From: Companilactobacillus allii
GTDB lineage: Bacteria; Bacillota; Bacilli; Lactobacillales; Lactobacillaceae
Reading direction: 5' to 3'
DNA length: 64,000 nucleotides
Assembly (NCBI RefSeq): GCF_001971585.1
Contig: NZ_CP019323.1
Span: forward strand, 734,053 to 798,052
Shown: positions 1 to 64,000 of the stretch, piece by piece
Layout: every line of letters begins with the position of its first letter
Numbering within the stretch: position 1 is the stretch's first letter
The notes under the pieces: generated by a model
The model's database searches: none
Seen by the model: only the letters and a program-made list of their open reading frames with translations
Told to the model about the DNA's origin: nothing
Position numbers and translations under genes: made by a program

Positions 1-35
1 ATTTAATAATGCTATATTAATACCCATAACACGAG

Positions 36-108
36 TGATCAGTAGTTCAGTTGGTAGAACGCTTGACTGTTAATCATGAGGTCGCTGGTTCGAACCCAGC
101 CTGGTCAG
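36..108 (+). tRNA. tRNA-Asn (anticodon GTT)
   Basis: A cloverleaf can be drawn. The acceptor stem TGATCAG (36-42) pairs with CTGGTCA (101-107). The D stem is GTTC/GAAC, and the anticodon loop CTGTTAA carries GTT at 69-71. The T arm is GCTGG-TTCGAAC-CCAGC. No CCA is encoded. The anticodon stem 62-66/74-78 has a T-T mismatch at 63/77. A rho-independent terminator follows directly. Confidence 0.93.
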
Positions 109-114
109 TAAAGG

Positions 115-145
115 GAAGTCCACAGTGAGTGGACTTCTTTTTTTC
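115..145 (+). terminator. terminator after tRNA-Asn
   Basis: GAAGTCCAC and GTGGACTTC form a 9-bp stem with a 5-nt loop, followed by a run of T. It closes the tRNA transcript before the carrier gene. Confidence 0.85.
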
Positions 146-176
146 TTTTTTAGTTTAATTGAGTGGGGATGAAAAT

Positions 177-1751
177 ATGGGAGATATCAGTGCATCCGCT
201 GAAATACCCAAAGCACCAAAGAAAAAGTTCAGATTGAGGATGCCGGGTGCGTTTGCAATGTTGTTTATTCTAACAATATTTGCCGTTATAGCGACCTGGA
301 TCATTCCAGCTGGAGCGTATTCCAAAATGGTGTACACAACAAACTCCGAGTTAAAAATAACTAGTCCTAATGGAAACGTAACACACGTTCCTGCCACACA
401 AAAGGAGCTAGATAAACTCGGTGTCAAAATAGATATCGATCAATTCACATCTGGTAGTATTAGTGATGCTGTATCAGTTCCCAATACTTATCAAAGGTTG
501 AAGCAAAAGCCTGCACATATCGGTGCAATTACTGAAAGTATGGTTAACGGTGTGATTGAAACCGTTGATATAATGGTATTCATTTTTGTATTAGGTGGAT
601 TAATCGGAGTAGTTAAGGCAAGTGGAGCCTTTGAGTCAGGCTTGATGTCACTGACTAAGAAAACTAAAGGCCATGAGTTCTTATTGATATTTACCGTGTC
701 AATTCTGATGATATTAGGTGGAACATTTTGTGGAATTGAAGAAGAGGCCGTCGCTTTTTATCCGATTCTAGTTCCAATATTTATTGCGATGGGTTATGAC
801 TCGATAGTATCTGTTGGAGCAATATTCTTGTCGAGTTCAATTGGTACTTGTTTCTCAACTATCAATCCTTTTTCGGCGGTCATTGCATCTAATGCTGCTG
901 GTATTCCCTTTACAGAGGGACTGAATTTCAGAATCATGGGCTTGATCGGTGCGACTATATTCATAGAATTATATTTGCATTGGTATAGTAAAAAGGTGAA
1001 GGACACACCTAAGTTCTCTTATACATATGACGATCATGAATCATTTAATAATATGTTTTCAGTTGAATCAGATGATGATAAGAAGGGTATTAAGATTCCT
1101 TTCACTTTACGTAAGAAGATTATTTTGATCCTTTTTGTTATCGCCTTTCCAATTATGGTTTGGGGCGTTATGTCAAAGGGATGGTGGTTCCCAACTATGG
1201 CGTCATCATTTTTATCCTTTGCAATTATCATCATGTTCCTTACTGCAACTGGTCGTTATGGTATTGGTGAGAAGGGTGTAGTAGATGCCTTTGTTAACGG
1301 GGCATCTAGCCTGGTTGGCGTTTCATTGATCATTGGATTAGCACGTGGTATCAATATTATTTTGAACAACGGTTACATATCTGATACCATCTTGCAATTC
1401 TCATCTTTATTGGTTAAAAATGTAAGTGGACCAATTTTTATTATTATTTTAATGTTTATTTTCTTTGTTCTGGGATTCATTGTCCCATCTTCATCTGGAT
1501 TGGCAGTGTTATCCATGCCTATATTTGCGCCATTAGCTGATACAGTTGATATACCAAGATTCGCTGTTGTTACGGCCTATCAATTCGGTCAGTATGCCAT
1601 GCTTTTCTTAGCACCTACTGGCCTGGTTATGGCTACACTACAAATGCTTGATATGAAATATTCACATTGGTTCAGATTCGTTTGGCCGGTTGTAGCCTTT
1701 GTATTAGTATTTGGTGGTTTTATATTGATTATGGAAGTTGTTTTATCTTAA
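177..1751 (+). CDS. YfcC family membrane carrier
   Basis: This polytopic membrane protein of 524 residues has a basic N-terminal tail (KAPKKKFRLRMPG), a first membrane segment ending WIIPAGAY, and about ten further hydrophobic segments. The IIPAGAY signature, the glycine-rich FVLGGLIGVV segment and the FIVPSSSGLAVLSMPI segment fit the YfcC family, related to arginine/ornithine and C4-dicarboxylate carriers. The substrate cannot be read from sequence; amino acids or peptides are usual guesses. I chose ATG 177 because GGGG lies 8 bases upstream; a TTG at 159 would add six residues. The NrtR-like gene follows after 44 bp and may be co-transcribed. Confidence 0.85.
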   Translation: MGDISASAEIPKAPKKKFRLRMPGAFAMLFILTIFAVIATWIIPAGAYSKMVYTTNSELKITSPNGNVTHVPATQKELDKLGVKIDIDQFTSGSISDAVSVPNTYQRLKQKPAHIGAITESMVNGVIETVDIMVFIFVLGGLIGVVKASGAFESGLMSLTKKTKGHEFLLIFTVSILMILGGTFCGIEEEAVAFYPILVPIFIAMGYDSIVSVGAIFLSSSIGTCFSTINPFSAVIASNAAGIPFTEGLNFRIMGLIGATIFIELYLHWYSKKVKDTPKFSYTYDDHESFNNMFSVESDDDKKGIKIPFTLRKKIILILFVIAFPIMVWGVMSKGWWFPTMASSFLSFAIIIMFLTATGRYGIGEKGVVDAFVNGASSLVGVSLIIGLARGINIILNNGYISDTILQFSSLLVKNVSGPIFIIILMFIFFVLGFIVPSSSGLAVLSMPIFAPLADTVDIPRFAVVTAYQFGQYAMLFLAPTGLVMATLQMLDMKYSHWFRFVWPVVAFVLVFGGFILIMEVVLS

Positions 1752-1795
1752 TTGGTAAAATGTAATTATGAAATTATAAAGGAGACACCTGATAT

Positions 1796-2524
1796 ATGAT
1801 AAATAGACCTTTAATAAGTATTACAAATGTTATTTGGAGCTTTGATAGTAATTCTGAGTCATTGGTAATCCTACTTTTAAAACGTTCTCAAGATCCATAT
1901 AAGGGTAAGTGGGGACTTCCCATGACTTATTTACGTGAAGATGAAAGTGCTGATAAAGCATCGCTACGATTAGTTCGAGAAAAGATTGGTGTTGATCTTC
2001 CAACGTTTAATACTGAACAATTGATGACATTTACTAACGTTAATCGTGTCGTTGGTGAACGTGCTTTGTCATTGACATATATGATCTATCTACCCAATAT
2101 GCCAGAATTAGTTGCTGGATATGGTGCAGATGATGCCCGTTGGTTTAAGGTTTCAAGTGGAGTAGACAATTACAGTCTCAGCAATGGAGATATCAAGTTT
2201 GAAACTTTATCAGAAAGTATCTCTGAAGAAGACTTCTACATGAATTCAAAGAAGACGATGGTTGCTGATCATGAGTTGATATTGCGTTCAGCATTTACAC
2301 GTATTCGGAATCGTTTGGATTATAAACCAACGATTTTGTTGGTACTCGGTTCAGTCTTCACACTTCGGCTCGCTAGAATCATTTATTCAATATTCTTACG
2401 AATACCGGTTGATGAAATTGACAATTCAAATTTCAGAAAGACACATGGGCACATGTTTTCTGACATGGGATATTCACATAAATCTCAGTCAGGACGTCCC
2501 GCTAAAATCTATCAGTTGAAATAA
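1796..2524 (+). CDS. nrtR: Nudix-domain transcriptional regulator, NrtR-like
   Basis: An N-terminal Nudix fold (about residues 8-140) is joined to a C-terminal winged-helix region (about 165-242), the architecture of NrtR regulators of NAD metabolism. The Nudix box at residues 40-66 is degenerate: the usual REUXEE core reads RLVREK, so hydrolase activity is unlikely. NrtR proteins use this domain to sense ADP-ribose or related NAD metabolites (family knowledge). The next gene is a NiaP-like niacin permease with a 22-bp palindrome in its leader, which supports a role in niacin uptake control. The ribosome binding site is AGGAG before ATG 1796. Confidence 0.8.
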   Translation: MINRPLISITNVIWSFDSNSESLVILLLKRSQDPYKGKWGLPMTYLREDESADKASLRLVREKIGVDLPTFNTEQLMTFTNVNRVVGERALSLTYMIYLPNMPELVAGYGADDARWFKVSSGVDNYSLSNGDIKFETLSESISEEDFYMNSKKTMVADHELILRSAFTRIRNRLDYKPTILLVLGSVFTLRLARIIYSIFLRIPVDEIDNSNFRKTHGHMFSDMGYSHKSQSGRPAKIYQLK

Positions 2525-2562
2525 GCTTGACATCGATTAATAGTTGATGTTAAGCTTTTTTT
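2523..2562 (+). terminator. terminator after nrtR
   Basis: AAGCTT-ACATC and GATGT-TAAGCTT form a stem followed by a run of T. It separates nrtR from niaP, so the permease needs its own promoter. Confidence 0.8.
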
Positions 2563-2618
2563 GTCCTTTAAAGGTATTATCTACTTAAATCAATATATTG
2601 GTTTTTAGATACAAAATT

Positions 2619-2640
2619 ATTGATATTCCGGAATATCAAT
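2619..2640. promoter_or_regulatory. 22-bp perfect palindrome, candidate NrtR operator of niaP
   Basis: ATTGATATTCC is followed directly by its exact reverse complement, 27 bp before the niaP start. A shorter palindrome, CAATATATTG, sits upstream at 2591-2600. Position between an NrtR-like gene and a niacin permease suggests an operator. Assignment to NrtR is inference. Confidence 0.6.
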
Positions 2641-2666
2641 TAATCATGAAATTAAAGGGGAAAAAC

Positions 2667-3854
2667 ATGCAAGATATGTTGGAGCAAACAGTTACCAAAC
2701 AAGGCAAGAAATTGCTACTTGTAGTAGGAACTGCCTGGTTATTTGATGCGATGGATGTCGCATTATTATCGTTTATTATGCCATTGATCAAAGTACAGTG
2801 GAATTTGTCACCGTCCCAAATTGGGTACGTTAGTTCAGTTACGTCACTTGGTATGGTATTTGGCTCGATTATTTGTGGTTACATGGCGGATAAATTCGGC
2901 CGTAAAAATGTAATGATAGTAACATTGATGGTATTTTCAATTGGAAATTTGCTATTGGCGTTTACAACTAATGTAAATCAATTCATGCTTATTAGATTTA
3001 TCACTGGTATAGGACTTGGTGGTGAACTTCCAGTAGCAGCGACTATGTTGGCTGATAATTTTAAAGGTAAGACTCAAGCCAAGATGCTGATTATGGCTGA
3101 TAGTTTTTGGGCGATCGGTTGGATTCTGGCTTCGGTTATTTCAACGATCATAACACCTATGTATGGTTGGAGAGTGACGGTTATTGTTACTTTCTTTGTA
3201 TCACTATATGCATTTGTTATGCGTCGTCATTTACCAGAAAAGTACGAAAAAAAACCAAAAACTAGCTTGCGTATACAGTTTGCTGGAATATTTAATCAGC
3301 AACATTTAGGTAAAACACTAGCATTCAGCTTTTTATGGTTCGTTGTAATGTTCTCTTATTACGGGATGTTTCTTTGGTTACCAAGTGTCTTGGTAATAAG
3401 AGGCTTCTCTATTATTCATAGTTTTGGTTACACACTATTGATTAGTTTGGCCCAGTTACCCGGCTACTATTTGGCAGCATGGTTGATGGGTAAAATCAGT
3501 CACAAGACAATATTAGTATTTTATTTATTAGGTACTATCGTCAGTGCATTTGTCTTTGGTATAGCGAATAGTGTGCCAGTTTTACTATCCAGTGGAGCCT
3601 TTTTATCCTTCTTTAACCTAGGTGCATGGGGGACATTGATTGCCTTTACACCAAGCCATTTTGCACAAGAGTATCGTGGTATGGGAGTAGGATTCTCACA
3701 ATCAATTGGACGTATCGGAGCTACACTTGGACCTTATCTGATTGGGATATTGATTGGGATGGGATTTGGCATCCCGGTAGTATTTTCAATGTTTGTTGTA
3801 GCACTTATTTTAGGAGTTGTTGTTTTGATCTTTGGAACATCAGAAACATATTAG
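2667..3854 (+). CDS. niaP: MFS niacin (nicotinate) permease, NiaP-like
   Basis: A 12-helix major facilitator protein of 395 residues. The N-terminal GTAWLFDAMDVALLSF segment, the loop GYMADKFGRKN (MFS motif A), GLGGELPVAA, and SFWAIGWILASVIS closely resemble my recollection of NiaP (YceI) of Bacillus. Function would be uptake of nicotinate for NAD salvage. The start ATG 2667 has AAAGGGG six bases upstream; the longer reading from 2598 lacks a ribosome site. The stop TAG at 3852-3854 is also the first triplet of a structured repeat. The NrtR-like neighbour supports the assignment. Confidence 0.75.
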   Translation: MQDMLEQTVTKQGKKLLLVVGTAWLFDAMDVALLSFIMPLIKVQWNLSPSQIGYVSSVTSLGMVFGSIICGYMADKFGRKNVMIVTLMVFSIGNLLLAFTTNVNQFMLIRFITGIGLGGELPVAATMLADNFKGKTQAKMLIMADSFWAIGWILASVISTIITPMYGWRVTVIVTFFVSLYAFVMRRHLPEKYEKKPKTSLRIQFAGIFNQQHLGKTLAFSFLWFVVMFSYYGMFLWLPSVLVIRGFSIIHSFGYTLLISLAQLPGYYLAAWLMGKISHKTILVFYLLGTIVSAFVFGIANSVPVLLSSGAFLSFFNLGAWGTLIAFTPSHFAQEYRGMGVGFSQSIGRIGATLGPYLIGILIGMGFGIPVVFSMFVVALILGVVVLIFGTSETY

Positions 3855-3970
3855 AGCGTAACAACACGCGAATAATTTCCGAGCATTAACTAAAAGGGTT
3901 CTAGTATTCACAAAGTGAATGCTAGAACCCTTTTAATTAAGCGGAAGAAATTGCGTGTTGTTACGCGTTT
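3852..3970 (+). repeat. structured 3' repeat element, copy A
   Basis: The element begins with the niaP stop codon (TAGAGCG) and ends ACGCGTTT. Outer arms GCGTAACAACACGC (3856-3869) and 3953-3966 pair over 14 bp. Next come AATTTCC with GGAAgAAATT, the conserved GAGCA / AGCGG internal loop, a TTAA/TTAA helix, and a long inner stem closing on TTCAC-AAA-GTGAA. It shares sequence with copy B at 52.4 kb and architecture with copies C, D and E. It lies between convergent genes but lacks a typical T tract. Confidence 0.85.
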
Positions 3971-4042
3971 GCGAAGCAAACAAGAAGAGATAAGTATACA
4001 GTCAGAAAGGAATGACCATAACTAACTAGAGGGAATTACACA

Positions 4043-4705
4043 TTATTCTCCAAGAATCTGATTATAACCAGTAACACGATTGAATCCATCATCACGTTCA
4101 AGCATTGTCAAACTAGAATTCCTTGGACTTTGAGTAATGTCAAAGTTCCCAGCGTTATAACGGTCAGTGATTGATCGAATGGTAGTTCCATGTGAAACTA
4201 ATAGGATCTTATCGCCATCGTGGGCAATTTTATCGATTCTTTCGAATCCACGATTAATACGAGTCCAGTATTCTTCAGCATTTTCAGCATCGTGAAAAGG
4301 ATCGGCTTCTTTCATAAAGTCCTTTGTAGCATCTAACCCATGTTTTGCAATAATGTCACTAAATGTTGAAGCACCATGAGGTTGACCCACCATGAACCAT
4401 GCTTCTGGTGAATTCATTCCTTCAAAGTAGCCGTAGAATTGTTCTCTGAATTCCATTAATTTTTGAGGTGTTATTTTATCGTGATTAACGTTTTCGTCAA
4501 CAATTAATTTACAAGTATCGATTGCTCGGCGTGCATCAGATGAAAATGCAGCAGCAAAATTAACACTTTTGAGTGCTTTAGCGGCAACTTTAGCACCCTC
4601 TATACCATCTGGAGCAAGTGGTGTATCGGACCAGCCTTGCATTTTATTATAGCGATTGAACCATGTTCTACCATGTCGCACCATGTAAATTTGATATTTT
4701 GCCAT
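4043..4705 (-). CDS. histidine phosphatase family protein (phosphoglycerate mutase-like)
   Basis: This 220-residue protein starts with the phosphohistidine motif (VRHGRT, His11) and has the second catalytic histidine in VSHGTT near residue 170. This is the histidine phosphatase (dPGM/GpmB) superfamily. The length is near that of dPGM, but the sequence LAPDGIEGAKVAAKAL fits the broader phosphatase group better than glycolytic GpmA. The substrate is unknown. GAGGAGGAAC precedes the ATG. It converges with niaP across repeat copy A. Confidence 0.85.
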   Translation of the reverse strand: MAKYQIYMVRHGRTWFNRYNKMQGWSDTPLAPDGIEGAKVAAKALKSVNFAAAFSSDARRAIDTCKLIVDENVNHDKITPQKLMEFREQFYGYFEGMNSPEAWFMVGQPHGASTFSDIIAKHGLDATKDFMKEADPFHDAENAEEYWTRINRGFERIDKIAHDGDKILLVSHGTTIRSITDRYNAGNFDITQSPRNSSLTMLERDDGFNRVTGYNQILGE

Positions 4706-4817
4706 ATGTTCCTCCTCAAATTCTTTTTTACTATAATTATTCTACTATAACAAGCCATAATTTTAGAGTTTTTGACCTTCTTTGTGTAAAGTTAAAGGTA
4801 ATGGAGGTATTTATATT

Positions 4818-5438
4818 ATGAAGATTGCAATTATTGGTGCCAATGGTAAAGAAGGTTCTTTGATAGCTCATGAAGCAAGTAGTCGAGGGATCGAAGTTAC
4901 TTCGATCGTTAGAAGTAAAGAGAAGTCAGTTACAGATGATTATTTGGTGCGTAACGTATACGATATTACAGCTGATGATTTGAAGGGATTCGATGTAGTA
5001 GTGGATGCATTAGGATTCTTTGGCGATAATGTTAAAGAATACGTTCCATCGACACAACACTTGATAGATATATTAAAGGATTCAAAGACAAGACTCTTAG
5101 TAGTTGGTGGTGCAGGTTCCCTTTACATCGATCCAGATCACTCTCAACAATTGTACCAACAAGCAGATTTCCCAGCTGCAGTTAAGCCATTGAGTGAACA
5201 AATGGGTAATTCATTAGACCTTTTGAAGAAGAGTGACATTAATTGGACTTATATTAGTCCAGCAGCTGATTTTGATTACAAAGCCAAACGTACTGGTAAT
5301 TATATTGTTGCTGGTGAAGAATTCAGCTTTGACTCTGAAGGTAAAAGTAAGATCAGCTATGAGGATTATGCGATTGCAATGGTTGATGAAATTGAAAATG
5401 CAAAACACAAAAACGAAAGAATCAGTGTAAGGTGGTAG
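4818..5438 (+). CDS. NAD(P)-binding NmrA-like / SDR family protein
   Basis: The 206-residue protein opens with a Rossmann motif (IAIIGANGKEGS) and contains VVDALGFF and VVGGAGSLYIDP, as in atypical short-chain dehydrogenases such as NmrA-like and YwnB-like reductases. A role in redox sensing or flavin/quinone reduction is typical for the group, but no substrate can be named. ATG 4818 follows TGGAGG by about 10 bases; an upstream in-frame start at 4782 has no ribosome site. The flavodoxin gene follows after 4 bp, so the two are an operon. Confidence 0.78.
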   Translation: MKIAIIGANGKEGSLIAHEASSRGIEVTSIVRSKEKSVTDDYLVRNVYDITADDLKGFDVVVDALGFFGDNVKEYVPSTQHLIDILKDSKTRLLVVGGAGSLYIDPDHSQQLYQQADFPAAVKPLSEQMGNSLDLLKKSDINWTYISPAADFDYKAKRTGNYIVAGEEFSFDSEGKSKISYEDYAIAMVDEIENAKHKNERISVRW

Positions 5439-5442
5439 TCCA

Positions 5443-5880
5443 ATGAAGATATTAGTAACATATATTAGCATGAGTGGTCGAAATGAGAAAATTGCTAAAC
5501 ATTTGGCAGACTATTTGGGTAAAGAGGCTGATGTTGATTTAGAACAGATAGTTGACACAGATGCATATTCACTGTCAGACTATGACGCCGTTATAGTGGA
5601 GTCTTATACGTATGGTGATGGTCAAGTTCCGGACGAAGCTCAAGACTTTTACGAGGATTTGGCTGACGTTGACTTGAAACGTACTAAATTTGCAGTTCTA
5701 GGTTCAAGTTCAAAGACACATATTCACTTTGGCCGTGCAGTGGATTATTTCACTATGCAATTGAATTCAAGCAATGGTGAGCAGGTCTCTGATTCAGTTA
5801 AGATCAATGAAGATCCTGATGAAGACGATATGTTACGAGTTGATCGATTAGGTGATTATGTTCTAAAGAGTTTGAAATAA
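5443..5880 (+). CDS. flavodoxin
   Basis: A short flavodoxin of 145 residues. The N-terminal phosphate-binding loop is TYISMSGRNEKIA, where T/S-rich loops bind FMN phosphate. The segment ESYTYGDGQVPDEAQDFYEDL is the usual 50s-loop with an aromatic residue over the flavin, and AVLGSSSKTHIHFGRAVDYF covers the 90s loop. It is acidic, as expected for an electron-transfer partner. It is coupled to the upstream NmrA-like gene and closed by a terminator at 5888-5914. Confidence 0.88.
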   Translation: MKILVTYISMSGRNEKIAKHLADYLGKEADVDLEQIVDTDAYSLSDYDAVIVESYTYGDGQVPDEAQDFYEDLADVDLKRTKFAVLGSSSKTHIHFGRAVDYFTMQLNSSNGEQVSDSVKINEDPDEDDMLRVDRLGDYVLKSLK

Positions 5881-5887
5881 AAATGGC

Positions 5888-5914
5888 GAGTGTTGGTTGA
5901 CACTCTCTTTTTTT
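5888..5914 (+). terminator. terminator after flavodoxin
   Basis: GAGTGT and ACACTC form a short stem followed by CTTTTTTT. Confidence 0.7.
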
Positions 5915-5946
5915 GCCTGAAAATATAAGTAATGGAGGTTTTTGTT

Positions 5947-7323
5947 ATGACAGACTATAGGATTGAATCAGATACATTAGGAGAAGTTAAAATTCCATCG
6001 GATACGTTGTGGGGAGCCCAAACAGAGCGTTCGAGAAATAATTTTCCTACAGGTGAGAAGATGCCTTTGGTAATTATCAAAGCACTACTTCAAATCAAAA
6101 AAGCCGCAGCGAGTTCTAATAAAGAGTTGAAAGTGATCGATCCTTCAAAAGCTGATCTGATAGTTGAAGCCATTGATAAATTACTATCACTTAGCAATAT
6201 TGATTTGAGAAAAGACTTTCCACTTGTTGTTTATCAAACTGGTTCAGGGACACAGACTAATATGAATACCAATGAAGTAGTCGCTCATATGGCCGCAAAG
6301 ATTAATTCTGACATTGAGATTCTTCCCAATGATGATGTTAATAAAGGTCAAAGTTCTAATGACATCTTCCCAACTGCAATGAGTATCGTTGCATCAGTTG
6401 CGGTGAGTGATTTAGAGAAGTCATTACAACATTTGATTGATGAATTAAAAGTTAAACAAGAGAAGTATTGGAAGGTAGTAAAGATCGGCCGTACTCATTT
6501 ACAAGATGCAACGCCGCTTACCTTTGGCCAAGAAGTCAGTGGCTGGGTAAGTATGCTAGAACATGATCTAATGTATTTAAAGAGCTTGGATCCAACACTT
6601 GGTGAATTTGCAATGGGTGGAACGGCTGTCGGTACAGGCTTGAATGCTGCACCTGGATTCGCAGATATTATTGCTAAGAAAATGAGTGATGTTTATGGTA
6701 TCGAGTTTAGTGCTGATACTAATAAATTCTATGGACTATCAGCGCATTCTGGAATCAATGTGGTTCATGGTGCAATCAAAACTTTGGCAGCAGATCTAAT
6801 GAAGATAGCTAACGACGTTAGATTCTTAGCAAGTGGTCCACGTTCAGGATATGGCGAGTTACATATTCCAGCTAATGAACCTGGGTCATCGATCATGCCC
6901 GGTAAAGTCAATCCGACGCAGGCCGAAGCTTTGACGATGTCGGCTGTACGTGTCATGGGTAATGATGTTGTGATAGACATTGCATCCAGTCAAGGTAATT
7001 TTGAATTGAACGTTTACAAACCAGTCATTATCAGTACATTCTTAGAATCAGCTGAATTATTGACTGGTACTATGACAGGATTTGCGGACAAGATGATTCA
7101 TGGTCTAAGTGTGAACGCCGATCGTATGGAAGAACTAGTCGACCAATCATTGATGACAGTTACTGCCTTATCGCCACATATCGGTTATCATGAAAGTGCA
7201 ACTATCGCACAGACAGCAGAGAAAAATGGGACGACTCTTAAGGTGGCCGCAATTGAATCTGGGTTAGTGACTGAATCCCAGTTTGATGAATGGGTCGATC
7301 CATTAAAGATGACTAATATCTAA
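5947..7323 (+). CDS. fumC: class II fumarate hydratase
   Basis: The 458-residue protein catalyses reversible hydration of fumarate to malate. It shows the superfamily signature GSSIMPGKVNP near residue 313, the SSND and TGSGTQTNMN segments, and GRTHLQDATP with the catalytic histidine region. Length is standard for class II fumarase. ATG 5947 follows GGAGG by 8 bases; an in-frame start at 5932 would overlap that site. The next gene, 19 bp on, is a fumarate reductase flavoprotein, so the pair makes a malate-fumarate-succinate branch that consumes reducing equivalents. Confidence 0.95.
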   Translation: MTDYRIESDTLGEVKIPSDTLWGAQTERSRNNFPTGEKMPLVIIKALLQIKKAAASSNKELKVIDPSKADLIVEAIDKLLSLSNIDLRKDFPLVVYQTGSGTQTNMNTNEVVAHMAAKINSDIEILPNDDVNKGQSSNDIFPTAMSIVASVAVSDLEKSLQHLIDELKVKQEKYWKVVKIGRTHLQDATPLTFGQEVSGWVSMLEHDLMYLKSLDPTLGEFAMGGTAVGTGLNAAPGFADIIAKKMSDVYGIEFSADTNKFYGLSAHSGINVVHGAIKTLAADLMKIANDVRFLASGPRSGYGELHIPANEPGSSIMPGKVNPTQAEALTMSAVRVMGNDVVIDIASSQGNFELNVYKPVIISTFLESAELLTGTMTGFADKMIHGLSVNADRMEELVDQSLMTVTALSPHIGYHESATIAQTAEKNGTTLKVAAIESGLVTESQFDEWVDPLKMTNI

Positions 7324-7342
7324 TTAGAAAGTAGGGATTACT

Positions 7343-8737
7343 GTGGCAGATAAATTCAAATTTGAACCAACAAGTATTACGAAATTAAAAAGACATTATG
7401 ACCTGATCATTATAGGTTCTGGTGGAACTGGCTTAACTAGTGCTATTCAGGCACATGAATTAGGATTGTCACCAGTTATCCTAGAAAAAATGCCAGCGAT
7501 TGGTGGTAATACAACTCGTGCTTCTTCAGGGATGAATGCCAGTGAAACTTCAGTTCAGTTGGACCATAAGATTGTTGATAGCATGGATGATTTCTATCAC
7601 GATACCTTTGTTGGTGGTGGGAAGAAGAACAATCCTGAATTATTGAGATATTTTACTACCCATGGAGCTTTAGCAATCGATTGGTTAGCACAGCACGGTA
7701 TCAAGCTAGACGATTTGACGACAACAGGTGGGATGAGTGTTCTAAGGACACATCGTCCAAGTTCAATGGCACCGATCGGTGGATTTTTGGTCACTGAGTT
7801 GTTGAAGCAAGTGGATGCTGAGAATATTCCCTTGTTCACAAATGTCTTAGTAAAAGAATTGATCAAGTCTGATCAAAAAGTCTCTGGTGTGGAGATTGAA
7901 GTTGACGGTAATAAATCGACAATTACAAGTGATGCAGTTATTCTGGCTACTGGTGGTTTTGGGGCTAATCCTGAGTTATTAACAAAGTATCGCCCCGATT
8001 TGGCTGGTTATAAAACAACTAATCAACCCGGTGCTACTGGGGATGGGATTACTTTAGCTCAGTCAGTCGGTGCCAAATTGGTTGATATGGATCAGATACA
8101 AGTTCACCCGACAGTACAACAAGATACTGATCACCCATTCTTAATTGGTGAAGCAGTCCGTGGTGAAGGAGCAATTCTGGTCAATAAGTCAGCCAAGCGC
8201 TTTGTTAATGAATTGGACACTCGCAAAAACGTTACAGGCGCTATTGATGAGTTGAATGAAAAAGGAGCTTTTTTGATTCTTGATCAAGGAATAAGAGACC
8301 GTGTCAAGGCGATTGAATTCTACGACAAAGTCGGTCTAGTAGTAACTGGTAAGTCTGTTGAAGAGTTGGCTGAAAGAATCGGCTTAGATGCAAAATCCCT
8401 AGTATCGACAGTAGATGAATGGAACCAATCAGTTGATAAGCATAACGATACGCAGTTTAATAGGACAACTGGTATGGATCGTGATATTTCCAAAGGACCA
8501 TTCTTTTCTATACATATTGCACCCGCAGTTCATTACACTATGGGTGGAGTTTCAATTGATTCTGATACACATGTATTGGATGAGAATGGAGCAATAATTG
8601 CAGGCTTATTCGCAGCTGGTGAAATTGCCGGTGGATTGCATGGGAATAATCGTATCGGTGGGAATTCCATTGCTGAAACGGTTGTCTTTGGTCGTCAAGC
8701 TGGGCAACAGGCCTTTAAGTTTATAGATGGTGAATGA
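7343..8737 (+). CDS. fumarate reductase flavoprotein subunit (flavocytochrome c family, soluble)
   Basis: A FAD-binding motif IIIGSGGTGLTSAI is at the N-terminus, followed by the family segments GGNTTRASSGMN, QVHPTVQ, GEAVRGEGAILVN, HYTMGGV and LHGNNRIGGNSIAETVVFGR. This is the FAD domain of flavocytochrome c-type fumarate reductases and urocanate reductase. The 464-residue protein has no haem or FMN domain and no signal peptide, so it would be cytoplasmic. GTG start with AGTAGGG upstream. Genomic pairing with fumC favours fumarate as substrate. Confidence 0.87.
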   Translation: MADKFKFEPTSITKLKRHYDLIIIGSGGTGLTSAIQAHELGLSPVILEKMPAIGGNTTRASSGMNASETSVQLDHKIVDSMDDFYHDTFVGGGKKNNPELLRYFTTHGALAIDWLAQHGIKLDDLTTTGGMSVLRTHRPSSMAPIGGFLVTELLKQVDAENIPLFTNVLVKELIKSDQKVSGVEIEVDGNKSTITSDAVILATGGFGANPELLTKYRPDLAGYKTTNQPGATGDGITLAQSVGAKLVDMDQIQVHPTVQQDTDHPFLIGEAVRGEGAILVNKSAKRFVNELDTRKNVTGAIDELNEKGAFLILDQGIRDRVKAIEFYDKVGLVVTGKSVEELAERIGLDAKSLVSTVDEWNQSVDKHNDTQFNRTTGMDRDISKGPFFSIHIAPAVHYTMGGVSIDSDTHVLDENGAIIAGLFAAGEIAGGLHGNNRIGGNSIAETVVFGRQAGQQAFKFIDGE

Positions 8738-8761
8738 TAGATTTGGTTAAATCTGTAAGTA

Positions 8762-8807
8762 AAATATCGTAATTGGACATATAATGCCAATTACGATATT
8801 TTTTTAT
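8762..8807 (+). terminator. terminator after fumarate reductase
   Basis: ATATCGTAATTGG and CCAATTACGATAT form a 13-bp stem with a 10-nt loop, followed by seven T. Confidence 0.88.
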
Positions 8808-8903
8808 TGATTTTAATGTTCAGGGTACCTTTTTTGAATTAATAAAAGTATAAAATATTATGTATAAAATAAAACTAGTTGTATGACAATTTAAATGAAA
8901 CCG

Positions 8904-8933
8904 TTGACATTGTTTATATGTCGGTTCTATAAT
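8904..8933 (+). promoter_or_regulatory. sigma-A promoter of the mannose-class PTS operon
   Basis: TTGACA (8904-8909) and TATAAT (8928-8933) are separated by 18 bp. The interval is flanked by AACCG and CGGTT in inverted orientation, and a TTGT-ATG-ACAA dyad lies at about 8879-8889, both candidate sites for the GntR regulator encoded downstream. Confidence 0.7.
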
Positions 8934-8973
8934 GTGGCTATGGTTGTTATATGGATAGTACAAGTTGGTGAGA

Positions 8974-10200
8974 ATGTTGAAAAAGCAGCCATTTTGGCAG
9001 TATGAACAAATTAGTAACGAGTTGATAAGACAAATCGAAAGTGGTGAGTTAGAGGTTGAATCAAAGTTACCGTCAGAGAAACAACTGGGAGAAGAATATC
9101 AGGTAAGCAGAATAACCGTCCGAAAAGCTTTGGCTGAATTAGAAGAAAAAAAATATATTGAAAAGAGGCAAGGACAGGGAAGTTTTGTTAGAGCTCAACG
9201 TAGTGATGATGTTGAAATTAGTTATGTTGATAACCCCAGTGTTCAATTACGTAATTTTGGTCATTCGGTATATATCGAGGTTCAACAATTTCAAGTACTA
9301 GTAGATGGTGAAGAACCAAACATTAGAAAAGTTATGCAAATAGGAGATAACGAATATCTGTATAAAATTAATCAAATATATCTTTCTGATCGTGAACCTT
9401 TAATACAAAGAACGACTTATTTACTATTTGAAGATTACCCGATGATAAAAATTAATGAGATTCAAAATTGTGAACTTATGCCAATGTTGGTACAAAGATA
9501 CAATTTAGATCCTAAGTTACTTCATCATGAAATTAGTACTAGTGTTGATCAAATTCCGTCAAGATTAAAGGGATTACCCAGTACAGCACCTAGAAAATCT
9601 TATGTTGAAACAACCACTACTTATGTGAATGAAGAAGATCATATCAGCTATATAAGTACTGCCATAGCACCATCTGCATCCAAAGTTTTCTTTTTGAAGC
9701 AGAAATTAAGAGGAGGAAATAACATGTCAGAACCACATATTTTACTTACAAGAATAGATAACCGTTTAGTACACGGACAAGTTGGAGTGACTTGGACTAA
9801 AACACTCGGAGCTAATTTAATATTGGTCGCAAATGATGCTTCAGCAGAAGATACATTACAACAAAAACTTATGAAGAGTACAGCAGATTCATCTGGTGCA
9901 CAAATCAGGTTCTTTACACTTCAAAAGACAATGGATGTTATCAGTAAGGCTGCAGATCGTCAAAAAATATTTATTGTTGTTAAGACTCCTGAAGATGTCC
10001 TAACTTTGGTTGAGGGTGGTGTTCCTATTAAAGAAGTTAACGTCGGAAATATGCATTTTGCTCCTGGTAAAGAAGAAGTAACTAAAAAAGTATATGTAGA
10101 CCAAGATGACAAAGATGCACTTATGGGACTTGTAAATAAGGGATTAGATGTTTATATCCAAGATGTACCTGGAGAACATAAGACACAAATCAATTTTTAA
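8974..10200 (+). CDS. GntR/UTRA regulator fused in frame to PTS EIIB (mannose class)
   Basis: A single frame without stop encodes a GntR winged helix (about residues 7-70, KLPSEKQLGEEYQVSRITVRKAL), a UTRA ligand domain (about 75-245), then after FFLKQKLRGGNN a complete EIIB domain with its own Met at 9724. UTRA regulators and EIIB are normally separate. The junction codon TTA at 9706-9708 is one base from TAA, so loss of the regulator's stop codon is the simplest origin. An AGGAGG site at 9711-9716 still allows separate EIIB synthesis. ATG 8974 lacks a well-placed ribosome site; TTG 8965 or GTG 8968 are alternatives. The sugar specificity is unknown. Confidence 0.8.
   Translation: MLKKQPFWQYEQISNELIRQIESGELEVESKLPSEKQLGEEYQVSRITVRKALAELEEKKYIEKRQGQGSFVRAQRSDDVEISYVDNPSVQLRNFGHSVYIEVQQFQVLVDGEEPNIRKVMQIGDNEYLYKINQIYLSDREPLIQRTTYLLFEDYPMIKINEIQNCELMPMLVQRYNLDPKLLHHEISTSVDQIPSRLKGLPSTAPRKSYVETTTTYVNEEDHISYISTAIAPSASKVFFLKQKLRGGNNMSEPHILLTRIDNRLVHGQVGVTWTKTLGANLILVANDASAEDTLQQKLMKSTADSSGAQIRFFTLQKTMDVISKAADRQKIFIVVKTPEDVLTLVEGGVPIKEVNVGNMHFAPGKEEVTKKVYVDQDDKDALMGLVNKGLDVYIQDVPGEHKTQINF
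9724..10200 (+). CDS. PTS mannose/sorbose-class EIIB, internal start
   Basis: The 158-residue EIIB begins at ATG 9724, seven bases after AGGAGG, inside the GntR fusion frame. The phosphorylated histidine lies in DNRLVHGQV (His17). The family passes phosphate from EIIA to sugar entering through EIIC/EIID. The C-terminal VQ..DVPGEH-type region and VGNMHFAPGKEEVTKKVYV match N-acetylgalactosamine/sorbose-type EIIB. Both fused and free forms could be produced. Confidence 0.82.
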   Translation: MSEPHILLTRIDNRLVHGQVGVTWTKTLGANLILVANDASAEDTLQQKLMKSTADSSGAQIRFFTLQKTMDVISKAADRQKIFIVVKTPEDVLTLVEGGVPIKEVNVGNMHFAPGKEEVTKKVYVDQDDKDALMGLVNKGLDVYIQDVPGEHKTQINF

Positions 10201-10241
10201 TCTTTCGTTATTAAATATTAATCATATAAGGGGGATTTAGA

Positions 10242-11048
10242 ATGGCTATTACCATGGCTCAAGGACTTATGCTTGCAATTTTTGCCGCTATAGCAGGATT
10301 AGATTCATGGCTTGAAGTTCTATATATATTTAGACCTATAATCAGTTGTACAATAGCTGGATTGATTTTAGGAGATCTACAATTGGGTATTATTGCTGGT
10401 GGACTAACAGAACTTGCTTTTGCTGGTTTAACACCTGCAGGTGGTACACAACCACCTAACCCGGCTGTTTGCGGTATTATGACTGTTGTTATTGCACATA
10501 CAACTAGCGTATCGCCAGCCACTGCAATTGGTTTATCACTTCCATTTGCTATGTTAATGCAATATATTTTGTTAATGTTTTATTCAATTTTCTCAGTATT
10601 TATGCCAATGATGGATAAAGCTGCTCAAGAAGCTGATACGAGAAAATTTTCTAGAATACCATATTTGATTATGGCTATTGTAACCATTTCATTCTTTGTA
10701 GTTATTTTCTTATCAGCATATGCTGCACAAACACCAATGGCTGCTCTAGTTAAAGCAATGCCAGTATGGTTGATCCATGGTTTTGAACTTGCTGGAGGTG
10801 CACTTCCTGCTGTTGGATTTGCAATGTTATTAAAAGTATTACTACGTGTCGAATATACACCATATCTATTGTTAGGATTTGTTGTTGCAAGTTTTATCAA
10901 TTTCTCAAACGTTTTACCAGCCGCAGTTATCGGTATTGTGTTTGCAATGATTGAATTCTTCCGTGATAAGAAGAATAAGAAGTTGCAGGATCAAATTGAT
11001 GAAATGAAAGAAAATGGAGTCAGTGGGGGTGAAGAAGATGGCATCTGA
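10242..11048 (+). CDS. PTS mannose/sorbose-class EIIC
   Basis: A membrane protein of 268 residues with the EIIC signature GDLQLGIIAGGLTELAFAGLTPAGGTQPPNPAV and several membrane spans. Together with EIID it forms the sugar channel. A GGGGG ribosome site precedes ATG 10242. The C-terminal tail is charged (DKKNKKLQDQIDEM). It overlaps the EIID gene by 11 bases. The sequence looks closest to N-acetylgalactosamine-type (Aga) permeases, but sugar specificity is not certain. Confidence 0.88.
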   Translation: MAITMAQGLMLAIFAAIAGLDSWLEVLYIFRPIISCTIAGLILGDLQLGIIAGGLTELAFAGLTPAGGTQPPNPAVCGIMTVVIAHTTSVSPATAIGLSLPFAMLMQYILLMFYSIFSVFMPMMDKAAQEADTRKFSRIPYLIMAIVTISFFVVIFLSAYAAQTPMAALVKAMPVWLIHGFELAGGALPAVGFAMLLKVLLRVEYTPYLLLGFVVASFINFSNVLPAAVIGIVFAMIEFFRDKKNKKLQDQIDEMKENGVSGGEEDGI

Positions 11049-11847
11049 TGTAAAACAAGACGATACAGATAAGAAACAAGGGAAACTGACTAGTCATGAT
11101 ATAACGATGCTAGGTCTTCGTTCATCACTTCTACAATCAGCTTTCTCGTATGAACGTATGCAAGCTGGTGGATGGGCATGGTCTCAAGTACCTATTTGGA
11201 AGAAAATCTTTGGAAAAGATAAAAAAGGTTTGTCCGAAGCTATGCAAGATAACATGGAATTCATTAATACTTCACCACCACTTGTTCCAATTTTGATGGG
11301 ATTATTAACTAGTTTGGAAGAGGAACATGTTAACAGACAAACTATCAGAGGTTTAAAGAACGGACTATTTGGTCCAATGGCCGGTATTGGTGATGCCATT
11401 TATTGGTTCACAATCATGCCAATTATTGGTGGTATTGCCGCATCATTTGCTTCAAAGGGAAATATTTTAGGACCAATTATATTCTTCCTAGTTTATTTGG
11501 GAGTGTTCCTATGTCGTATACCATTTGCTCATTTAGGTTATAACTTAGGTGTTAAAGCAATTGATGTTATTCAGGATAATTCAGAGATTATCGCCCGTGT
11601 TGCTACAATTATGGGTCTAACGGTTATTGGAGCATTGATTAGTTCATATGTTGGACTGTCCTTAAAAGTTAAAATAGGTTCAGTTTCACTACAAAAGGAT
11701 TTCCTAGATAAAATTTTCCCTAATATATTACCATTAGCATTCACTTTCTTCCTATATTGGATGTTGAAGAAGAAAGTTTCTCCAATTGTTTTGATTGCTA
11801 TAGTATTTGTACTTTGTATTGTATGTTCATTCTTTGGAATTATGTAA
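11038..11847 (+). CDS. PTS mannose/sorbose-class EIID
   Basis: This 269-residue EIID has the family features SSLLQSAFSYERMQAGGWAWSQVP at the N-terminus, the NTSPPLVPILMGL segment and FGPMAGIGDAIYWFTIMPI, then C-terminal membrane spans. ATG 11038 follows GGGGG by eight bases and overlaps the EIIC end, indicating translational coupling. An in-frame ATG at 11014 lies deep in EIIC and is less likely. Confidence 0.88.
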   Translation: MASDVKQDDTDKKQGKLTSHDITMLGLRSSLLQSAFSYERMQAGGWAWSQVPIWKKIFGKDKKGLSEAMQDNMEFINTSPPLVPILMGLLTSLEEEHVNRQTIRGLKNGLFGPMAGIGDAIYWFTIMPIIGGIAASFASKGNILGPIIFFLVYLGVFLCRIPFAHLGYNLGVKAIDVIQDNSEIIARVATIMGLTVIGALISSYVGLSLKVKIGSVSLQKDFLDKIFPNILPLAFTFFLYWMLKKKVSPIVLIAIVFVLCIVCSFFGIM

Positions 11848-11861
11848 AGGAGTAAATTCTA

Positions 11862-12287
11862 ATGTCACATTTTCAAACAATTGTAACTGGTCATGGCAAA
11901 TTTGCCACTGGATTCAAGGGAGCCATTGAATTACTTGCTGGTAAGCAAGATACAATGACATTTGTAGATTTTTCTGAATCGATGAATGAATTAGACTTAG
12001 GTAAGAAATTGTCGGAATTAGTTAAAGATGATTCAGTATTAATTTTTACAGATTTGGCAGGTGGAACTCCTTATAAGGAGGCTGCTAAAATTGCTTTTAA
12101 TAACCCTAAAGTAAAAGTAGTGGCTGGGTGTAACCTAGCATCGTTATTGGAAACGGCGTTCAATGAATATGAGACACTTGAAGCATATGCAAATGACTTA
12201 GTAAAAGTTACATGTCAAAGTGCGGAAGTCCTTGATCTTTCTGATTCTGATGATGAAAAAGAAGAACCTGAAGATGATGGAATTTAA
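11862..12287 (+). CDS. PTS mannose-class EIIA
   Basis: A soluble EIIA of 141 residues. His11 in VTGHGKFATG is the phosphate acceptor from HPr, and FTDLAGGTPYKEAAKIA is the family's conserved substrate-phosphate loop. The tail is highly acidic (DSDDEKEEPEDDGI). It is the last gene of the operon; an IS element begins 12 bp after its stop, so catabolic genes that may once have followed are not present here. Confidence 0.88.
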   Translation: MSHFQTIVTGHGKFATGFKGAIELLAGKQDTMTFVDFSESMNELDLGKKLSELVKDDSVLIFTDLAGGTPYKEAAKIAFNNPKVKVVAGCNLASLLETAFNEYETLEAYANDLVKVTCQSAEVLDLSDSDDEKEEPEDDGI

Positions 12288-12327
12288 AGTGTAAAAGTGA
12301 AGAGCTTGTGACATAACTCTACATTAA

Positions 12328-12372
12328 AAGAGCCTTCATACAGAAACGTTCGGTTTCCGTATGAAGGCTCTT
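12328..12372. terminator. hairpin terminator inside the IS left end
   Basis: AAGAGCCTTCATAC and GTATGAAGGCTCTT form a 14-bp stem continued by GAAAC/GTTTC. It would stop transcription arriving from the PTS operon. TATAAT at 12377-12382 may be the transposase promoter -10. Confidence 0.75.
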
Positions 12373-12447
12373 CTTGTATAATAAAAGAATAATAAAAAAA
12401 GAGCACCGGTCCGAACACCGATACTCCACGAAATCACCCTCGAAAGG

Positions 12448-14115
12448 ATGTTCCAAATTATGTTCAATAATTATAACATAAATCAGACAAGTTTAAATAT
12501 GGCAATCGAATTTATTCCAGAGAAAGATCACGAAGCGTATTATATCAATGAATTAGTGGAATCTATTGAGTTTCACGATAGTTATGAGACAGGACGTCCG
12601 CGTGAATATGATTTGCGGGCCGTCCTAAAATTAGTACTATTTTCATATCTTAGAGGTCGCTACACTTGTCGCCAAATTGAGCGAGAAGCTCGCGAGAATA
12701 TCTATGCACGTTGGTTGACTCAAGAACACGTTCCTTCATATCGCACAATTGCACGCTTTATAGTTTCCGACGAAGCTATGGAGATGATTCAATCAAGTTT
12801 TGAATCTATGCGTAGCTTTTTAGTTGAACATAACTTGATTGACGATTGTGTATTTATTGATGGGACCAAGATTTTGGCGAATGCCAATAAATATTCGTTT
12901 GTCTGGAAGAAGAAAATCATTCATTATGATGATTTAAACCGCGAAAAAGCTGAAGTCATTCTAAATGAAATAAAAGAAGTTGAAACCACTGCCTTTTCAG
13001 AATCATTACCCATGGACTATGATAATTTAGATTTGACTATTGCTAAGTTAGAAGAACGAATTGAACAATTGGATTTAAAAGTAGAAGAAACCAAGAAAAT
13101 CTCTCCTAACCCTGCGAAGCGGGTGCGGAGAATAATGAAATCCAAGTTAAACAAGACAAAACATATCAGTGAGAAGCATGATAAATATTCAGAAGATATG
13201 AAGATTTTTGGTGAACGTAATAGCTTTTCAAAAACTGACCATGACGCTACATTCATGCGAGTCAAAGAAGACCCAATGCAAAACGGACAACTGAAACCTG
13301 GATATAACCTACAGATTGCCACTAGTAATCAATTTACCTTGGATTATGATCTGTTCTGGAATCCAACCGATACTCGTACCTTGATTCCATTCCTCAAAAC
13401 TCTGGAGACCCACCGAGTTTTAGGACGTTTCATAGTGGCTGATGCAGGATATGGTTCAGAATCTAACTACAGATATATTGAAGATGAATTACTAGACCAA
13501 ACTTCCTTGATTCCTTACGGTACGATGCTCAAGGAAAATAGTCGTAAATGGAAATCAGATGAAAAGAAAGTTCTAAACTGGGACTACCATGATATCGATG
13601 ATTATTACATTGATCCCAACGGTGTTAGATTCAACTTTCTAAGAGTTACTATTAGAACCGATAAATATAAATTTAAAAGACAGTTTCGTTGTTATAAAGC
13701 CGAATCAAAAGATGAGAATCAAGAAATAATTGATGCGGCATTTAATAAAAGTGGAGGTGTCAGATATATTTATATTAATTCTGAATGGGAATATTTCAAA
13801 GCACATGAACGAGAGAAGCTTTATGGTAAAGTTGGGGCAAAAATATATGCCCAACGAAAAATCGATGTAGAACCGGTTTTTGGACACCTTAAGGCTTATT
13901 TGCATTTTACCAGGTTCACGGTTCGTGGAACTGATAAAGTCAAAAGCCAAATGGGATTAGCCTTAATGGCAATGAATATGGGAAAACTAGCCAAAAGAAT
14001 GGCTTTTTCTTTAAAAAACAAAAGGACCAGAACAGGAAATCTTCGGATTTCCAAGTTCTGGTCTTATTTTTTATGGAGTTTTGTCACAAGCTCTTTTTTG
14101 ATACCATATAAATAG
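12448..14115 (+). CDS. IS1182-family transposase
   Basis: A DDE transposase of up to 555 residues. The N-terminal helix-turn-helix region includes ETGRPREYDLRAVLKLVLFSYL; the acidic residues lie in VFIDGTKILANANKYSF, VADAGYGSESNYRYIE and RKIDVEPVFGHLKAYL. The frame does not stop inside the element: it runs through the terminator hairpin and right inverted repeat and ends in flanking DNA at 14115, so the last six or so residues depend on the insertion site. ATG 12448, 12460 and 12499 are possible starts. No internal stop, so it could be active. Confidence 0.88.
   Translation: MFQIMFNNYNINQTSLNMAIEFIPEKDHEAYYINELVESIEFHDSYETGRPREYDLRAVLKLVLFSYLRGRYTCRQIEREARENIYARWLTQEHVPSYRTIARFIVSDEAMEMIQSSFESMRSFLVEHNLIDDCVFIDGTKILANANKYSFVWKKKIIHYDDLNREKAEVILNEIKEVETTAFSESLPMDYDNLDLTIAKLEERIEQLDLKVEETKKISPNPAKRVRRIMKSKLNKTKHISEKHDKYSEDMKIFGERNSFSKTDHDATFMRVKEDPMQNGQLKPGYNLQIATSNQFTLDYDLFWNPTDTRTLIPFLKTLETHRVLGRFIVADAGYGSESNYRYIEDELLDQTSLIPYGTMLKENSRKWKSDEKKVLNWDYHDIDDYYIDPNGVRFNFLRVTIRTDKYKFKRQFRCYKAESKDENQEIIDAAFNKSGGVRYIYINSEWEYFKAHEREKLYGKVGAKIYAQRKIDVEPVFGHLKAYLHFTRFTVRGTDKVKSQMGLALMAMNMGKLAKRMAFSLKNKRTRTGNLRISKFWSYFLWSFVTSSFLIPYK
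14022..14072. terminator. hairpin terminator inside the IS right end
   Basis: ACCAGAAC-GGAAATC, a TTCG loop and GATTTCC-GTTCTGGT form a long stem followed by TATTTTTT. It overlaps the 3' part of the transposase frame. Confidence 0.7.
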
Positions 14116-14138
14116 ATAACATATAGGGGGAAAAGGGG

Positions 14139-14642
14139 ATGCTAAGTAAACGTTTCAAACTGATAATAACCAGTTTAGTGGTTTTATTATCTTTTACAGC
14201 AGTGGGATTTGTCGCTAATTTGAATGATACAGGTATAAGTATTATTCAAGCGGCACAAAAGATTAAATATATCGGAAAAGACAAATACGACATTGCTCAA
14301 GAAGAGCATAAAGCCTTACTAGCTAAGAAAAAGAAATTAACAAAGCAGGTTGATAGCACTAATAACCAAGTAGAGGATATTAAGAATCAAGAAGCACAAA
14401 AAGAACAAGAAGAAGCGCAACGATCAGCCCAGGTTCAACCTAGTTCTTCAACTGATACCTCTAGCGACAATACACGTGGTGATATGAATACCTCACAGTC
14501 AGGTCAGATAGTCGGGAATAAGAATTCTCATATATACCATGTGCCAGGTCAACGTGGCTACAATATGAATTCTAGTAATGCGGTTTATTTTCAAGATGAA
14601 CAAGAGGCAATCAATGCCGGTTACAGAAAGGCAAAGGTGTAG
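14139..14642 (+). CDS. secreted coiled-coil protein, C-terminal sunset-like domain
   Basis: Signal peptide or anchor at residues 1-36 (hydrophobic ITSLVVLLSFTAVGFVA). A charged helical stretch (about 45-90, KALLAKKKKLTKQVDSTNNQVEDIKNQ) looks like a coiled coil, followed by a Ser/Thr-rich linker. The C-terminal module (about 120-167) reads GNKNSHIYHVPGQRGYN...YFQDEQEAINAGYRKAK, the pattern of Ada-like or sunset domains often attached to secreted nucleases. The nuclease gene follows after 3 bp, so a joint extracellular role in nucleic-acid use or DNA uptake is likely but unproven. Confidence 0.7.
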   Translation: MLSKRFKLIITSLVVLLSFTAVGFVANLNDTGISIIQAAQKIKYIGKDKYDIAQEEHKALLAKKKKLTKQVDSTNNQVEDIKNQEAQKEQEEAQRSAQVQPSSSTDTSSDNTRGDMNTSQSGQIVGNKNSHIYHVPGQRGYNMNSSNAVYFQDEQEAINAGYRKAKV

Positions 14643-14645
14643 GAT

Positions 14646-15497
14646 ATGAAACGTTCATTACAGATTTTGTTTGTTGCCTTATTGTCTGTTTCTTTGGCGG
14701 GATGTTCTGAAAGTGAATCTAGTAGTAACGATAATACTGCAAAGACTGAAACGGTTAAGAAAGATTACACATATCAAAAAAAGGCTGACAAGCTAGAAAA
14801 TAGTAATAAGAAACTCAAGAAATCGATAACTAAGCTTCAAAACAAAATCACATCTAATCAAGATTATTTGAGTCAACATAATCAATCACAATATAGTAAT
14901 AATAATTCAGATACTTCATCAACTGAGAATCTGGCGAAGCTTGATTATACGGGTACTCAAGAAATCATTGTAAACAACAATAATCCTAACTTCTCACAAG
15001 AAGATCTGACGACAACAAAAGGTGCATGGCAGACATATGGAGATCTTGATAATTTAAACCGTGCAACGCCTGCAAACGCTCTCTTAAATGTTTCCTTGAT
15101 GCCAACTGACAAACGTACCGGATTAACGTGGAATCCCACAGGATGGCATAATAAGCGAATCAGCTCGGGATGGTTATACAACAGAAGTCATCTGATCGGT
15201 TACCAATTAACTGGTCAGAATAATAATCCTAAGAATCTCATAACTGGGACACGTTCACTGAATAGTCCTGAGATGTTAGCACATGAGATGGATATTGCTT
15301 ATTATTTGAAGCAAAGCAACAGTCATTATGTTAGATATCGTGTTACACCGGTATTTAGAGGGGACGAATTGTTGGCACGTGGAGTTCAGATGGAAGGGCA
15401 ATCCATTGGTGATGATGCGGTTCACTTCAATGTTTATATTTTCAATGTTCAATCAGGAGTTACGTTGAATTATAGTGACGGGACTAGTCAAATATAG
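14646..15497 (+). CDS. DNA/RNA non-specific endonuclease lipoprotein (DNA-entry nuclease type)
   Basis: The signal peptide ends in a lipobox (LSVSLAGC, Cys20), so the protein is lipid-anchored outside the cell. A coiled-coil linker precedes the nuclease domain (about 100-283). The catalytic region reads WLYNRSHLIGYQLTGQNNNPKNLITGTRSLN, matching the NRSHL (DRGH-like) motif and catalytic Asn of EndA/NucA nucleases. These enzymes degrade extracellular DNA and RNA and in some species process DNA for competence. Co-transcribed with the preceding sunset-domain protein. Confidence 0.88.
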   Translation: MKRSLQILFVALLSVSLAGCSESESSSNDNTAKTETVKKDYTYQKKADKLENSNKKLKKSITKLQNKITSNQDYLSQHNQSQYSNNNSDTSSTENLAKLDYTGTQEIIVNNNNPNFSQEDLTTTKGAWQTYGDLDNLNRATPANALLNVSLMPTDKRTGLTWNPTGWHNKRISSGWLYNRSHLIGYQLTGQNNNPKNLITGTRSLNSPEMLAHEMDIAYYLKQSNSHYVRYRVTPVFRGDELLARGVQMEGQSIGDDAVHFNVYIFNVQSGVTLNYSDGTSQI

Positions 15498-15503
15498 TAA
15501 ATA

Positions 15504-15534
15504 AAAAAAGCAATCTCAAACGAGATTGCTTTTT
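15504..15534. terminator. bidirectional terminator between nuclease and lacD
   Basis: AAAAAGCAATCTC, loop AAAC, GAGATTGCTTTTT. A-rich and T-rich flanks serve both the + strand nuclease and the - strand lac operon. Confidence 0.88.
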
Positions 15535-15553
15535 GTGTCGAAACATCTATTAA

Positions 15554-16540
15554 TTAGTCTTTTGAAACTTTATTTTTCCATGAAGTTGCTGTTTCAGCTA
15601 ATACTTCGTTTAATTCATCAATGTTCTTCTTACCTTCAGTGTTCATCCACTTCTTACCGGCTTCTTCACCATCTTTAGCAAATGGTTCTACACCGTTTCT
15701 CCATGTAGCACGTCCACAAAGAACACCATTGAACTTAGCACCGGCTTCTTTAGCCATCTTAAGTTCTGTTCTGAATGCTTCAGCAGTAACACCGGCACTC
15801 AAGAAGATATATGGCAATTCAGTAGCATCTGATTGTTCCTTGAAGTACTTAACTGCTTCTTCCTTAGTATAAACGGCTTTGTTGTCACCATTGAATCCTT
15901 CAACATAATCAAGGTTAATAGGAACTTCAACCTTCAAAACATCGATCTTGTATTCAGGTTTTGAGAATTCTTTCATTGTTTCGATAACCTTGTGAGGCTT
16001 AACCTTAGCATATTCAGCACTCTTAACATCACCAATTGAGTCATCGTATGTAACAAGTTCAACGAATAGAGGAATGTCTTCAGCAGCACATTCTGAACCA
16101 ATTCTTTCAACAAATGCTTCTTTACGATCAACGATTGTCTTGTCTTCATCTGGATCAAAGTATAGCAAGAACTTAATTGAGTCAGCTCCGGCTTCCTTTA
16201 AACGACGAACAGACCATTCTGGGATCAAGTCTGGCATTCTACCAGCTTCAGTAGTGTCATATCCTGTCTTTTCGTATGAAACTAGAAGACCTGAACCATC
16301 GGCACGAACCTTTGCGGCTGGAAGACCATATTCTGGGTCAAGTAGAATTGATGAAGCATAAGGTGTTAATTCACTTGAAATAACTTTCTTAAATTCAACA
16401 ATATCTTTTTCGTTTGCTGGCTTGCCTGAAGCTGCGGCTAACATTTTCTTTAGTGAACCACGTTGGTCAATAGCAAGTGCGGCGATAACTCCGTTTTTGT
16501 CTGACATTTTTTCGAGTGCTGCATATTTCTTTGGTGTCAT
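15554..16540 (-). CDS. lacD: tagatose-1,6-bisphosphate aldolase
   Basis: The 328-residue LacD-type class I aldolase splits tagatose 1,6-bisphosphate to dihydroxyacetone phosphate and glyceraldehyde 3-phosphate. The N-terminal LAIDQRGSLKKML and ILLDPEYGLPAA segments and KVEVPINLDYVEGF (with the Schiff-base lysine region) are characteristic. GGAGG precedes ATG 16540. It is the last gene of lacRABCD and ends at a bidirectional terminator. Confidence 0.95.
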   Translation of the reverse strand: MTPKKYAALEKMSDKNGVIAALAIDQRGSLKKMLAAASGKPANEKDIVEFKKVISSELTPYASSILLDPEYGLPAAKVRADGSGLLVSYEKTGYDTTEAGRMPDLIPEWSVRRLKEAGADSIKFLLYFDPDEDKTIVDRKEAFVERIGSECAAEDIPLFVELVTYDDSIGDVKSAEYAKVKPHKVIETMKEFSKPEYKIDVLKVEVPINLDYVEGFNGDNKAVYTKEEAVKYFKEQSDATELPYIFLSAGVTAEAFRTELKMAKEAGAKFNGVLCGRATWRNGVEPFAKDGEEAGKKWMNTEGKKNIDELNEVLAETATSWKNKVSKD

Positions 16541-16572
16541 TTATTCCATTCCTCCGATTTTTTAAAACAATT

Positions 16573-17517
16573 TTAGTAGTTAACTACGTTTACCTTTTCA
16601 AAATAATCTTTATATTGGTTAATGTCAATAAATCCTGTTTTTTCTTGAAGGGTATTCAAGATACCAACAGTCATTGCTCGTTTCATAACGTCTTCTGGAC
16701 TTTCATGTTTTACAATACCAGCGGCAAGACCAGCAACAGTAGAATCACCTGAGCCAACAGGGTTGATCGCATGAATTTTAGGTATGTTTACTTTAAAGAA
16801 TTTATCGATGTGTTTTACGAAACAACCCTTTGAGCCAAGCGATACTACTACCCAAGGAATATCTTGGAATATTTCTTCGGTTGCTAATTTTTCTTTCAAG
16901 TCGTCTAGATCTTCAACTTCTTTGCCTATAAGTTGAGCTATTTCGTCTTGATTAGGTTTGATCATGAATGGTTTAACATCGGCTTCAAGTGCTAATCTCA
17001 AAGCTTCGTTAGAACTATCTAGAATTACGGGTACGTTATGTTTTGCAGCAACTTTAACCATCTTTGTATAGAGGGCTGTTGATAATCCTTGAGGTAGACT
17101 TCCAGAAATTGTAACTAATGAAAATTCACTTACTTGTTCTTCAAAATGTTCCAAGAAGTTATTTTCGTCATCTTCTGTAAGACTAGGACCTGATTCAAGA
17201 ATTTCAGTTTGATCTCCACCATCATGCAAGATTGCAATACAGTTACGAGATTCTTGATTGATTTTCATAAAAGCATGATCGACTTTTTTCTCGTCTAGTT
17301 GGTTCAAGATATATTGGCCAATAGTTCCACCAATAATACCTGAAGCTGTAACGGGAACGTCTAATTGTTTGAGAACTCTAGTAACATTTAGTCCTTTACC
17401 ACCAGCAGTTTTAGAAACTTCTTTAACACGGTTGACCGTGTCGATCTTTAAGTGCTCAAGTGGGTAAGAGATATCAACAGAAGGGTTCATTGTAATTGTA
17501 AGAACAGAATTGCTCAT
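16573..17517 (-). CDS. lacC: tagatose-6-phosphate kinase (PfkB family)
   Basis: A PfkB sugar kinase of 314 residues. MTMNPSVDISYP-type start, GGKGLNVTRVLKQLD (PfkB signature 1), and INPVGSGDSTVAGLAAGI with the catalytic Asp and anion hole near residue 255. Position between lacB and lacD assigns it as the tagatose-6-phosphate kinase; 1-phosphofructokinase is the main alternative by sequence alone. The 297-bp gap to lacB holds two structured repeats, unusual inside an operon. Confidence 0.9.
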   Translation of the reverse strand: MSNSVLTITMNPSVDISYPLEHLKIDTVNRVKEVSKTAGGKGLNVTRVLKQLDVPVTASGIIGGTIGQYILNQLDEKKVDHAFMKINQESRNCIAILHDGGDQTEILESGPSLTEDDENNFLEHFEEQVSEFSLVTISGSLPQGLSTALYTKMVKVAAKHNVPVILDSSNEALRLALEADVKPFMIKPNQDEIAQLIGKEVEDLDDLKEKLATEEIFQDIPWVVVSLGSKGCFVKHIDKFFKVNIPKIHAINPVGSGDSTVAGLAAGIVKHESPEDVMKRAMTVGILNTLQEKTGFIDINQYKDYFEKVNVVNY

Positions 17518-17583
17518 TTAATAAAGCTCCTTTTTGGTGAGTCGCTTATTAAGAGCAACTCTATTGATATTGGTAAATGGGTT

Positions 17584-17700
17584 GAAACGAGTGATAAAAG
17601 CCAGATTCCTGCGCCTGCTACGAATACCGAATGCAACACTTCGTGTCACCTTCAATATTCTAGGCAGTGCTCAGAATCTAACCGGCTTTTTTCACTCTCT
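17584..17700 (-). repeat. structured 3' repeat element, copy C1
   Basis: Read on the minus strand it starts AGAGAGTG and ends CTCGTTTC. Outer helix AGATTC/GAATCT and AAAGCC/GGCTTT, conserved GAGCA / GCGCAG internal loop, helix CTGC/GCAG, and a tip ACAC-GAA-GTGT. It is the second of two tandem copies between lacB and lacC. Confidence 0.88.
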
Positions 17701-17817
17701 AAACGAGATATAAAGACCAAATTTCTGTGCTTGCTACGAATTATGAATGCAACACTTCGTGTCACCTTCATAATCCTAGGCAATGCTCAAAATTTAACCG
17801 GTCTTTCTATCTCTCTA
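17701..17817 (-). repeat. structured 3' repeat element, copy C2
   Basis: Minus-strand copy that begins exactly with the lacB stop codon (TAGAGAGATAG) and ends CTCGTTT, running straight into copy C1. Outer helices AAAGACC/GGTCTTT and AAATTT/AAATTT, loop GAGCA / GCACAG, helix TTGC/GCAA, tip ACAC-GAA-GTGT. The paired bases differ from C1 but pairing is kept. Confidence 0.88.
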
Positions 17818-18327
17818 ATCGTGGTAATATCCTTCATTCCACAACTTCATCTCATGGTCATAGAAGTGTGGGTTATCGTGTTGTTCTGGATTATCTGGTT
17901 CTAGTGCGTCGATCTTTGCAACAAGAGCGTCGTCTTCACCTTTATAATCAGCAGCAAGATAAGTCTTAACGATATCTTCAGCCAAATGTTCACCGACAAC
18001 GGCACCACCGAAGCTAATTACGTTAGCATTTAGGTGTTCCTTTGCATATTTAGCAGTTGTTGTATCGTTAACTAAAGCGGCACGAACTCCTTTGTTCTTG
18101 TCAGCAGCAGTTGAAATACCAACACCTGTACCACAAAGTACAACACCGTAATCGGCTTTTCCATCACGAACTAAGTTAGCAACACGTAGTCCGTATATTG
18201 GATAGTGAGTTCTTGTGTTATCGTATGTACCAACATCGATAACCTCATTACCCATAGCTTTTAACATATCTGAAATTTGCATCTTAACACTTGTGACAAT
18301 ATGGTCGTTTCCTAGTGCAATAATCAT
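17815..18327 (-). CDS. lacB: galactose-6-phosphate isomerase subunit LacB
   Basis: The 170-residue RpiB/LacB-family protein works with LacA to turn galactose 6-phosphate into tagatose 6-phosphate. It begins [16 protein letters not shown] and contains [30 protein letters not shown], the active-site loop with Cys. CAGGAGG precedes ATG 18327. Its stop codon TAG is shared with repeat copy C2. Confidence 0.95.
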
Positions 18328-18367
18328 AAAATATTCCTCCTGTTATGTAATTCTATTGTGAAATTTA

Positions 18368-18802
18368 TTAGATTAATTTTTCTAGCATATCTAGTCTGAT
18401 TTGGTGACGTCCACCGGCGTAATCAACACCTAAGTATGAATCAACAATTCCTTCAGCCTTTTTAGGTCCAACGATTCCGGCACCAATAGCGATAGCTTTA
18501 GCACCGTTATGTTGTGTTGTCATATGTGCTGTGTTTTCTTCAACAACGTTAGCTGTAACCATTCCATGAATCTTGTTACTTGCCATTGCTGAGCCTGCAC
18601 CGAATTCATCGAACATAACGCCACGGTCTGCTTTTCCATCAAGAATGTAATGTGATAGTTCAACTGATGAATCTACAAAATCAGCAGCTGGTTTCTCACT
18701 AAGGTCAATAACTTCATAACCTTTGCCTTCACCTTGTAAGTAACTCTTGATATGTTCCTTTAATTCAAATCCTGCTTTATCTGTTGCTAATGCAATTTTC
18801 AT
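18368..18802 (-). CDS. lacA: galactose-6-phosphate isomerase subunit LacA
   Basis: A RpiB/LacA-family subunit of 144 residues, beginning MKIALATDKAGFELKEHIKSYL and containing RGVMFDEFGAGSAMASNKIHGMVTANVVEENTA. As is normal for LacA, the loop lacks the cysteine seen in LacB. It lies between lacR (3-bp gap) and lacB. Confidence 0.95.
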   Translation of the reverse strand: MKIALATDKAGFELKEHIKSYLQGEGKGYEVIDLSEKPAADFVDSSVELSHYILDGKADRGVMFDEFGAGSAMASNKIHGMVTANVVEENTAHMTTQHNGAKAIAIGAGIVGPKKAEGIVDSYLGVDYAGGRHQIRLDMLEKLI

Positions 18803-18805
18803 AAA

Positions 18806-19579
18806 TTAATTCCTCCTGTTATCGTTGATAACTCTTACATATTGTTGATAATAATCTATTGTTTCATAAGAAGCACTCTTGTTAGTAATCAGATAATCAA
18901 CATCATCTAGACTGTAAAAAGTATAAAAATCATTTCGATTCAATTTGTATTTGTCAGCCACGATGTATTTCGTCTGAGAATTATTTAAAGCAACGCTTTG
19001 GATACGACCTTCTTCGGTGTTGGCAGTCATGATTTGAGAATTTTGAATACCATTAACACCTACAAACGCCTTATCGAACTTCAATCCACTAACAGCATTG
19101 CTTGCTAATGCACCTATTAATGTTCCTGATCTACTACGGTAAATTCCGCCAGCTAAGATCAATTCACATTGAACGTCAGCGTTCTTAAAACTTTCAAAGA
19201 CAGGAATACTTATGGTTACAATCCGCAAAGAATTAACGTTCTTAATATAGGGAGCGATTAATTCTAGTGTTGTACCAGGACCGACAAAGATTGTATCGAA
19301 GTTGCGAATCTCATTGGCTGCTAGTTTTGCTATCTCTTGTTTCTCTCTGATGTGAACTTCACGTTTTTCTAAATGTGAAGCTTCTTCTAATGGAGAAACA
19401 TTGACCTTTTGAGCACCACCATGAATACGGATAAGTTTTCCGGATTCAGATAATTCTTCAAGATCACGACGTATCGTCATATCGGATACATCTAATAGGG
19501 AAGTTAATTCGTTAACAGTTACAATGTCGTTTCGATCAAGTTCCGATATAATCTTTAGAAAGCGTTCCTTTTTTAACAA
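18806..19579 (-). CDS. lacR: DeoR-family regulator of the lac/gat genes
   Basis: The 257-residue protein has a DeoR N-terminal helix-turn-helix (NELTSLLDVSDMTIRRDLEEL, about residues 20-45) and a DeoR sensor domain with GPGTTLELIAPYI, like LacR/GlpR repressors that sense sugar phosphates. TTG start, five bases after GAGGTGG. It is the first gene of lacRABCD and divergent from gatABC; two near-identical operators flank the divergent promoters. Confidence 0.88.
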   Translation of the reverse strand: MLKKERFLKIISELDRNDIVTVNELTSLLDVSDMTIRRDLEELSESGKLIRIHGGAQKVNVSPLEEASHLEKREVHIREKQEIAKLAANEIRNFDTIFVGPGTTLELIAPYIKNVNSLRIVTISIPVFESFKNADVQCELILAGGIYRSRSGTLIGALASNAVSGLKFDKAFVGVNGIQNSQIMTANTEEGRIQSVALNNSQTKYIVADKYKLNRNDFYTFYSLDDVDYLITNKSASYETIDYYQQYVRVINDNRRN

Positions 19580-19594
19580 AAGACCACCTCTTTT

Positions 19595-19619
19595 TGTTTA
19601 CTATTGTTCGTTACAAACA
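19595..19619. promoter_or_regulatory. LacR operator 1 (lacR side)
   Basis: TGTTTACTATTGTTC followed by GTTACAAACA forms an imperfect dyad 15 bp upstream of the lacR start. It shares the core GTTTACTATTGT with the second site at 19763. Confidence 0.65.
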
Positions 19620-19742
19620 TAATTTAGCATCAGTTCTGTTCGTTGTCAATGTTTTTATTAATATTTCATAAAACCTTTTCATTTATTTAAAACCGCTATT
19701 ATAGGAAGATAATACAGAATAATATAAGTTTTTCAATTAATG

Positions 19743-19784
19743 TTGACAATTTTTATGATAGCGTTTACTATTGTGTTGTAAACA
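19743..19784 (+). promoter_or_regulatory. gat promoter with LacR operator 2 and cre site
   Basis: TTGACA (19743-19748), 17-bp spacer, TACTAT (19766-19771). The dyad GTTTAC...GTAAAC (19763-19768 and 19778-19783) covers the -10. TGATAGCGTTTACT at 19756-19769 fits the CcpA cre consensus except for the last base. The layout predicts substrate induction through LacR and catabolite repression through CcpA. Confidence 0.65.
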
Positions 19785-19819
19785 AAAACAAACAACCGAT
19801 AGGGCAGGTGGTGGTGTTA

Positions 19820-20332
19820 ATGAACAATTTGGCTACTGATCCACTATTTAACGAAAGTGAAGTATTTATTTCAGACGCTTCAACTCAAGAAGAAGTCTTT
19901 CGTGAAGTAGCTGAGTCTTTGTATAAAAGAGATCTAGTAACAAAAGATTTCATTAATAATTTGTTAGAACGTGAGAAAAATTATCCAACTGGAATTGATA
20001 TGTCTGTTGTATCGAAAAAGATACCTAACATCGCTATTCCACATACGGAGAGTGAATTCGTCAAATCACGAATGATCGTTCCTATCAAATTAAACAAAGA
20101 AATTTCTTTCCATAATATGATTGATCCAGGAAAGGAATTCGATGTGAAGTTTCTATTCATGATTTTGAATAATGATCCTGAGGGTCAATCCAATATTCTT
20201 GCTCAAATCATGGACTTTATGGCTCGTACTTCTGAAAACGAGTTAGTTTCATTCTTTAAAGCTAGCGATCCAAAGGATATTTATTCATTCTTGAATCGTA
20301 AGTTTATACAGTATGCAAAAGATAATAATTAA
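19820..20332 (+). CDS. gatA: PTS EIIA, galactitol/fructose class
   Basis: A 170-residue EIIA of the fructose-mannitol fold. The phosphorylated histidine is His75 in IAIPHTES. ATG 19820 is preceded by AGGTGGTG; in-frame upstream starts overlap this ribosome site. It is first in an EIIA-EIIB-EIIC operon with LacRABCD opposite, the arrangement seen for galactose uptake through Gat-type PTS in lactobacilli and streptococci. Confidence 0.88.
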   Translation: MNNLATDPLFNESEVFISDASTQEEVFREVAESLYKRDLVTKDFINNLLEREKNYPTGIDMSVVSKKIPNIAIPHTESEFVKSRMIVPIKLNKEISFHNMIDPGKEFDVKFLFMILNNDPEGQSNILAQIMDFMARTSENELVSFFKASDPKDIYSFLNRKFIQYAKDNN

Positions 20333-20346
20333 GGAGAGTGTATATT

Positions 20347-20652
20347 ATGTACAAAATTTTAGCTGCTTGTGGTGCCGGAGTTAATTCAAGTCACCAAATC
20401 AAGGATGCATTGGAAACAGAAATGAGCAATCGTGGATACGATGTTCAATGTGACGCTGTTATGGTTAAGGATATTACAGAGGATATGATGAAGCATTACG
20501 ATTTGTTCACACCAATCGCTGCTACAGACTTAGGATTTGAATCCGATGTTCCTGTTGTTGATGCTGGTCCTATCCTTTACAGAATGCCTGCTATGGCAAA
20601 GCCTGTATATGACCAAGTTGAACAAGCTATCAAGGATAGTGGTAAGGCATAG
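20347..20652 (+). CDS. gatB: PTS EIIB, galactitol class
   Basis: EIIB of 101 residues. The phosphocysteine loop is ILAACGAGVNSSHQI (Cys8) at the N-terminus. GGAG lies 10 bases before ATG 20347; a GTG at 20338 is too close to it. EIIB transfers phosphate from EIIA to the sugar at EIIC. Confidence 0.9.
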   Translation: MYKILAACGAGVNSSHQIKDALETEMSNRGYDVQCDAVMVKDITEDMMKHYDLFTPIAATDLGFESDVPVVDAGPILYRMPAMAKPVYDQVEQAIKDSGKA

Positions 20653-20691
20653 GCCTTACTTATCGGCATAAAATTCTAGGGGGAAACAGAT

Positions 20692-22110
20692 ATGTCAGGA
20701 ATAATTGATTTCGCCAACGCGGTGTTCAAACCCTTAATTGACTTAGGTGCTGCACCTATGATGTTAATCGTTTTGACTCTTATCGCATTGGCATTTAGAG
20801 TTAAGCTTTCTAAAGCTTTAGAGGGTGGTATTAAATTAGCTATTGCTCTTACAGCCATTAGTGCTGTTATCGGATTGTTGACATCAGCATTCCAGGACGC
20901 ATTGAATGCTTTCGTTAAGTCAACTGGTATTCAATTATCAGTAACTGACTTAGGTTGGGCTCCATTGGCTACTATTACATGGGGTTCTCCATACACATTG
21001 TTCTTCTTACTTATCATGGTTATCGTTAACGTTGTCATGATCGTAATGAACAAGACAAATACATTGGATGTTGATATTTTCGATATTTGGCATCTAGCTT
21101 TCGTTGGTTTGCTTGCAATGTTCTTTGGTGCAAACTTACTAATCGCTACAATTCTTGTTATTTTCATTGGTATTTTGAAGATTATCAATTCAGATTTGAT
21201 GAAACCTACTTTTAACGATCTTCTTCATGCTCCAGCTTCAAACCCAATGACAACAACACATATGAACTACATGATGAACCCTATTATCATGGTGTTTGAT
21301 AAGATTTTTGATGTTATTTTCCCATGGTTAGACAAATTCGATTTTGATGCTGCTGATTTGAACAAAAAAATCGGATTCTGGGGAAGCAAATTCGCCATTG
21401 GTATTTACTTAGGTATCTTTATCGGTTTACTTTCACACCAAGGTGTTAAGGAAATCTTTACACTTTCATTTACAGCCGCATTCTGTTTGGAACTATTCTC
21501 ACTTATCGGTTCTTGGTTTATTGCCGCTGTTGAACCACTTTCACAAGGTATTACAGACTTTGCTAACAGAAAACTTAAAGGTAGAACTATGAACGTTGGA
21601 CTTGACTGGCCATTTATCGCCGGCCGTGCTGAAATCTGGGCTGCCGCAAACGTTCTTGCTCCTATCATGTTACTAGAAGCTTTAGTATTACCTGGAAACA
21701 AAATTTTGCCACTTGGCGGTATCATCGCCATGGGTGTTACACCAGCCTTGCTAGTTGTTACACGTGGTAAGATTGTTCGTATGATCGTTATCGGTGCTTT
21801 GGAACTACCATTGTTCCTATGGGCCGGTACATTATCAGCACCAATGGTTACAGAAACTGCTAAGAAGCTTGGCGCATTCCCTAAGGGTCTTGCATCAGGT
21901 ACAATGATCTCACATTCAACTATGGAAGGTCCTGTTGAAAAATTCTTGGCTTACCTTGTTGGTAACGCATCTAAAGGACAAATCACATTTGTACTTTATG
22001 CTGTTCTTGCATTAGCCGCATACCTATTGATTTTCGTATGGTACGCACGTCAAATGAAGAAGAGAAACAAGATTTATGCTGACGAAGCAGCTGCTGCAGC
22101 TGCAAAATAA
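20692..22110 (+). CDS. gatC: PTS EIIC, galactitol class
   Basis: A membrane permease of 472 residues with the family's GAAPMMLIVLTLIALAFRVKLSKALEGG start, GWAPLATITWGSPYTLFFLL, and GLDWPFIAGRAEIWAAANVLAP segments and about ten spans. Given LacABCD, the incoming sugar is probably galactose (giving galactose 6-phosphate), with galactitol as alternative; the latter would need a dehydrogenase that is not seen here. Ends with an alanine-rich tail. Confidence 0.9.
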   Translation: MSGIIDFANAVFKPLIDLGAAPMMLIVLTLIALAFRVKLSKALEGGIKLAIALTAISAVIGLLTSAFQDALNAFVKSTGIQLSVTDLGWAPLATITWGSPYTLFFLLIMVIVNVVMIVMNKTNTLDVDIFDIWHLAFVGLLAMFFGANLLIATILVIFIGILKIINSDLMKPTFNDLLHAPASNPMTTTHMNYMMNPIIMVFDKIFDVIFPWLDKFDFDAADLNKKIGFWGSKFAIGIYLGIFIGLLSHQGVKEIFTLSFTAAFCLELFSLIGSWFIAAVEPLSQGITDFANRKLKGRTMNVGLDWPFIAGRAEIWAAANVLAPIMLLEALVLPGNKILPLGGIIAMGVTPALLVVTRGKIVRMIVIGALELPLFLWAGTLSAPMVTETAKKLGAFPKGLASGTMISHSTMEGPVEKFLAYLVGNASKGQITFVLYAVLALAAYLLIFVWYARQMKKRNKIYADEAAAAAAK

Positions 22111-22125
22111 GATTTAATAATAGGA

Positions 22126-22158
22126 AGGATATCTCTTAGCTGAGGTATCTTTTTTTTG
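22126..22158 (+). terminator. terminator after gatC
   Basis: GATATCTC, loop TTAGCT, GAGGTATC, then eight T. Confidence 0.8.
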
Positions 22159-22185
22159 TGTTCAATATCTCCAAATTGTACATAA

Positions 22186-22201
22186 GTTAATCTAGCCTAA
22201 C
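22186..22201. promoter_or_regulatory. candidate metal-regulator (MntR/DtxR-type) operator
   Basis: GTTAATCTAGCCTAAC is an imperfect dyad resembling DtxR/MntR-family sites, 79 bp before the metal ABC operon. A TATGAT -10-like hexamer lies at 22232. The match is modest. Confidence 0.35.
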
Positions 22202-22279
22202 AATTATGTGGAACTATCAAAGGTTTCCTGGTATGATATAAGTAAGTAATTAGGAAAGACTAAAAAATGGAGGGTCGCT

Positions 22280-23020
22280 ATGATTGAAATTAGAGACCTC
22301 ACCGTTGCTTACGATGACACACCGGTTTTCACTGATGTTGCCGTTAAATTTAACGCAGGCAAAATAACTGGAATCATCGGACCAAATGGTGCAGGTAAAT
22401 CAACACTTATAAAGGCGGTACTAGGTCTGATCAACAAACAAAAAGGGACGGTCACGTATAATGGACGCCCCTTTAGTGATGTTCAGAAAAAAGTTGCATA
22501 CGTAGAACAAAGAAAAGAACTGGATTTTAATTTTCCAATTAACGTCTTAGATGTCGTTATAACGGGTACTTATGGCAAATTGAGCTTATTTAAGAATCCG
22601 GGAAAAAAAGAGAAACTGGCTAGCCAAAAGGCACTGGAACAAGTGGCGCTAGAAGAATTCTCAAAACGCCAAATTGGCAATCTCTCTGGAGGACAACTGC
22701 AACGAGTGTTTGTGGCCAGGGCAATTGTTCAAGAGGCTGATATTATCATTATGGACGAGCCATTTGTTGGGATTGATCTTCAAAGTGAAACCGCAATAAT
22801 GAAGATTATGAAGCAGTGGCGAGATGATAATAAGACTATTATTGTTATCCATCATGATTTGAATAAGGTTTCACGATATTTTGATGATTTGGTTATTATG
22901 AATCACGGCATCTTGGACTATGGTCCAACTGCTAGGGTCTATAATGCTCAAAACATTGAACATGCCTTTAGTCCGGATCTTTCTGAGGTATTATTTGAAA
23001 CTCAGGAGGTGAATTCATGA
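22280..23020 (+). CDS. manganese/zinc ABC transporter ATP-binding protein
   Basis: An ABC ATPase of 246 residues: Walker A GPNGAGKST, Q-loop AYVEQRKELDFNFP, signature LSGGQLQRV, Walker B IIIMDEPFVGID, H-loop VIHHDL. The sequence pattern, and the permease and metal-binding lipoprotein-like genes after it, assign it to the MntB/SitB/ZnuC group. Its end overlaps the permease start (ATGA). Confidence 0.9.
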   Translation: MIEIRDLTVAYDDTPVFTDVAVKFNAGKITGIIGPNGAGKSTLIKAVLGLINKQKGTVTYNGRPFSDVQKKVAYVEQRKELDFNFPINVLDVVITGTYGKLSLFKNPGKKEKLASQKALEQVALEEFSKRQIGNLSGGQLQRVFVARAIVQEADIIIMDEPFVGIDLQSETAIMKIMKQWRDDNKTIIVIHHDLNKVSRYFDDLVIMNHGILDYGPTARVYNAQNIEHAFSPDLSEVLFETQEVNS

Positions 23021-23904
23021 ACTCAATAGGTGAATTTATTGATGCTTTAGGTAAATACGATTTCTTACAAAGTGCATTATTGACCGCCATCATGGTCGGT
23101 ATAATGTCTGGGATTATTGGAAGTTTCATAATCCTGCGTGGTATGTCCTTAATGGGAGACGCCATTTCTCATGCTGTTCTTCCAGGTGTAGCTGTTGCGT
23201 ATATGCTTGGGATTAATATCTTGATAGGTGCTTCGATATTTGGTATTTTGGCTGCAATTATGATTGGATTTGTAGCTGCGCATAGCAAAATAAAGACAGA
23301 TACTTCAATCGGGATCGTTTTTAGTGCATTTTATGCATTGGGCTTCATTCTGATATCAATGGCAGAGAGTTCAACCAATCTGCATCATATTTTGTTTGGT
23401 AATATCCTAGCAGTTAGTGACAGCGACATTATGACTACTGCTGTGGTATTAGCTATAGTGATTATGTTTGTTTCGATTTTCTATAAAGAATTATTAGTCA
23501 CATCATTTGATGAGACTTATGCCAAGACATACGGTTTAAAAACACAATTAATCCATTATACTTTGATGTTAGTACTAACACTTGTGACTGTATCGGCGTT
23601 ACAGACAGTTGGTATTATCTTAGTAGTAGCAATGCTGATAACACCTGCAGCAACGGCCTTCTTGTGGACAGATAAATTGTCGACGATGCTATATCTATCT
23701 GCTGGTGTAGGGACTGTTTCCTCAGTAATGGGATTGTATTTAAGCTACACATTCAACTGGGCATCCGGTCCAGCAATCGTGTTGATGGCAGCAGGACTAT
23801 TTGCAATATCGTTTGTTACTTCTCCCAAGCAAGGTTTCTTAGTAAAGAAATTCACACGAAAAACTAAAAAGGAGTTGCCTATATATGAAGCGGATATTGA
23901 CTAG
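23017..23904 (+). CDS. manganese/zinc ABC transporter permease
   Basis: The 295-residue ABC-3 family permease has about eight spans and the family segments GSFIILRGMSLMGDAISHAVLPGVA and VGIILVVAMLITPAATAFLWTDKL. Translationally coupled to the ATPase gene, and its 3' end overlaps the substrate-binding protein gene by 20 bases. Confidence 0.9.
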   Translation: MNSIGEFIDALGKYDFLQSALLTAIMVGIMSGIIGSFIILRGMSLMGDAISHAVLPGVAVAYMLGINILIGASIFGILAAIMIGFVAAHSKIKTDTSIGIVFSAFYALGFILISMAESSTNLHHILFGNILAVSDSDIMTTAVVLAIVIMFVSIFYKELLVTSFDETYAKTYGLKTQLIHYTLMLVLTLVTVSALQTVGIILVVAMLITPAATAFLWTDKLSTMLYLSAGVGTVSSVMGLYLSYTFNWASGPAIVLMAAGLFAISFVTSPKQGFLVKKFTRKTKKELPIYEADID

Positions 23905-24820
23905 CGTTATAGCGGCAATTGCAATTGTGGGTGGGGTGTTCTTATTCTTAAATAATCGTGCGACCACTACTGTAGAAGCTGATAATGATAAGTTACAGAT
24001 TGTAACGACCAACTCAATCCTAGAAGATATGGTCAAAAACGTGGGTGGAAATAGAGTTGAAATCCACAGTATCGTTAAGCGTGGAACAGATCCACATGAA
24101 TATGAGCCACAGCCAACAGATGTGGCCAAGTCAGTTGACGCTGATGTGATCTTCCACAATGGTTTGAATCTAGAGACGGGTGGTAATGGTTGGTTCACTA
24201 AGTTAGTTAAAACGTCAAATAAGAATTTTGATAAAGACGTTTTTGCGGCAAGTGACGGCATTAAACCACAACATCTAACTACTAATGAGAATGAAGTAGA
24301 TCCACATGCGTGGTTAGATTTAAAAAATGGAATCATTTATGTTAAAAATATAACTAAGGTTCTAAAGGATAAAGATCCAAGAAACGCTGAATATTATCAA
24401 CAAAATTCAGATCAGTATATTACAAAATTGACCAAGCTCCACAAAGAAGCAAAAGCCAAATTCTCAAATGTGCCAGAAAATCAACGCTTGTTGGTGACTT
24501 CTGAAGGAGCCTTCAAGTATTTCTCAGAAGCATATAAGTTAAAACCAGCCTATATTTGGGAAATAAACACGGAGGCTCAAGGAACGCCTGAACAAATGGA
24601 GAAATTGCTATCGATAATAAACAAATCAGATGTAAGAAGTCTGTTTGTTGAAACATCGGTCTCCGCTAAGTCTATGAATAAGGTATCAAAGGAAACTGGA
24701 TTACCGATCTACTCCAAGTTATTCACTGACTCATTAGCTAGTGAAGGTAGTGAAGGTGATACTTACTATACGATGATGAAGTGGAATTTTGATAAGATTT
24801 ATGAAGGTTTAATAAATTAA
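23885..24820 (+). CDS. manganese/zinc ABC substrate-binding protein (non-lipoprotein N-terminus)
   Basis: A cluster A-I metal-binding protein of 311 residues. The four metal ligands can be read as His71 (TDPHEYEP), His141 (DPHAWLD), Glu207 (SEGAF) and Asp282 (FTDSLA), the His-His-Glu-Asp set typical of manganese-preferring PsaA/MntC proteins. Unlike most Gram-positive relatives, the hydrophobic N-terminus (residues 5-22) has no lipobox cysteine, so it is either an uncleaved anchor or a secreted form. AAGGAG precedes ATG 23885. Confidence 0.88.
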   Translation: MKRILTSVIAAIAIVGGVFLFLNNRATTTVEADNDKLQIVTTNSILEDMVKNVGGNRVEIHSIVKRGTDPHEYEPQPTDVAKSVDADVIFHNGLNLETGGNGWFTKLVKTSNKNFDKDVFAASDGIKPQHLTTNENEVDPHAWLDLKNGIIYVKNITKVLKDKDPRNAEYYQQNSDQYITKLTKLHKEAKAKFSNVPENQRLLVTSEGAFKYFSEAYKLKPAYIWEINTEAQGTPEQMEKLLSIINKSDVRSLFVETSVSAKSMNKVSKETGLPIYSKLFTDSLASEGSEGDTYYTMMKWNFDKIYEGLIN

Positions 24821-24837
24821 ATAATTTGTGATTAGTT

Positions 24838-24879
24838 TCAAGTAGAGAAAAACTTCTTTACTTGGGACTTTTTTTTTAC
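24838..24879 (+). terminator. terminator after the metal ABC operon
   Basis: TCAAGTAGAG and CT-TACTTGGGA pair imperfectly, followed by a run of nine T. Confidence 0.7.
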
Positions 24880-25056
24880 ATTCATTTATCTGGAAAAATC
24901 CAATTTGGTAAATGATTAATTGGTTATTAGATTAATAAATATACCGATGTTTTTCCAATTGGCCAATATCAAATTAGTATTATGCTGTTATAATGTGAGT
25001 AATGGTATATATCTTTTTGAGGATTTTAAACAATTATTCAAATGGGGGGAATCATG

Positions 25057-27252
25057 ATGGCTAAAAGAAAATTTTTAAAATATACCTCTATTATCTTTTT
25101 TCAATTAATCATTGTATTGACCGCATTTGCTTTGAATACAAAAAATATTCAGGCGGAAGAGACGCCATCATATTTGACAGAGATTCCACCTGGTATGGAT
25201 TATAATCAAGTTAAAAGTAAAATCTTTGTTACTGATACTGCAAGTAAGACCTTGATCACAGGGGATAAAAATGGGTCAGGTATAAGTAATAACGCTTTCG
25301 GTTCACCGGTGAACGGCGTTTTTCCAGCCTTTATTGATATCGGTGGTACAAATAGTCCACAAGGTACACTTTGGAGTACTGACGATACCTCATTTGACGT
25401 AACGAAAAGCCATACAATTTCTATGTGGACATATTTCAATACCGAACCAATAGATGGAGGACTTGCATTTGTTCTACAAAATGACCCTCGAGGTGTTCAA
25501 GCCCTTTCGACAGTTACTAGTGACTCTAAGACTGCGCTTGCTCCAGTAGAGACACTTGGTGTTTGGGCGTCTGATCAAAACAACCTGACACATGTGAGTG
25601 GTGCAATTCAAAATAGCTGGGCACTAGAGATGGATACAAGTCTGAATAATAGTGGCTTGGTAAACGATTCTTTTGATGATGGATTGTCTACAACTGGTAA
25701 TATGCACATAGCAGCTGGATATCCTGGTATGGAGTCTAGTTACACACCGTTATCAAATGGTGCATATAAGCTAAATCATACAGATCCAGACTATCATCTG
25801 GTTAGTGGTGAAGGATCCGGATATTTCTGGCATCACTTGGAGATTACATTTAATCCAAATGGTGACGGGACTGCAAATGTAACTTATAAGTTCAATGATA
25901 AGAATCTTGATGGATCGAAGAATACTAATACTGGCACCGAAACAGCCACTAATCCTATTGCTTCATCAAATACGTTCAAGATCGATTTGAGTAACTTTAA
26001 TCTTAAAGATGGTCAAAAATTACGCTGGGGTCTTGTTGGTAGAGGGACTTCAAAGTCAATATCAACATTGGAATCCGTTGATACACTTGTTGATGCTGGT
26101 ATTACAACAGATACTATTGATACCACTCAAGATAAGACTCTAAGTGGTAGTAATGACTATGTTAATGCCGGTGATAACATGACGTTAAGATATAATTTGA
26201 AATATAAGTCTGGTAAAGTTAATTGGGCTAATATATATTCTAAAATCAAAATTCCAGCCAACTTAACGGTTACTGGAGGAATCATTAATTATAGTAATGG
26301 AACTAGCGAATCACTTAATGCTAGTGAAGTAAGTAATGGAACTTTGGCGCACCAATTATCTCAATCATTGAATAGCTCAAATGACACCGCAACAGTTGAC
26401 GTGTATGCCACAACTCCATCCCTTGTCACTAAAGATACCAAGGTCAATGGAGAAGTCGCCGCATTCTTTGGTGATACTTATGCTGGAAATGTAACGACTC
26501 AGGACTTTACAATAAGGAATAATGTTACAAAAGATTTGAATATTTCTAGCACCAGTCCAACGTCAACTTCGATTAAGAAGTCAGATTCCGCAACTATAAA
26601 TGGAAATTTGAAGTACGGTAATGGAAGTGACTTTGATAGCTATGGTGTTGACTTGTATGTGAATATTGACGGTAAGGATCAAGACACAACCCAAATCACA
26701 CCAGATACTGACAAGTCAGAGTTAAACTTCAGTGAAGTATTGTCTGGGACAACACTTGGTGTCGGTACTCATACGGTCAAGATATATGCGAAGGATTCTT
26801 ATGGTAATACGTCACAAACACTGACCTTCACGATAACGGTAGAAGATAAATACGCCAATGTGGCTGCTGCTGACGATCTCAAATTCCAAAACATGACTAG
26901 TAACTATGTCGGAATAGTTAAACGTGATGGTGATTGGAATATTAAGGTAACAACAGCTAACTCACCTTGGGAATTGACAGCAACCGCAAAGAAATTAGTT
27001 GGTAGTGACGGTGATGACTTCGATGGATCGATCATCTACAAAAATGGTAGTTCTATACAAAGTATGCAAGATCAAATCGTGAGAATTGGTGGATCGACAG
27101 AAGCTCAAACTGGAACTATTGATATCGGTAAAGAATATTGGAAAGACAGTAATGATGGAGTTCTCTTGCAGTCAAATGCAGGAGATAAAAAAAGTCCAAA
27201 GTACACAGGTGTTATTACATGGACGTTAACAGATGATCTTGAAAATGATTAG
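25057..27252 (+). CDS. lectin-like WxL-domain cell-surface protein
   Basis: Secreted protein of 731 residues. Signal peptide to about residue 34 (cleavage after IQA). An L-type lectin-like domain follows (about 40-345: SHTISMWTYF, GGLAFVLQND, NSWALEMDTS, HHLEITFNPNGDG), then repeated beta-sandwich segments (about 350-590). The C-terminal region has both WxL motifs, SPWELTATA and YTGVITWTLTD, which bind peptidoglycan in this family. WxL proteins usually sit in clusters with DUF916 partners; none is seen here. GGGGGG lies seven bases before ATG 25057; ATG 25054 is also possible. Ligand unknown. Confidence 0.82.
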   Translation: MAKRKFLKYTSIIFFQLIIVLTAFALNTKNIQAEETPSYLTEIPPGMDYNQVKSKIFVTDTASKTLITGDKNGSGISNNAFGSPVNGVFPAFIDIGGTNSPQGTLWSTDDTSFDVTKSHTISMWTYFNTEPIDGGLAFVLQNDPRGVQALSTVTSDSKTALAPVETLGVWASDQNNLTHVSGAIQNSWALEMDTSLNNSGLVNDSFDDGLSTTGNMHIAAGYPGMESSYTPLSNGAYKLNHTDPDYHLVSGEGSGYFWHHLEITFNPNGDGTANVTYKFNDKNLDGSKNTNTGTETATNPIASSNTFKIDLSNFNLKDGQKLRWGLVGRGTSKSISTLESVDTLVDAGITTDTIDTTQDKTLSGSNDYVNAGDNMTLRYNLKYKSGKVNWANIYSKIKIPANLTVTGGIINYSNGTSESLNASEVSNGTLAHQLSQSLNSSNDTATVDVYATTPSLVTKDTKVNGEVAAFFGDTYAGNVTTQDFTIRNNVTKDLNISSTSPTSTSIKKSDSATINGNLKYGNGSDFDSYGVDLYVNIDGKDQDTTQITPDTDKSELNFSEVLSGTTLGVGTHTVKIYAKDSYGNTSQTLTFTITVEDKYANVAAADDLKFQNMTSNYVGIVKRDGDWNIKVTTANSPWELTATAKKLVGSDGDDFDGSIIYKNGSSIQSMQDQIVRIGGSTEAQTGTIDIGKEYWKDSNDGVLLQSNAGDKKSPKYTGVITWTLTDDLEND

Positions 27253-27260
27253 ATCATAAA

Positions 27261-27295
27261 GGACTCTTGACCGTAATGGTTGGGAGTCTTTTTTT
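27261..27295 (+). terminator. terminator after the WxL gene
   Basis: GGACTCTTGACC, loop, GGTTGGGAGTCT then seven T. Confidence 0.75.
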
Positions 27296-27617
27296 GTGCT
27301 CATAATAATTGGTATAGTCAATCTATTTGAAATAAATTGAGTTTTTGTGATTTTTTTAACTTTTATAAGATGTCTAAGCCAAATCATCCTTTGAAATGTG
27401 CAGTTAGTAATATTGATTGACGATTCGTATGTGAAAACTATATCAAGCCTTGTTATATCAGTGTATAATCTGTGATGAAAGCTACTTTGAATAGTGGGAT
27501 ATCTTTTCGTCATAGAATAGATTAAACGCACGTAAGATTTTTTAGACTTGAGATTTAAAGATGACCAAAAGAGATATTGTTTAACTTTTCACTATTCTTT
27601 GAGAGGAAGTGATTTAG
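27296..27617. other. leader region of the glycogen operon
   Basis: No gene is visible in these 322 bp. TATAAT at 27464-27469 is the best -10 candidate; the matching -35 (TATCAA at 27441) is weak. TGAAAGCTACTTTGA at 27476 resembles a CcpA site only loosely. The remainder is AT-rich, with GAGAGGAAG before glgB at 27601. Confidence 0.4.
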
Positions 27618-29501
27618 TTGGTATTGGAAGAAACGATTGCTGATCAAGGTTACTTATTTAACACTGGTCAGTCTTTTGAAAGCTTCGGATTCTTAGGTTG
27701 TCATGTTCAAGCTGACAACAAAACCGCGTTCAATGTTTGGGCACCAAACGCAAGAATCGTTTCAGTTGTAGGTGATTTTAACGACTGGAGAGATTCTGAA
27801 CTAACTAAAGTTGGGACCACTGGTATTTGGCACGGTGATTTTGATGGTGTAAATTCTGGAGATTTGTATAAGTTTGCGATTACTGGACCTGACGGTAAAA
27901 GAAACTTGAAGATTGATCCTTATGCAACACAATTCGAAAAGAAACCTGGTGATGCAGCACTTGTTCCAGCCATTAGTAAACATAAGTGGCACGATGGACT
28001 TTGGCTAGGTAGAAGAAAGCGCAGCAACCCAGATTGTCGGCCATTGAACATCTATGAAGTCCACTTGGGTTCGTGGAAGCGACATGTCGACGATACTTAT
28101 TACACATACTCAGAGATGGCGGATGAATTGATTCCTTATGTTAAGAAGATGGGCTATTCACACATTGAGCTGATGCCGATAATGGAGCATTTACTTGATG
28201 CTTCTTGGGGGTATCAACAATTGGGCTACTTTGCTGCAACGAGTCGCTTCGGCACTCTTGATGACTTCTTGGATTTTGTTGATAAGTGTCATTTGGCAAA
28301 TATCGGCGTGATAGTCGACTGGGTACCAGGACATTTCATCAGGAATTACGATGCGCTGTACAAGTACGATGGCACGCCAACTTTTGAATATCAGGATGAA
28401 AATCGTGCTAACAATAGTCGTTGGGGTGCTTGGAACTTTGATCTGGGTAAGTCTCAAGTGCACAGCTTCTTGATCTCCAGTGCTATGTATTGGCTAGGTA
28501 AGTGCCACATAGATGGTCTGAGAGTCGATGCTGTTTCTAACATGTTGTACTTAGATTATGACGAAGGTAAAGAAGGACAAACCAACAAGCTTGGTGATAA
28601 TCGTAATCTTGAAGGTATTGAGTTCTTGCAATTATTGAACACGGTGATACATAAAAAATATCCCAATGCATTGATGATTGCTGAAGAATCGTCAGCGTAT
28701 GCAGGGGTAACTGATCCAGTTGAAAAGAATGGCTTGGGATTTGACTATAAGTGGAATCTTGGCTGGATGCACGATACTTTAGAATTCTTCGAAATGGACC
28801 CGTTATATCGTAGTGATCATTTCAACTTATTAACATTTGCCTTTGTATATATGAATAATGAGAAATTCATCCTGCCATTTTCACATGATGAAGTGGTCCA
28901 CGGTAAGAAGTCCTTGATGCACAAGATGCCAGGAGATAGATATAATCAGTTCGCCAATCTACGTACGATGATGACTTATCTAATGACTTTTCCAGGTAAG
29001 AAGTTGACCTTTATGGGATCTGAATGGGGGCAATTTCTTGAGTGGCGTGATTGGAGTCAGCTTGAATGGGTCGATTTAGATGATCCGATGAATCAAAAAA
29101 TGCAACAATTCACTAAAAAGTTGAATCAAATTTATCACGATCAAAGGTCAATGTGGGAACAAGATTATGTTATTGAAGGATTGAACTATACGAATACTGA
29201 CGATGCTAAGAATTCGACTATGGGATTTATACGTCAGGGGAAAAGTAAGCGTCAATTTACTATTGCGGCATTCAACTTTGTGCCAGTGGAACGGAAGAAT
29301 TATCGTATTGGGGTTCCTTTTACAGGTGAGTATGAATTACTTTTGAATACCGAAGATGAGTCTTTGGGTGGTACTTGGACAAGATTACAGACTCATTTCT
29401 TAGCTGACAAAACACCTTATAAAGGTCAACCAGCGAGTTTCACAGTCACTCTCCCAGCAATGGGAGCATTATTGATCAAACCTATCAAAAGTAGAGGGTG
29501 A
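27618..29501 (+). CDS. glgB: 1,4-alpha-glucan branching enzyme
   Basis: GH13 branching enzyme of 627 residues. An N-terminal CBM48 domain ([20 protein letters not shown]) precedes the barrel, with catalytic Asp in [10 protein letters not shown], Glu in IAEESSA and the transition-state Asp in [16 protein letters not shown] start eight bases after GAGAGGAAG. First of glgB-glgC-glgD-glgA-glgP-amylase; overlapping or close genes show one operon for glycogen turnover. Confidence 0.95.
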
Positions 29502-29506
29502 GTCAA

Positions 29507-30652
29507 ATGGACGAAAACAATGAAATGTTAGCTATTATTCTGGCTGGTGGACAAGGGAGTCGTTTAGGTAAGTTAACCAAATCTACGGCTAAACCTGCGA
29601 TTCCATTCGGTGGAAGATATCGGATCATCGATTTTACATTGAGCAATTGTGCTAATTCTGGCGTGGATACTGTCGGCGTTATAACGCAGTATCAACCACT
29701 GGAATTGAACGCTCATATCGGTAATGGATCCAGTTGGGGATTGGATGATCAAAATGGCGGAGTCACGGTGCTACAGCCTTTTTCTTCTACAGAAGGTGAG
29801 AAGTTCTTCGAAGGAACTGCACATGCCATTTATCAAAATATTGAATATATTGATCAACAAAATCCAGAGTATCTGCTAGTTCTATCAGGAGATCATATCT
29901 ACAAGATGGATTACAGCAAAATGTTGGCCTATCACAAGGCCAAAAAGGCGTCGTTAACTGTGGGTGTGATCTCAGTTACTAATGAAGAGGCCAAGCGCTT
30001 TGGAATAATGAACACAGACGAAACAGATCGTATTATTGAGTTTGAAGAAAAGCCTGAACATCCCAAGAGTACCAATGCTTCAATGGGTATTTATATCTTC
30101 AATTGGGCAACGTTGAGGAATTACTTAACTACTAGTTTCAGTACAAATAAAACCTTGGAGGACTTTGGTAAGAATGTCATCCCAATGTATCTTGCTAATA
30201 ATGAGTCTGCGTACGCCTATTCATTTGAAGGTTATTGGCGTGATGTTGGGACTATTCACAGTCTTTGGCAAGCCAATATGGAATTTTTGTCACCACACAA
30301 TAGTTTGAACATTGGTGATCATAACTGGCGCATTCACTCCAAGGCACAAGTATTACCGCCGATGTTTCTAACGAGTACTAGCAATGTCAACAATTCAATG
30401 ATCGTTGATAGTTGCTATGTTTCAGGTGAAGTCGATCATTCGATCCTTTCACAACGTGTATCAGTTGGTGCCGGTAGTAAGGTCATTGACAGTATGTTGA
30501 TGCCTGGGGCAACGGTTGGTAAGAACGCTGTAGTCGATCATGCACTGGTCGGTGAAGAGGCAGTTATTGGAGATGGCGCAGTCGTTAAAGGAACCAGCGA
30601 AGATATTGCAGTTGTAGGATATGGCGAAGTTCTGGGGGTTAAAAAATCATGA
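29507..30652 (+). CDS. glgC: glucose-1-phosphate adenylyltransferase, catalytic subunit
   Basis: The 381-residue enzyme makes ADP-glucose from ATP and glucose 1-phosphate. It has the nucleotide-binding motif [36 protein letters not shown] and the left-handed beta-helix C-terminus. AGAGGG precedes ATG 29507 by eight bases; an overlapping GTG at 29498 is the alternative. It ends 4 bases inside glgD. Confidence 0.93.
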
Positions 30653-31821
30653 AACATAATACTGTGAGTGCAATTATAAATTTGGTCGAACCATGGGAAG
30701 AATTGAAATCTTTAACAGAGAATCGTCCCGTGGGAACCTTGCCATTTGGTGGTCGCTATCGTCTAATAGATTTCCCTTTATCCAGTATTGCTAATGCTGG
30801 AATTAGGAACGTAATGATAACGTCACCACGTTCAGGTCGTTCAGTCGCTGATCATTTGCGCAGTGGTAATGACTGGAACTTGGATACTATTCGTGGTGGA
30901 TTATTCAATTTTCCATACAATGATTTATCACTAGTTTCACCTGAGAAAAAAGAAGCTTTGATACATCATTATTATGACAACACGATTCTCTTTTTAAAAC
31001 GTAGTAATAGTGAATATTCGGTCGTTATGGGAACACGCAATATCTGTAATATCGACCTTGCTGCCTTACTTCGTTATCACAAAGAACGCGACAATCCAGT
31101 CACCACTGTATATAAGAGTGTGGATGCCAAAAGTGTCGATCCTGACACCAAGGTATTACAGGTGACTGATAATGGGATGGCGACAGCAGTTGTTGCAGCT
31201 TCAAATACTAATGTGTCACCAAATGAAGATGGCAAACTTGCTAAGAGTTTGAACATTTACTTGATGAGTACGGTCGATCTTATTGATATCTTAAATGAAG
31301 CCAATATGCGTGGAGAGCTGATCAGTTTGGAGCGTTTGATGTTGCGAGCAGTCATCCAACATAACGCTAACGCTTTTGAATATACAGGATTTTATGCCAA
31401 CATTCATGACATCGGTAGTTACTATGATGCTAGCATGTCGATTCTCGGGGAAGATAATTTCAGAGCACTATTTTACAGTCAACGCCGTATCTACACGAAG
31501 GTCAAAAATGAAATCCCGACATTTTTTGCGAAGAGTTCGCAGGTCAAAGGGAGTTTGTGTGGTACAGGTGGATATATTGAAGGTCAGATCAAACATTCGG
31601 TCATTTTCCGTAACGTCCTTATCAATCGTAATTCAAAGATCACCAATTCAGTTATTATGCAGGGAACACGGATAGGGGCTGGCACAACTATAGAAAATGT
31701 CATTATAGATAAAAATGTCGTTGTAGGTCCCAATTTACAGCTGAAAGGAACTCCGGAGAATCCCCTAGTTATTGGTAAAGGGAAACGGATATTTCGGCAA
31801 ACGGAGGTAGAAAATGTCTAA
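30649..31821 (+). CDS. glgD: glucose-1-phosphate adenylyltransferase, GlgD regulatory subunit
   Basis: A GlgC paralogue of 390 residues. The pyrophosphorylase loop is degenerate ([26 protein letters not shown] in place of the GGxGxRL motif), typical of GlgD, which is inactive alone and activates GlgC in Firmicutes. The C-terminus keeps the beta-helix hexapeptide pattern. Coupled to glgC by ATGA and to glgA by an 8-base overlap. Confidence 0.93.
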
Positions 31822-33253
31822 GGTTTTATTTGCTGCAGCAGAAGCAGCTCCATTTTATAAGACAGGTGGATTAGGAGATGTAGCCTTTTCACTACCAAAA
31901 GCATTGAATGAAGATATAGATGAATTACGAGTGGTTATCCCTTATTATGAAAAGTTATTTCCAGCCAAATATAAGAAGCTTGTGAAAGACTGGATGTATT
32001 TTCAAGTTCAAGTTGGGAACAAACCGAAGTATTGTGGTATCAAAACACTGGAATTGAATGGATTAAAATACTATTTGATCGATAACGAAGAATATTTCGG
32101 CCGTGATAACTTATATGGATATTGGGATGATGGTGAGCGTTTTGCCTTCTTCCAGCTGGCTATTTGTGAAATGATGGAAAAGATCGACTTCATACCTGAC
32201 GTATTGCATCTTAATGATTGGCACACTGCATTTATACCTGTGTTATTGAAAGATAAGTATAGTTGGATCCAGTCATATGCACATATCAAAACAGTTCTGA
32301 CCATTCACAACATTCAATTCCAGGGTGTCTATGATCCTATAGTTCTAGGCAGTTTGTTTGGGATCGGAACTAGGACTTTTGATGAAGGCAGTATTGAATT
32401 CTTTGGTAATATCAACTTCATGAAAGGAGGCATAACTTTTGCTGATGCCGTTACAACGGTGTCTCCAAGGTATGCTTCTGAAATACAAACACCAGAGTTT
32501 GGTGAACATCTCGAAGGCATTTTGCAGGATAATTCATACAAATTACAAGGGATCGTCAATGGAATCGATATGTCTGTTTATGATCCAGCCACTGATCCAT
32601 CGATCCCGTATCACTTCGATGCAATAGATACGACCAATAAAATCAAAGATAAACATGCCTTACAAAAGATGGTCAGATTACCAGAAAAAGATGTGCCAAT
32701 TTTTGCGGTCGTGTCTAGATTGACTCGTCAAAAAGGGATGGATCTGTTATTAAGTGCGTTGAATGACTTTTTGAAATCACGAGATGTGCAAGTTATCATT
32801 TTGGGTACTGGTGACAAGGACTTGGAAGATGGCTTCTTGGGTTATCAAGATGCATTCCATGAGAAACTTGCTGCAAAGATCCAGTTTGATGTGAAATTGG
32901 CTCAGATGATCTATGCAGGTAGTGACGTGTTCTTAATGCCGTCAGCGTTTGAACCATGTGGATTGTCACAGATGATGGCTATGCGTTATGGCAGTGTACC
33001 ATTAGTACATTCAGTCGGTGGCTTGAGTGACACAGTTACTCCGTATAATAAGTTCACCAAAGTAGGAACTGGATTTGGCTTTGATGATTACCGTTTTGAA
33101 GTGTTAAAAGAAATGATGGATTCAGCGTTTGAGTTGTATCATGATGATCCAAAAGCTTGGGGAAATCTGAGAAGTCAGGGCATGGAACAAGACTTTAGCT
33201 GGCACAAGTCGGCTAAGAAATATCGTCAATTGTATCAAGAATTGGCTGACTAA
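31814..33253 (+). CDS. glgA: glycogen synthase (ADP-glucose)
   Basis: GT5 glycosyltransferase of 479 residues. The KTGGLGDV motif near the N-terminus binds ADP-glucose; the C-terminal Rossmann lobe has SRLTRQKGMDLLL and the acceptor/donor region SAFEPCGLSQMMAMRYGSVP. It extends alpha-1,4-glucan chains. It begins inside the glgD end. Confidence 0.95.
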   Translation: MSKVLFAAAEAAPFYKTGGLGDVAFSLPKALNEDIDELRVVIPYYEKLFPAKYKKLVKDWMYFQVQVGNKPKYCGIKTLELNGLKYYLIDNEEYFGRDNLYGYWDDGERFAFFQLAICEMMEKIDFIPDVLHLNDWHTAFIPVLLKDKYSWIQSYAHIKTVLTIHNIQFQGVYDPIVLGSLFGIGTRTFDEGSIEFFGNINFMKGGITFADAVTTVSPRYASEIQTPEFGEHLEGILQDNSYKLQGIVNGIDMSVYDPATDPSIPYHFDAIDTTNKIKDKHALQKMVRLPEKDVPIFAVVSRLTRQKGMDLLLSALNDFLKSRDVQVIILGTGDKDLEDGFLGYQDAFHEKLAAKIQFDVKLAQMIYAGSDVFLMPSAFEPCGLSQMMAMRYGSVPLVHSVGGLSDTVTPYNKFTKVGTGFGFDDYRFEVLKEMMDSAFELYHDDPKAWGNLRSQGMEQDFSWHKSAKKYRQLYQELAD

Positions 33254-33280
33254 ACTGGGTTACTACAGGAGTAAAAAAAC

Positions 33281-35686
33281 ATGAAATTAAAAGAATCTGA
33301 TTTTACAACGGATTTTGTCAATGAGATCAAGGCAATGTACGCTGTAGACTTAAAAGATACGTCAGCTCTAGAGCAGTTTATTGCATTGGGTCAATTACTT
33401 AAGCGTTATAACGCCGACAATTGGACCAATACTTCAAAAGGTTATCGAAAGAACGATTTGAAACAGGTTTATTATTTCTCAATTGAATTCTTACCGGGAA
33501 GGTTACTTCAATCCAATCTCTTGAATCTTGATATTTTGGACACGGTTAGTAGTGGATTGAAAAAGCTCGGCTTGAATTATGAAAAGATCTGCCAAGCTGA
33601 ACCAGATCCAGGACTTGGTAATGGTGGACTGGACAGATTGGCAGCCGGCTATATGGATGCAATGGCAAGTTTGGGTATGGCTGGTAATGGTAATGGTATT
33701 CGCTATCGTTATGGCTTATTCAAGCAAGTGTTTATGAATGGCTATCAAGTGGAGTTGCCTGATGACTGGCTACGTAATGGCAATGTGTGGGAAGTTCGGC
33801 GTGAGAATCGTGCCTGTGTGGTCAGGTTCGGTGGACACGTTTGGCTTCAAGAACAAGCGGACAAAACACTTAGACCAGTATATGATTACACCGACGATGT
33901 CTTAGCTGTACCTTATGATATTGGAATGGTCGGCTACCACAATGGGGTGACGAATACCTTGAGATTATGGTCAGCAGAATTACCACCAAGTGCAGATCAT
34001 ACTTATTATTCACAAAAACAACGTGACAATATCAACGACATCACCAAGGTATTGTATCCAGATGACTCCAGTGATGAAGGCCGCTCTTTGCGCTTGCGAC
34101 AGGAGTATTTCTTCTCATCAGCCGGTATCCAAAGTATCGTCAGACATTACTTCTTGGAGCACAATAATCTGAAGCAATTCGCTCAAAAAGTCGCTGTGCA
34201 CATTAATGACACACATCCAACATTAGTAATTCCCGAATTGATGCGGATACTACTAGATGAATATGATTGTTCATGGGATGTAGCTTGGCAAATAACTACT
34301 GCTACGATGAGTTATACCAATCATACAATTATGCAAGAAGCACTGGAGAGTTGGCCAATTGATATGTTCAAAGGTCTACTTCCCAGAATCTATCAAATAG
34401 TGGAAGAAATAGATCGTCGTTATCGTAATGAAAAGACTCCAATTTTTGGTAGTAAAGTGGTGGATAACACAGCTCCACTCGGTAATGGTCAAGTAAGGAT
34501 GGCTTATTTGGCAGTTATCGGCAGTCACAGTGTCAATGGCGTAGCACCGTTACATACAGAATTGTTGAAGAAGGATGTCTTGGCTGATCTATATCGGATC
34601 TACCCTGAGAAATTCAATAACAAAACCAATGGTATAGCTGATCGTCGCTGGTTAGAATTGGCCAATCGACCATTGACCAAGTTGATCGACCAAAGAATCG
34701 GAATGAATTGGCATGATAATCCTAAGCAACTACAAACACTGACAGCGTTTGAAAATGACACAGAATTCTTGCATCAGTTGGCTGAAGTGAAGTTGACTAA
34801 TAAACAAAGACTTGCGGAATACGTTAAGGAAAATATGAATATCACTCTCAATACCGACGCAATTTTTGATGTCCAAATCAAACGTCTCCATGCATATAAA
34901 CGTCAATTGCTACACGTATTCGAGATCATTCGTGAGTATCAAGATATCAAAGATAACCCTCAAAAGTCAGTCACACCACGGGTACATATCTTCGGCGCTA
35001 AGGCGGCACCAAGCTATCATTATGCCAAGTCAGTTATTAAGGTCATCAATGCTTTGGCAGACTTAGTTAATAATGATCAAGCTATCGGTGATAAGTTAAA
35101 AGTAGTCTTCGTACCAAACTATGGAGTCTCACTAGGAGAATTGATTATTCCAGCTGCTGATGTCAGTGAACAGATCTCTACAGCATCCAAAGAAGCTTCT
35201 GGTACTAGTAATATGAAGTTGATGACCAATGGAGCTCTTTCACTAGCCACATTAGATGGTGCCAATATCGACATTGTGAAAGCAGCTGGTTCTGAGAATG
35301 AGTATACTTTCGGATTAACTTCAGATGAAGTTTATGGTTATTATCATCGTGGTGACTACCAAGCTCAGAAGTTCTTTGACGGTAATCAAGAATTACAACG
35401 TGTGGTTAATGCGTTGATCGATGGGACAATTCCTGAGATATCCACTGAGGGTCGTGAAATATATAATTCACTCTTACAATACAATGATGAATATTTTGTT
35501 ATGGCAGATTATGAAGATTATGTAGCTAAGCAAAAACAAATCTCGTCTGATTTCAATGATGTAAAAACTTGGCAGAAAAAATCATTGGCCAATATCGCTG
35601 CATCAGGTACTTTCTCTGCTGACTATGCAGTGGCTAGATATGCTGAAGATATTTGGCAAGTACCATTTGATCGGATCTTGAAGTAA
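33281..35686 (+). CDS. glgP: glycogen/maltodextrin phosphorylase
   Basis: GT35 phosphorylase of 801 residues. GNGGLDRLAAGYMDA and the pyridoxal-phosphate lysine region EASGTSNMKLMTNGALSLATLDGANI near residue 645 are diagnostic. It releases glucose 1-phosphate from stored glycogen. AGGAG precedes ATG 33281, 27 bp after glgA. Confidence 0.95.
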   Translation: MKLKESDFTTDFVNEIKAMYAVDLKDTSALEQFIALGQLLKRYNADNWTNTSKGYRKNDLKQVYYFSIEFLPGRLLQSNLLNLDILDTVSSGLKKLGLNYEKICQAEPDPGLGNGGLDRLAAGYMDAMASLGMAGNGNGIRYRYGLFKQVFMNGYQVELPDDWLRNGNVWEVRRENRACVVRFGGHVWLQEQADKTLRPVYDYTDDVLAVPYDIGMVGYHNGVTNTLRLWSAELPPSADHTYYSQKQRDNINDITKVLYPDDSSDEGRSLRLRQEYFFSSAGIQSIVRHYFLEHNNLKQFAQKVAVHINDTHPTLVIPELMRILLDEYDCSWDVAWQITTATMSYTNHTIMQEALESWPIDMFKGLLPRIYQIVEEIDRRYRNEKTPIFGSKVVDNTAPLGNGQVRMAYLAVIGSHSVNGVAPLHTELLKKDVLADLYRIYPEKFNNKTNGIADRRWLELANRPLTKLIDQRIGMNWHDNPKQLQTLTAFENDTEFLHQLAEVKLTNKQRLAEYVKENMNITLNTDAIFDVQIKRLHAYKRQLLHVFEIIREYQDIKDNPQKSVTPRVHIFGAKAAPSYHYAKSVIKVINALADLVNNDQAIGDKLKVVFVPNYGVSLGELIIPAADVSEQISTASKEASGTSNMKLMTNGALSLATLDGANIDIVKAAGSENEYTFGLTSDEVYGYYHRGDYQAQKFFDGNQELQRVVNALIDGTIPEISTEGREIYNSLLQYNDEYFVMADYEDYVAKQKQISSDFNDVKTWQKKSLANIAASGTFSADYAVARYAEDIWQVPFDRILK

Positions 35687-35697
35687 GAGGTGTCATT

Positions 35698-37542
35698 ATG
35701 AGTATCGTTATAGAATATAATTCATTTCAGACAACAAAAAAAGCTCCCTTTGGCGCGGTACTTGAGGGAACTAAAGTGAGATTTCAGATTGGGGTTCACA
35801 CTAATGATTCGATCCAACAGGTGAATTTGCATGTGGCACAAGATGGACATTGGGATTCTGAACACAAAATTCCAATGACTTTAGGAAAAATGCACTATCA
35901 AACTGAATTCACACCGGAGTTTTCAGGTTTATATTTTTATTATTTTGAAGTTGTAACGGATAAGGAAAGTTGCTTTTATGGTTGTACAGATGGTGGATTT
36001 GGTGGAGAAGGAGTGGTCTACTTCCAAAGAAGCGATGTACAAATGTATCAACTGACCGTTATAAATGAAGTAGAAACTATTCCTGAATGGTACCAAAAGG
36101 GATTGGCATACCATATTTTTGTGGACCGTTTTAATAATGGTAATGAAGATGGACACATCAATTCGCCTAAACCTAATAGCTTTATTTACGGACAAAAGAC
36201 TGATTTACCAATGTATATCAGAAATAATAAGCAAGAAGTCGTCCGTTGGGATTTTTATGGTGGCAATTTAATAGGGATTCAGAAGAAAATACCTTATTTA
36301 AAAGAACTTGGAGTGACGATTATATACTTGAGTCCTATATTTGAAGCAAGTAGTAATCATCGTTATGACACCAATGATTATTTCAAAATAGATCCAATGT
36401 TGGGGACACTGGTTGATTTCGATAATCTGGTTACCACCATTCATGAAGCTGGAATGCGTGTGATTTTAGATGGTGTCTTCAACCATGTTGGAGTCAATTC
36501 CAGATATTTTAATAAGTCAGGCGAATACGACACAATTGGTGCGACTCAATCTAAAGACAGTCAATATTTCCCATGGTTCACTTTCACCAATTATCCAAAT
36601 GAATATGACAGCTGGTGGGGTGTGACAGATCTGCCGACAGTTAATAAGAACAATGAAGATTTTCAAAAGTTCATTTATGGTGGCGATAACTCAGTAATTG
36701 ATTATTGGACTTCACGTGGAGTTGATGGTTGGAGATTAGATGTTGCCGATGAATTACCGGATGAATTCATTCTGGGAATTCGGCAAACGCTGAATAAATA
36801 TCCCGATAAAATCTTGATCGGTGAAGTTTGGGAAGATGCCTCGCATAAATTGGCCTATGGCAAACGTCGCCACTATCTTGAAGGTAATATGTTGCAAGCG
36901 GTCATGAATTATCCACTGCGAGAATTGATAATTCGTGTCTTAACTGGAGACTTGAAGCCTTTGGAGTGGTGGCTTGAATTAATGACATTGAAAGAGAATT
37001 ATCCCGATACAGTTTTCAGGTATAATTTTAATAATATAGGAAGCCACGATACACAGCGCATTTTAACTGCGCTACATGGCAATAAAAATTGGTTGAAACA
37101 AGCTGTCGGTTTGTTGTTCACTTTGCCCGGTGTACCTTGTGTTTATTATGGGGATGAGGTGGGACTAACTGGTGGTAAAGATCCTGATAATCGAGCCTTT
37201 TTCCCATGGAATGATCAAGATGAAGATTTATTGAAGTCAGTAAGTCAGTGGTATAACTGGCGAACTAAACATGCATGGATAGATACGGCGGAGTTCGCAC
37301 CGTTTTATCTGAGTGAATATGGAATAGGGTTTGTTTATTGGAGCGGTGATAAGAGGTTGGTAGTTGTTTTGAATACATCTTCCAATCAAGCTTTGATCAA
37401 GGATAACGACTTTATGATGGACGTTGTTCCATCTGAAGTTTCCGTTGAGATACGGGAGTTGTTTAGTGGTGAGGTTGTTGGTGATTTTCAAACCAGAGAG
37501 TGGAAGAAGCCGGAGAGAGTGTCAAAGGACGGGAAACCTTGA
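35698..37542 (+). CDS. GH13 pullulanase/neopullulanase-like alpha-glucosidase
   Basis: An intracellular GH13 enzyme of 614 residues with an N-terminal beta domain (about 1-120), then the barrel: YHIFVDRFNNG, ILDGVFNHVG, the nucleophile in DGWRLDVADE, the acid in LIGEVWED, and IGSHDTQR. It fits the neopullulanase/cyclomaltodextrinase (or amylopullulanase) type that ends glycogen operons of lactobacilli; it would debranch or hydrolyse glycogen. Its last ten or so codons and TGA stop lie inside structured repeat D1, so the C-terminus (ERVSKDGKP) is repeat-derived. Confidence 0.88.
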   Translation: MSIVIEYNSFQTTKKAPFGAVLEGTKVRFQIGVHTNDSIQQVNLHVAQDGHWDSEHKIPMTLGKMHYQTEFTPEFSGLYFYYFEVVTDKESCFYGCTDGGFGGEGVVYFQRSDVQMYQLTVINEVETIPEWYQKGLAYHIFVDRFNNGNEDGHINSPKPNSFIYGQKTDLPMYIRNNKQEVVRWDFYGGNLIGIQKKIPYLKELGVTIIYLSPIFEASSNHRYDTNDYFKIDPMLGTLVDFDNLVTTIHEAGMRVILDGVFNHVGVNSRYFNKSGEYDTIGATQSKDSQYFPWFTFTNYPNEYDSWWGVTDLPTVNKNNEDFQKFIYGGDNSVIDYWTSRGVDGWRLDVADELPDEFILGIRQTLNKYPDKILIGEVWEDASHKLAYGKRRHYLEGNMLQAVMNYPLRELIIRVLTGDLKPLEWWLELMTLKENYPDTVFRYNFNNIGSHDTQRILTALHGNKNWLKQAVGLLFTLPGVPCVYYGDEVGLTGGKDPDNRAFFPWNDQDEDLLKSVSQWYNWRTKHAWIDTAEFAPFYLSEYGIGFVYWSGDKRLVVVLNTSSNQALIKDNDFMMDVVPSEVSVEIRELFSGEVVGDFQTREWKKPERVSKDGKP

Positions 37543-37630
37543 GCATTGCCTAGAATAGTGATTTTACTACGCAGTAGTGAAGTCACCATTCGTAGCAAGC
37601 GCAGAGGTTTGTCCTTTGTAAACTCGTTTC
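37514..37630 (+). repeat. structured 3' repeat element, copy D1
   Basis: Plus-strand copy from AGAGAGTG to CTCGTTTC. Helices CAAAGGAC/GTCCTTTG and AAACCT/AGGTTT, loop GAGCA / GCGCAG, helix TTGC/GCAA and tip CTAC-GCA-GTAG. The pullulanase-like frame enters the element and stops at the TGA embedded in its conserved TTGAGCATT. Confidence 0.87.
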
Positions 37631-37688
37631 CACTCCAATAGAAGATAAATACTATACAAGGTTTTAGGTTTTGAATTTTATCTACAAC

Positions 37689-37723
37689 AAAAAAGACTAG
37701 AGATTAATTTCCCTAGCCTTTTT
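37689..37723. terminator. weak bidirectional terminator
   Basis: AAAAAAG-CTAG and CTAG-CTTTTTT enclose an AT-rich loop, between the D1 and D2 repeats and between convergent genes. The stem is short. Confidence 0.45.
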
Positions 37724-37736
37724 TGATTGTTGTCAT

Positions 37737-37851
37737 AAACGAGTTGCAGAAGCCAGATTCCTGCGCCTGCTACGAATAGTAAATGCATCACTTCGTGATA
37801 CCTTCACTATTCTAGGCAGTGCTCAGAATCTCCCGGCTTCTTCCACTCTCT
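37737..37851 (-). repeat. structured 3' repeat element, copy D2
   Basis: Minus-strand copy, AGAGAGTGG to CTCGTTT. Helices GAAGCC/GGCTTC, AGATTC/GAATCT, loop GAGCA / GCGCAG, helix CTGC/GCAG, AATAGT/ACTATT and tip ATCAC-GAA-GTGAT. Tandem partner of D3 with a 122-bp period. Confidence 0.88.
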
Positions 37852-37857
37852 GGTTTT

Positions 37858-37973
37858 GAAACGAGTTGCAGAAGCCAGATTCCTGTGCCTGCTACGATTA
37901 GTAAATGCACCACTTCGTGGCACCTTCACTAACCTAGGCAGTGCTCAGAATCTCCCGGCTTCTTCCACTCTCT
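37858..37973 (-). repeat. structured 3' repeat element, copy D3
   Basis: Minus-strand copy nearest the peptidase gene. Sequence close to D2 but with changes such as GCACAG for GCGCAG and TTAGT/ACTAA for AATAGT/ACTATT. The peptidase stop reads TAGAGAGTAAACC followed directly by AGAGAGTGG, so the element lies 10-15 bp after the stop. Confidence 0.88.
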
Positions 37974-37983
37974 GGTTTACTCT

Positions 37984-38889
37984 CTAATCCTTGAAATTAC
38001 CACTCTCAACATCTTTAATAAATGTCTTCAAATGATCAAAGTAAACAGGGGCATTATCAATCATATGATGATGACCACCGTTTGGTGTTGTAACTAGTCT
38101 TGCATGAGGGATCTTCTCTTGCATGATCTTAGCTGTTGAAATAGGCATACTTTCGTGTTCACCAAATGTAAGTAGTGTTGGTACTTTGATTTCGTTTAGG
38201 TGTTTTCTAAAGTGCCATTCCTTTAATTTACCAGTGATAACGAATTCGTTGTCTCCTTGGAATGCGTTATATACAGGTGTAGCTGTTGTATCGATCAAGT
38301 GTGAGATAGCAGCTGGTTGTTTCCTATCAATGTATTCTCTGTTCAATACATCAACGTAACTTTGATATGTGGCATCATCAAGGTCATTTTCAGCTTCTTT
38401 TTGTTCCATATACTTAACTTTGTCAGGACCAAGAGCATCCATTCTGCATTGATTGATGCTTGTAACGTATTCGTCAATTTCATCAACCATACTTGAGATG
38501 ATTGCTCCCTTAAGGTGTTGACCATATTTAGCAGCGTACATTTGTACTAAAGCGCCACCCCATGATTGACCGATTAAGTAGAAGTTGTCTAAGCCAAGCT
38601 TTTGTCTAACTTCTTCGACTTCATCAAGGAAGTAGTCATAGCTCAAATACTTTTCAGCAATTTTGGGATCGCTGTAGTCGGGTTGATCTGAGTACCATGA
38701 GCCAAGTTGATCATACATTGATACTTGAACGCCTAAATCGGCAAGTTCTTCACCGAAGTTTTCCCAATATTCGTGATTTCCACCTGGTCCACCGTGTAGG
38801 CAGAGTAGTTGAATATCGCCATGACCTTGGGTATTTGTCCATAAATGGTAGCCATTATCGAGAGTGATAATTGTTGTGCCTTGTTTCAT
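37984..38889 (-). CDS. pip: proline iminopeptidase family alpha/beta hydrolase
   Basis: The 301-residue protein has the oxyanion motif LLCLHGGPGGNHEYW, the nucleophile elbow GQSWGGALVQMYA (Ser near residue 107) and the catalytic His in GGHHHMID. This is the S33 proline-specific peptidase family (PepI/Pip), which removes N-terminal proline from short peptides. AGGAAGGTG precedes ATG 38889. Substrate assigned by family only. Confidence 0.85.
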   Translation of the reverse strand: MKQGTTIITLDNGYHLWTNTQGHGDIQLLCLHGGPGGNHEYWENFGEELADLGVQVSMYDQLGSWYSDQPDYSDPKIAEKYLSYDYFLDEVEEVRQKLGLDNFYLIGQSWGGALVQMYAAKYGQHLKGAIISSMVDEIDEYVTSINQCRMDALGPDKVKYMEQKEAENDLDDATYQSYVDVLNREYIDRKQPAAISHLIDTTATPVYNAFQGDNEFVITGKLKEWHFRKHLNEIKVPTLLTFGEHESMPISTAKIMQEKIPHARLVTTPNGGHHHMIDNAPVYFDHLKTFIKDVESGNFKD

Positions 38890-38997
38890 AAGTTTTCACC
38901 TTCCTATTGTTATTAATACAATTATATATCTATATTGTATCCAGTCCAAATACATTTGTAATATTTGAATAAACAAAGTTTTTATAGTTTTTTACAA

Positions 38998-39042
38998 AAC
39001 TTGACCGTAATCAAGTTGGACTCTGCTCAAACCTAATACAAT
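38998..39042 (+). promoter_or_regulatory. FNR-like site and promoter of the P-type ATPase gene
   Basis: AACTTGACCGTAATCAAGTT (38998-39017) is an FNR-type dyad. TACAAT at 39037-39042 is the -10; with a start near 39049 the site is centred at about -41.5, the class II activator position. There is no good -35. The same layout recurs at 40934-40978. Confidence 0.72.
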
Positions 39043-39069
39043 GTATTTGTGCTTAGGAGGAAAGATAAT

Positions 39070-40965
39070 ATGAAATTTAATATATGGGTTCAAAAAAATC
39101 AAAACAAAATGACTGCAGCAATCGCCATTTTGATCGTAATAAGTTTTATTGGTAAATTTGCTAATCTACCAATGGTGGAAACACCAGCAATGATATTAGC
39201 AAGTATCATAGGTGCAATTCCAGTGTTCTTACATGCTTTTACAGCTTTAATCAACAAAGTTATCAGCATTGAACTCTTGGTAACAATCGCCGTAATCGGT
39301 GCTTTCGTTATCGGAGAATATGAAGAATCAGCAATCGTTACATTCTTGTTCCTATTCGGTAGTTACTTAGAACAAAGAACATTACAAAAGACTCGTTCAT
39401 CAGTTAAGAACTTAACACAGATGGCTCCAACAACGGCTGAGTTGGTTGACGAAGATGGCAGTGTTTCAACTGTTGATGTTGATGACTTGGACGAAGGGGA
39501 CCATGTAATCGTTAAACCAGGTGGTCAGATTCCTGTTGATGGTAAGATCATCGAAGGTAAAGGCTACATGAATGAAGCTTCTATAACTGGTGAATCAACT
39601 CCAGTTGAGAAGAGTATCGGGGACAAGGTCTTCGCTGGATCATTGACCGACAACGGAACAATCACTGTCGAAACAACATCTGTTGGTGAAGATACAACAT
39701 TTGGTAAGATTATTGAATTAGTTGAAGAGGCTCAAGATAGCCAATCTCCAGCTGCTAGATTCATTGATAAATTTGCAACATACTATACACCAGCCGTACT
39801 TATTATCGGTATTCTAGTCTGGGTATTCACACGTGATTTCCCATTAGCTATCACGGTTTTAGTTCTAGGATGCCCTGGTGCCTTGGTTATCGGTGCCCCA
39901 GTATCAAACGTTGCCGGAATTGGTAACGGTGCTAAGAATGGTATCTTGATGAAGGGTGGAAATGCTGTAAACAGCTTCGCCAAAGTCGATACATTAGTTT
40001 TAGATAAAACAGGTACATTAACTACAGGTAAAATGAGTGTCACAGGATTGGATCACTTTGGGGATGACAAGAATGCGGATATGGCATTACTTTCAGCCGT
40101 TGAAGGTACATCTGATCATCCACTAGGTACTGCAATTAATAAATATATTACTGATCAAGGTATTACAGAGACAAAAGATCTACCAGAATTAGATACAGTT
40201 AAAGGTCAAGGTTTACAGAGCAATGACAGTAGAATCTTAGTTGGTAATGAACGTTTGATGAAGCATAACGGCGTTACAATCTCTGATGATGCTCGTAAAG
40301 TTATTGATACAAAGATGAATAATGGGGACTCAATTGTTCTTATGGCAGTTGATTCAGAATTGAAGTTAGTCGTTGGTGTTAATGACCAATTAAGAAGTGA
40401 CGCATTTGAAGGATTAACAGCAATCAAGAATGCCGGAATCAAGCGAGTTGTAATGTTGACAGGTGATAATAAAGTCGCTGCACAACACGTCGCAGACAGA
40501 TTACCAGTTGATGAAGTTCATGCAGAATTACTTCCAGAACAAAAAGTTGATTTTGTTAAGAAGTTCAAAGAAGAAGGTCACAAAGTTGCCTTTGTTGGTG
40601 ATGGTATCAATGATAGTCCTTCTCTTGCTACAGCCGATATCGGTATCGGTATGGGAAGTGGTACAGATGTTGCCATTGAAACAGCCGATGTTGTCTTAGT
40701 TAAATCAAGCTTTGACGCACTAGCACATTCATACATCTTGGCTAAGAAGACAGTAGCTAATACACAAGAAAATATCATCATCGCCGTAGGAACCGTTGCT
40801 CTACTATTATTAGGTTTATTAGTAGGAGTTATCCATATGGCAAGTGGGATGTTTGTCCATGAATTCAGTATTCTAGTAGTTATCTTCAATGCAATGAGAT
40901 TGTTAAGATTAAAATCTTTCAAAAAATCTCCAAAACTTGACGTAAATCAAGTTAAGACAGCATAA
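39070..40965 (+). CDS. P1B-type heavy-metal-translocating ATPase
   Basis: A 631-residue metal-exporting P-type ATPase without an N-terminal metal-binding domain. TGES actuator motif (ASITGESTPVEK), phosphorylation site LVLDKTGTLTTG near Asp313, DHPLGTA in place of the HP motif region, and GDGINDSPSLATADIGIGMG. The membrane metal-binding motif reads CPGAL near residue 267, not the common CPC or CPH. The metal is therefore uncertain (copper, zinc, cadmium or iron). AGGAGG before ATG 39070; the TTG-like start at 39049 is rejected. Predicted to be activated by the FNR-like protein encoded downstream. Confidence 0.88.
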   Translation: MKFNIWVQKNQNKMTAAIAILIVISFIGKFANLPMVETPAMILASIIGAIPVFLHAFTALINKVISIELLVTIAVIGAFVIGEYEESAIVTFLFLFGSYLEQRTLQKTRSSVKNLTQMAPTTAELVDEDGSVSTVDVDDLDEGDHVIVKPGGQIPVDGKIIEGKGYMNEASITGESTPVEKSIGDKVFAGSLTDNGTITVETTSVGEDTTFGKIIELVEEAQDSQSPAARFIDKFATYYTPAVLIIGILVWVFTRDFPLAITVLVLGCPGALVIGAPVSNVAGIGNGAKNGILMKGGNAVNSFAKVDTLVLDKTGTLTTGKMSVTGLDHFGDDKNADMALLSAVEGTSDHPLGTAINKYITDQGITETKDLPELDTVKGQGLQSNDSRILVGNERLMKHNGVTISDDARKVIDTKMNNGDSIVLMAVDSELKLVVGVNDQLRSDAFEGLTAIKNAGIKRVVMLTGDNKVAAQHVADRLPVDEVHAELLPEQKVDFVKKFKEEGHKVAFVGDGINDSPSLATADIGIGMGSGTDVAIETADVVLVKSSFDALAHSYILAKKTVANTQENIIIAVGTVALLLLGLLVGVIHMASGMFVHEFSILVVIFNAMRLLRLKSFKKSPKLDVNQVKTA

Positions 40966-40978
40966 AAGATACTATTAT
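40934..40978 (+). promoter_or_regulatory. FNR-like site and promoter of the HMA-dps genes
   Basis: AACTTGACGTAAATCAAGTT (40934-40953) lies inside the last codons of the ATPase gene. TATTAT at 40973-40978 starts 39 bp downstream of the site's first base, exactly as at the ATPase promoter. It would give the chaperone and dps genes their own activated promoter. Confidence 0.7.
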
Positions 40979-41021
40979 ATGACTTGTAAGTTAGTTAAAG
41001 ATAAATAGGAGGAACTTAAAT

Positions 41022-41252
41022 ATGGCAAAAGTAGTATTACAATTAGGCGAATTAACATGCCCATCATGTATGACAAAAATTCAAAAAGCAGTTTCAAATC
41101 AAGACGGAGTTTCAGATGTAAAAGTTATGTTCAATGCAGGTAAAGTTAAGGCTGACATTGATGAAGCAAAAGTAAGTGGTGAAGATCTAGGTAAAGTTAT
41201 CACTGAACTAGGATATGAAGTTAAAAAGATCAAGACAAAGGAGATTGCATAA
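41022..41252 (+). CDS. heavy-metal-associated (HMA) domain metallochaperone
   Basis: A single HMA domain of 76 residues with metal-binding motif LTCPSCMTKI (Cys13, Cys16) and the family beta-alpha-beta-beta-alpha-beta pattern (VKVMFNAGKVKADID). It resembles CopZ-type chaperones, though CPSC replaces the common CxxC with M. It probably hands metal to the upstream ATPase, which lacks its own HMA domain. AGGAGG ribosome site; its stop overlaps the dps start (TAATG). Confidence 0.87.
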   Translation: MAKVVLQLGELTCPSCMTKIQKAVSNQDGVSDVKVMFNAGKVKADIDEAKVSGEDLGKVITELGYEVKKIKTKEIA

Positions 41253-41806
41253 TGACAGAGCTAACAATTGATGAAAAATTCGAGGCAGAACAAAAACAAG
41301 CCGACGCCGATCACCACAAACCAACAGCCGGTGCAATGACAGGACACATTGTTTCCAATCATGCATATATCAATATCAAGTTGCATCAACTAAAGTGGTT
41401 CGTTAAAGGACCAAACGCTGAAAGCTACAAGTCAGTTTTGAATGATACAATCGATGAGAATAACGCATGGTTCGATAAAGTAGCCGAACAATTGTTGGAC
41501 GAAGGCGAGTTGCCACCATCAACAATGAAAGAATATACAGATTACACAATGATCGAAGAAAACGGTGCTAATAAGTACTTGAATGCTCAAGACATGATTC
41601 AAACAGTTGTAAATGACTTTGCAACTGATAACATGTTTATAACAAGAGCAATCAAACTAGCCCAAAACGAAGATCGCCCATTCATGGCTCAAGTACTAGT
41701 AGAGTTACTAGGCTGGAATAATCATCAAATTAGAATCTATCAAGCATTACTTGGTAATAGTGCACGTGTTGGATTTGAAGAAGATGATGAGGACGACGAA
41801 GACTAG
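41252..41806 (+). CDS. dps: Dps/ferritin-like DNA-protection protein
   Basis: A four-helix ferritin-like protein of 184 residues with SNHAYINIKLHQLKWFVKGPNA, ENNAWFDKVAEQLLDEGELPPSTMKEY and a LLGWNNHQIRIYQALLG C-terminal helix. Dps proteins oxidise and store iron and protect DNA from peroxide. It has a long, strongly acidic tail (EEDDEDDED). Translationally coupled to the HMA gene. Its TAG stop is the first triplet of repeat E1. Confidence 0.85.
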   Translation: MTELTIDEKFEAEQKQADADHHKPTAGAMTGHIVSNHAYINIKLHQLKWFVKGPNAESYKSVLNDTIDENNAWFDKVAEQLLDEGELPPSTMKEYTDYTMIEENGANKYLNAQDMIQTVVNDFATDNMFITRAIKLAQNEDRPFMAQVLVELLGWNNHQIRIYQALLGNSARVGFEEDDEDDED

Positions 41807-41923
41807 AGAGTGCAGGAAGGGTGCCCAGACTCTGAGCATTACCTAGATAAGTATCATTATCACGAAGTGATGATGGAACTTATCGTAGTAAGCACAGGAG
41901 TCTACCCTTCCGGAACTCGTTTC
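41804..41923 (+). repeat. structured 3' repeat element, copy E1
   Basis: Starts with the dps stop codon (TAGAGAGTG) and ends CTCGTTTC. Helices GGAAGGGT/ACCCTTCC and AGACTC/GAGTCT, loop GAGCA / GCACAG, helix TTAC/GTAA, GATAAGT/ACTTATC, tip ATCAC-GAA-GTGAT. Confidence 0.9.
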
Positions 41924-41934
41924 AGAAGTAAAAA

Positions 41935-42053
41935 AGAGAGTGCAGGGAAGGTGCCCAGACTCTGAGCATTACCTAGATAAGTATCATTATCACGAAGTGA
42001 TGATGGAACTTATCGTAGTAAGCACAGGAGTCTACCCTTCCGGAACTCGTTTC
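41935..42053 (+). repeat. structured 3' repeat element, copy E2
   Basis: Near-identical tandem copy of E1, offset by 130 bp. It differs mainly by GCAGGGAAGGTG instead of GCAGGAAGGGTG, which slightly weakens the outer helix. Confidence 0.9.
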
Positions 42054-42120
42054 AAACCACAGAAAAAGCAAGCAGAGGAGTTTACTTTTTCTAGCAAAAC
42101 AAAATAAAAAAACTTAGACA

Positions 42121-42156
42121 AGCAAATAGAAGGGCCAAAAAGGTCCTTCTATTGCT
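42121..42156 (+). promoter_or_regulatory. hairpin in the leader of the FNR-like gene
   Basis: AATAGAAGGGCC, loop AAAAA, GGTCCTTCTATT, extended by AGC/GCT with a bulge, about 16 bp before the ribosome site of the regulator. No T run follows, so it is not a normal terminator; it may be an operator or affect translation. The 42054-42120 stretch before it has no other feature. Confidence 0.5.
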
Positions 42157-42184
42157 GTATCAAAATAGAAAAGGAGTAAGCCCA

Positions 42185-42871
42185 ATGGCACATTTAGCCC
42201 ATAACCATACAGCAGAAGATTGTGTAGAATTAGTAACAATATTCCAATCACTTTCAAAAGAGGATACCAAAACAGTTGCGTCACTAGTTTCAGATAAGCA
42301 TTACCAAAGTGGCGAGTACATCTATCAAGCCGGTAATTCCGCTGATGCATTAACGATAGTTGCACACGGTCAAGCCAAAGTATTTCAAATCGCTACCAAT
42401 GGTAAAGAACAAATGTTGAGAATTCTTCAAACTGGTGATTTTGACGGAGAAGCTGCACTTTTCAGTAACAAAGATCGTACAAGTTTCGCACAAGCCTTGA
42501 TGGACACCGATGTTTGTCAGATCAAACGTAGTGACTTTCAGAAGTTGATGAAGACATCACCAGAGTTAGCTGTTAACATGGTCAATGCCTTTGGACAACG
42601 AATTGTACAACTTGAACAACAAACCACTGAGGCTGCTACGTCAAGTATTGAAAGCCGTCTAGCCAGTTATTTGTTGGAGACCAGTGCAGGATTGAAAAAG
42701 GAACAATTCGAATTACCCCTTAAGAAAAAAGATATTGCAACATATCTTGGAACAACGCCAGAGACAATCAGTCGTAAGCTTAGTTCATTAGCAAAAGATG
42801 AATTGATCGAGAAGAAATCTAATACATTGATCAAGATATTGGACGCTGATGGATTGGCTATGGTGGAGTAG
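42185..42871 (+). CDS. Crp/FNR family regulator (FLP-like, dithiol)
   Basis: A 228-residue protein: cyclic-nucleotide-binding-like barrel (about 20-135), dimer helix, C-terminal helix-turn-helix with DIATYLGTTPETISRKLSSL. The recognition residues E-TIS-R match those of E. coli FNR, predicting TTGA...TCAA sites, as found twice upstream. It lacks an FNR iron-sulfur cysteine cluster; only Cys13 and Cys111 are present, recalling the disulfide switch reported for FLP of Lactobacillus casei. AAAGGAG precedes ATG 42185. It probably activates the ATPase-HMA-dps genes under oxidative or metal stress. Confidence 0.82.
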   Translation: MAHLAHNHTAEDCVELVTIFQSLSKEDTKTVASLVSDKHYQSGEYIYQAGNSADALTIVAHGQAKVFQIATNGKEQMLRILQTGDFDGEAALFSNKDRTSFAQALMDTDVCQIKRSDFQKLMKTSPELAVNMVNAFGQRIVQLEQQTTEAATSSIESRLASYLLETSAGLKKEQFELPLKKKDIATYLGTTPETISRKLSSLAKDELIEKKSNTLIKILDADGLAMVE

Positions 42872-42876
42872 AAAAC

Positions 42877-42914
42877 AAAAATGGAGCCGACTCACAATTG
42901 AGTTAGCTCCATTT
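42877..42914. terminator. bidirectional terminator after the FNR-like gene
   Basis: AAAATGGAGC-GACTCA, loop CAAT, TGAGTTAGCTCCATTTT. It serves the regulator and the convergent surface protein gene. Confidence 0.85.
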
Positions 42915-42925
42915 TACTTACCAGA

Positions 42926-43120
42926 TTAATTGGCAATAATCCACTCATTAGTGGCTACTCGAGACATCTTTACATGATTAATGGTTCCAACCCGGTCAGT
43001 TTGATATTCATCAGATGATATACTTCCGACAACGTTACCGAATTCATCATATATCTTTGAATCCTTTGACGTTACAATACTTGATACTGGTTGATATTCT
43101 AGTACATCAGAAGCTGCGAC
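42926..43120 (-). pseudogene. severed C-terminal tail of the SLAP surface protein
   Basis: In the same frame as the upstream gene, codons after the TGA at 43121-43123 continue VAASDVLEYQ...IYDEFGNVVGSIS...VKMSRVATNEWIIAN to a TAA at 42926. This is one more SLAP-type repeat. The TGA replaces the Trp expected from parallel repeats (YRVATDQWVKES, SRVATNEWIIAN). One base change (TGG to TGA) explains it. Confidence 0.85.
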
Positions 43121-45754
43121 TCATTCATTAGTTGAAACACGATAATACTTTTGACCATTGAAGTATGCATAACGGTCAGTTGCCCAATCCGTTCCACTCT
43201 TCAATGCTCTAGAAGAAGCTTTGCCCGTTGAGTCAATCAACGACTTATTACTATCATAGTAAGCATGTACTTGTGAAAGATTATCATTATAAAGATATGC
43301 ATCACTTTCTTTGACCCATTGATCAGTTGCCACTCGATAATATGTCTCACCGTCAAGAGTCATTTTCTTATCAGTGACCCAATTACTATATTTTGATAGC
43401 GATATTGACACTGCTTTACCGTTAGAATCATAGACAGTAGTAGCGTCCTTTGTGATAGAGAGTTTAGCGTCAATATCAGAAACTTCAGGAGTATCATAAT
43501 CGCCATCATTATCATCACTTCCACCACTACCTTGATTATTTCCACCACTAGTAGGTTCATCAGCGACAACAGATGCATTCACTACTAATGTGTCATCAGT
43601 ACTAGAGGCATCAATTACAAAGGAACTATCTTTTAACTTGTAGCCAGTTGGAGCTTTTAATAGAGACTCCACAGTCGTTTCACTAGTTGGAGCATCTGAT
43701 GTATCACTAGAGATAGTTTTGTTGTTAGCGTCAACGTAATTAATCGTTATCTTGTTAGGCTGACCATAAATTGCTGTAACTGTGATTTCTCTATACGGAG
43801 CAGGTGGTAAAAGGTCTGGATCTAATAAAACGTCACTATTACTAGTAATATAGCCTACCGCATCATTAATACTTGTGAACAACCCTGTGAAGGGGAAATC
43901 TTGCGACTGATATTGGAACGTGGAAAGATCAAGATTTATGGTATATCCACTTGGAGCATCTGGACTTATTAATACTAAGTTATTTTTGTCCCATGATTGC
44001 ATTTCATCGTAGATAATTAAGTTACCAATTTGTTGAATGATCTTAATTTTATAATATGGATCTGCTACTTGAACGTTGTATCCAGTATCAGTCTTTTCAA
44101 ATGATTTATTTTGTAAACTAAACGCATTACCTGATTCATCCTTAAATGTTGAAATGTCTGGAATATCATTAGTTGTGAAATCACCAGAATTCAAATCATA
44201 ATTATAAAGTGTCTCACTATGAATTGTCTTACCTGTGTCATCAACGTAATTTATCACTGGAAATTCTATATCATTTTTTGTGTACACCATAACAACTTTA
44301 CTTTTGTCCATATTTACAGTGCCATAACTTGCCATTTGGTCTTCTGAATAGGCACGATCATCATCAGTTTCATTAAGTTCCATTGAATATGTAGATAATG
44401 ACTTATCGAATGTATATCCAGGGATTTCCTTTCCCAAGGTGTCATAATCAGGTGGATTAACTGTAGTAGTATGATTATCAGGATCTGAAAAATTTAGAGT
44501 AGTTGTTGTTGGCTTGCTTATCTCATTTCCTAAACTATCTTGATAGTAAACTGGTATTGGTACTTCAATATAAATATTAACTAAAAATCCAAAACTGATA
44601 CTATCAAAATCTGTATCATTAGCGGAGTCTATTGTTATAGTAGTATCCTTAGTTGCTGGAATTTTTTCAACCTTATTGTAATCTTCTAGATTAAAAGATT
44701 CTTTGTTTACACTATAAGAAGTGGTTGTTTCAGCGATATTATTATTAAAAATTGGAAACTCATTGTTCTCTAGTTGAGACAACTTGAAACTGTCATTAGC
44801 ATAAAGAACTTTCCACTCAGTGGTTTCTAGTGAGCCATTAGGTAGTCCACTAAAAACATTTGAAAGGTTGCTTAATTTACCATTTACGAATCTTCGTACA
44901 ATTAAACGTGCCTTGATTCTGGAAACGTCAAAGTAATAGTCGTTAGTATCTTTGTTAAGGGTTATCGAAAATGACGTGAACTGGTACAAATTGTAAATTT
45001 TGAGATCTTTGAGTTTCTCATAGGTTGCGTCTTTACCTATTACCTCTCCAACTTTCCCTGTTCCACTATATACGTTGATAGGATTACCATTGGCGTCTTT
45101 AATCGTATTATTATCTTCATCTCTCAAATAAATGTTGAACGAAACGTCGTCAGTTTCGTCAGTTTCGTCAGTAGCTGAAGTGTCATAAGAAATTGATTTT
45201 GACGCAACGTTGGAAGAATTATCGGAGTTTGAAGCAGTGGCATCTTGACTAACTTGTGTAGGTGTATCAGTTGCAACACTAAGAGCTCTAGTATTGTTTG
45301 TGTTAGAAGTTGTATCGCTACTTATTTCTGTAGTTGAATCATCCGAAGTAGTAGGATCTGTATTTGTATCTGTATTTGTATCTGTATTTGTATCTGTATT
45401 TGTATCTGTATTTGTATCTGTATTTGTATCTGTATTTGTATCTGTATTTGTATCTGTATTTGTATCTGTATTTGTATCTGTATTTGTATCTGTATTTGTA
45501 TCTGTATTTGTATCTGTATCTGTATTTGTATTTGTATCTGTATTTGTATTTGTATCTGTATTTGTATTTAAATTTTCAGAACTTACATCGCCAATGTCAG
45601 AAGCATTATCTACATCAGTAGTTGAAGTGTCATCACTTGGTAGTGTTTGTGATGTTGAAGAGTCGACACTATCAGCCTTTACTGTATAAGTAGTACTTCC
45701 TCCAAAAATGATAGCTGAAAAAAGCGATATTCCTACAATATTTATTTTTTTCAT
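43121..45754 (-). CDS. large surface protein with TDTN repeats, MucBP-like and SLAP domains, truncated by nonsense codon
   Basis: Secreted protein of 877 residues. Signal peptide to about residue 27 (SAIIFGGSTTYTVKA). A Thr/Asp/Asn repeat of about 70 residues follows, then a Ser/Thr-rich stretch, beta-rich modules resembling MucBP (VNYVDDTGKTIHSETLYNYDL and INYVDANNKTISSDTS), a Gly/Asp linker, and SLAP-type repeats (SITKDATTVYDSNGKAVS, AYYDSNKSLIDSTGKASS) that bind the cell wall non-covalently. A premature TGA removes the last SLAP repeat (about 65 residues). GGGGG lies six bases before ATG 45754. Probably an adhesin. Confidence 0.82.
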   Translation of the reverse strand: MKKINIVGISLFSAIIFGGSTTYTVKADSVDSSTSQTLPSDDTSTTDVDNASDIGDVSSENLNTNTDTNTNTDTNTNTDTDTNTDTNTDTNTDTNTDTNTDTNTDTNTDTNTDTNTDTNTDTNTDTNTDTNTDPTTSDDSTTEISSDTTSNTNNTRALSVATDTPTQVSQDATASNSDNSSNVASKSISYDTSATDETDETDDVSFNIYLRDEDNNTIKDANGNPINVYSGTGKVGEVIGKDATYEKLKDLKIYNLYQFTSFSITLNKDTNDYYFDVSRIKARLIVRRFVNGKLSNLSNVFSGLPNGSLETTEWKVLYANDSFKLSQLENNEFPIFNNNIAETTTSYSVNKESFNLEDYNKVEKIPATKDTTITIDSANDTDFDSISFGFLVNIYIEVPIPVYYQDSLGNEISKPTTTTLNFSDPDNHTTTVNPPDYDTLGKEIPGYTFDKSLSTYSMELNETDDDRAYSEDQMASYGTVNMDKSKVVMVYTKNDIEFPVINYVDDTGKTIHSETLYNYDLNSGDFTTNDIPDISTFKDESGNAFSLQNKSFEKTDTGYNVQVADPYYKIKIIQQIGNLIIYDEMQSWDKNNLVLISPDAPSGYTINLDLSTFQYQSQDFPFTGLFTSINDAVGYITSNSDVLLDPDLLPPAPYREITVTAIYGQPNKITINYVDANNKTISSDTSDAPTSETTVESLLKAPTGYKLKDSSFVIDASSTDDTLVVNASVVADEPTSGGNNQGSGGSDDNDGDYDTPEVSDIDAKLSITKDATTVYDSNGKAVSISLSKYSNWVTDKKMTLDGETYYRVATDQWVKESDAYLYNDNLSQVHAYYDSNKSLIDSTGKASSRALKSGTDWATDRYAYFNGQKYYRVSTNE
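45357..45571 (-). repeat. 12-bp tandem repeat encoding (Thr-Asp-Thr-Asn)n
   Basis: The plus strand reads GTATTTGTATCT over and over, with a few units shortened or altered towards 45520-45571. Unit length is a multiple of three, so copy-number change alters length but not frame. Likely a stalk that lifts the adhesin domains from the wall. Confidence 0.93.
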
Positions 45755-46021
45755 GTTCATCCCCCGCAAATTTAACTTAATAATATCATGTAAATATTAA
45801 TTTATATAGTACAAAATTAATTATTAACAAATGATAAAGCATAAATTTGATTTAAATAATTAATTAAAAAATATCAATACAAAATGTCTGTAACTGCAAT
45901 ATTTATCAGATGACGAAAAATGGTATTATACCAACGTTTGCAGGACATAACAAAAGTCGTAACTTTTGAAATATACCTATAAAAATGGTAATATTATTTA
46001 ACTAAAAATTTCGAGGTTAAT

Positions 46022-48328
46022 ATGACGGAAAAATCTGAAATTAAGCAATTAGATGAAAAAACAATCGAACAAGATCATCTTGATGATGTTGTCGAAAAAA
46101 TCAAAATATCTGAGAACAAACTAAAGGAACATATCGATATCGCAGAAGATGACTTGAAAGTTATCAACGGTGCCTTTGATGATATCCATGTTGGTATGGA
46201 TGGTGATGCTATCTCAATGGATTCAGCACTCTCCATCCATGCTCAGCAACAAATGCTTGATGAGCGTAATAACAGTTGGCATCAGTCAAAACAACGCTTA
46301 GAGATACTTAAAAAGCTTGAGAACAATCCATTCTTCGCTAGATTGGACTTCCAAGAAAAGGGTGAACCCAAACGAGAAACAATATATATTGGGTTAACTT
46401 CATTTACCGATAAGACGGATCACTTCTTAGTTTATGATTGGCGTGCACCGATCTCATCAATTTATTACGATGGGAAACTTGGAGATGTTGAATATCAAAC
46501 ACCAGACGGACTACAAAATGTCGATCTATTTTTAAAACGACAGTTTTTAGTTGAGAATGGTAAGATACAAGCCTACTTTGATACTCAAGAGACTATTGGG
46601 GATCAGATGTTACTGGAAGTATTGGATGGTAAATCTTCGACCCACATGAAGGGTATCGTTAAGACTATTCAATCAGAACAAAACAAGATTATTCGTGATA
46701 CAAAATCTAAGCTCTTATTCGTTCAAGGTGCCGCAGGTTCTGGTAAGACATCTGCTATATTGCAACGTATCGCCTTTTTACTGTACAGATATCGTGGTAC
46801 TTTAACGTCTAGTCAAGTTGTAATGTTCAGTCCCAATATGCTGTTCAATGACTATATTCAAGATGTTCTACCAGAGATGGGTGAACAGAATATGGTACAG
46901 ATGACATATAGTCAATATCTAGCACGCCGTTTGCCTAATATATCTGTTGAAAGTCTTTCACAACAATTCGAAAAACAAGAAGATCCTGTTAAGAAGAATG
47001 TTTCCAAGTTCGTCTCTGATATTGAGTTCTTCAAGATCTTGACCAATTATGGTAAGTTATTGAATCAAAGTGGTGTCAGTTTCAAGAATATTAAATTCCA
47101 AGGGAACATTTTCATTCCCAAAGAGAAGATTGCTGAGATCTACTATAGTTTTGGTCCACAATATAATCTGGGAAACCGACTAGATGCCACAGTTGAACGT
47201 CTCCAGAAGATGTTGCGTCGTAAAGTTGGTTCGGAGATGCGTTCTAAGTGGGTTTCTGAACAAATTGAAGATTTAAGCCAAGAACAATTGAAGATGTTGT
47301 ATGACACGGCTGACCAAGAGTTCAAAAATGGTGATGATGAGCATAGATTCTTAGCTCGTAAGATCGTCATGGCAGCTATGCAAAAAGTTTATAGCCAGAT
47401 TATTCACTTGAGATTCTTGAATGTATCAGTTAATTATCTGAACTTCTTGAAGGCAGTACCTAAGATAACTGACTTGAGTAAGCACGGTATTACTGAGGAA
47501 CAATGGAAAGAAGACATTGATGACTTCGTTGAGTTGTTCAATAATAAGCAGATCTCAATGGATGATCTGAGTCCATACTTGTACTTGTATGACTTAGTTA
47601 CTGGCAAGCACGGTGAGACAGATATGAAGTTTGTCTTTATTGATGAGATTCAAGACTATACGCCATTCCAGCTAGCTTACTTAAAGGACAAGTTCCCGAG
47701 AGCACGTTATACAATGCTAGGAGATTTGAACCAGTCGATCTTCACTAAGAAGAATAGTCAGACACTTTTGTCAGAGGTTCAAGGATTATTTAATGCGGAT
47801 GAAACACGTGTTGTACAACTGACACACTCATATCGTTCAACTAAGCAGATCACTGATTATACCAAGTCTATCTTGACTAATGGTCAAAGAATCGAGCCAT
47901 TCAGTCGCGAGGGTGACTTACCTAATTTGTTAGTAGCTAACTCGATCGACGAGTCGTTATCACAAGTTATCGATCAGGTTAACAAGAATGATGAGAAGAA
48001 CTATACAACAGCTATCATCACCAAGTCACTAAAGGAGTCACAAGAAGTCCAAGAACTCCTCCAAAAAAAGGGTGTAGAGGCGACTTGGATCCGTTCAGAG
48101 AATCAACGTCTAGCAACAGGTACGATAGTTCTGCCATCGTATTTAGCTAAGGGATTAGAGTTTGATGCAGTCATTATGTGGGATGCTTCCAAGAATAGAT
48201 TCGACACAGATGAGCAACAGTTAGTTTATACTATTGCGTCACGTGCTATGCACAGATTAACTATCGCTACTGTTGGTGAATTGTCGCCATTACTGCAACG
48301 TGTTCCTGAAAAATATTATACGAAGTAA
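46022..48328 (+). CDS. helD: RNA polymerase recycling motor HelD
   Basis: A UvrD/Rep-like ATPase of 768 residues. An N-terminal coiled-coil arm (about 1-110), a FLVYDWRAPISSIYYDG segment typical of HelD, Walker A GAAGSGKTSAILQRIAFLLYR near residue 240, Walker B FVFIDEIQDYTPFQ, and C-terminal motifs TMLGDLNQS, LTHSYRST and YTIASRAMHRL. HelD removes stalled RNA polymerase from DNA. The 252-bp gap upstream is AT-rich and holds the divergent promoters. Single gene. Confidence 0.92.
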   Translation: MTEKSEIKQLDEKTIEQDHLDDVVEKIKISENKLKEHIDIAEDDLKVINGAFDDIHVGMDGDAISMDSALSIHAQQQMLDERNNSWHQSKQRLEILKKLENNPFFARLDFQEKGEPKRETIYIGLTSFTDKTDHFLVYDWRAPISSIYYDGKLGDVEYQTPDGLQNVDLFLKRQFLVENGKIQAYFDTQETIGDQMLLEVLDGKSSTHMKGIVKTIQSEQNKIIRDTKSKLLFVQGAAGSGKTSAILQRIAFLLYRYRGTLTSSQVVMFSPNMLFNDYIQDVLPEMGEQNMVQMTYSQYLARRLPNISVESLSQQFEKQEDPVKKNVSKFVSDIEFFKILTNYGKLLNQSGVSFKNIKFQGNIFIPKEKIAEIYYSFGPQYNLGNRLDATVERLQKMLRRKVGSEMRSKWVSEQIEDLSQEQLKMLYDTADQEFKNGDDEHRFLARKIVMAAMQKVYSQIIHLRFLNVSVNYLNFLKAVPKITDLSKHGITEEQWKEDIDDFVELFNNKQISMDDLSPYLYLYDLVTGKHGETDMKFVFIDEIQDYTPFQLAYLKDKFPRARYTMLGDLNQSIFTKKNSQTLLSEVQGLFNADETRVVQLTHSYRSTKQITDYTKSILTNGQRIEPFSREGDLPNLLVANSIDESLSQVIDQVNKNDEKNYTTAIITKSLKESQEVQELLQKKGVEATWIRSENQRLATGTIVLPSYLAKGLEFDAVIMWDASKNRFDTDEQQLVYTIASRAMHRLTIATVGELSPLLQRVPEKYYTK

Positions 48329-48406
48329 GATTTTGATTAGAATTGAGTTCACAAGCTGTATAATTAATTACTACGAGATAGTATTAGTGATGAGGGGGCA
48401 TGTTTT

Positions 48407-49051
48407 GTGGCAAGCCGAAAAGATACTGCATACGACTACATTAAAGAATCAATCCTTTCAAATAAGATGGTTCCTGGTGCGGTTATAAAGGAAATCGAAT
48501 TATCTGAGGAATTACAAATGAGCCGAACGCCGATAAGAGAGGCTATTAGAGAATTACAAGTGCAAGGTTTGGTTGAGAGTTTCCCGGCAAAGGGAACGGT
48601 CGTTACTAAGCTAACTGAAGAAGATGTAAAGGAAATATTTGAATTAAGAATTGCCTTGGAATCTATTGCACTGGAAAAGAGCATTGATCGCATACTGGAT
48701 AAGGAATTAGATGATGTTGAAGCGATATTCAACGAAGCGGTTAAGGGTTTCAATTGGGAAAAGCTCCACGAAGCAGATCGAAAATTACATGGATTGATCG
48801 TTAACAAGTCAGGAAGTAAGCGCCTGATTCAATTCTTGGATATTTTGAGTATTCAAATAGAGAGATTACGTAGGTTAAGTACTCAAGATCCCAAAAGAAA
48901 AGATGATTCCTATAAAGAACATATGGAAATTATCCATCAATTGCGAAATCACGACTTAGACGGTTGTAAAGCTGCTTTGGCACTACATCTAAATGCAGTT
49001 TGTACATCAGCGTTGCAGTTTGTTGATTATCAAGGTGATTTCTATTCATAG
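48407..49051 (+). CDS. GntR-family regulator, FCD (FadR) subfamily
   Basis: A 214-residue regulator with N-terminal winged helix (SEELQMSRTPIREAIRELQVQGLVES) and an all-helical FCD domain with the metal/ligand pattern (EADRKLHGLIVNKSG, YKEHMEIIHQL). GTG start, eight bases after GAGGGGG. It converges on an operon of two RraA-like proteins and a transporter, whose promoter carries TTGTCGACAA, a good FCD-type half-site pair, so it is the likely regulator. Confidence 0.87.
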   Translation: MASRKDTAYDYIKESILSNKMVPGAVIKEIELSEELQMSRTPIREAIRELQVQGLVESFPAKGTVVTKLTEEDVKEIFELRIALESIALEKSIDRILDKELDDVEAIFNEAVKGFNWEKLHEADRKLHGLIVNKSGSKRLIQFLDILSIQIERLRRLSTQDPKRKDDSYKEHMEIIHQLRNHDLDGCKAALALHLNAVCTSALQFVDYQGDFYS

Positions 49052-49056
49052 AGTCT

Positions 49057-49102
49057 CAAAAAAGTTCTAGCGTTCACAAAAGTGAATACTAGAACTTTTT
49101 TT
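49057..49102. terminator. bidirectional terminator
   Basis: AAAAAGTTCTAG-GTTCAC, loop AAAA, GTGAAT-CTAGAACTTTTT, between the convergent gntR and RraA genes. Its tip resembles that of repeat copy A, but the conserved internal loop is absent. Confidence 0.85.
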
Positions 49103-49118
49103 TATGAGAAAAACAATA

Positions 49119-49799
49119 TTATTGTATATTACAATTTATATCTGCTAATTTATCATCAACCCAAGGACGACTATACTCACCGTCATTTCTGATTGTCTTT
49201 TTGATTTTGGCTTCTTTTTCCATAATACCGTGAGCTTTTTCTGCTAGATATTGTGCGTCATTTGGATCAATGAAGATCAAACCATCAGAATCACCAACAA
49301 CTATATCGCCAGGTTTAACGACCTTACCACCGAAGGTGATTGGAACGTTAATTTTACCAGGGCCATTTTTGTATGGACCATTGGGTACAACAGCTTTAGC
49401 ATATGCTGCAATAGTCATATTATTTAGCTCAGCCTTGTCACGGACACAGCCATCAACTATAACACCAGCCAAACCTCTGCTTTGACAATAAGTTAGCATT
49501 ATTTCACCGAAGATAGCGTTTCTAGTACCGCCGGCAGCATCAATGACGATAACGTCACCTGGTTTTGCTAGATCCATTGCTTTATGGAACATCAAGTTGT
49601 CACCTTGGGGAACTTGAACTGTAAACGCTGGTCCTAAAAGAGGTGTTTTGTTCATTGGTTTTATATCTGGTGAAACAGCGGCCTGACGATTCATACAATC
49701 GTCGATATTTGCTACTGGTATATCTTTAAAGAGATTAATTAGGTCTTTACTTGGACGTTTGAAGTCACTGATTATTTGACATCCTACATTTTTATCCAT
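49119..49799 (-). CDS. RraA-like / HMG aldolase family protein 1
   Basis: A 226-residue protein of the RraA / 4-hydroxy-4-methyl-2-oxoglutarate aldolase family. It has GDVIVIDAAGGTRNAIFGEIM, GLAGVIVDGCVRDKAEL (metal/pyruvate-binding Arg-Asp) and DIVVGDSDGLIFIDP. With a catabolic-type regulator and transporter in the cluster, a class II pyruvate aldolase for a hydroxy-oxo acid is more likely than the RNase E inhibitor role; the substrate is not known. Confidence 0.85.
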   Translation of the reverse strand: MDKNVGCQIISDFKRPSKDLINLFKDIPVANIDDCMNRQAAVSPDIKPMNKTPLLGPAFTVQVPQGDNLMFHKAMDLAKPGDVIVIDAAGGTRNAIFGEIMLTYCQSRGLAGVIVDGCVRDKAELNNMTIAAYAKAVVPNGPYKNGPGKINVPITFGGKVVKPGDIVVGDSDGLIFIDPNDAQYLAEKAHGIMEKEAKIKKTIRNDGEYSRPWVDDKLADINCNIQ

Positions 49800-49815
49800 A
49801 TTTATACATCCTCTA

Positions 49816-51003
49816 TTAATTATTTGGTACTTCCGTATTTACTTCTTTTAGTGCTTTATTTCGCTTAATAATCCTATAAGGTACAGAGATAATGAGTGGA
49901 TACAACATGATTGGTCCAACTACCATAGTGAAAATTGTGTATCCGTAATTAACAATATTTAAAACTCCAAAGAAGCTGAATAGGGCACATATTATAACGA
50001 AGAAAACAGCAATTATTAATTTGCGCATCAATGTAGTACTGTTCTTGATTACTTTCTTGAGAGGCATTTGGAATCTTTCAGATACAACAAAGATGAAGTG
50101 CATTGAAGTACTCAACATTGCGGCAATCGATAGTACTACATAAAGTGTTTGACCTAACACGTTGAATTTTCCAAGCGTTGTAACGGCCCAAAGTGTTGGA
50201 ACAGCTTGTTTCAGTACTCCTGGCATTCCAGAAGAAAAAATTACGGTAAAAATTATTGTCATAAAGGTACAAAGGATCGATGTTAATAAAGAAACTAATA
50301 ATACGTCTTTTCTTGTTCTTACGATTCCTTTTGAAGCAGGGACACAGGCATCATAGCCATTCATGAAGAATACAACGATAGTGAACATGCTGAAAATAGC
50401 GAAGGCTTGTGAGCTATATCCAAAGTCCTTTGGTGTTACACCACTGGAGATAAAGGAGTGCATTCCCGGAAGGGCTGGTCCTAAACATTTATAACCAATG
50501 TAAAGTGAAATCAGAACGATTAGAACGGACAAAATGGAGCTAGCCTTTCTGATAAATCCAGCGCCCCAAAGCGATAGGGCAACAACGGCAATTATAAAAA
50601 GAATCCTGGTCAATATCTTATTTACTCCATAAATACTGTAGATTAATTCAGCTACGGTGGATATTTGAAGTGCTAAAGAGATTATTACGACCACAATAAC
50701 TTGAAGTTCTTTGATATTCCCAAAGAACCACTGAAGATGTTTACCTTGATAGATCTGGTTGTAAGCTTCTCGGTAATTATTAGGTTGATAAACTCTATTG
50801 ATCTCAAATAGTAATAAGCAAAAAACAAAACTAAGCAAGCCAGTTATAAGTGGACCAATAAATACACCAATCGGTCCTTTGTTGAGAAAATAGCTTACGG
50901 TTTGAGCTCCAGAGGCAAAACCGGGTCCAGAATATGCTCCAAACATTACGGCACTTAAACTAAAGATGGAAAATAAATGAATTCGTTTATTTTTTGTATC
51001 CAT
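49816..51003 (-). CDS. YkvI-like membrane transporter
   Basis: An eleven- or twelve-span membrane protein of 395 residues. The start LFSIFSLSAVMFGAYSGPGFASGAQTVSYFLNKG, with an unwound Gly-rich helix 1, fits the YkvI/amino-acid transporter-like (LeuT-fold) group. It lies between two RraA-like genes (16 and 12 bp gaps) and probably imports the substrate they act on, likely an organic or amino acid. Confidence 0.78.
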   Translation of the reverse strand: MDTKNKRIHLFSIFSLSAVMFGAYSGPGFASGAQTVSYFLNKGPIGVFIGPLITGLLSFVFCLLLFEINRVYQPNNYREAYNQIYQGKHLQWFFGNIKELQVIVVVIISLALQISTVAELIYSIYGVNKILTRILFIIAVVALSLWGAGFIRKASSILSVLIVLISLYIGYKCLGPALPGMHSFISSGVTPKDFGYSSQAFAIFSMFTIVVFFMNGYDACVPASKGIVRTRKDVLLVSLLTSILCTFMTIIFTVIFSSGMPGVLKQAVPTLWAVTTLGKFNVLGQTLYVVLSIAAMLSTSMHFIFVVSERFQMPLKKVIKNSTTLMRKLIIAVFFVIICALFSFFGVLNIVNYGYTIFTMVVGPIMLYPLIISVPYRIIKRNKALKEVNTEVPNN

Positions 51004-51015
51004 AGTTGCATCTCC

Positions 51016-51672
51016 TTATTTTTGCTGTGACTGTAAATGAAAATACCCCATTTTGGCACGTGCTTCTTTTAAAGTACTGCCATTTTTGACTAGTTGAATA
51101 ATTCCTTGTTCGTCTTCTTGAATACTAATAGCTACTTTTAGAACCTTTTCTGCCAACTCATCAGGTATTACAACGACACCAGTGTCATCACCCATGATTA
51201 TGTCGTTTGGACGAACCTGAACTTCTCCAAGCGATACAGGTTCATTCACAGTGTCGATCTGAACTCGTTCTTTGCCGGTCACCATGTAAAATCCCTTGCT
51301 ATAGACAGGATAGGTTGTACTCAATATGCCGGGTATATCACGACAAACTCCATTGATAACAGTAGCTGCTATGTCTTTTTGGTTTGCGACATTAGTCATG
51401 ATGTCACCCCAAACAGTACAGTCGGTTCTACCAGCATTATCAATGACAACTACTTGATTGGCTAAGACGTCATCTAGAAAATCACCAACGGTTCCTTTCT
51501 TCATTCCGCAGGGAACATAATGTACTGTAAAAGCACGTCCACAAAATGGAATCCCACGCTGAATGGGCTTAATGCCGTAAGCTCCACATGGAATGCCTAG
51601 ACTGTCTAGGGCATCTGAAACACTAGTGACATCTTGCTTTTTTAGTTCAGTAATTATTTTTTCTTCTTGCAT
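51016..51672 (-). CDS. RraA-like / HMG aldolase family protein 2
   Basis: A second, diverged RraA-family protein of 218 residues, with VVVIDNAGRTDCTVWGDIMTN, AATVINGVCRDIPGI and DIIMGDDTGVVVIPD. It is first in the three-gene operon. Two different paralogues around one transporter suggest successive or heteromeric steps of one pathway. GGAGGAACC precedes ATG 51672. Confidence 0.85.
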   Translation of the reverse strand: MQEEKIITELKKQDVTSVSDALDSLGIPCGAYGIKPIQRGIPFCGRAFTVHYVPCGMKKGTVGDFLDDVLANQVVVIDNAGRTDCTVWGDIMTNVANQKDIAATVINGVCRDIPGILSTTYPVYSKGFYMVTGKERVQIDTVNEPVSLGEVQVRPNDIIMGDDTGVVVIPDELAEKVLKVAISIQEDEQGIIQLVKNGSTLKEARAKMGYFHLQSQQK

Positions 51673-51715
51673 AATATGGTTCCTCCAATTGTTATGTATC
51701 TTTTAAGTAATACAC

Positions 51716-51747
51716 ATTGTCGACAATTGATATTATAAAGCGTTTCC
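51716..51747. promoter_or_regulatory. FCD-type operator and cre-like site upstream of the RraA operon
   Basis: ATTGTCGACAAT (51716-51727) is a perfect palindrome containing TTGT..ACAA, close to the T-N-G-T...A-C-N-A pattern of FCD GntR sites. On the minus strand 51747-51734 reads TGGAAACGCTTTAT, matching eight of ten specified cre bases. Both lie 44-75 bp before the first gene. Confidence 0.6.
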
Positions 51748-51783
51748 AATAAAATAGCAACGGGACTATTTGAAATGAAATTT

Positions 51784-51883
51784 AAAACGCGTTTTCACTG
51801 CAAGTTTGAGTAGAAAAAGAGTTATGTCACAAACTCTTCTTTTGCATTATACTCGAAAACTGAACGTGTTATGTCACGCTCTG
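51784..51883 (-). repeat. IS1182-end-like relic with rod-like folding
   Basis: The minus strand contains AAGAGTTTGTGACATAACTC, one base different from the IS terminal repeat at 12300, with no transposase nearby. The segment TTTCACTGCAAGTTTGAGTA (51793-51812) recurs with one change at 63745-63764. The whole stretch is also self-complementary (GTTTTC/GAAAAC, GAGTA/TACTC, AAGAGTT/AACTCTT) and is bounded by AGAGCG and ACGCGTTTT like repeat copies A and B, so it may be a diverged member of that family. Confidence 0.55.
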
Positions 51884-52254
51884 TAATTCATTAACTTGAT
51901 CTTCTCAATATGTAAAACGGGATTGTAATCTTCTAGTCGATTTTGATTGGCAGAAAAGTTTACGTAAATTTTCAAAATTGTATTATTTTCAGTTTTGCCT
52001 GTAAAGTAGGATCCTGATTCATCACTACCTTGTAAGTCACTCATTTGGTGTAGTTTGAGTTCGGGATGGGACTTCAAATATGACTTGGTCTCATTATCAT
52101 ATCCATATTGTACTGAATCACGACTATAAAGAAGTGCGTTGGTTTCGTTGAGTGCTCGGTTACGTATATTCATGTCACTTGAAGCTAGCAAGATCACTGG
52201 GATCAAGGCGATGAATAGGATGATTACTATGGTAGATGTTATTATTTTATTCAT
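51874..52254 (-). CDS. small membrane-anchored extracellular protein, unknown function
   Basis: The 126-residue protein has one N-terminal membrane segment (residues 4-26, STIVIILFIALIPVILLASS) and a hydrophilic outer domain with no motif I recognise (SYLKSHPELKLHQMSDLQGSDESGSYFTGKTENNTILKIYVNF). GGAG precedes ATG 52254. Its last codons and TGA overlap the relic at 51784-51883, so the original C-terminus may have been replaced. The 143 bp upstream is AT-rich and presumably carries the promoter. Confidence 0.65.
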   Translation of the reverse strand: MNKIITSTIVIILFIALIPVILLASSDMNIRNRALNETNALLYSRDSVQYGYDNETKSYLKSHPELKLHQMSDLQGSDESGSYFTGKTENNTILKIYVNFSANQNRLEDYNPVLHIEKIKLMNYRA

Positions 52255-52397
52255 AATATTTCACTCCACTATTACTTCTCGACTACATCCTAACACGTAA
52301 ACACTGTGGAAAATTATTTAGATTTTTCTGAAAATTTATAAAGAATTTGATGATGATAATTTGTTATAAGCACAATTTTTTTGGTTGATTTTATAGT

Positions 52398-52518
52398 GGA
52401 AACGCGTTCCAAAACACAATTTCTTCCGCTTAACGTAATATGGGGCGTCATTCACATTCGTGAATGGCACCCCATATTATGTTAATGCTCGGAAATTCCC
52501 GTGCTTTTGTGCGCTCTA
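52398..52518 (-). repeat. structured 3' repeat element, copy B
   Basis: On the minus strand it begins with the stop codon of the GPP34-like gene (TAGAGCGCA) and ends ACGCGTTTCC. It shares AATTTCCGAGCATTAAC and TTAAGCGGAAGAAATTG with copy A. The long inner stem (ATAATATGGGG.../...CCCCATATTA) has a different sequence from copy A but the same tip ATTCAC...GTGAAT. Confidence 0.87.
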
Positions 52519-53154
52519 TCCTAATAGTGTCAGAATAACTCGATTCAATCTCTTAGATAACTCAAACAACTTCTCATAGGTTGGGTCATCTTGGTTTTCT
52601 TCGATATTGGATTTTAGCTGTTTCAATTCGAATGGTGTGAAATATGTCTTCAAGTCGTGACTTCCATAAAGGGTCGTCAAAAGAGCGAATGTTTCAGGTG
52701 AAACTTTACTTCCTGAATTCAAGAACTCTTTTCTAACGTCACTAACTAGGTCTTCTTTGACACGATGGTCTGGAAGGTAATTGTTAGTCTTAAAAACTAC
52801 ACCCGTTACAGCTTTTGTAACGTCGACTTTATTAACTAGTGAGTCGCCGATTTCGTTGTAGATCTGTTTGGTGATATTTTCTTTTGTTGCCATGGCACGA
52901 AGTACGTGTGTAACGCTTTTTCCTTGGTTTTTGTTGATGATTTGGAAGAATTCATTGAGATATTCTTTATCATCTGGTAAAACCTTGTTAATGATGACAC
53001 TGTTGTCAGTAAGATCGATAATATCGTTTAAAGCCAAGTCGAAAAAAGAACTTTCAGCCAAATACGCTCTACGTCTAGTGTTCTTAAATACTCGTACACT
53101 GCCTTTTTCATTGCACGATAAAATAAAATATTTTTGAGGAATATTTAAATTCAT
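52516..53154 (-). CDS. GPP34-like (Golgi phosphoprotein 3 fold) protein, tentative
   Basis: A soluble helical protein of 212 residues. The N-terminal YFILSCNEKGSV...RAYLAESSFFDLALNDIIDLTDNSVIINKVLPDD and a later SPETFALLTTLYGSHDLKTYFTPFELKQL fit the GPP34 pattern of a strand-turn start followed by a helical bundle that binds phosphoinositides in eukaryotes. The bacterial role is unknown. AAAAGGAG precedes ATG 53154; it follows the SGNH hydrolase gene by 12 bp, so the two form an operon. Confidence 0.55.
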   Translation of the reverse strand: MNLNIPQKYFILSCNEKGSVRVFKNTRRRAYLAESSFFDLALNDIIDLTDNSVIINKVLPDDKEYLNEFFQIINKNQGKSVTHVLRAMATKENITKQIYNEIGDSLVNKVDVTKAVTGVVFKTNNYLPDHRVKEDLVSDVRKEFLNSGSKVSPETFALLTTLYGSHDLKTYFTPFELKQLKSNIEENQDDPTYEKLFELSKRLNRVILTLLG

Positions 53155-53166
53155 AAAGTGCTCCTT

Positions 53167-53751
53167 TTAATTCGACACTAGTGTGTTTTGTTTGACTAGC
53201 GTTGCTTTAATTTCTGGTACAAGTTCGTCCTCTAAAAGAATATAACCATCTTTAGTGAAGTGTAGTCCATCTTTTTGCAGTAATTTGCCCTTAGATGGAC
53301 AACTTGTCATTTTATGTAGGAGATCAACGTAGGACACTTCTAATTGCTTAGAGAGGTGTTCGGTTACGAGTTCAAATTGTAACTGTCTGGTCCAAGGTCG
53401 ATTAGGATTTTTGACCCAATCGGTATACGGTGGAGAAAGCAAGATTACTTTTGAAACGCCGATTTCCTTTATAATTGTGGATAGATTCGTTGAGAACTTA
53501 CCCGGTTTGATTTCATCGTCAATGGAAATGTCGTTGGCACCAAAGCCTAAGACAACAATATCTGGATGTAAGCTTACGATATCTTGATCAACACGTGTCA
53601 CAGCATTACTGGTTTTGTATCCTGGAATAGACACATTCACGACTTCGTCATTGGGGAACTTTTTTTGGATAGCGTTAGTGAGTATATCACTCATAACACC
53701 GTCATGAAATCCCGCCATGATCGAGTCTCCAAATAATACTATTTTTTTCAT
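53167..53751 (-). CDS. SGNH/GDSL family hydrolase
   Basis: The 194-residue enzyme carries block I FGDSIMAG (nucleophile Ser10), block III GFGANDI and block V KDGLHFTKDGY with catalytic Asp and His. There is no signal peptide, so it is cytoplasmic. Esterase or acyl-hydrolase activity is expected; the substrate is unknown. Confidence 0.88.
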   Translation of the reverse strand: MKKIVLFGDSIMAGFHDGVMSDILTNAIQKKFPNDEVVNVSIPGYKTSNAVTRVDQDIVSLHPDIVVLGFGANDISIDDEIKPGKFSTNLSTIIKEIGVSKVILLSPPYTDWVKNPNRPWTRQLQFELVTEHLSKQLEVSYVDLLHKMTSCPSKGKLLQKDGLHFTKDGYILLEDELVPEIKATLVKQNTLVSN

Positions 53752-53822
53752 ATATTAAGTCCTTCTAAAAAGTTCTATACTATATAAGAATACCAGAAAA
53801 AATGTTAAGTAGGTTTAGTAAT

Positions 53823-54749
53823 ATGCAAAATTTATCTAACTATAATAAATTTTCTCGTGAACAATGGGAGAATTTCCATGGGGAATATAATAAACAAGCA
53901 ATAACTGACGGAGAACTGCGTAAAATCAAGTCCTTAGATGATGAGATATCAATCGATGACGTTAAGTCTATTTATGCACCGATTCGACATTTATTACATA
54001 TTTACTTGAAGAATTATCGCAAATTAACTAAGTTAAAGAGTGACTTCTTAAATAGTAGTAATAAAAAAGTCCCATTCATTATTGGTGTGTCGGGATCTGT
54101 TGCGGTGGGTAAGAGTACTACGGCCCGCTTACTAAAGATTATGCTAGAACGGGCATATCCGCAATATACAGTTTCACAAATGACGACTGATGGTTTCTTG
54201 TATCCTAGTAAAGTCCTCAAAGAACGTAATTTGATGGATAAGAAAGGATTCCCTGAGACGTATGATATGCCTAAGCTGTTGCAATTCTTGAGTGATGTCA
54301 AAACTAAGAATGGGCCGATATCGTATCCGCTATACTCACACAATATTTATGACATTATTCCAGATCGTCATGAAGAAGTGCAGAATCCAGATATTCTTAT
54401 AGTTGAAGGAATCAATGTCTTGCAGCTGACTCAGAGTAGTAATATTTATACGAGTGACTTTTTTGACTTCTCTATCTATATCGACGCTGAAGTAGATGAT
54501 ATTGAGGAGTGGTTCTTGAATCGATTCGAAACGCTGCTGGACTTGGCACGAAATGATCCCAATTCATATTATTATCAATATACGCAAGTGCCAGAAGATA
54601 AGGCACTGGATATGGCGAGGAATGTTTGGGATACGATCAATTATGTTAATTTGCGTGATTACATCAAACCAACTATGACAAGGGCTGATTTGATATTGCA
54701 TAAAGCTAAGAATCACCAGATTGATACAATACTTTTGAGAAAATACTAA
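53823..54749 (+). CDS. coaA: type I pantothenate kinase
   Basis: The 308-residue enzyme phosphorylates pantothenate, the first step to coenzyme A. Walker A is GVSGSVAVGKSTTARLL; TTDGFLYPS, DMPKLLQFL and SPLYSHN-type (YPLYSHNIYDI) segments are conserved. ATG 53823 has TAAGTAGG about 10 bases upstream; an ATG at 53802 lacks a ribosome site and would add seven residues. Confidence 0.94.
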   Translation: MQNLSNYNKFSREQWENFHGEYNKQAITDGELRKIKSLDDEISIDDVKSIYAPIRHLLHIYLKNYRKLTKLKSDFLNSSNKKVPFIIGVSGSVAVGKSTTARLLKIMLERAYPQYTVSQMTTDGFLYPSKVLKERNLMDKKGFPETYDMPKLLQFLSDVKTKNGPISYPLYSHNIYDIIPDRHEEVQNPDILIVEGINVLQLTQSSNIYTSDFFDFSIYIDAEVDDIEEWFLNRFETLLDLARNDPNSYYYQYTQVPEDKALDMARNVWDTINYVNLRDYIKPTMTRADLILHKAKNHQIDTILLRKY

Positions 54750-54819
54750 AAAGCATTTCCAAAAGTATGACAGATAGCAGTTTTTCATATACAATAGAAT
54801 AAATTAAAACTAGGGGGAT

Positions 54820-56376
54820 ATGGATTTGAGCAAAGAATGGCCAGATGCGGACAGCATTATTGTTTTGGACTATGGTAGCCAATATAACCAATTGATTACT
54901 CGTAGAATTCGTGATATCGGAATCTATTCAGAGTTGTTACCAAACACGATTACTGCCGCTGAGATTAAAGAAATTAATCCTAAAGGTATTATTTTGTCAG
55001 GTGGACCTAATTCAGTTTATGACAAAGACGCCTTTTCAATTGACCAAGATATTTATAAGCTAGGAATTCCTATGCTTGGTATTTGTTACGGTATGCAATT
55101 GATGTCTTATAACTTGGGTGGAAAAGTTGAATCTGCCGACAATCGTGAATATGGAAAGGCTGACATCGAAGTTACTGATGAAAATTCTGCCTTGTTCAAG
55201 GGATTGCCAAAGAAACAAGTTGTTTGGATGAGTCATGGTGATCTAGTACGTGTTGCACCAGATGGGTTCAAAGTTACAGCCACAAGTAAGAATGCACCTA
55301 TTTCATCTATCGCTGATGACAAACGTAAAATGTACGGAGTACAATTCCATGCTGAAGTTAGAAATACTGAGTACGGAATGGATATTTTGAAGCATTTTGC
55401 ATTTGATGTTTGTGATGCTGATGCAAATTGGAAGATGAGTGACTTTATCGACCAACAAATCGAGAAGATTCGTAAAACTGTTGGTGATAAGAAGGTTATT
55501 TTGGGACTTTCAGGTGGTGTTGATTCATCTGTTGTAGGTGTTTTACTTCACAAGGCCATTGGTACACAACTAACAAGTATCTTCGTTGATCACGGTCTTT
55601 TACGTAAGAACGAAGCTGATGAAGTTATGGCCAGTCTTGAAGGTAAATTCGGTCTTAATATTATCAAAGTGGACGCTCAAAAGCGTTTCATGGATAAGTT
55701 GGCCGGAGTATCTGACCCTGAAAAGAAACGTAAGATCATCGGTAATGAGTTCATTCAAGTATTTGATGAAGAAGCAACTAAGCTTCATGGAATCGACTTC
55801 TTAGCACAAGGTACTTTGTATACTGATGTTATCGAAAGTGGTACAAGTACTGCTCAAACCATTAAGTCTCACCATAATGTTGGTGGACTTCCAGAAGACA
55901 TGCAATTCAAGTTGATCGAGCCATTGAGAACATTGTTCAAAGATGAGACTCGTCAATTAGGTGAAGAACTTGGTATGCCACATGACCTAGTTTGGCGCCA
56001 ACCATTCCCAGGTCCTGGACTTGGAATTCGTGTAATTGGTGAAGTTACAGAAGAAAAACTAGAGATAGTTCGTGAATCTGACTTTGTCTTACGTGATGAG
56101 ATCAAAAAAGCTGGATTGGATGAAAAAATCTGGCAATACTTTACAGTATTACCAGGGATTCGTTCAGTTGGTGTTATGGGTGATGGTAGAACTTACGATT
56201 ATACAATCGGAATTCGTGCCGTTAACTCTATCGATGGAATGACCGCTGACTTCGCTAAGATTGATTGGGATGTATTACAAGCAATCTCCGTAAGAATCGT
56301 AAACGAAGTCGATCATGTCAATCGTGTAGTGTATGATATTACTTCTAAGCCGCCCGCAACTATTGAGTGGGAATAA
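54820..56376 (+). CDS. guaA: GMP synthase (glutamine-hydrolysing)
   Basis: A 518-residue enzyme converting XMP to GMP. Class I amidotransferase domain with GICYGMQL (Cys nucleophile) and QFHAEV (His), ATP-pyrophosphatase P-loop LSGGVDSS near residue 230, and C-terminal dimerisation region ending [14 protein letters not shown] is only two bases before ATG 54820 but eight before TTG 54826, so TTG may be the true start (MSKEWPDAD). No purine riboswitch is visible upstream. Confidence 0.96.
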
Positions 56377-56390
56377 TTATAGTTTCAAAG

Positions 56391-56427
56391 AAATAGCTAT
56401 GCCAAATTTTTGGCATGGCTATTTTTT
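56391..56427 (+). terminator. terminator after guaA
   Basis: AAATAGC-ATGCCA, loop AATTTT, TGGCAT-GCTATTTTTT. Confidence 0.88.
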
Positions 56428-56590
56428 GTGGAATGAACTTGTATAAGGACATCTCTAAATTGCCTTAGTCGTTAAGTATTCCTCACTTATTTGAGGTTAT
56501 TTAATATGAATTAAATCAAAAATCGAATGAAATACAGTCTATAAATGTATATTCATTTTCTGATGGAGTTACTCTGATTGACAGAAAGAC

Positions 56591-56645
56591 CCCAGTCTAT
56601 TACAATGATATTACTTTTTAGGTAATATCATTGTAATAGACTGGG
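56591..56645. promoter_or_regulatory. 24-bp perfect inverted repeat before higB
   Basis: Left arm 56591-56614 and right arm 56622-56645 are exact reverse complements with a 7-nt loop (TTTTTAG). The right arm ends in ACTGGG six bases before the toxin ATG, so the only ribosome-site-like GGG is inside the stem. It may be the antitoxin operator, a translational lock, or a terminator-like barrier. Confidence 0.8.
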
Positions 56646-56651
56646 TTAAAT

Positions 56652-56990
56652 ATGCAGATTGAGTATAAAAACGGAAAGGTCAAAAAGCAATGCTGTTCCT
56701 TAAAAGAGGCGAGGAAAGCGTTCTCTGATAAAATTGCAAAAAAATTAATAAAACTAGTTAATTTTATTGAATCTTCTGATAATTTGGAATCAATAATTAA
56801 TAATCCAGTTTACCACTTTCATAAATTAAAAGGTAATATGGATGGGTTTTATGCAATGGATATTGATGGACGTTCAAAATCGTATAGATTAATTGTTACG
56901 TTTGATGACTATAATGTTGATCAAGTATTTAATGATTCTATTTTGATTGTTCAAATACGGATTGAGGAGGTCAGTAAACATTATGAGTAA
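56652..56990 (+). CDS. higB: HigB-like toxin of a type II toxin-antitoxin system
   Basis: A 112-residue protein of the RelE/HigB fold: LKEARKAFSDKIAKKLIKLVNFIESSDNLESI, YHFHKLKGNMDGFYAMDIDGRSKSYRLIVTF. Such toxins are ribosome-dependent mRNA endonucleases. Toxin-before-antitoxin order and overlap with the next gene (8 bases) are typical of higBA. Codon use and AT content differ from neighbours, suggesting acquisition. Confidence 0.82.
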   Translation: MQIEYKNGKVKKQCCSLKEARKAFSDKIAKKLIKLVNFIESSDNLESIINNPVYHFHKLKGNMDGFYAMDIDGRSKSYRLIVTFDDYNVDQVFNDSILIVQIRIEEVSKHYE

Positions 56991-58068
56991 AGAGATTGTT
57001 TATAAGGATTTGATTGCTTTTCATCCGGGATCATATGTGGAAGATATTATTGATGAACTTAATATTACCCAAGTTGAGTTTGCTGGTAGGCTTGGAACAT
57101 CACCTAAAACAATAAGTAAAATCATAAATGGTGAAGATAATATCAGTAATGATATTGCTAATAAACTTGCAAAAATCACAGGTATCTCGGTAAAAACTTG
57201 GATCAATTTACAGACAAACTATGATTTAAAGGTTATCGAGATTGAGAATAAAAAAGATAAAGATGAAGAAAAAATAGTTAGTTTAATTGCTTTTGATTAT
57301 TTCAAAAAGAATCGATTTGTTTATGATAAAAAATACAGTATCCAAGAGAAAATTAAAACGCTTAGAAAGTTATTAAGGATATCTGATTTATCACAGTTAA
57401 GTAATTTAAGCTCATCGGTTAGTTATAGAAATACTCAAGCCTTTTCAGAAAAATCAATTGTAAATTCTAATGTAATGTTAGAGCTAGCAATAGATGAGGC
57501 AAGAAATTTCACTGAGAACAAGTATACGAAGAATAAACTGATAGAAGCTCTTCCTTCTATTAGAAAAATGTCACTTGAAGAGCCTAAAGAATTTTATCCG
57601 AAGTTAAAAAAAATCTTACTTGAATGCGGGATAGTTTTAGTCGGTTTGCCAAAATTAACAAATGCAAATTTAAATGGTGCAACGAAAAAATTTAAAAATG
57701 GTAGTGTGTTACTTTTGATAACTGATAGAAATAAAAGATCAGATATTTTTTGGTTCTCATTAATTCATGAACTAGGACATATTTATAATGATGATTTTTA
57801 TTCTGACTATAAAGATGATAATAGTTACAAATTAAAGGAAGAGACAGCGGATAGATTTGCACTTGATTTTTATATACCGCAAAACGTATATGATGAATTT
57901 GTTAAAAACGGTGATTTCACCAAACATTCAATTGATAATTTTGCTAATAACTTGGGAATATTGCCTAGTATCGTTGTCGGGAGACTGCAAAAAGATGATT
58001 ATGTCTCTTACAAGAATAAAAGTTTAAATTCACTTAAACATAGTTATAGTATTGTACGCACTAGATAG
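56983..58068 (+). CDS. higA: HigA-like antitoxin fused to ImmA/IrrE (M78) metallopeptidase
   Basis: The 361-residue protein begins with a HigA-type HTH (DIIDELNITQVEFAGRLGTSPKTISKIINGE, about residues 15-50). A long linker leads to an ImmA/IrrE-like zinc peptidase domain with FSLIHELGHIYND (HExxH near residue 262) and a downstream acidic ETADRFALDFYIP. The peptidase could cleave the antitoxin part or a partner repressor. ATG 56983 is preceded by GAGGAGG; the frame extends upstream to 56947 without a better start. Confidence 0.85.
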   Translation: MSKEIVYKDLIAFHPGSYVEDIIDELNITQVEFAGRLGTSPKTISKIINGEDNISNDIANKLAKITGISVKTWINLQTNYDLKVIEIENKKDKDEEKIVSLIAFDYFKKNRFVYDKKYSIQEKIKTLRKLLRISDLSQLSNLSSSVSYRNTQAFSEKSIVNSNVMLELAIDEARNFTENKYTKNKLIEALPSIRKMSLEEPKEFYPKLKKILLECGIVLVGLPKLTNANLNGATKKFKNGSVLLLITDRNKRSDIFWFSLIHELGHIYNDDFYSDYKDDNSYKLKEETADRFALDFYIPQNVYDEFVKNGDFTKHSIDNFANNLGILPSIVVGRLQKDDYVSYKNKSLNSLKHSYSIVRTR

Positions 58069-58140
58069 ATTATGGTTATGTGATATATTATATTGAGTAG
58101 AATCCCAAAGTGATAGAAATATTAAATGTAATTGAAAGTG

Positions 58141-58184
58141 AAAAGTCCCCTAGTTTTGATTTAACGTCAAACTAGGGGGCTTTT
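58141..58184. terminator. strong bidirectional terminator
   Basis: AAAAGTCCCCTAGTTTTGA, loop TTTAACG, TCAAACTAGGGGGCTTTT. The remaining 58069-58318 region has no gene. Confidence 0.88.
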
Positions 58185-58318
58185 CTAATTGAGTAATATA
58201 TGAAGCAAAAAATGAATTGTAAAAATTCATTTTGAAGGTATTAAGAAAATTAAAACGGATCACTCTGGAAGTCAAAAAAACTTTTTAATTACTGTAAAGA
58301 AGTATATTATTTGTCACA

Positions 58319-58975
58319 CTAAAACATAGCAATAGCGTCTGCCAAGCTAGGCAACACTGCAACAGATTGTTTTGCCATCTCTTTACTTGGTTGTAACAAG
58401 TCAGGAACAATCACAACGTCAATATTCGCAGCTAGTCCTGCTTCGATTCCACTGGTAGAATCTTCAAAAATAACAGCTTCTTCTGGTGATGCATTAGTTA
58501 CATCTAGTGCATGTAAGTAGATGTCAGGAGCGGGTTTGTTGTTTGATACGTCATCCCCACTAATTAATCCAGTGAAGTAATCCTTGATACCGACATTCTT
58601 GATGTTGAGCATTAGAATATCTCTTGTTGAGGAAGTAGTAATGAATCGTTTGATGTCATGTTGCTTCAAGAATTTGAGTAGTTCCAGTGTTCCGGGCTTG
58701 AGGTCTGCTTCACCAGCGAGGACTTTTTCATGATAGAGTTACAATGATTCGTCGAATATCTTTTGGCCTAGTTCTTCATTATTGACGAGTTCTTGAATAC
58801 GTCTTTTAGTGTCAGGGAACCCCTTGGCAATGTAGTGTGAGTTATCTTCTTTTGTAAATGGGAAACCGTATTTTTTAAGAACGTCTCTTCTAGTTGAATA
58901 GTACAGACCTTCTGTGTCAATCAATATGCCGTCCATATCAAAGAATACGAATTTCTTATCATGCAGATTTTTCAT
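58319..58975 (-). pseudogene. HAD-family phosphatase (beta-phosphoglucomutase-like) with an in-frame stop
   Basis: The N-terminal part (58975-58742) carries FVFFDMDGILIDTEGLYYSTRR, the HAD motif I; the C-terminal part has ITTSSTR, KPAPDIYLHAL (motif III) and VIFEDSTSGIEAGLAA (motif IV). They lie in one frame, split only by TAA at 58741-58739 after FDESL; the intervening codons read LYHEKVLAGEADLKPGTLELLKF, as expected for this family. A single nonsense change inactivates or splits the enzyme. Internal restart at TTG 58669 is conceivable but would lack motif I. Confidence 0.88.
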
Positions 58976-59065
58976 AGATTAGTTCTCCTTATTTCATTTG
59001 TTTGGTAGCGCTTTATATCTTTGATTGTACACTATGTAATCAAGGTATTATGATAATGAATATAC

Positions 59066-59112
59066 AAAAAGGTCCCAAGAATTTCAATTTAGAGATTCTT
59101 GGGACTTTTTCC
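59066..59112. terminator. bidirectional terminator between HAD and LytTR genes
   Basis: AAAGGTCCCAAGAAT and ATTCTTGGGACTTTTT form a 13-bp or longer stem. It lies upstream of both divergent genes, so it may be a leftover or a barrier. Confidence 0.75.
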
Positions 59113-59203
59113 ACTTAAACACAAAAACTAACCACTAAGTAAAAACCTATATACACTCCAGACTATATATGGTGTAATACTCCTATCGAAAGGGTTGTTA
59201 GCT

Positions 59204-59656
59204 GTGAAAATAAGGGTAGATGTTTCGCCAGATTATTCTGAAAAGGAGATCGTTATAAAGTCTCCTGAGGATGATGCAGAATTAAAGGAACTTCTGGATA
59301 AAATCAAGAATATAAATAATCAGTTGGGTAAGATCAGTGGGTATATCGATGATACGGTTTATTCGCTGACTCTCAACAGTATTTTGTTCTTTGAAACTGA
59401 TGATAGAAATGTCTACGCACATACGACTAATAATGCTTATTTGATCCATTATCGTTTGTACGAATTGGAGAATAGTTTGCCGGATAACTTCTTAAGAGTA
59501 TCCAAATCCTCAATTTTGAATGTTGATGAGGTTGTGTCACTGACCAGATCAGTGACTGGGAACTTGGTCCAATTCAAGGAGTCATACAAGACACTGTATG
59601 TTTCCAGACGATTTTTAAAAGGATTAAAGAATAAGTTAGATCAAAAGGAGTTTTGA
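59204..59656 (+). CDS. LytTR-domain DNA-binding regulator
   Basis: A 150-residue regulator without a receiver domain. The N-terminal half is a short helical region; the C-terminal LytTR domain covers about 55-145 (NSILFFETDDRNVYAHTTNNAYLIHYRLYELENSL, FLRVSKSSILNVDEV). GTG 59204 is ten bases after AAAGGG; the TTG at 59195 is too close to it. The membrane protein gene follows with a 4-base offset, a common pair in Firmicutes in which the membrane protein modulates the regulator. Confidence 0.83.
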   Translation: MKIRVDVSPDYSEKEIVIKSPEDDAELKELLDKIKNINNQLGKISGYIDDTVYSLTLNSILFFETDDRNVYAHTTNNAYLIHYRLYELENSLPDNFLRVSKSSILNVDEVVSLTRSVTGNLVQFKESYKTLYVSRRFLKGLKNKLDQKEF

Positions 59657-59658
59657 TT

Positions 59659-60408
59659 ATGAGAAATAGGAATGGAATATTTTGGGGATTATTCATGTTA
59701 CTTAGTGCGGGTATCCTAGTTGTCAGCCAAATGCACTTGATTACTTATACCTTCACATTTTGGACTATTGTAGCAACGATTTTCCTTGTGGCAATTTTGA
59801 TTAAGAGTTTGGTTTACTTTTCAGTTCCGGGAACGGTATTTTCACTGGCTTTCATGGCAATCTTATACGCCAAACCACTTGGTATTACTGCAATTGTTCC
59901 CTGGACACTACTTGGTGCAGCACTATTGGTGTCGATTGGGTTATCTATGATACTTAATCCGCTACTGTCTAAGCATCGTCCTTGGAATAGATATTATCGT
60001 CACCATAACAATTGGCATGGTCATTCATATCACCATGGTTACGATCACGAAGTTGATGTTGACAATATAGATATCCCAGACGTTAATGTAAGTGTCAAAA
60101 TGGGTAGCAGTGTAAGATATGTGACCTCAGATTATTTCAAGGGGGCCAATATAGATGTCTCGATGGGTAATGCCAAGGTGTACTTTGAGAATGTAAAGAT
60201 TGATGATTCAGCAATTATTAATATCAATGTATCGCTTGGTAGTGTTGAGTTATATCTGCCTAGTCATTGGAATGTTGTAAAGGAGTTGGATAATAACAAC
60301 ATGAGTGGAATTGACGATGTTGGACCAATTCACTCATCTGAAGATTCTCCAACTGTGACGATTGTTGGACAAGCCACATTGTCAGGAATTACGATTCATC
60401 GTATTTAA
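59659..60408 (+). CDS. LiaF-like membrane protein with His-rich linker
   Basis: The 249-residue protein has four membrane spans (about 5-105), then a His-rich cytoplasmic or exposed linker (YRHHNNWHGHSYHHGYDHE), then a beta-helix-like C-terminal domain (VSVKMGSSVRYVTSDYFKGANIDVSMGNAKVYF, SLGSVELYLP) of the LiaF/DUF2154 type that responds to envelope stress. The His-rich stretch could bind metal. Translationally coupled to the LytTR gene. Confidence 0.78.
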   Translation: MRNRNGIFWGLFMLLSAGILVVSQMHLITYTFTFWTIVATIFLVAILIKSLVYFSVPGTVFSLAFMAILYAKPLGITAIVPWTLLGAALLVSIGLSMILNPLLSKHRPWNRYYRHHNNWHGHSYHHGYDHEVDVDNIDIPDVNVSVKMGSSVRYVTSDYFKGANIDVSMGNAKVYFENVKIDDSAIININVSLGSVELYLPSHWNVVKELDNNNMSGIDDVGPIHSSEDSPTVTIVGQATLSGITIHRI

Positions 60409-60412
60409 ATTA

Positions 60413-60450
60413 AAAAAGGATCTGAAAAATTTATTTTTCAGGTTCTTTTT
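60413..60450. terminator. bidirectional terminator
   Basis: AAAAAGGATCTGAAAAAT and ATTTTTCAGGTTCTTTTT, between the convergent LiaF-like and MerR genes. Confidence 0.8.
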
Positions 60451-60457
60451 ACTATAT

Positions 60458-60841
60458 TCAATTACGTTTTAATAATTTACCATCATATTTTTCGACTTGT
60501 TGCTCATAATGTTCGACTTTATTAAGTATCTTGTCATAAGTTGCTTGTATCTCATCGCGTTTGGCCTTAATGACATCTAGTTGCTCTGCCAATAAGTCCT
60601 TTCTAGCTTGTAAAGTAACATCCCCTTGACTAAAGAGGTCGATATATTCAATCAAATATTCAATACTGACACCGGCATCTCTCATACAACGTGCAAAATC
60701 AACCCATTCCAGATCCTCTTGGTCGTAATCTCTGTGACCAGAAGAATTACGAGTGATTTTGGGAATGGCTCCAACACGTTCCCAGTAGCGAAGTGTATCA
60801 GCGGAAATATCAAAACGTTTAGCAACATCTTTAATTTGCAT
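60458..60841 (-). CDS. MerR-family transcriptional regulator
   Basis: A 127-residue MerR protein: N-terminal winged helix (MQIKDVAKRFDISADTLRYWERVGAIPKITRNSSGHRDY), dimerising coiled coil (about 75-120). No cysteine metal site at the C-terminus; it belongs to the aldehyde/stress-responsive AdhR-like group. Its own promoter carries a matching operator. Aldo/keto reductases nearby may be targets. Confidence 0.87.
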   Translation of the reverse strand: MQIKDVAKRFDISADTLRYWERVGAIPKITRNSSGHRDYDQEDLEWVDFARCMRDAGVSIEYLIEYIDLFSQGDVTLQARKDLLAEQLDVIKAKRDEIQATYDKILNKVEHYEQQVEKYDGKLLKRN

Positions 60842-60881
60842 ATTATTTTCCTTTCAGTTGATTATATTTAACATGGTTTAG

Positions 60882-60918
60882 ATTAATACTTGGATTGGAC
60901 TCCAAGTCAAGTATTAAT
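60882..60918 (-). promoter_or_regulatory. MerR-type operator/promoter of merR
   Basis: Nested dyads: ATTAATACTTG (60882-60892) with CAAGTATTAAT (60908-60918), and ACTTGGA with TCCAAGT inside. On the minus strand TTGACT (60910-60905) and TAATCT are about 19 bp apart, the long spacer MerR activators act on. Confidence 0.72.
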
Positions 60919-60961
60919 TGGAATTCTATTAACTGTGCCATCATTAAGAAGTCTTTAGGGG

Positions 60962-61837
60962 CTAATCAAAATCAGCAGGCCAGTTAGAAATCAACTGTTT
61001 AATAAATACGTTAACACGAGTCTTTTCAGGTTTTAAGTAGTTAGCGTAAATCGGCATTTTGGCATTATCATCAGAAATTGGAATTCTGACTCGGGTGTCA
61101 CTTCTGTCGGAATCAATATTTATTGAGCCGGTCCGTAAAATATTAGTGCTGAAATATGGGAAGTCAGAGTAACGGGTTATCTCAGAGAAGGCTTCTTGTT
61201 GCTCTTGGTAGAAGAACTTGGCCTTAGGGATTGATTTTTGGACGATATCACGCCACAATCCAATATTGCTCAATATCACGAAGCTTAAGTCGTGAAGTTC
61301 AGAGAACTTGATACTGGTTTGATTAGCTTGAATCATGAACTTATTGAGGTTAACCGCTAATTGTTCAGTACCAATATATTGTGAATCAATTGTATTATTT
61401 GAGATATTCTGATTGGATAAAACCAAGGTGTAATTAGCGTGATTGAGTGCATCATGAATTGTAGTAGATTCGATTTGTTTATCATTTACTTGTATATTAC
61501 TCGGTAAATCAATGCTATTGACGACAAATAATGGTCCTGGCAAAGTAGATCCGATTCTTATGACACGTTGATTACGGTCGAAGTTTTGAATTCGTGTGAT
61601 TGCTGATTCATTTACTTGAATCAACTTATTGGCTTCTTTGGCGGCCATTTTACCAGTTTCAGTCAAAGTGATTTTATTAGGTTGTCGATCAAACAGATGT
61701 GCACCTAATTCAGACTCTAATTTTTGCATTCCTCGGGTAATGGTCGGTTGAGTCACGTGAAGCATTTGAGCTGTTTCCATCAATGTTCCAGCTTTGGAAA
61801 AGGTAACTAGTTCTTCTAGTAAGTAATTATCTATCAT
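60962..61837 (-). CDS. LysR-family transcriptional regulator
   Basis: A 291-residue LysR protein with N-terminal HTH (EELVTFSKAGTLMETAQMLHVTQPTITRGMQKLESELGAHLFDR) and a substrate-binding-like C-terminal domain. ATG 61837 is preceded by GGAGG; an upstream frame start at 61873 would run across the operator. Divergent from two aldo/keto reductase genes, which it likely controls. Confidence 0.87.
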   Translation of the reverse strand: MIDNYLLEELVTFSKAGTLMETAQMLHVTQPTITRGMQKLESELGAHLFDRQPNKITLTETGKMAAKEANKLIQVNESAITRIQNFDRNQRVIRIGSTLPGPLFVVNSIDLPSNIQVNDKQIESTTIHDALNHANYTLVLSNQNISNNTIDSQYIGTEQLAVNLNKFMIQANQTSIKFSELHDLSFVILSNIGLWRDIVQKSIPKAKFFYQEQQEAFSEITRYSDFPYFSTNILRTGSINIDSDRSDTRVRIPISDDNAKMPIYANYLKPEKTRVNVFIKQLISNWPADFD

Positions 61838-61847
61838 GTTTTCCTCC

Positions 61848-61917
61848 AGTATACTTCGTATGTATACTAGCATGATTAACTAGTAATTTTCAATTATGTG
61901 TTTCGAATGTATAGTAA
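61848..61917. promoter_or_regulatory. two LysR-type boxes in the lysR/akr intergenic region
   Basis: AGTATAC-N7-GTATACT at 61848-61868 is a perfect dyad with LysR spacing. A half-similar box TTCGAATGTATAGTA (about 61903-61917) matches TTCGTATGTATACTA of the first with two changes. They are about 47 bp apart. Confidence 0.6.
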
Positions 61918-61945
61918 ACACAACAAATAAGAGCGGGTGAAAAAA

Positions 61946-62812
61946 ATGGAAAAAGTACCAATAATCAAATTAAACAATAATGTTGAGATGCCACAATTAG
62001 GATTCGGTGTATTTCAAGTGCCAGATTTACAACAATGTGAGGATGCAGTAGTCGACGCTTTAGATGCTGGTTATCGATTATTAGATACCGCCACAGCTTA
62101 TCAAAATGAAACAGCTGTCGGCAAAGCCATCAAGAGAAGTGGCGTTAGTCGTGAAGATATATTTGTAACTTCTAAGCTTTGGGTGTCAGAATTCACTTAT
62201 GAAAAAGCCAAAAAGGGTATCGATGATTCTTTACAGAGATTGGGCTTGGATTACATGGATCTATACTTACTACACCAACCATACGGTGATGTAATGGGTG
62301 CTTGGCGTGCAATGGAAGAGGCGTATCATGCTGGGAAAATTCGTGCAATCGGTGTTTCTAACTTTTACGCAGATCAATTAAAGAATTTAGAATTAACTAT
62401 GTCAGTTAAACCAGTGATCAATCAAATAGAGGTCAATCCATGGTATCAACAACCAACAGAGGTCAAGTTTAATCAAGATGAAGATATCAGAGTTGAAGCT
62501 TGGGCACCATTTGCGGAAGGCAAGAACAATATTTTCACTAATGAAACTATCGCAAAAATAGCTAAGGACCACAATAAGTCAAACGGACAAGTTATCTTAC
62601 GTTGGTTATTGCAACGTGGCATCACCGTGATTCCCAAGTCAGTTCACAAGAATAGAATGATTGAAAACTTCGATATTTTTGATTTTGAATTGAGTGATTC
62701 TGAGATGCAAATAATGGCAACTTTAGATCAAAATGTTAGTCAGTTCTTTGATCATCGTGATCCAGTAGCAATTGAGCAAATATTTGGTTCTAGTTTGAAA
62801 CAATTATATTAA
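61946..62812 (+). CDS. aldo/keto reductase 1
   Basis: A 288-residue NADPH-dependent AKR of the 2,5-diketo-gluconate reductase type. The catalytic tetrad is visible: Asp and Tyr in LLDTATAYQNE, Lys in VTSKLWV, His in YLLHQPYGD; the cofactor loop is IPKSVHKNRMIEN. ATG 61946 follows GCGGG; a GTG at 61937 is the alternative. Paired with a second AKR 13 bp downstream. Confidence 0.9.
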   Translation: MEKVPIIKLNNNVEMPQLGFGVFQVPDLQQCEDAVVDALDAGYRLLDTATAYQNETAVGKAIKRSGVSREDIFVTSKLWVSEFTYEKAKKGIDDSLQRLGLDYMDLYLLHQPYGDVMGAWRAMEEAYHAGKIRAIGVSNFYADQLKNLELTMSVKPVINQIEVNPWYQQPTEVKFNQDEDIRVEAWAPFAEGKNNIFTNETIAKIAKDHNKSNGQVILRWLLQRGITVIPKSVHKNRMIENFDIFDFELSDSEMQIMATLDQNVSQFFDHRDPVAIEQIFGSSLKQLY

Positions 62813-62825
62813 GAGGAGTGATTAA

Positions 62826-63686
62826 ATGAGTATTCCAACAATCAAATTAAATGATGGTGAAGAAATCCCTGCTATTGGATTTGGAACATTCCAAATACCT
62901 AGTGATGGATCAACTTATACTGCAGTCAAGAAAGCATTGGAATTTGGATATCGTCATATCGATACAGCAGTTGCTTATTTCAATGAAGCAGAAGTTGGTA
63001 AAGCTATAAAAGATAGCGGGATTCCCAGAAATCAAATCTGGGTAACTAGCAAACTTTGGTTACAAGACCATGGATTCACCGCAGCCACTAAGGCTATTGA
63101 TGTTTCATTACAAAAATTGGGCCTAGATTACATTGACTTGTACTTGATCCATCAACCATATGGGGATGTACCTGGTGCTTGGCGCGCAATGGAAGAAGCG
63201 AAAAAGGCCGGTAAGATCAAGTCGATTGGTGTGTCGAATATGACTCCTAAGATTTGGAGCAAATTCGTACCCCAATTTTCAACTATGCCATCTGTTGATC
63301 AAGTTGAATTCAATCCTTACTTCCAACAAAGAGAATTAAGAGATATTTTGAAAAAAAACAACGTTAGATTGGAAGCTTGGTCGCCACTCGGTCAAGGTAA
63401 TAAGGGACTGTTGTCTAATCCAGTAATTACTAAATTAGCTGAAAAGTATGGTAAAGATGTTGGACAAATCATCTTACGTTTTGAAAATGAAGAAGGAATT
63501 ATTGTCCTTCCTAAATCAGTTCACGATAGCAGAATAAAAAATAATTTAGACATTTTTGATTTTGAATTAACGAATGATGAAATGTTACTTATTAAATCTC
63601 TTGATAAGAACAAAGGCCAGCACGATCCAGATGCAGTCGGAGTAGAAGATATGTTGTTATCAGCTTTTGATGTCCATGCGAAATAA
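62826..63686 (+). CDS. aldo/keto reductase 2
   Basis: A 286-residue paralogue with tetrad HIDTAVAYFNE, TSKLWLQ, YLIHQPYGD, and LPKSVHDSRIKNN. AAGAGGAG precedes ATG 62826. Tandem duplication followed by divergence is likely. The stop TAA is followed directly by TAGAGAGTG, the opening 9-mer of the structured repeats, but no full element follows. Confidence 0.9.
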   Translation: MSIPTIKLNDGEEIPAIGFGTFQIPSDGSTYTAVKKALEFGYRHIDTAVAYFNEAEVGKAIKDSGIPRNQIWVTSKLWLQDHGFTAATKAIDVSLQKLGLDYIDLYLIHQPYGDVPGAWRAMEEAKKAGKIKSIGVSNMTPKIWSKFVPQFSTMPSVDQVEFNPYFQQRELRDILKKNNVRLEAWSPLGQGNKGLLSNPVITKLAEKYGKDVGQIILRFENEEGIIVLPKSVHDSRIKNNLDIFDFELTNDEMLLIKSLDKNKGQHDPDAVGVEDMLLSAFDVHAK

Positions 63687-63744
63687 TAGAGAGTGACAGA
63701 TTATGTTTAGTTTTATATGGAGAAAATTGTATTCTGGCACGTAA

Positions 63745-63786
63745 TTTCACTGCAAATTTGAGTATAAACAGAGTCATGCCACAATT
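63745..63786 (+). repeat. IS1182-end-like relic 2
   Basis: TTTCACTGCAAATTTGAGTA followed by AAACAGAGTCATGCCACAA parallels the relic at 51793-51831 (same orientation on the plus strand). No transposase is present. It looks like a worn end of the same element type. Confidence 0.5.
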
Positions 63787-63820
63787 TCCCTTTTTATTTA
63801 CATTTTGTATTAAAAAGTGC

Positions 63821-63851
63821 TTGCTATGGAGTTTGGTCCAGGGATTATTGT
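63821..63851 (+). promoter_or_regulatory. MerR-type promoter before the sugar transporter gene
   Basis: TTGCTA (63821-63826) and TATTGT (63846-63851) are 19 bp apart, with TGGA-N6-TCCA between them, the same core as the merR operator at 60.9 kb. Suggests control by the MerR protein encoded 3 kb upstream. Confidence 0.5.
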
Positions 63852-63909
63852 ATAAATATAGAAAAGAGAGAGCAGCTCTATTAATAAAAACTTAGGGGGA
63901 AATTTATTT

Positions 63910-64000
63910 ATGAATATTGTATTAATGTTATTACCTGCAATAGCTTGGGGTATTTTACCACTTGCCATTGCAAAGATTGGTGGTCGACCAATCAACCAAA
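63910..64000 (+). CDS. GRP-family sugar transporter (GlcU/RbsU-like), 5' part only
   Basis: Thirty codons are inside the window: [20 protein letters not shown] and [10 protein letters not shown], the first membrane span and loop of glucose/ribose uptake proteins of the GRP family. AGGGGG lies nine bases upstream. The rest runs past the end of the window. Confidence 0.7.

Follow-up and report, generated by a model that had tools for sequence, protein, structure and literature searches.

A dispersed hairpin at stop codons, often in the place of intrinsic terminators, in Companilactobacillus allii

Nine hairpins and their genes in a 64-kb window

The window, the 64-kb stretch of the Companilactobacillus allii genome analysed here, holds exactly nine copies of a structured repeat according to a covariance-model scan (Table 1; copy C2 is missing from one of our copy tables, probably owing to a two-base overlap with C1). 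The initial annotation had named all nine, and each is real and folds as one long imperfect hairpin with a predicted energy of -45 to -65 kcal/mol. What had been missed is that the element is located at stop codons. The TAGAG end described for the repeat is correct as a sequence, but its TAG is usually the stop codon of the neighboring gene. Similarly, the statement that no ORF lies inside the repeat has to be amended, as the amylase-like gene (35698..37542) runs 29 nt into D1 and several genes elsewhere in the genome end inside the element.

Table 1. Copies of the element, remnants and a retained terminator in the window
Feature	Coordinates	Strand	Context
Copy A	3852..3970	+	Directly 3' of MFS transporter gene (2598..3854), whose stop codon is the TAG of the copy
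Copy C1	17584..17700	-	Head to tail with C2, abutting; upstream of pfkB-like gene
Copy C2	17701..17817	-	Leads tandem pair; TAG is the stop of LacAB/RpiB-like gene (17815..18327)
Stub, 20 nt, of older copy (CAGAGAGTGGAAGAAGCCGG)	37494..37513	+	Immediately upstream of D1
Copy D1	37514..37630	+	End of alpha-amylase-like gene; the gene's frame now stops within the element
Bidirectional intrinsic terminator (AAAAAAGACTAGAG..CCTAGCCTTTTTTG)	37688..37725		Retained between D1 and D2; read from sequence, relatives compared
Copy D2	37737..37851	-	Second member of tandem pair
Copy D3	37858..37973	-	3' of alpha/beta hydrolase gene (37984..38889)
Stub, 8 nt, of older copy (TAGAGAGT)	37979..37986	-	TAG is the stop of the hydrolase gene
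Copy E1	41804..41923	+	TAG is the stop of ferritin/Dps-like gene (41252..41806)
Copy E2	41935..42053	+	Arose by recent tandem duplication of E1 (98% identity)
Copy B	52398..52518	-	TAG is the stop of GPP34-domain gene (52516..53154)

Structure, covariation and distribution of the family

When the nine window copies were aligned with MAFFT, the element emerged as a single unbroken hairpin, 115-120 nt long, with 41 pairs, 28 of which show compensatory change. The impression that the stems vary in sequence while staying paired was borne out on 132 copies: (i) 95.8% of pair cells hold standard pairs, compared with 70.4% after shuffling; (ii) double changes number 1287, compared with 341 in shuffles; (iii) both sides vary while pairing is kept at 38 of the 41 pairs and (iv) sliding the partner columns drops pairing to 36-50%. 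The constant parts are also as first described, with AGAG at the 5' end in 129-131 of 132 copies, CGTTT at the 3' end in 127-131 of 132, and a near-invariant asymmetric internal loop in which GAGCA lies opposite GCRCAG or GCGGAAG. On the sense strand there are 201 G.U pairs versus 73 A.C mismatches (one doubtful pair omitted), an excess that favors folding of the sense strand. Subfamily tails occur behind CGTTT: a small hairpin, GCGAAGCAAAC, in 29 of 129 copies and a GCAAGTTTGAG-like stretch in 28 of 129.

The ferritin/Dps stop (the E1 site) allows the hairpin to be followed at a single place. Seven relatives also bear the element there, and among the resulting eight species the sequences differ widely, with compensatory change in 23 of the 41 predicted pairs. 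This comparison fits long-term upkeep of the hairpin at one site, to which exchange between copies could contribute. Covariation might also come about through template switching that perfects imperfect palindromes, with no selection for structure. Long hairpins are known substrates of such quasi-palindrome correction, and partial tandem duplications of 3' parts of the element suggest that replication slips do occur here. Correction would, however, erase both the internal loop and the mismatch between the AGAG and CGTTT ends, which are kept in nearly all copies, and the preference for G.U over A.C on the sense strand also speaks against it; we find this explanation scarcely credible.

Searched with a covariance model built from the nine copies, the 2.53-Mb genome yields approximately 134, almost all of them at E < 1e-8. 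The nine thus belong to a large family, far beyond chance. Our genome-wide analyses draw on 40 stretches plus the window, which together hold 129 of the approximately 134 copies. Within Companilactobacillus, 35 of 36 genomes carry between 2 and over 100 copies each; the sole genome without a copy (G019, 1.5 Mb) is also the smallest. Among Lactobacillaceae, copies are present in 106 of 251 genomes and in 19 of 40 sampled genera. A few diverged copies are found in other Lactobacillales families, and a class-wide genome sample yielded no additional ones. In four of these outlying loci (L155, L156, L157 and L158) the AGAG/GTTT ends and the outer stem are kept and the internal loops are quite different, which suggests a wider superfamily. 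In C. allii, GC skew places the replication origin near 0.6 Mb and copies are denser towards it. The terminus half is depleted of copies, which are sparse from about 1.5 to 2.3 Mb, and the complete genomes G034 and G010 show a similar unevenness.

No named RNA family had been recognized at the outset, and this is also the outcome of our searches. At or above the Rfam 15 gathering thresholds, the window gave only a tRNA and 20 element loci from other genera and families gave no match; a permissive scan of the D region returned merely unrelated weak matches below gathering. No description of the element was found in open-licence full-text literature; a subscription journal may carry one. Distant-mode blastn searches of plasmid records with D2 and A, and of phage records with D2, returned no match.

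Position at stop codons and exchange with intrinsic terminators

The element starts at a stop codon, in most cases no more than about 13 nt away, and points in the same direction as the gene. We scored position by asking for an ORF of at least 90 aa with its stop -20 to +38 nt from the 5' end of the lead copy. A sense ORF stop lies in this interval for 96 of 113 lead copies; 89 of the 96 have a sense stop only, 7 have stops on both strands and none has an antisense stop only. In the commonest arrangement (35 copies), the stop is TAG and its AG is common to gene and element. Placement at stop codons is also seen outside the genus, in many copies of other genera and several in other Lactobacillales families, and by an ORF-based rule it applies to 18 of 28 loci from other genera or families. 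The element rarely occurs at tight operon junctions, which make up 1 of 40 co-directional ends that bear it and 108 of 206 controls. At five copies (841066, 843356, 914545, 942151 and 1352201), genes enter the element for 7-8 codons and end at an internal TAA; each such protein gains a short C-terminal tail encoded by the element.

Folded, sense-oriented sites with variable stems at stop codons are also a feature of integron attC sites, and we considered whether the element could be an attC-like site recombined as a folded strand by a tyrosine recombinase. Its topology, position, orientation and tandem arrays do resemble attC. We nevertheless regard this as very improbable because the AGAG...CGTTT ends do not give the boxes RYYYAAC/GTTRRRY, the copies are dispersed, mostly single, at ordinary chromosomal genes with no cassette array, and the neighboring genes do not move along with the element.

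Comparison with relatives revealed that the element frequently occupies the place of an intrinsic terminator. A random sample of 22 gene ends was taken from copies outside the window and compared with three relatives, usable orthologues being available for 20. Of 46 orthologues lacking the element, 40 have a terminator, whereas in C. allii a terminator-like signal lies behind the element at 8 of 22 ends (p = 4e-5); several of these eight signals are weak, and a second copy contains at least one of them (that of site 13). Terminators were called with a home-made folding rule whose sensitivity is limited, and the count in C. allii is 3 of 22 with strict settings and 8 of 22 with looser ones. The same difference is seen within the genome, where a terminator follows 20 of 91 element-bearing gene ends versus 90 of 171 control ends (p = 2e-6), the controls being gene ends without the element where the next gene is 60 nt or more away. 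With a stricter detector the numbers are 10 of 91 and 66 of 171.

Individual sites illustrate the exchange. At site B, Companilactobacillus allii has the element and no terminator, whereas in hulinensis, jidongensis, nodensis and insicii the stop is followed immediately by an intrinsic terminator. At three of the sampled sites (2, 12 and 18), similarity to at least one relative picks up again 45-83 nt past that relative's stop, just beyond its terminator; everything in C. allii between the stop and that point is different. Replacement, although frequent, has exceptions: the elements at sites D and E still have a terminator behind them. In relatives, some copies (L039, L043 and L148) sit directly behind a T-tract resembling the end of a terminator and seemingly do not replace one.

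The closeness of the element to the stop raises the possibility that the hairpin works at or just behind translation termination, for instance through ribosome stalling, ribosome release or stop-codon effects, with any effect on terminators being secondary. As the stem starts at or a few nucleotides behind the stop, its base would be in contact with a terminating ribosome, and in the 35 copies noted above the stop codon itself is shared. In E. coli, REP elements are reported no more than about 15 nt from stop codons and offer an analogue. However, the intrinsic terminators of relatives often begin 0-30 nt behind the stop, nearly as close as the element does, so that replacement explains the element's distance from the stop. 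Since the absence of terminators is also left unexplained, we consider a primary role in translation termination improbable.

The element itself is no standard terminator, given that it lacks a proper U-tract: the first 5 nt contain 3-4 T, and only 3 of 126 copies reach six or more T within 8 nt. A search for the RNA-binding domain of Rho did not detect it in any of 36 Companilactobacillus genomes; the same search was positive in Lactococcus and Bacillus.

Proposed role in mRNA 3'-end formation and mode of spread

The initial annotation had seen a dense, dispersed, structured family, and this holds, with strong covariation, no Rfam match and many further copies in the genome and in relatives, the outcome that it had set as its own check. 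That the element is a stand-alone non-coding RNA, or serves in processing, is not established. A fixed, sense-oriented place at stop codons, together with exchange for intrinsic terminators, points to an mRNA 3'-end element. We favor the possibility, with a probability of roughly 0.55, that the repeat is a mobile or once-mobile RNA hairpin of mRNA 3' UTRs that supplants intrinsic terminators and takes over the formation or protection of 3' ends. Our reasoning starts from dispersal, position, orientation, replacement and covariation, all of which are demonstrated by sequence comparison, and from the fact that Rho was not detected in the genus; from these we infer that the hairpin forms or protects the mRNA 3' end. 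In such a scenario a strand-specific hairpin would spread from gene to gene and occupy the place of the intrinsic (Rho-independent) terminator. The hairpin could then pause or stop the polymerase despite being followed by GUUU alone and no real U-tract, or nuclease action (by RNase III, for example) might trim or cut it down to a stable base. Recognition would rest on the conserved asymmetric internal loop.

A bolder and more tentative version is that the element represents a new class of mRNA 3' end, in which a long, looped hairpin with no U-tract ends or seals transcripts without Rho and replaces terminators across the Lactobacillaceae. Under this version, 3'-end signals would themselves act as mobile elements. 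Were our proposal correct, about 100 genes of one bacterium would have exchanged an ordinary terminator for a single family of mobile hairpins, in a genus with no Rho detected. This would offer a natural experiment on two questions: how a cell lacking Rho ends and protects its mRNAs, and how a regulatory part passes between genes. The covariance model lets annotators find a repeat that lies outside any Rfam family in an industrially used family of bacteria.

Near-identical copies are present at unrelated loci, with identity beginning sharply at AGAG and ending at CGTTT or continuing into a tail. The flanking genes do not travel with the element, its presence at orthologous sites varies between species, and stubs such as TAGAGAGT mark apparent lost copies. 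The termini are imperfectly inverted (AGAGNGN / NCNCGTTT). Among the dispersed copies available, which did not include a fresh insertion paired with an intact empty site, no target-site duplication was visible in the flanks.

These properties are also what one would expect of a selfish DNA element that lands on terminator hairpins or gene ends and destroys them without benefit to the host, the hairpin being conserved solely for the needs of a mobility enzyme. Sharp borders, near-identical dispersed copies, copy numbers from 0 to over 100 among related species, terminators lost at insertion sites and the decay of old copies into stubs are all in keeping with this, and EFAR is a precedent. Missing terminators could be insertion damage, or insertion may favor genes that are able to do without one. 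A selfish element would thus account for terminator loss, but it does not account for the strict orientation or for the constraint at one orthologous site: sense orientation is unexpected when the target is a nearly symmetric hairpin, pairing has been kept by compensatory change at the ferritin/Dps stop in eight species, and there is an excess of G.U on the sense strand. In addition, no transposase or other driver was identified, and the plasmid searches with D2 and A and the phage search with D2 were empty. On balance we judge a purely selfish origin, the main alternative, rather unlikely.

Precedent by mechanism is closest in EFAR/Efa-1 of Enterococcus faecalis. EFAR is reported, in work by Venditti et al. 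from 2007, to integrate at short stem-loops and to delete most of each. Both are dispersed palindromic intergenic repeats of Lactobacillales, and the loss of the terminator hairpin at orthologous sites of our element parallels the stem-loop loss reported for EFAR. As described, the two differ in build: ours is a single long hairpin that keeps its asymmetric loop, always has the sense orientation and sits at stop codons. Efa-1 is an adjacent pair of stem-loops of 163 bp (PMC2267715), and EFAR is counted among the MITE families (PMC3733652). Other MITEs (bcr1, RUP and ERIC) are likewise non-coding, dispersed, structured and evolutionarily mobile, but the present element shows only imperfect terminal inverted repeats and is fixed in orientation and position relative to genes. 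Intrinsic terminators share with the element a sense hairpin directly 3' of the gene and mutual replacement at orthologous sites; they differ in that the element has 41 pairs, only GUUU behind them, a conserved internal loop and a dispersed sequence family.

Two further systems were considered and rejected. REP/REPIN sequences, with their RAYT transposases, are likewise short, palindromic, numerous and extragenic, and many sit at the 3' ends of genes. REPs are 20-40 nt long and carry a GTAG or CGTC tag (PMC3733652), whereas the element is 115-120 nt with AGAG/CGTTT ends and its copy number is not tracked by Y1 transposases. Integron attC was dismissed since attC boxes and cassette arrays are absent and the copies are scattered at ordinary chromosomal genes. 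No Rfam family, and no open-licence paper that we found, describes the element.

With regard to candidate drivers, a Y1 transposase was rejected because PF01797 is absent from G012, G024, G032 and G034, genomes with 82-101 copies. A reverse transcriptase, a candidate prompted by sense orientation and 5'-truncated copies, was also rejected; none is present in this genome and there is no tracking of copy number.

The 5'-truncated copies form a recurrent pattern. A second copy minus its 5' part trails 31 of 129 copies (for example at 298964, 631850, 923649 and 1327790). The 3' end and tail of these second copies are intact, and they are often 100% identical to their neighbor. Judged from their sequences, the 3' part and its tail have been duplicated locally in tandem, as might arise by replication slippage at the hairpin. 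Remnants of the 5' type are rare; the four that we found are located upstream.
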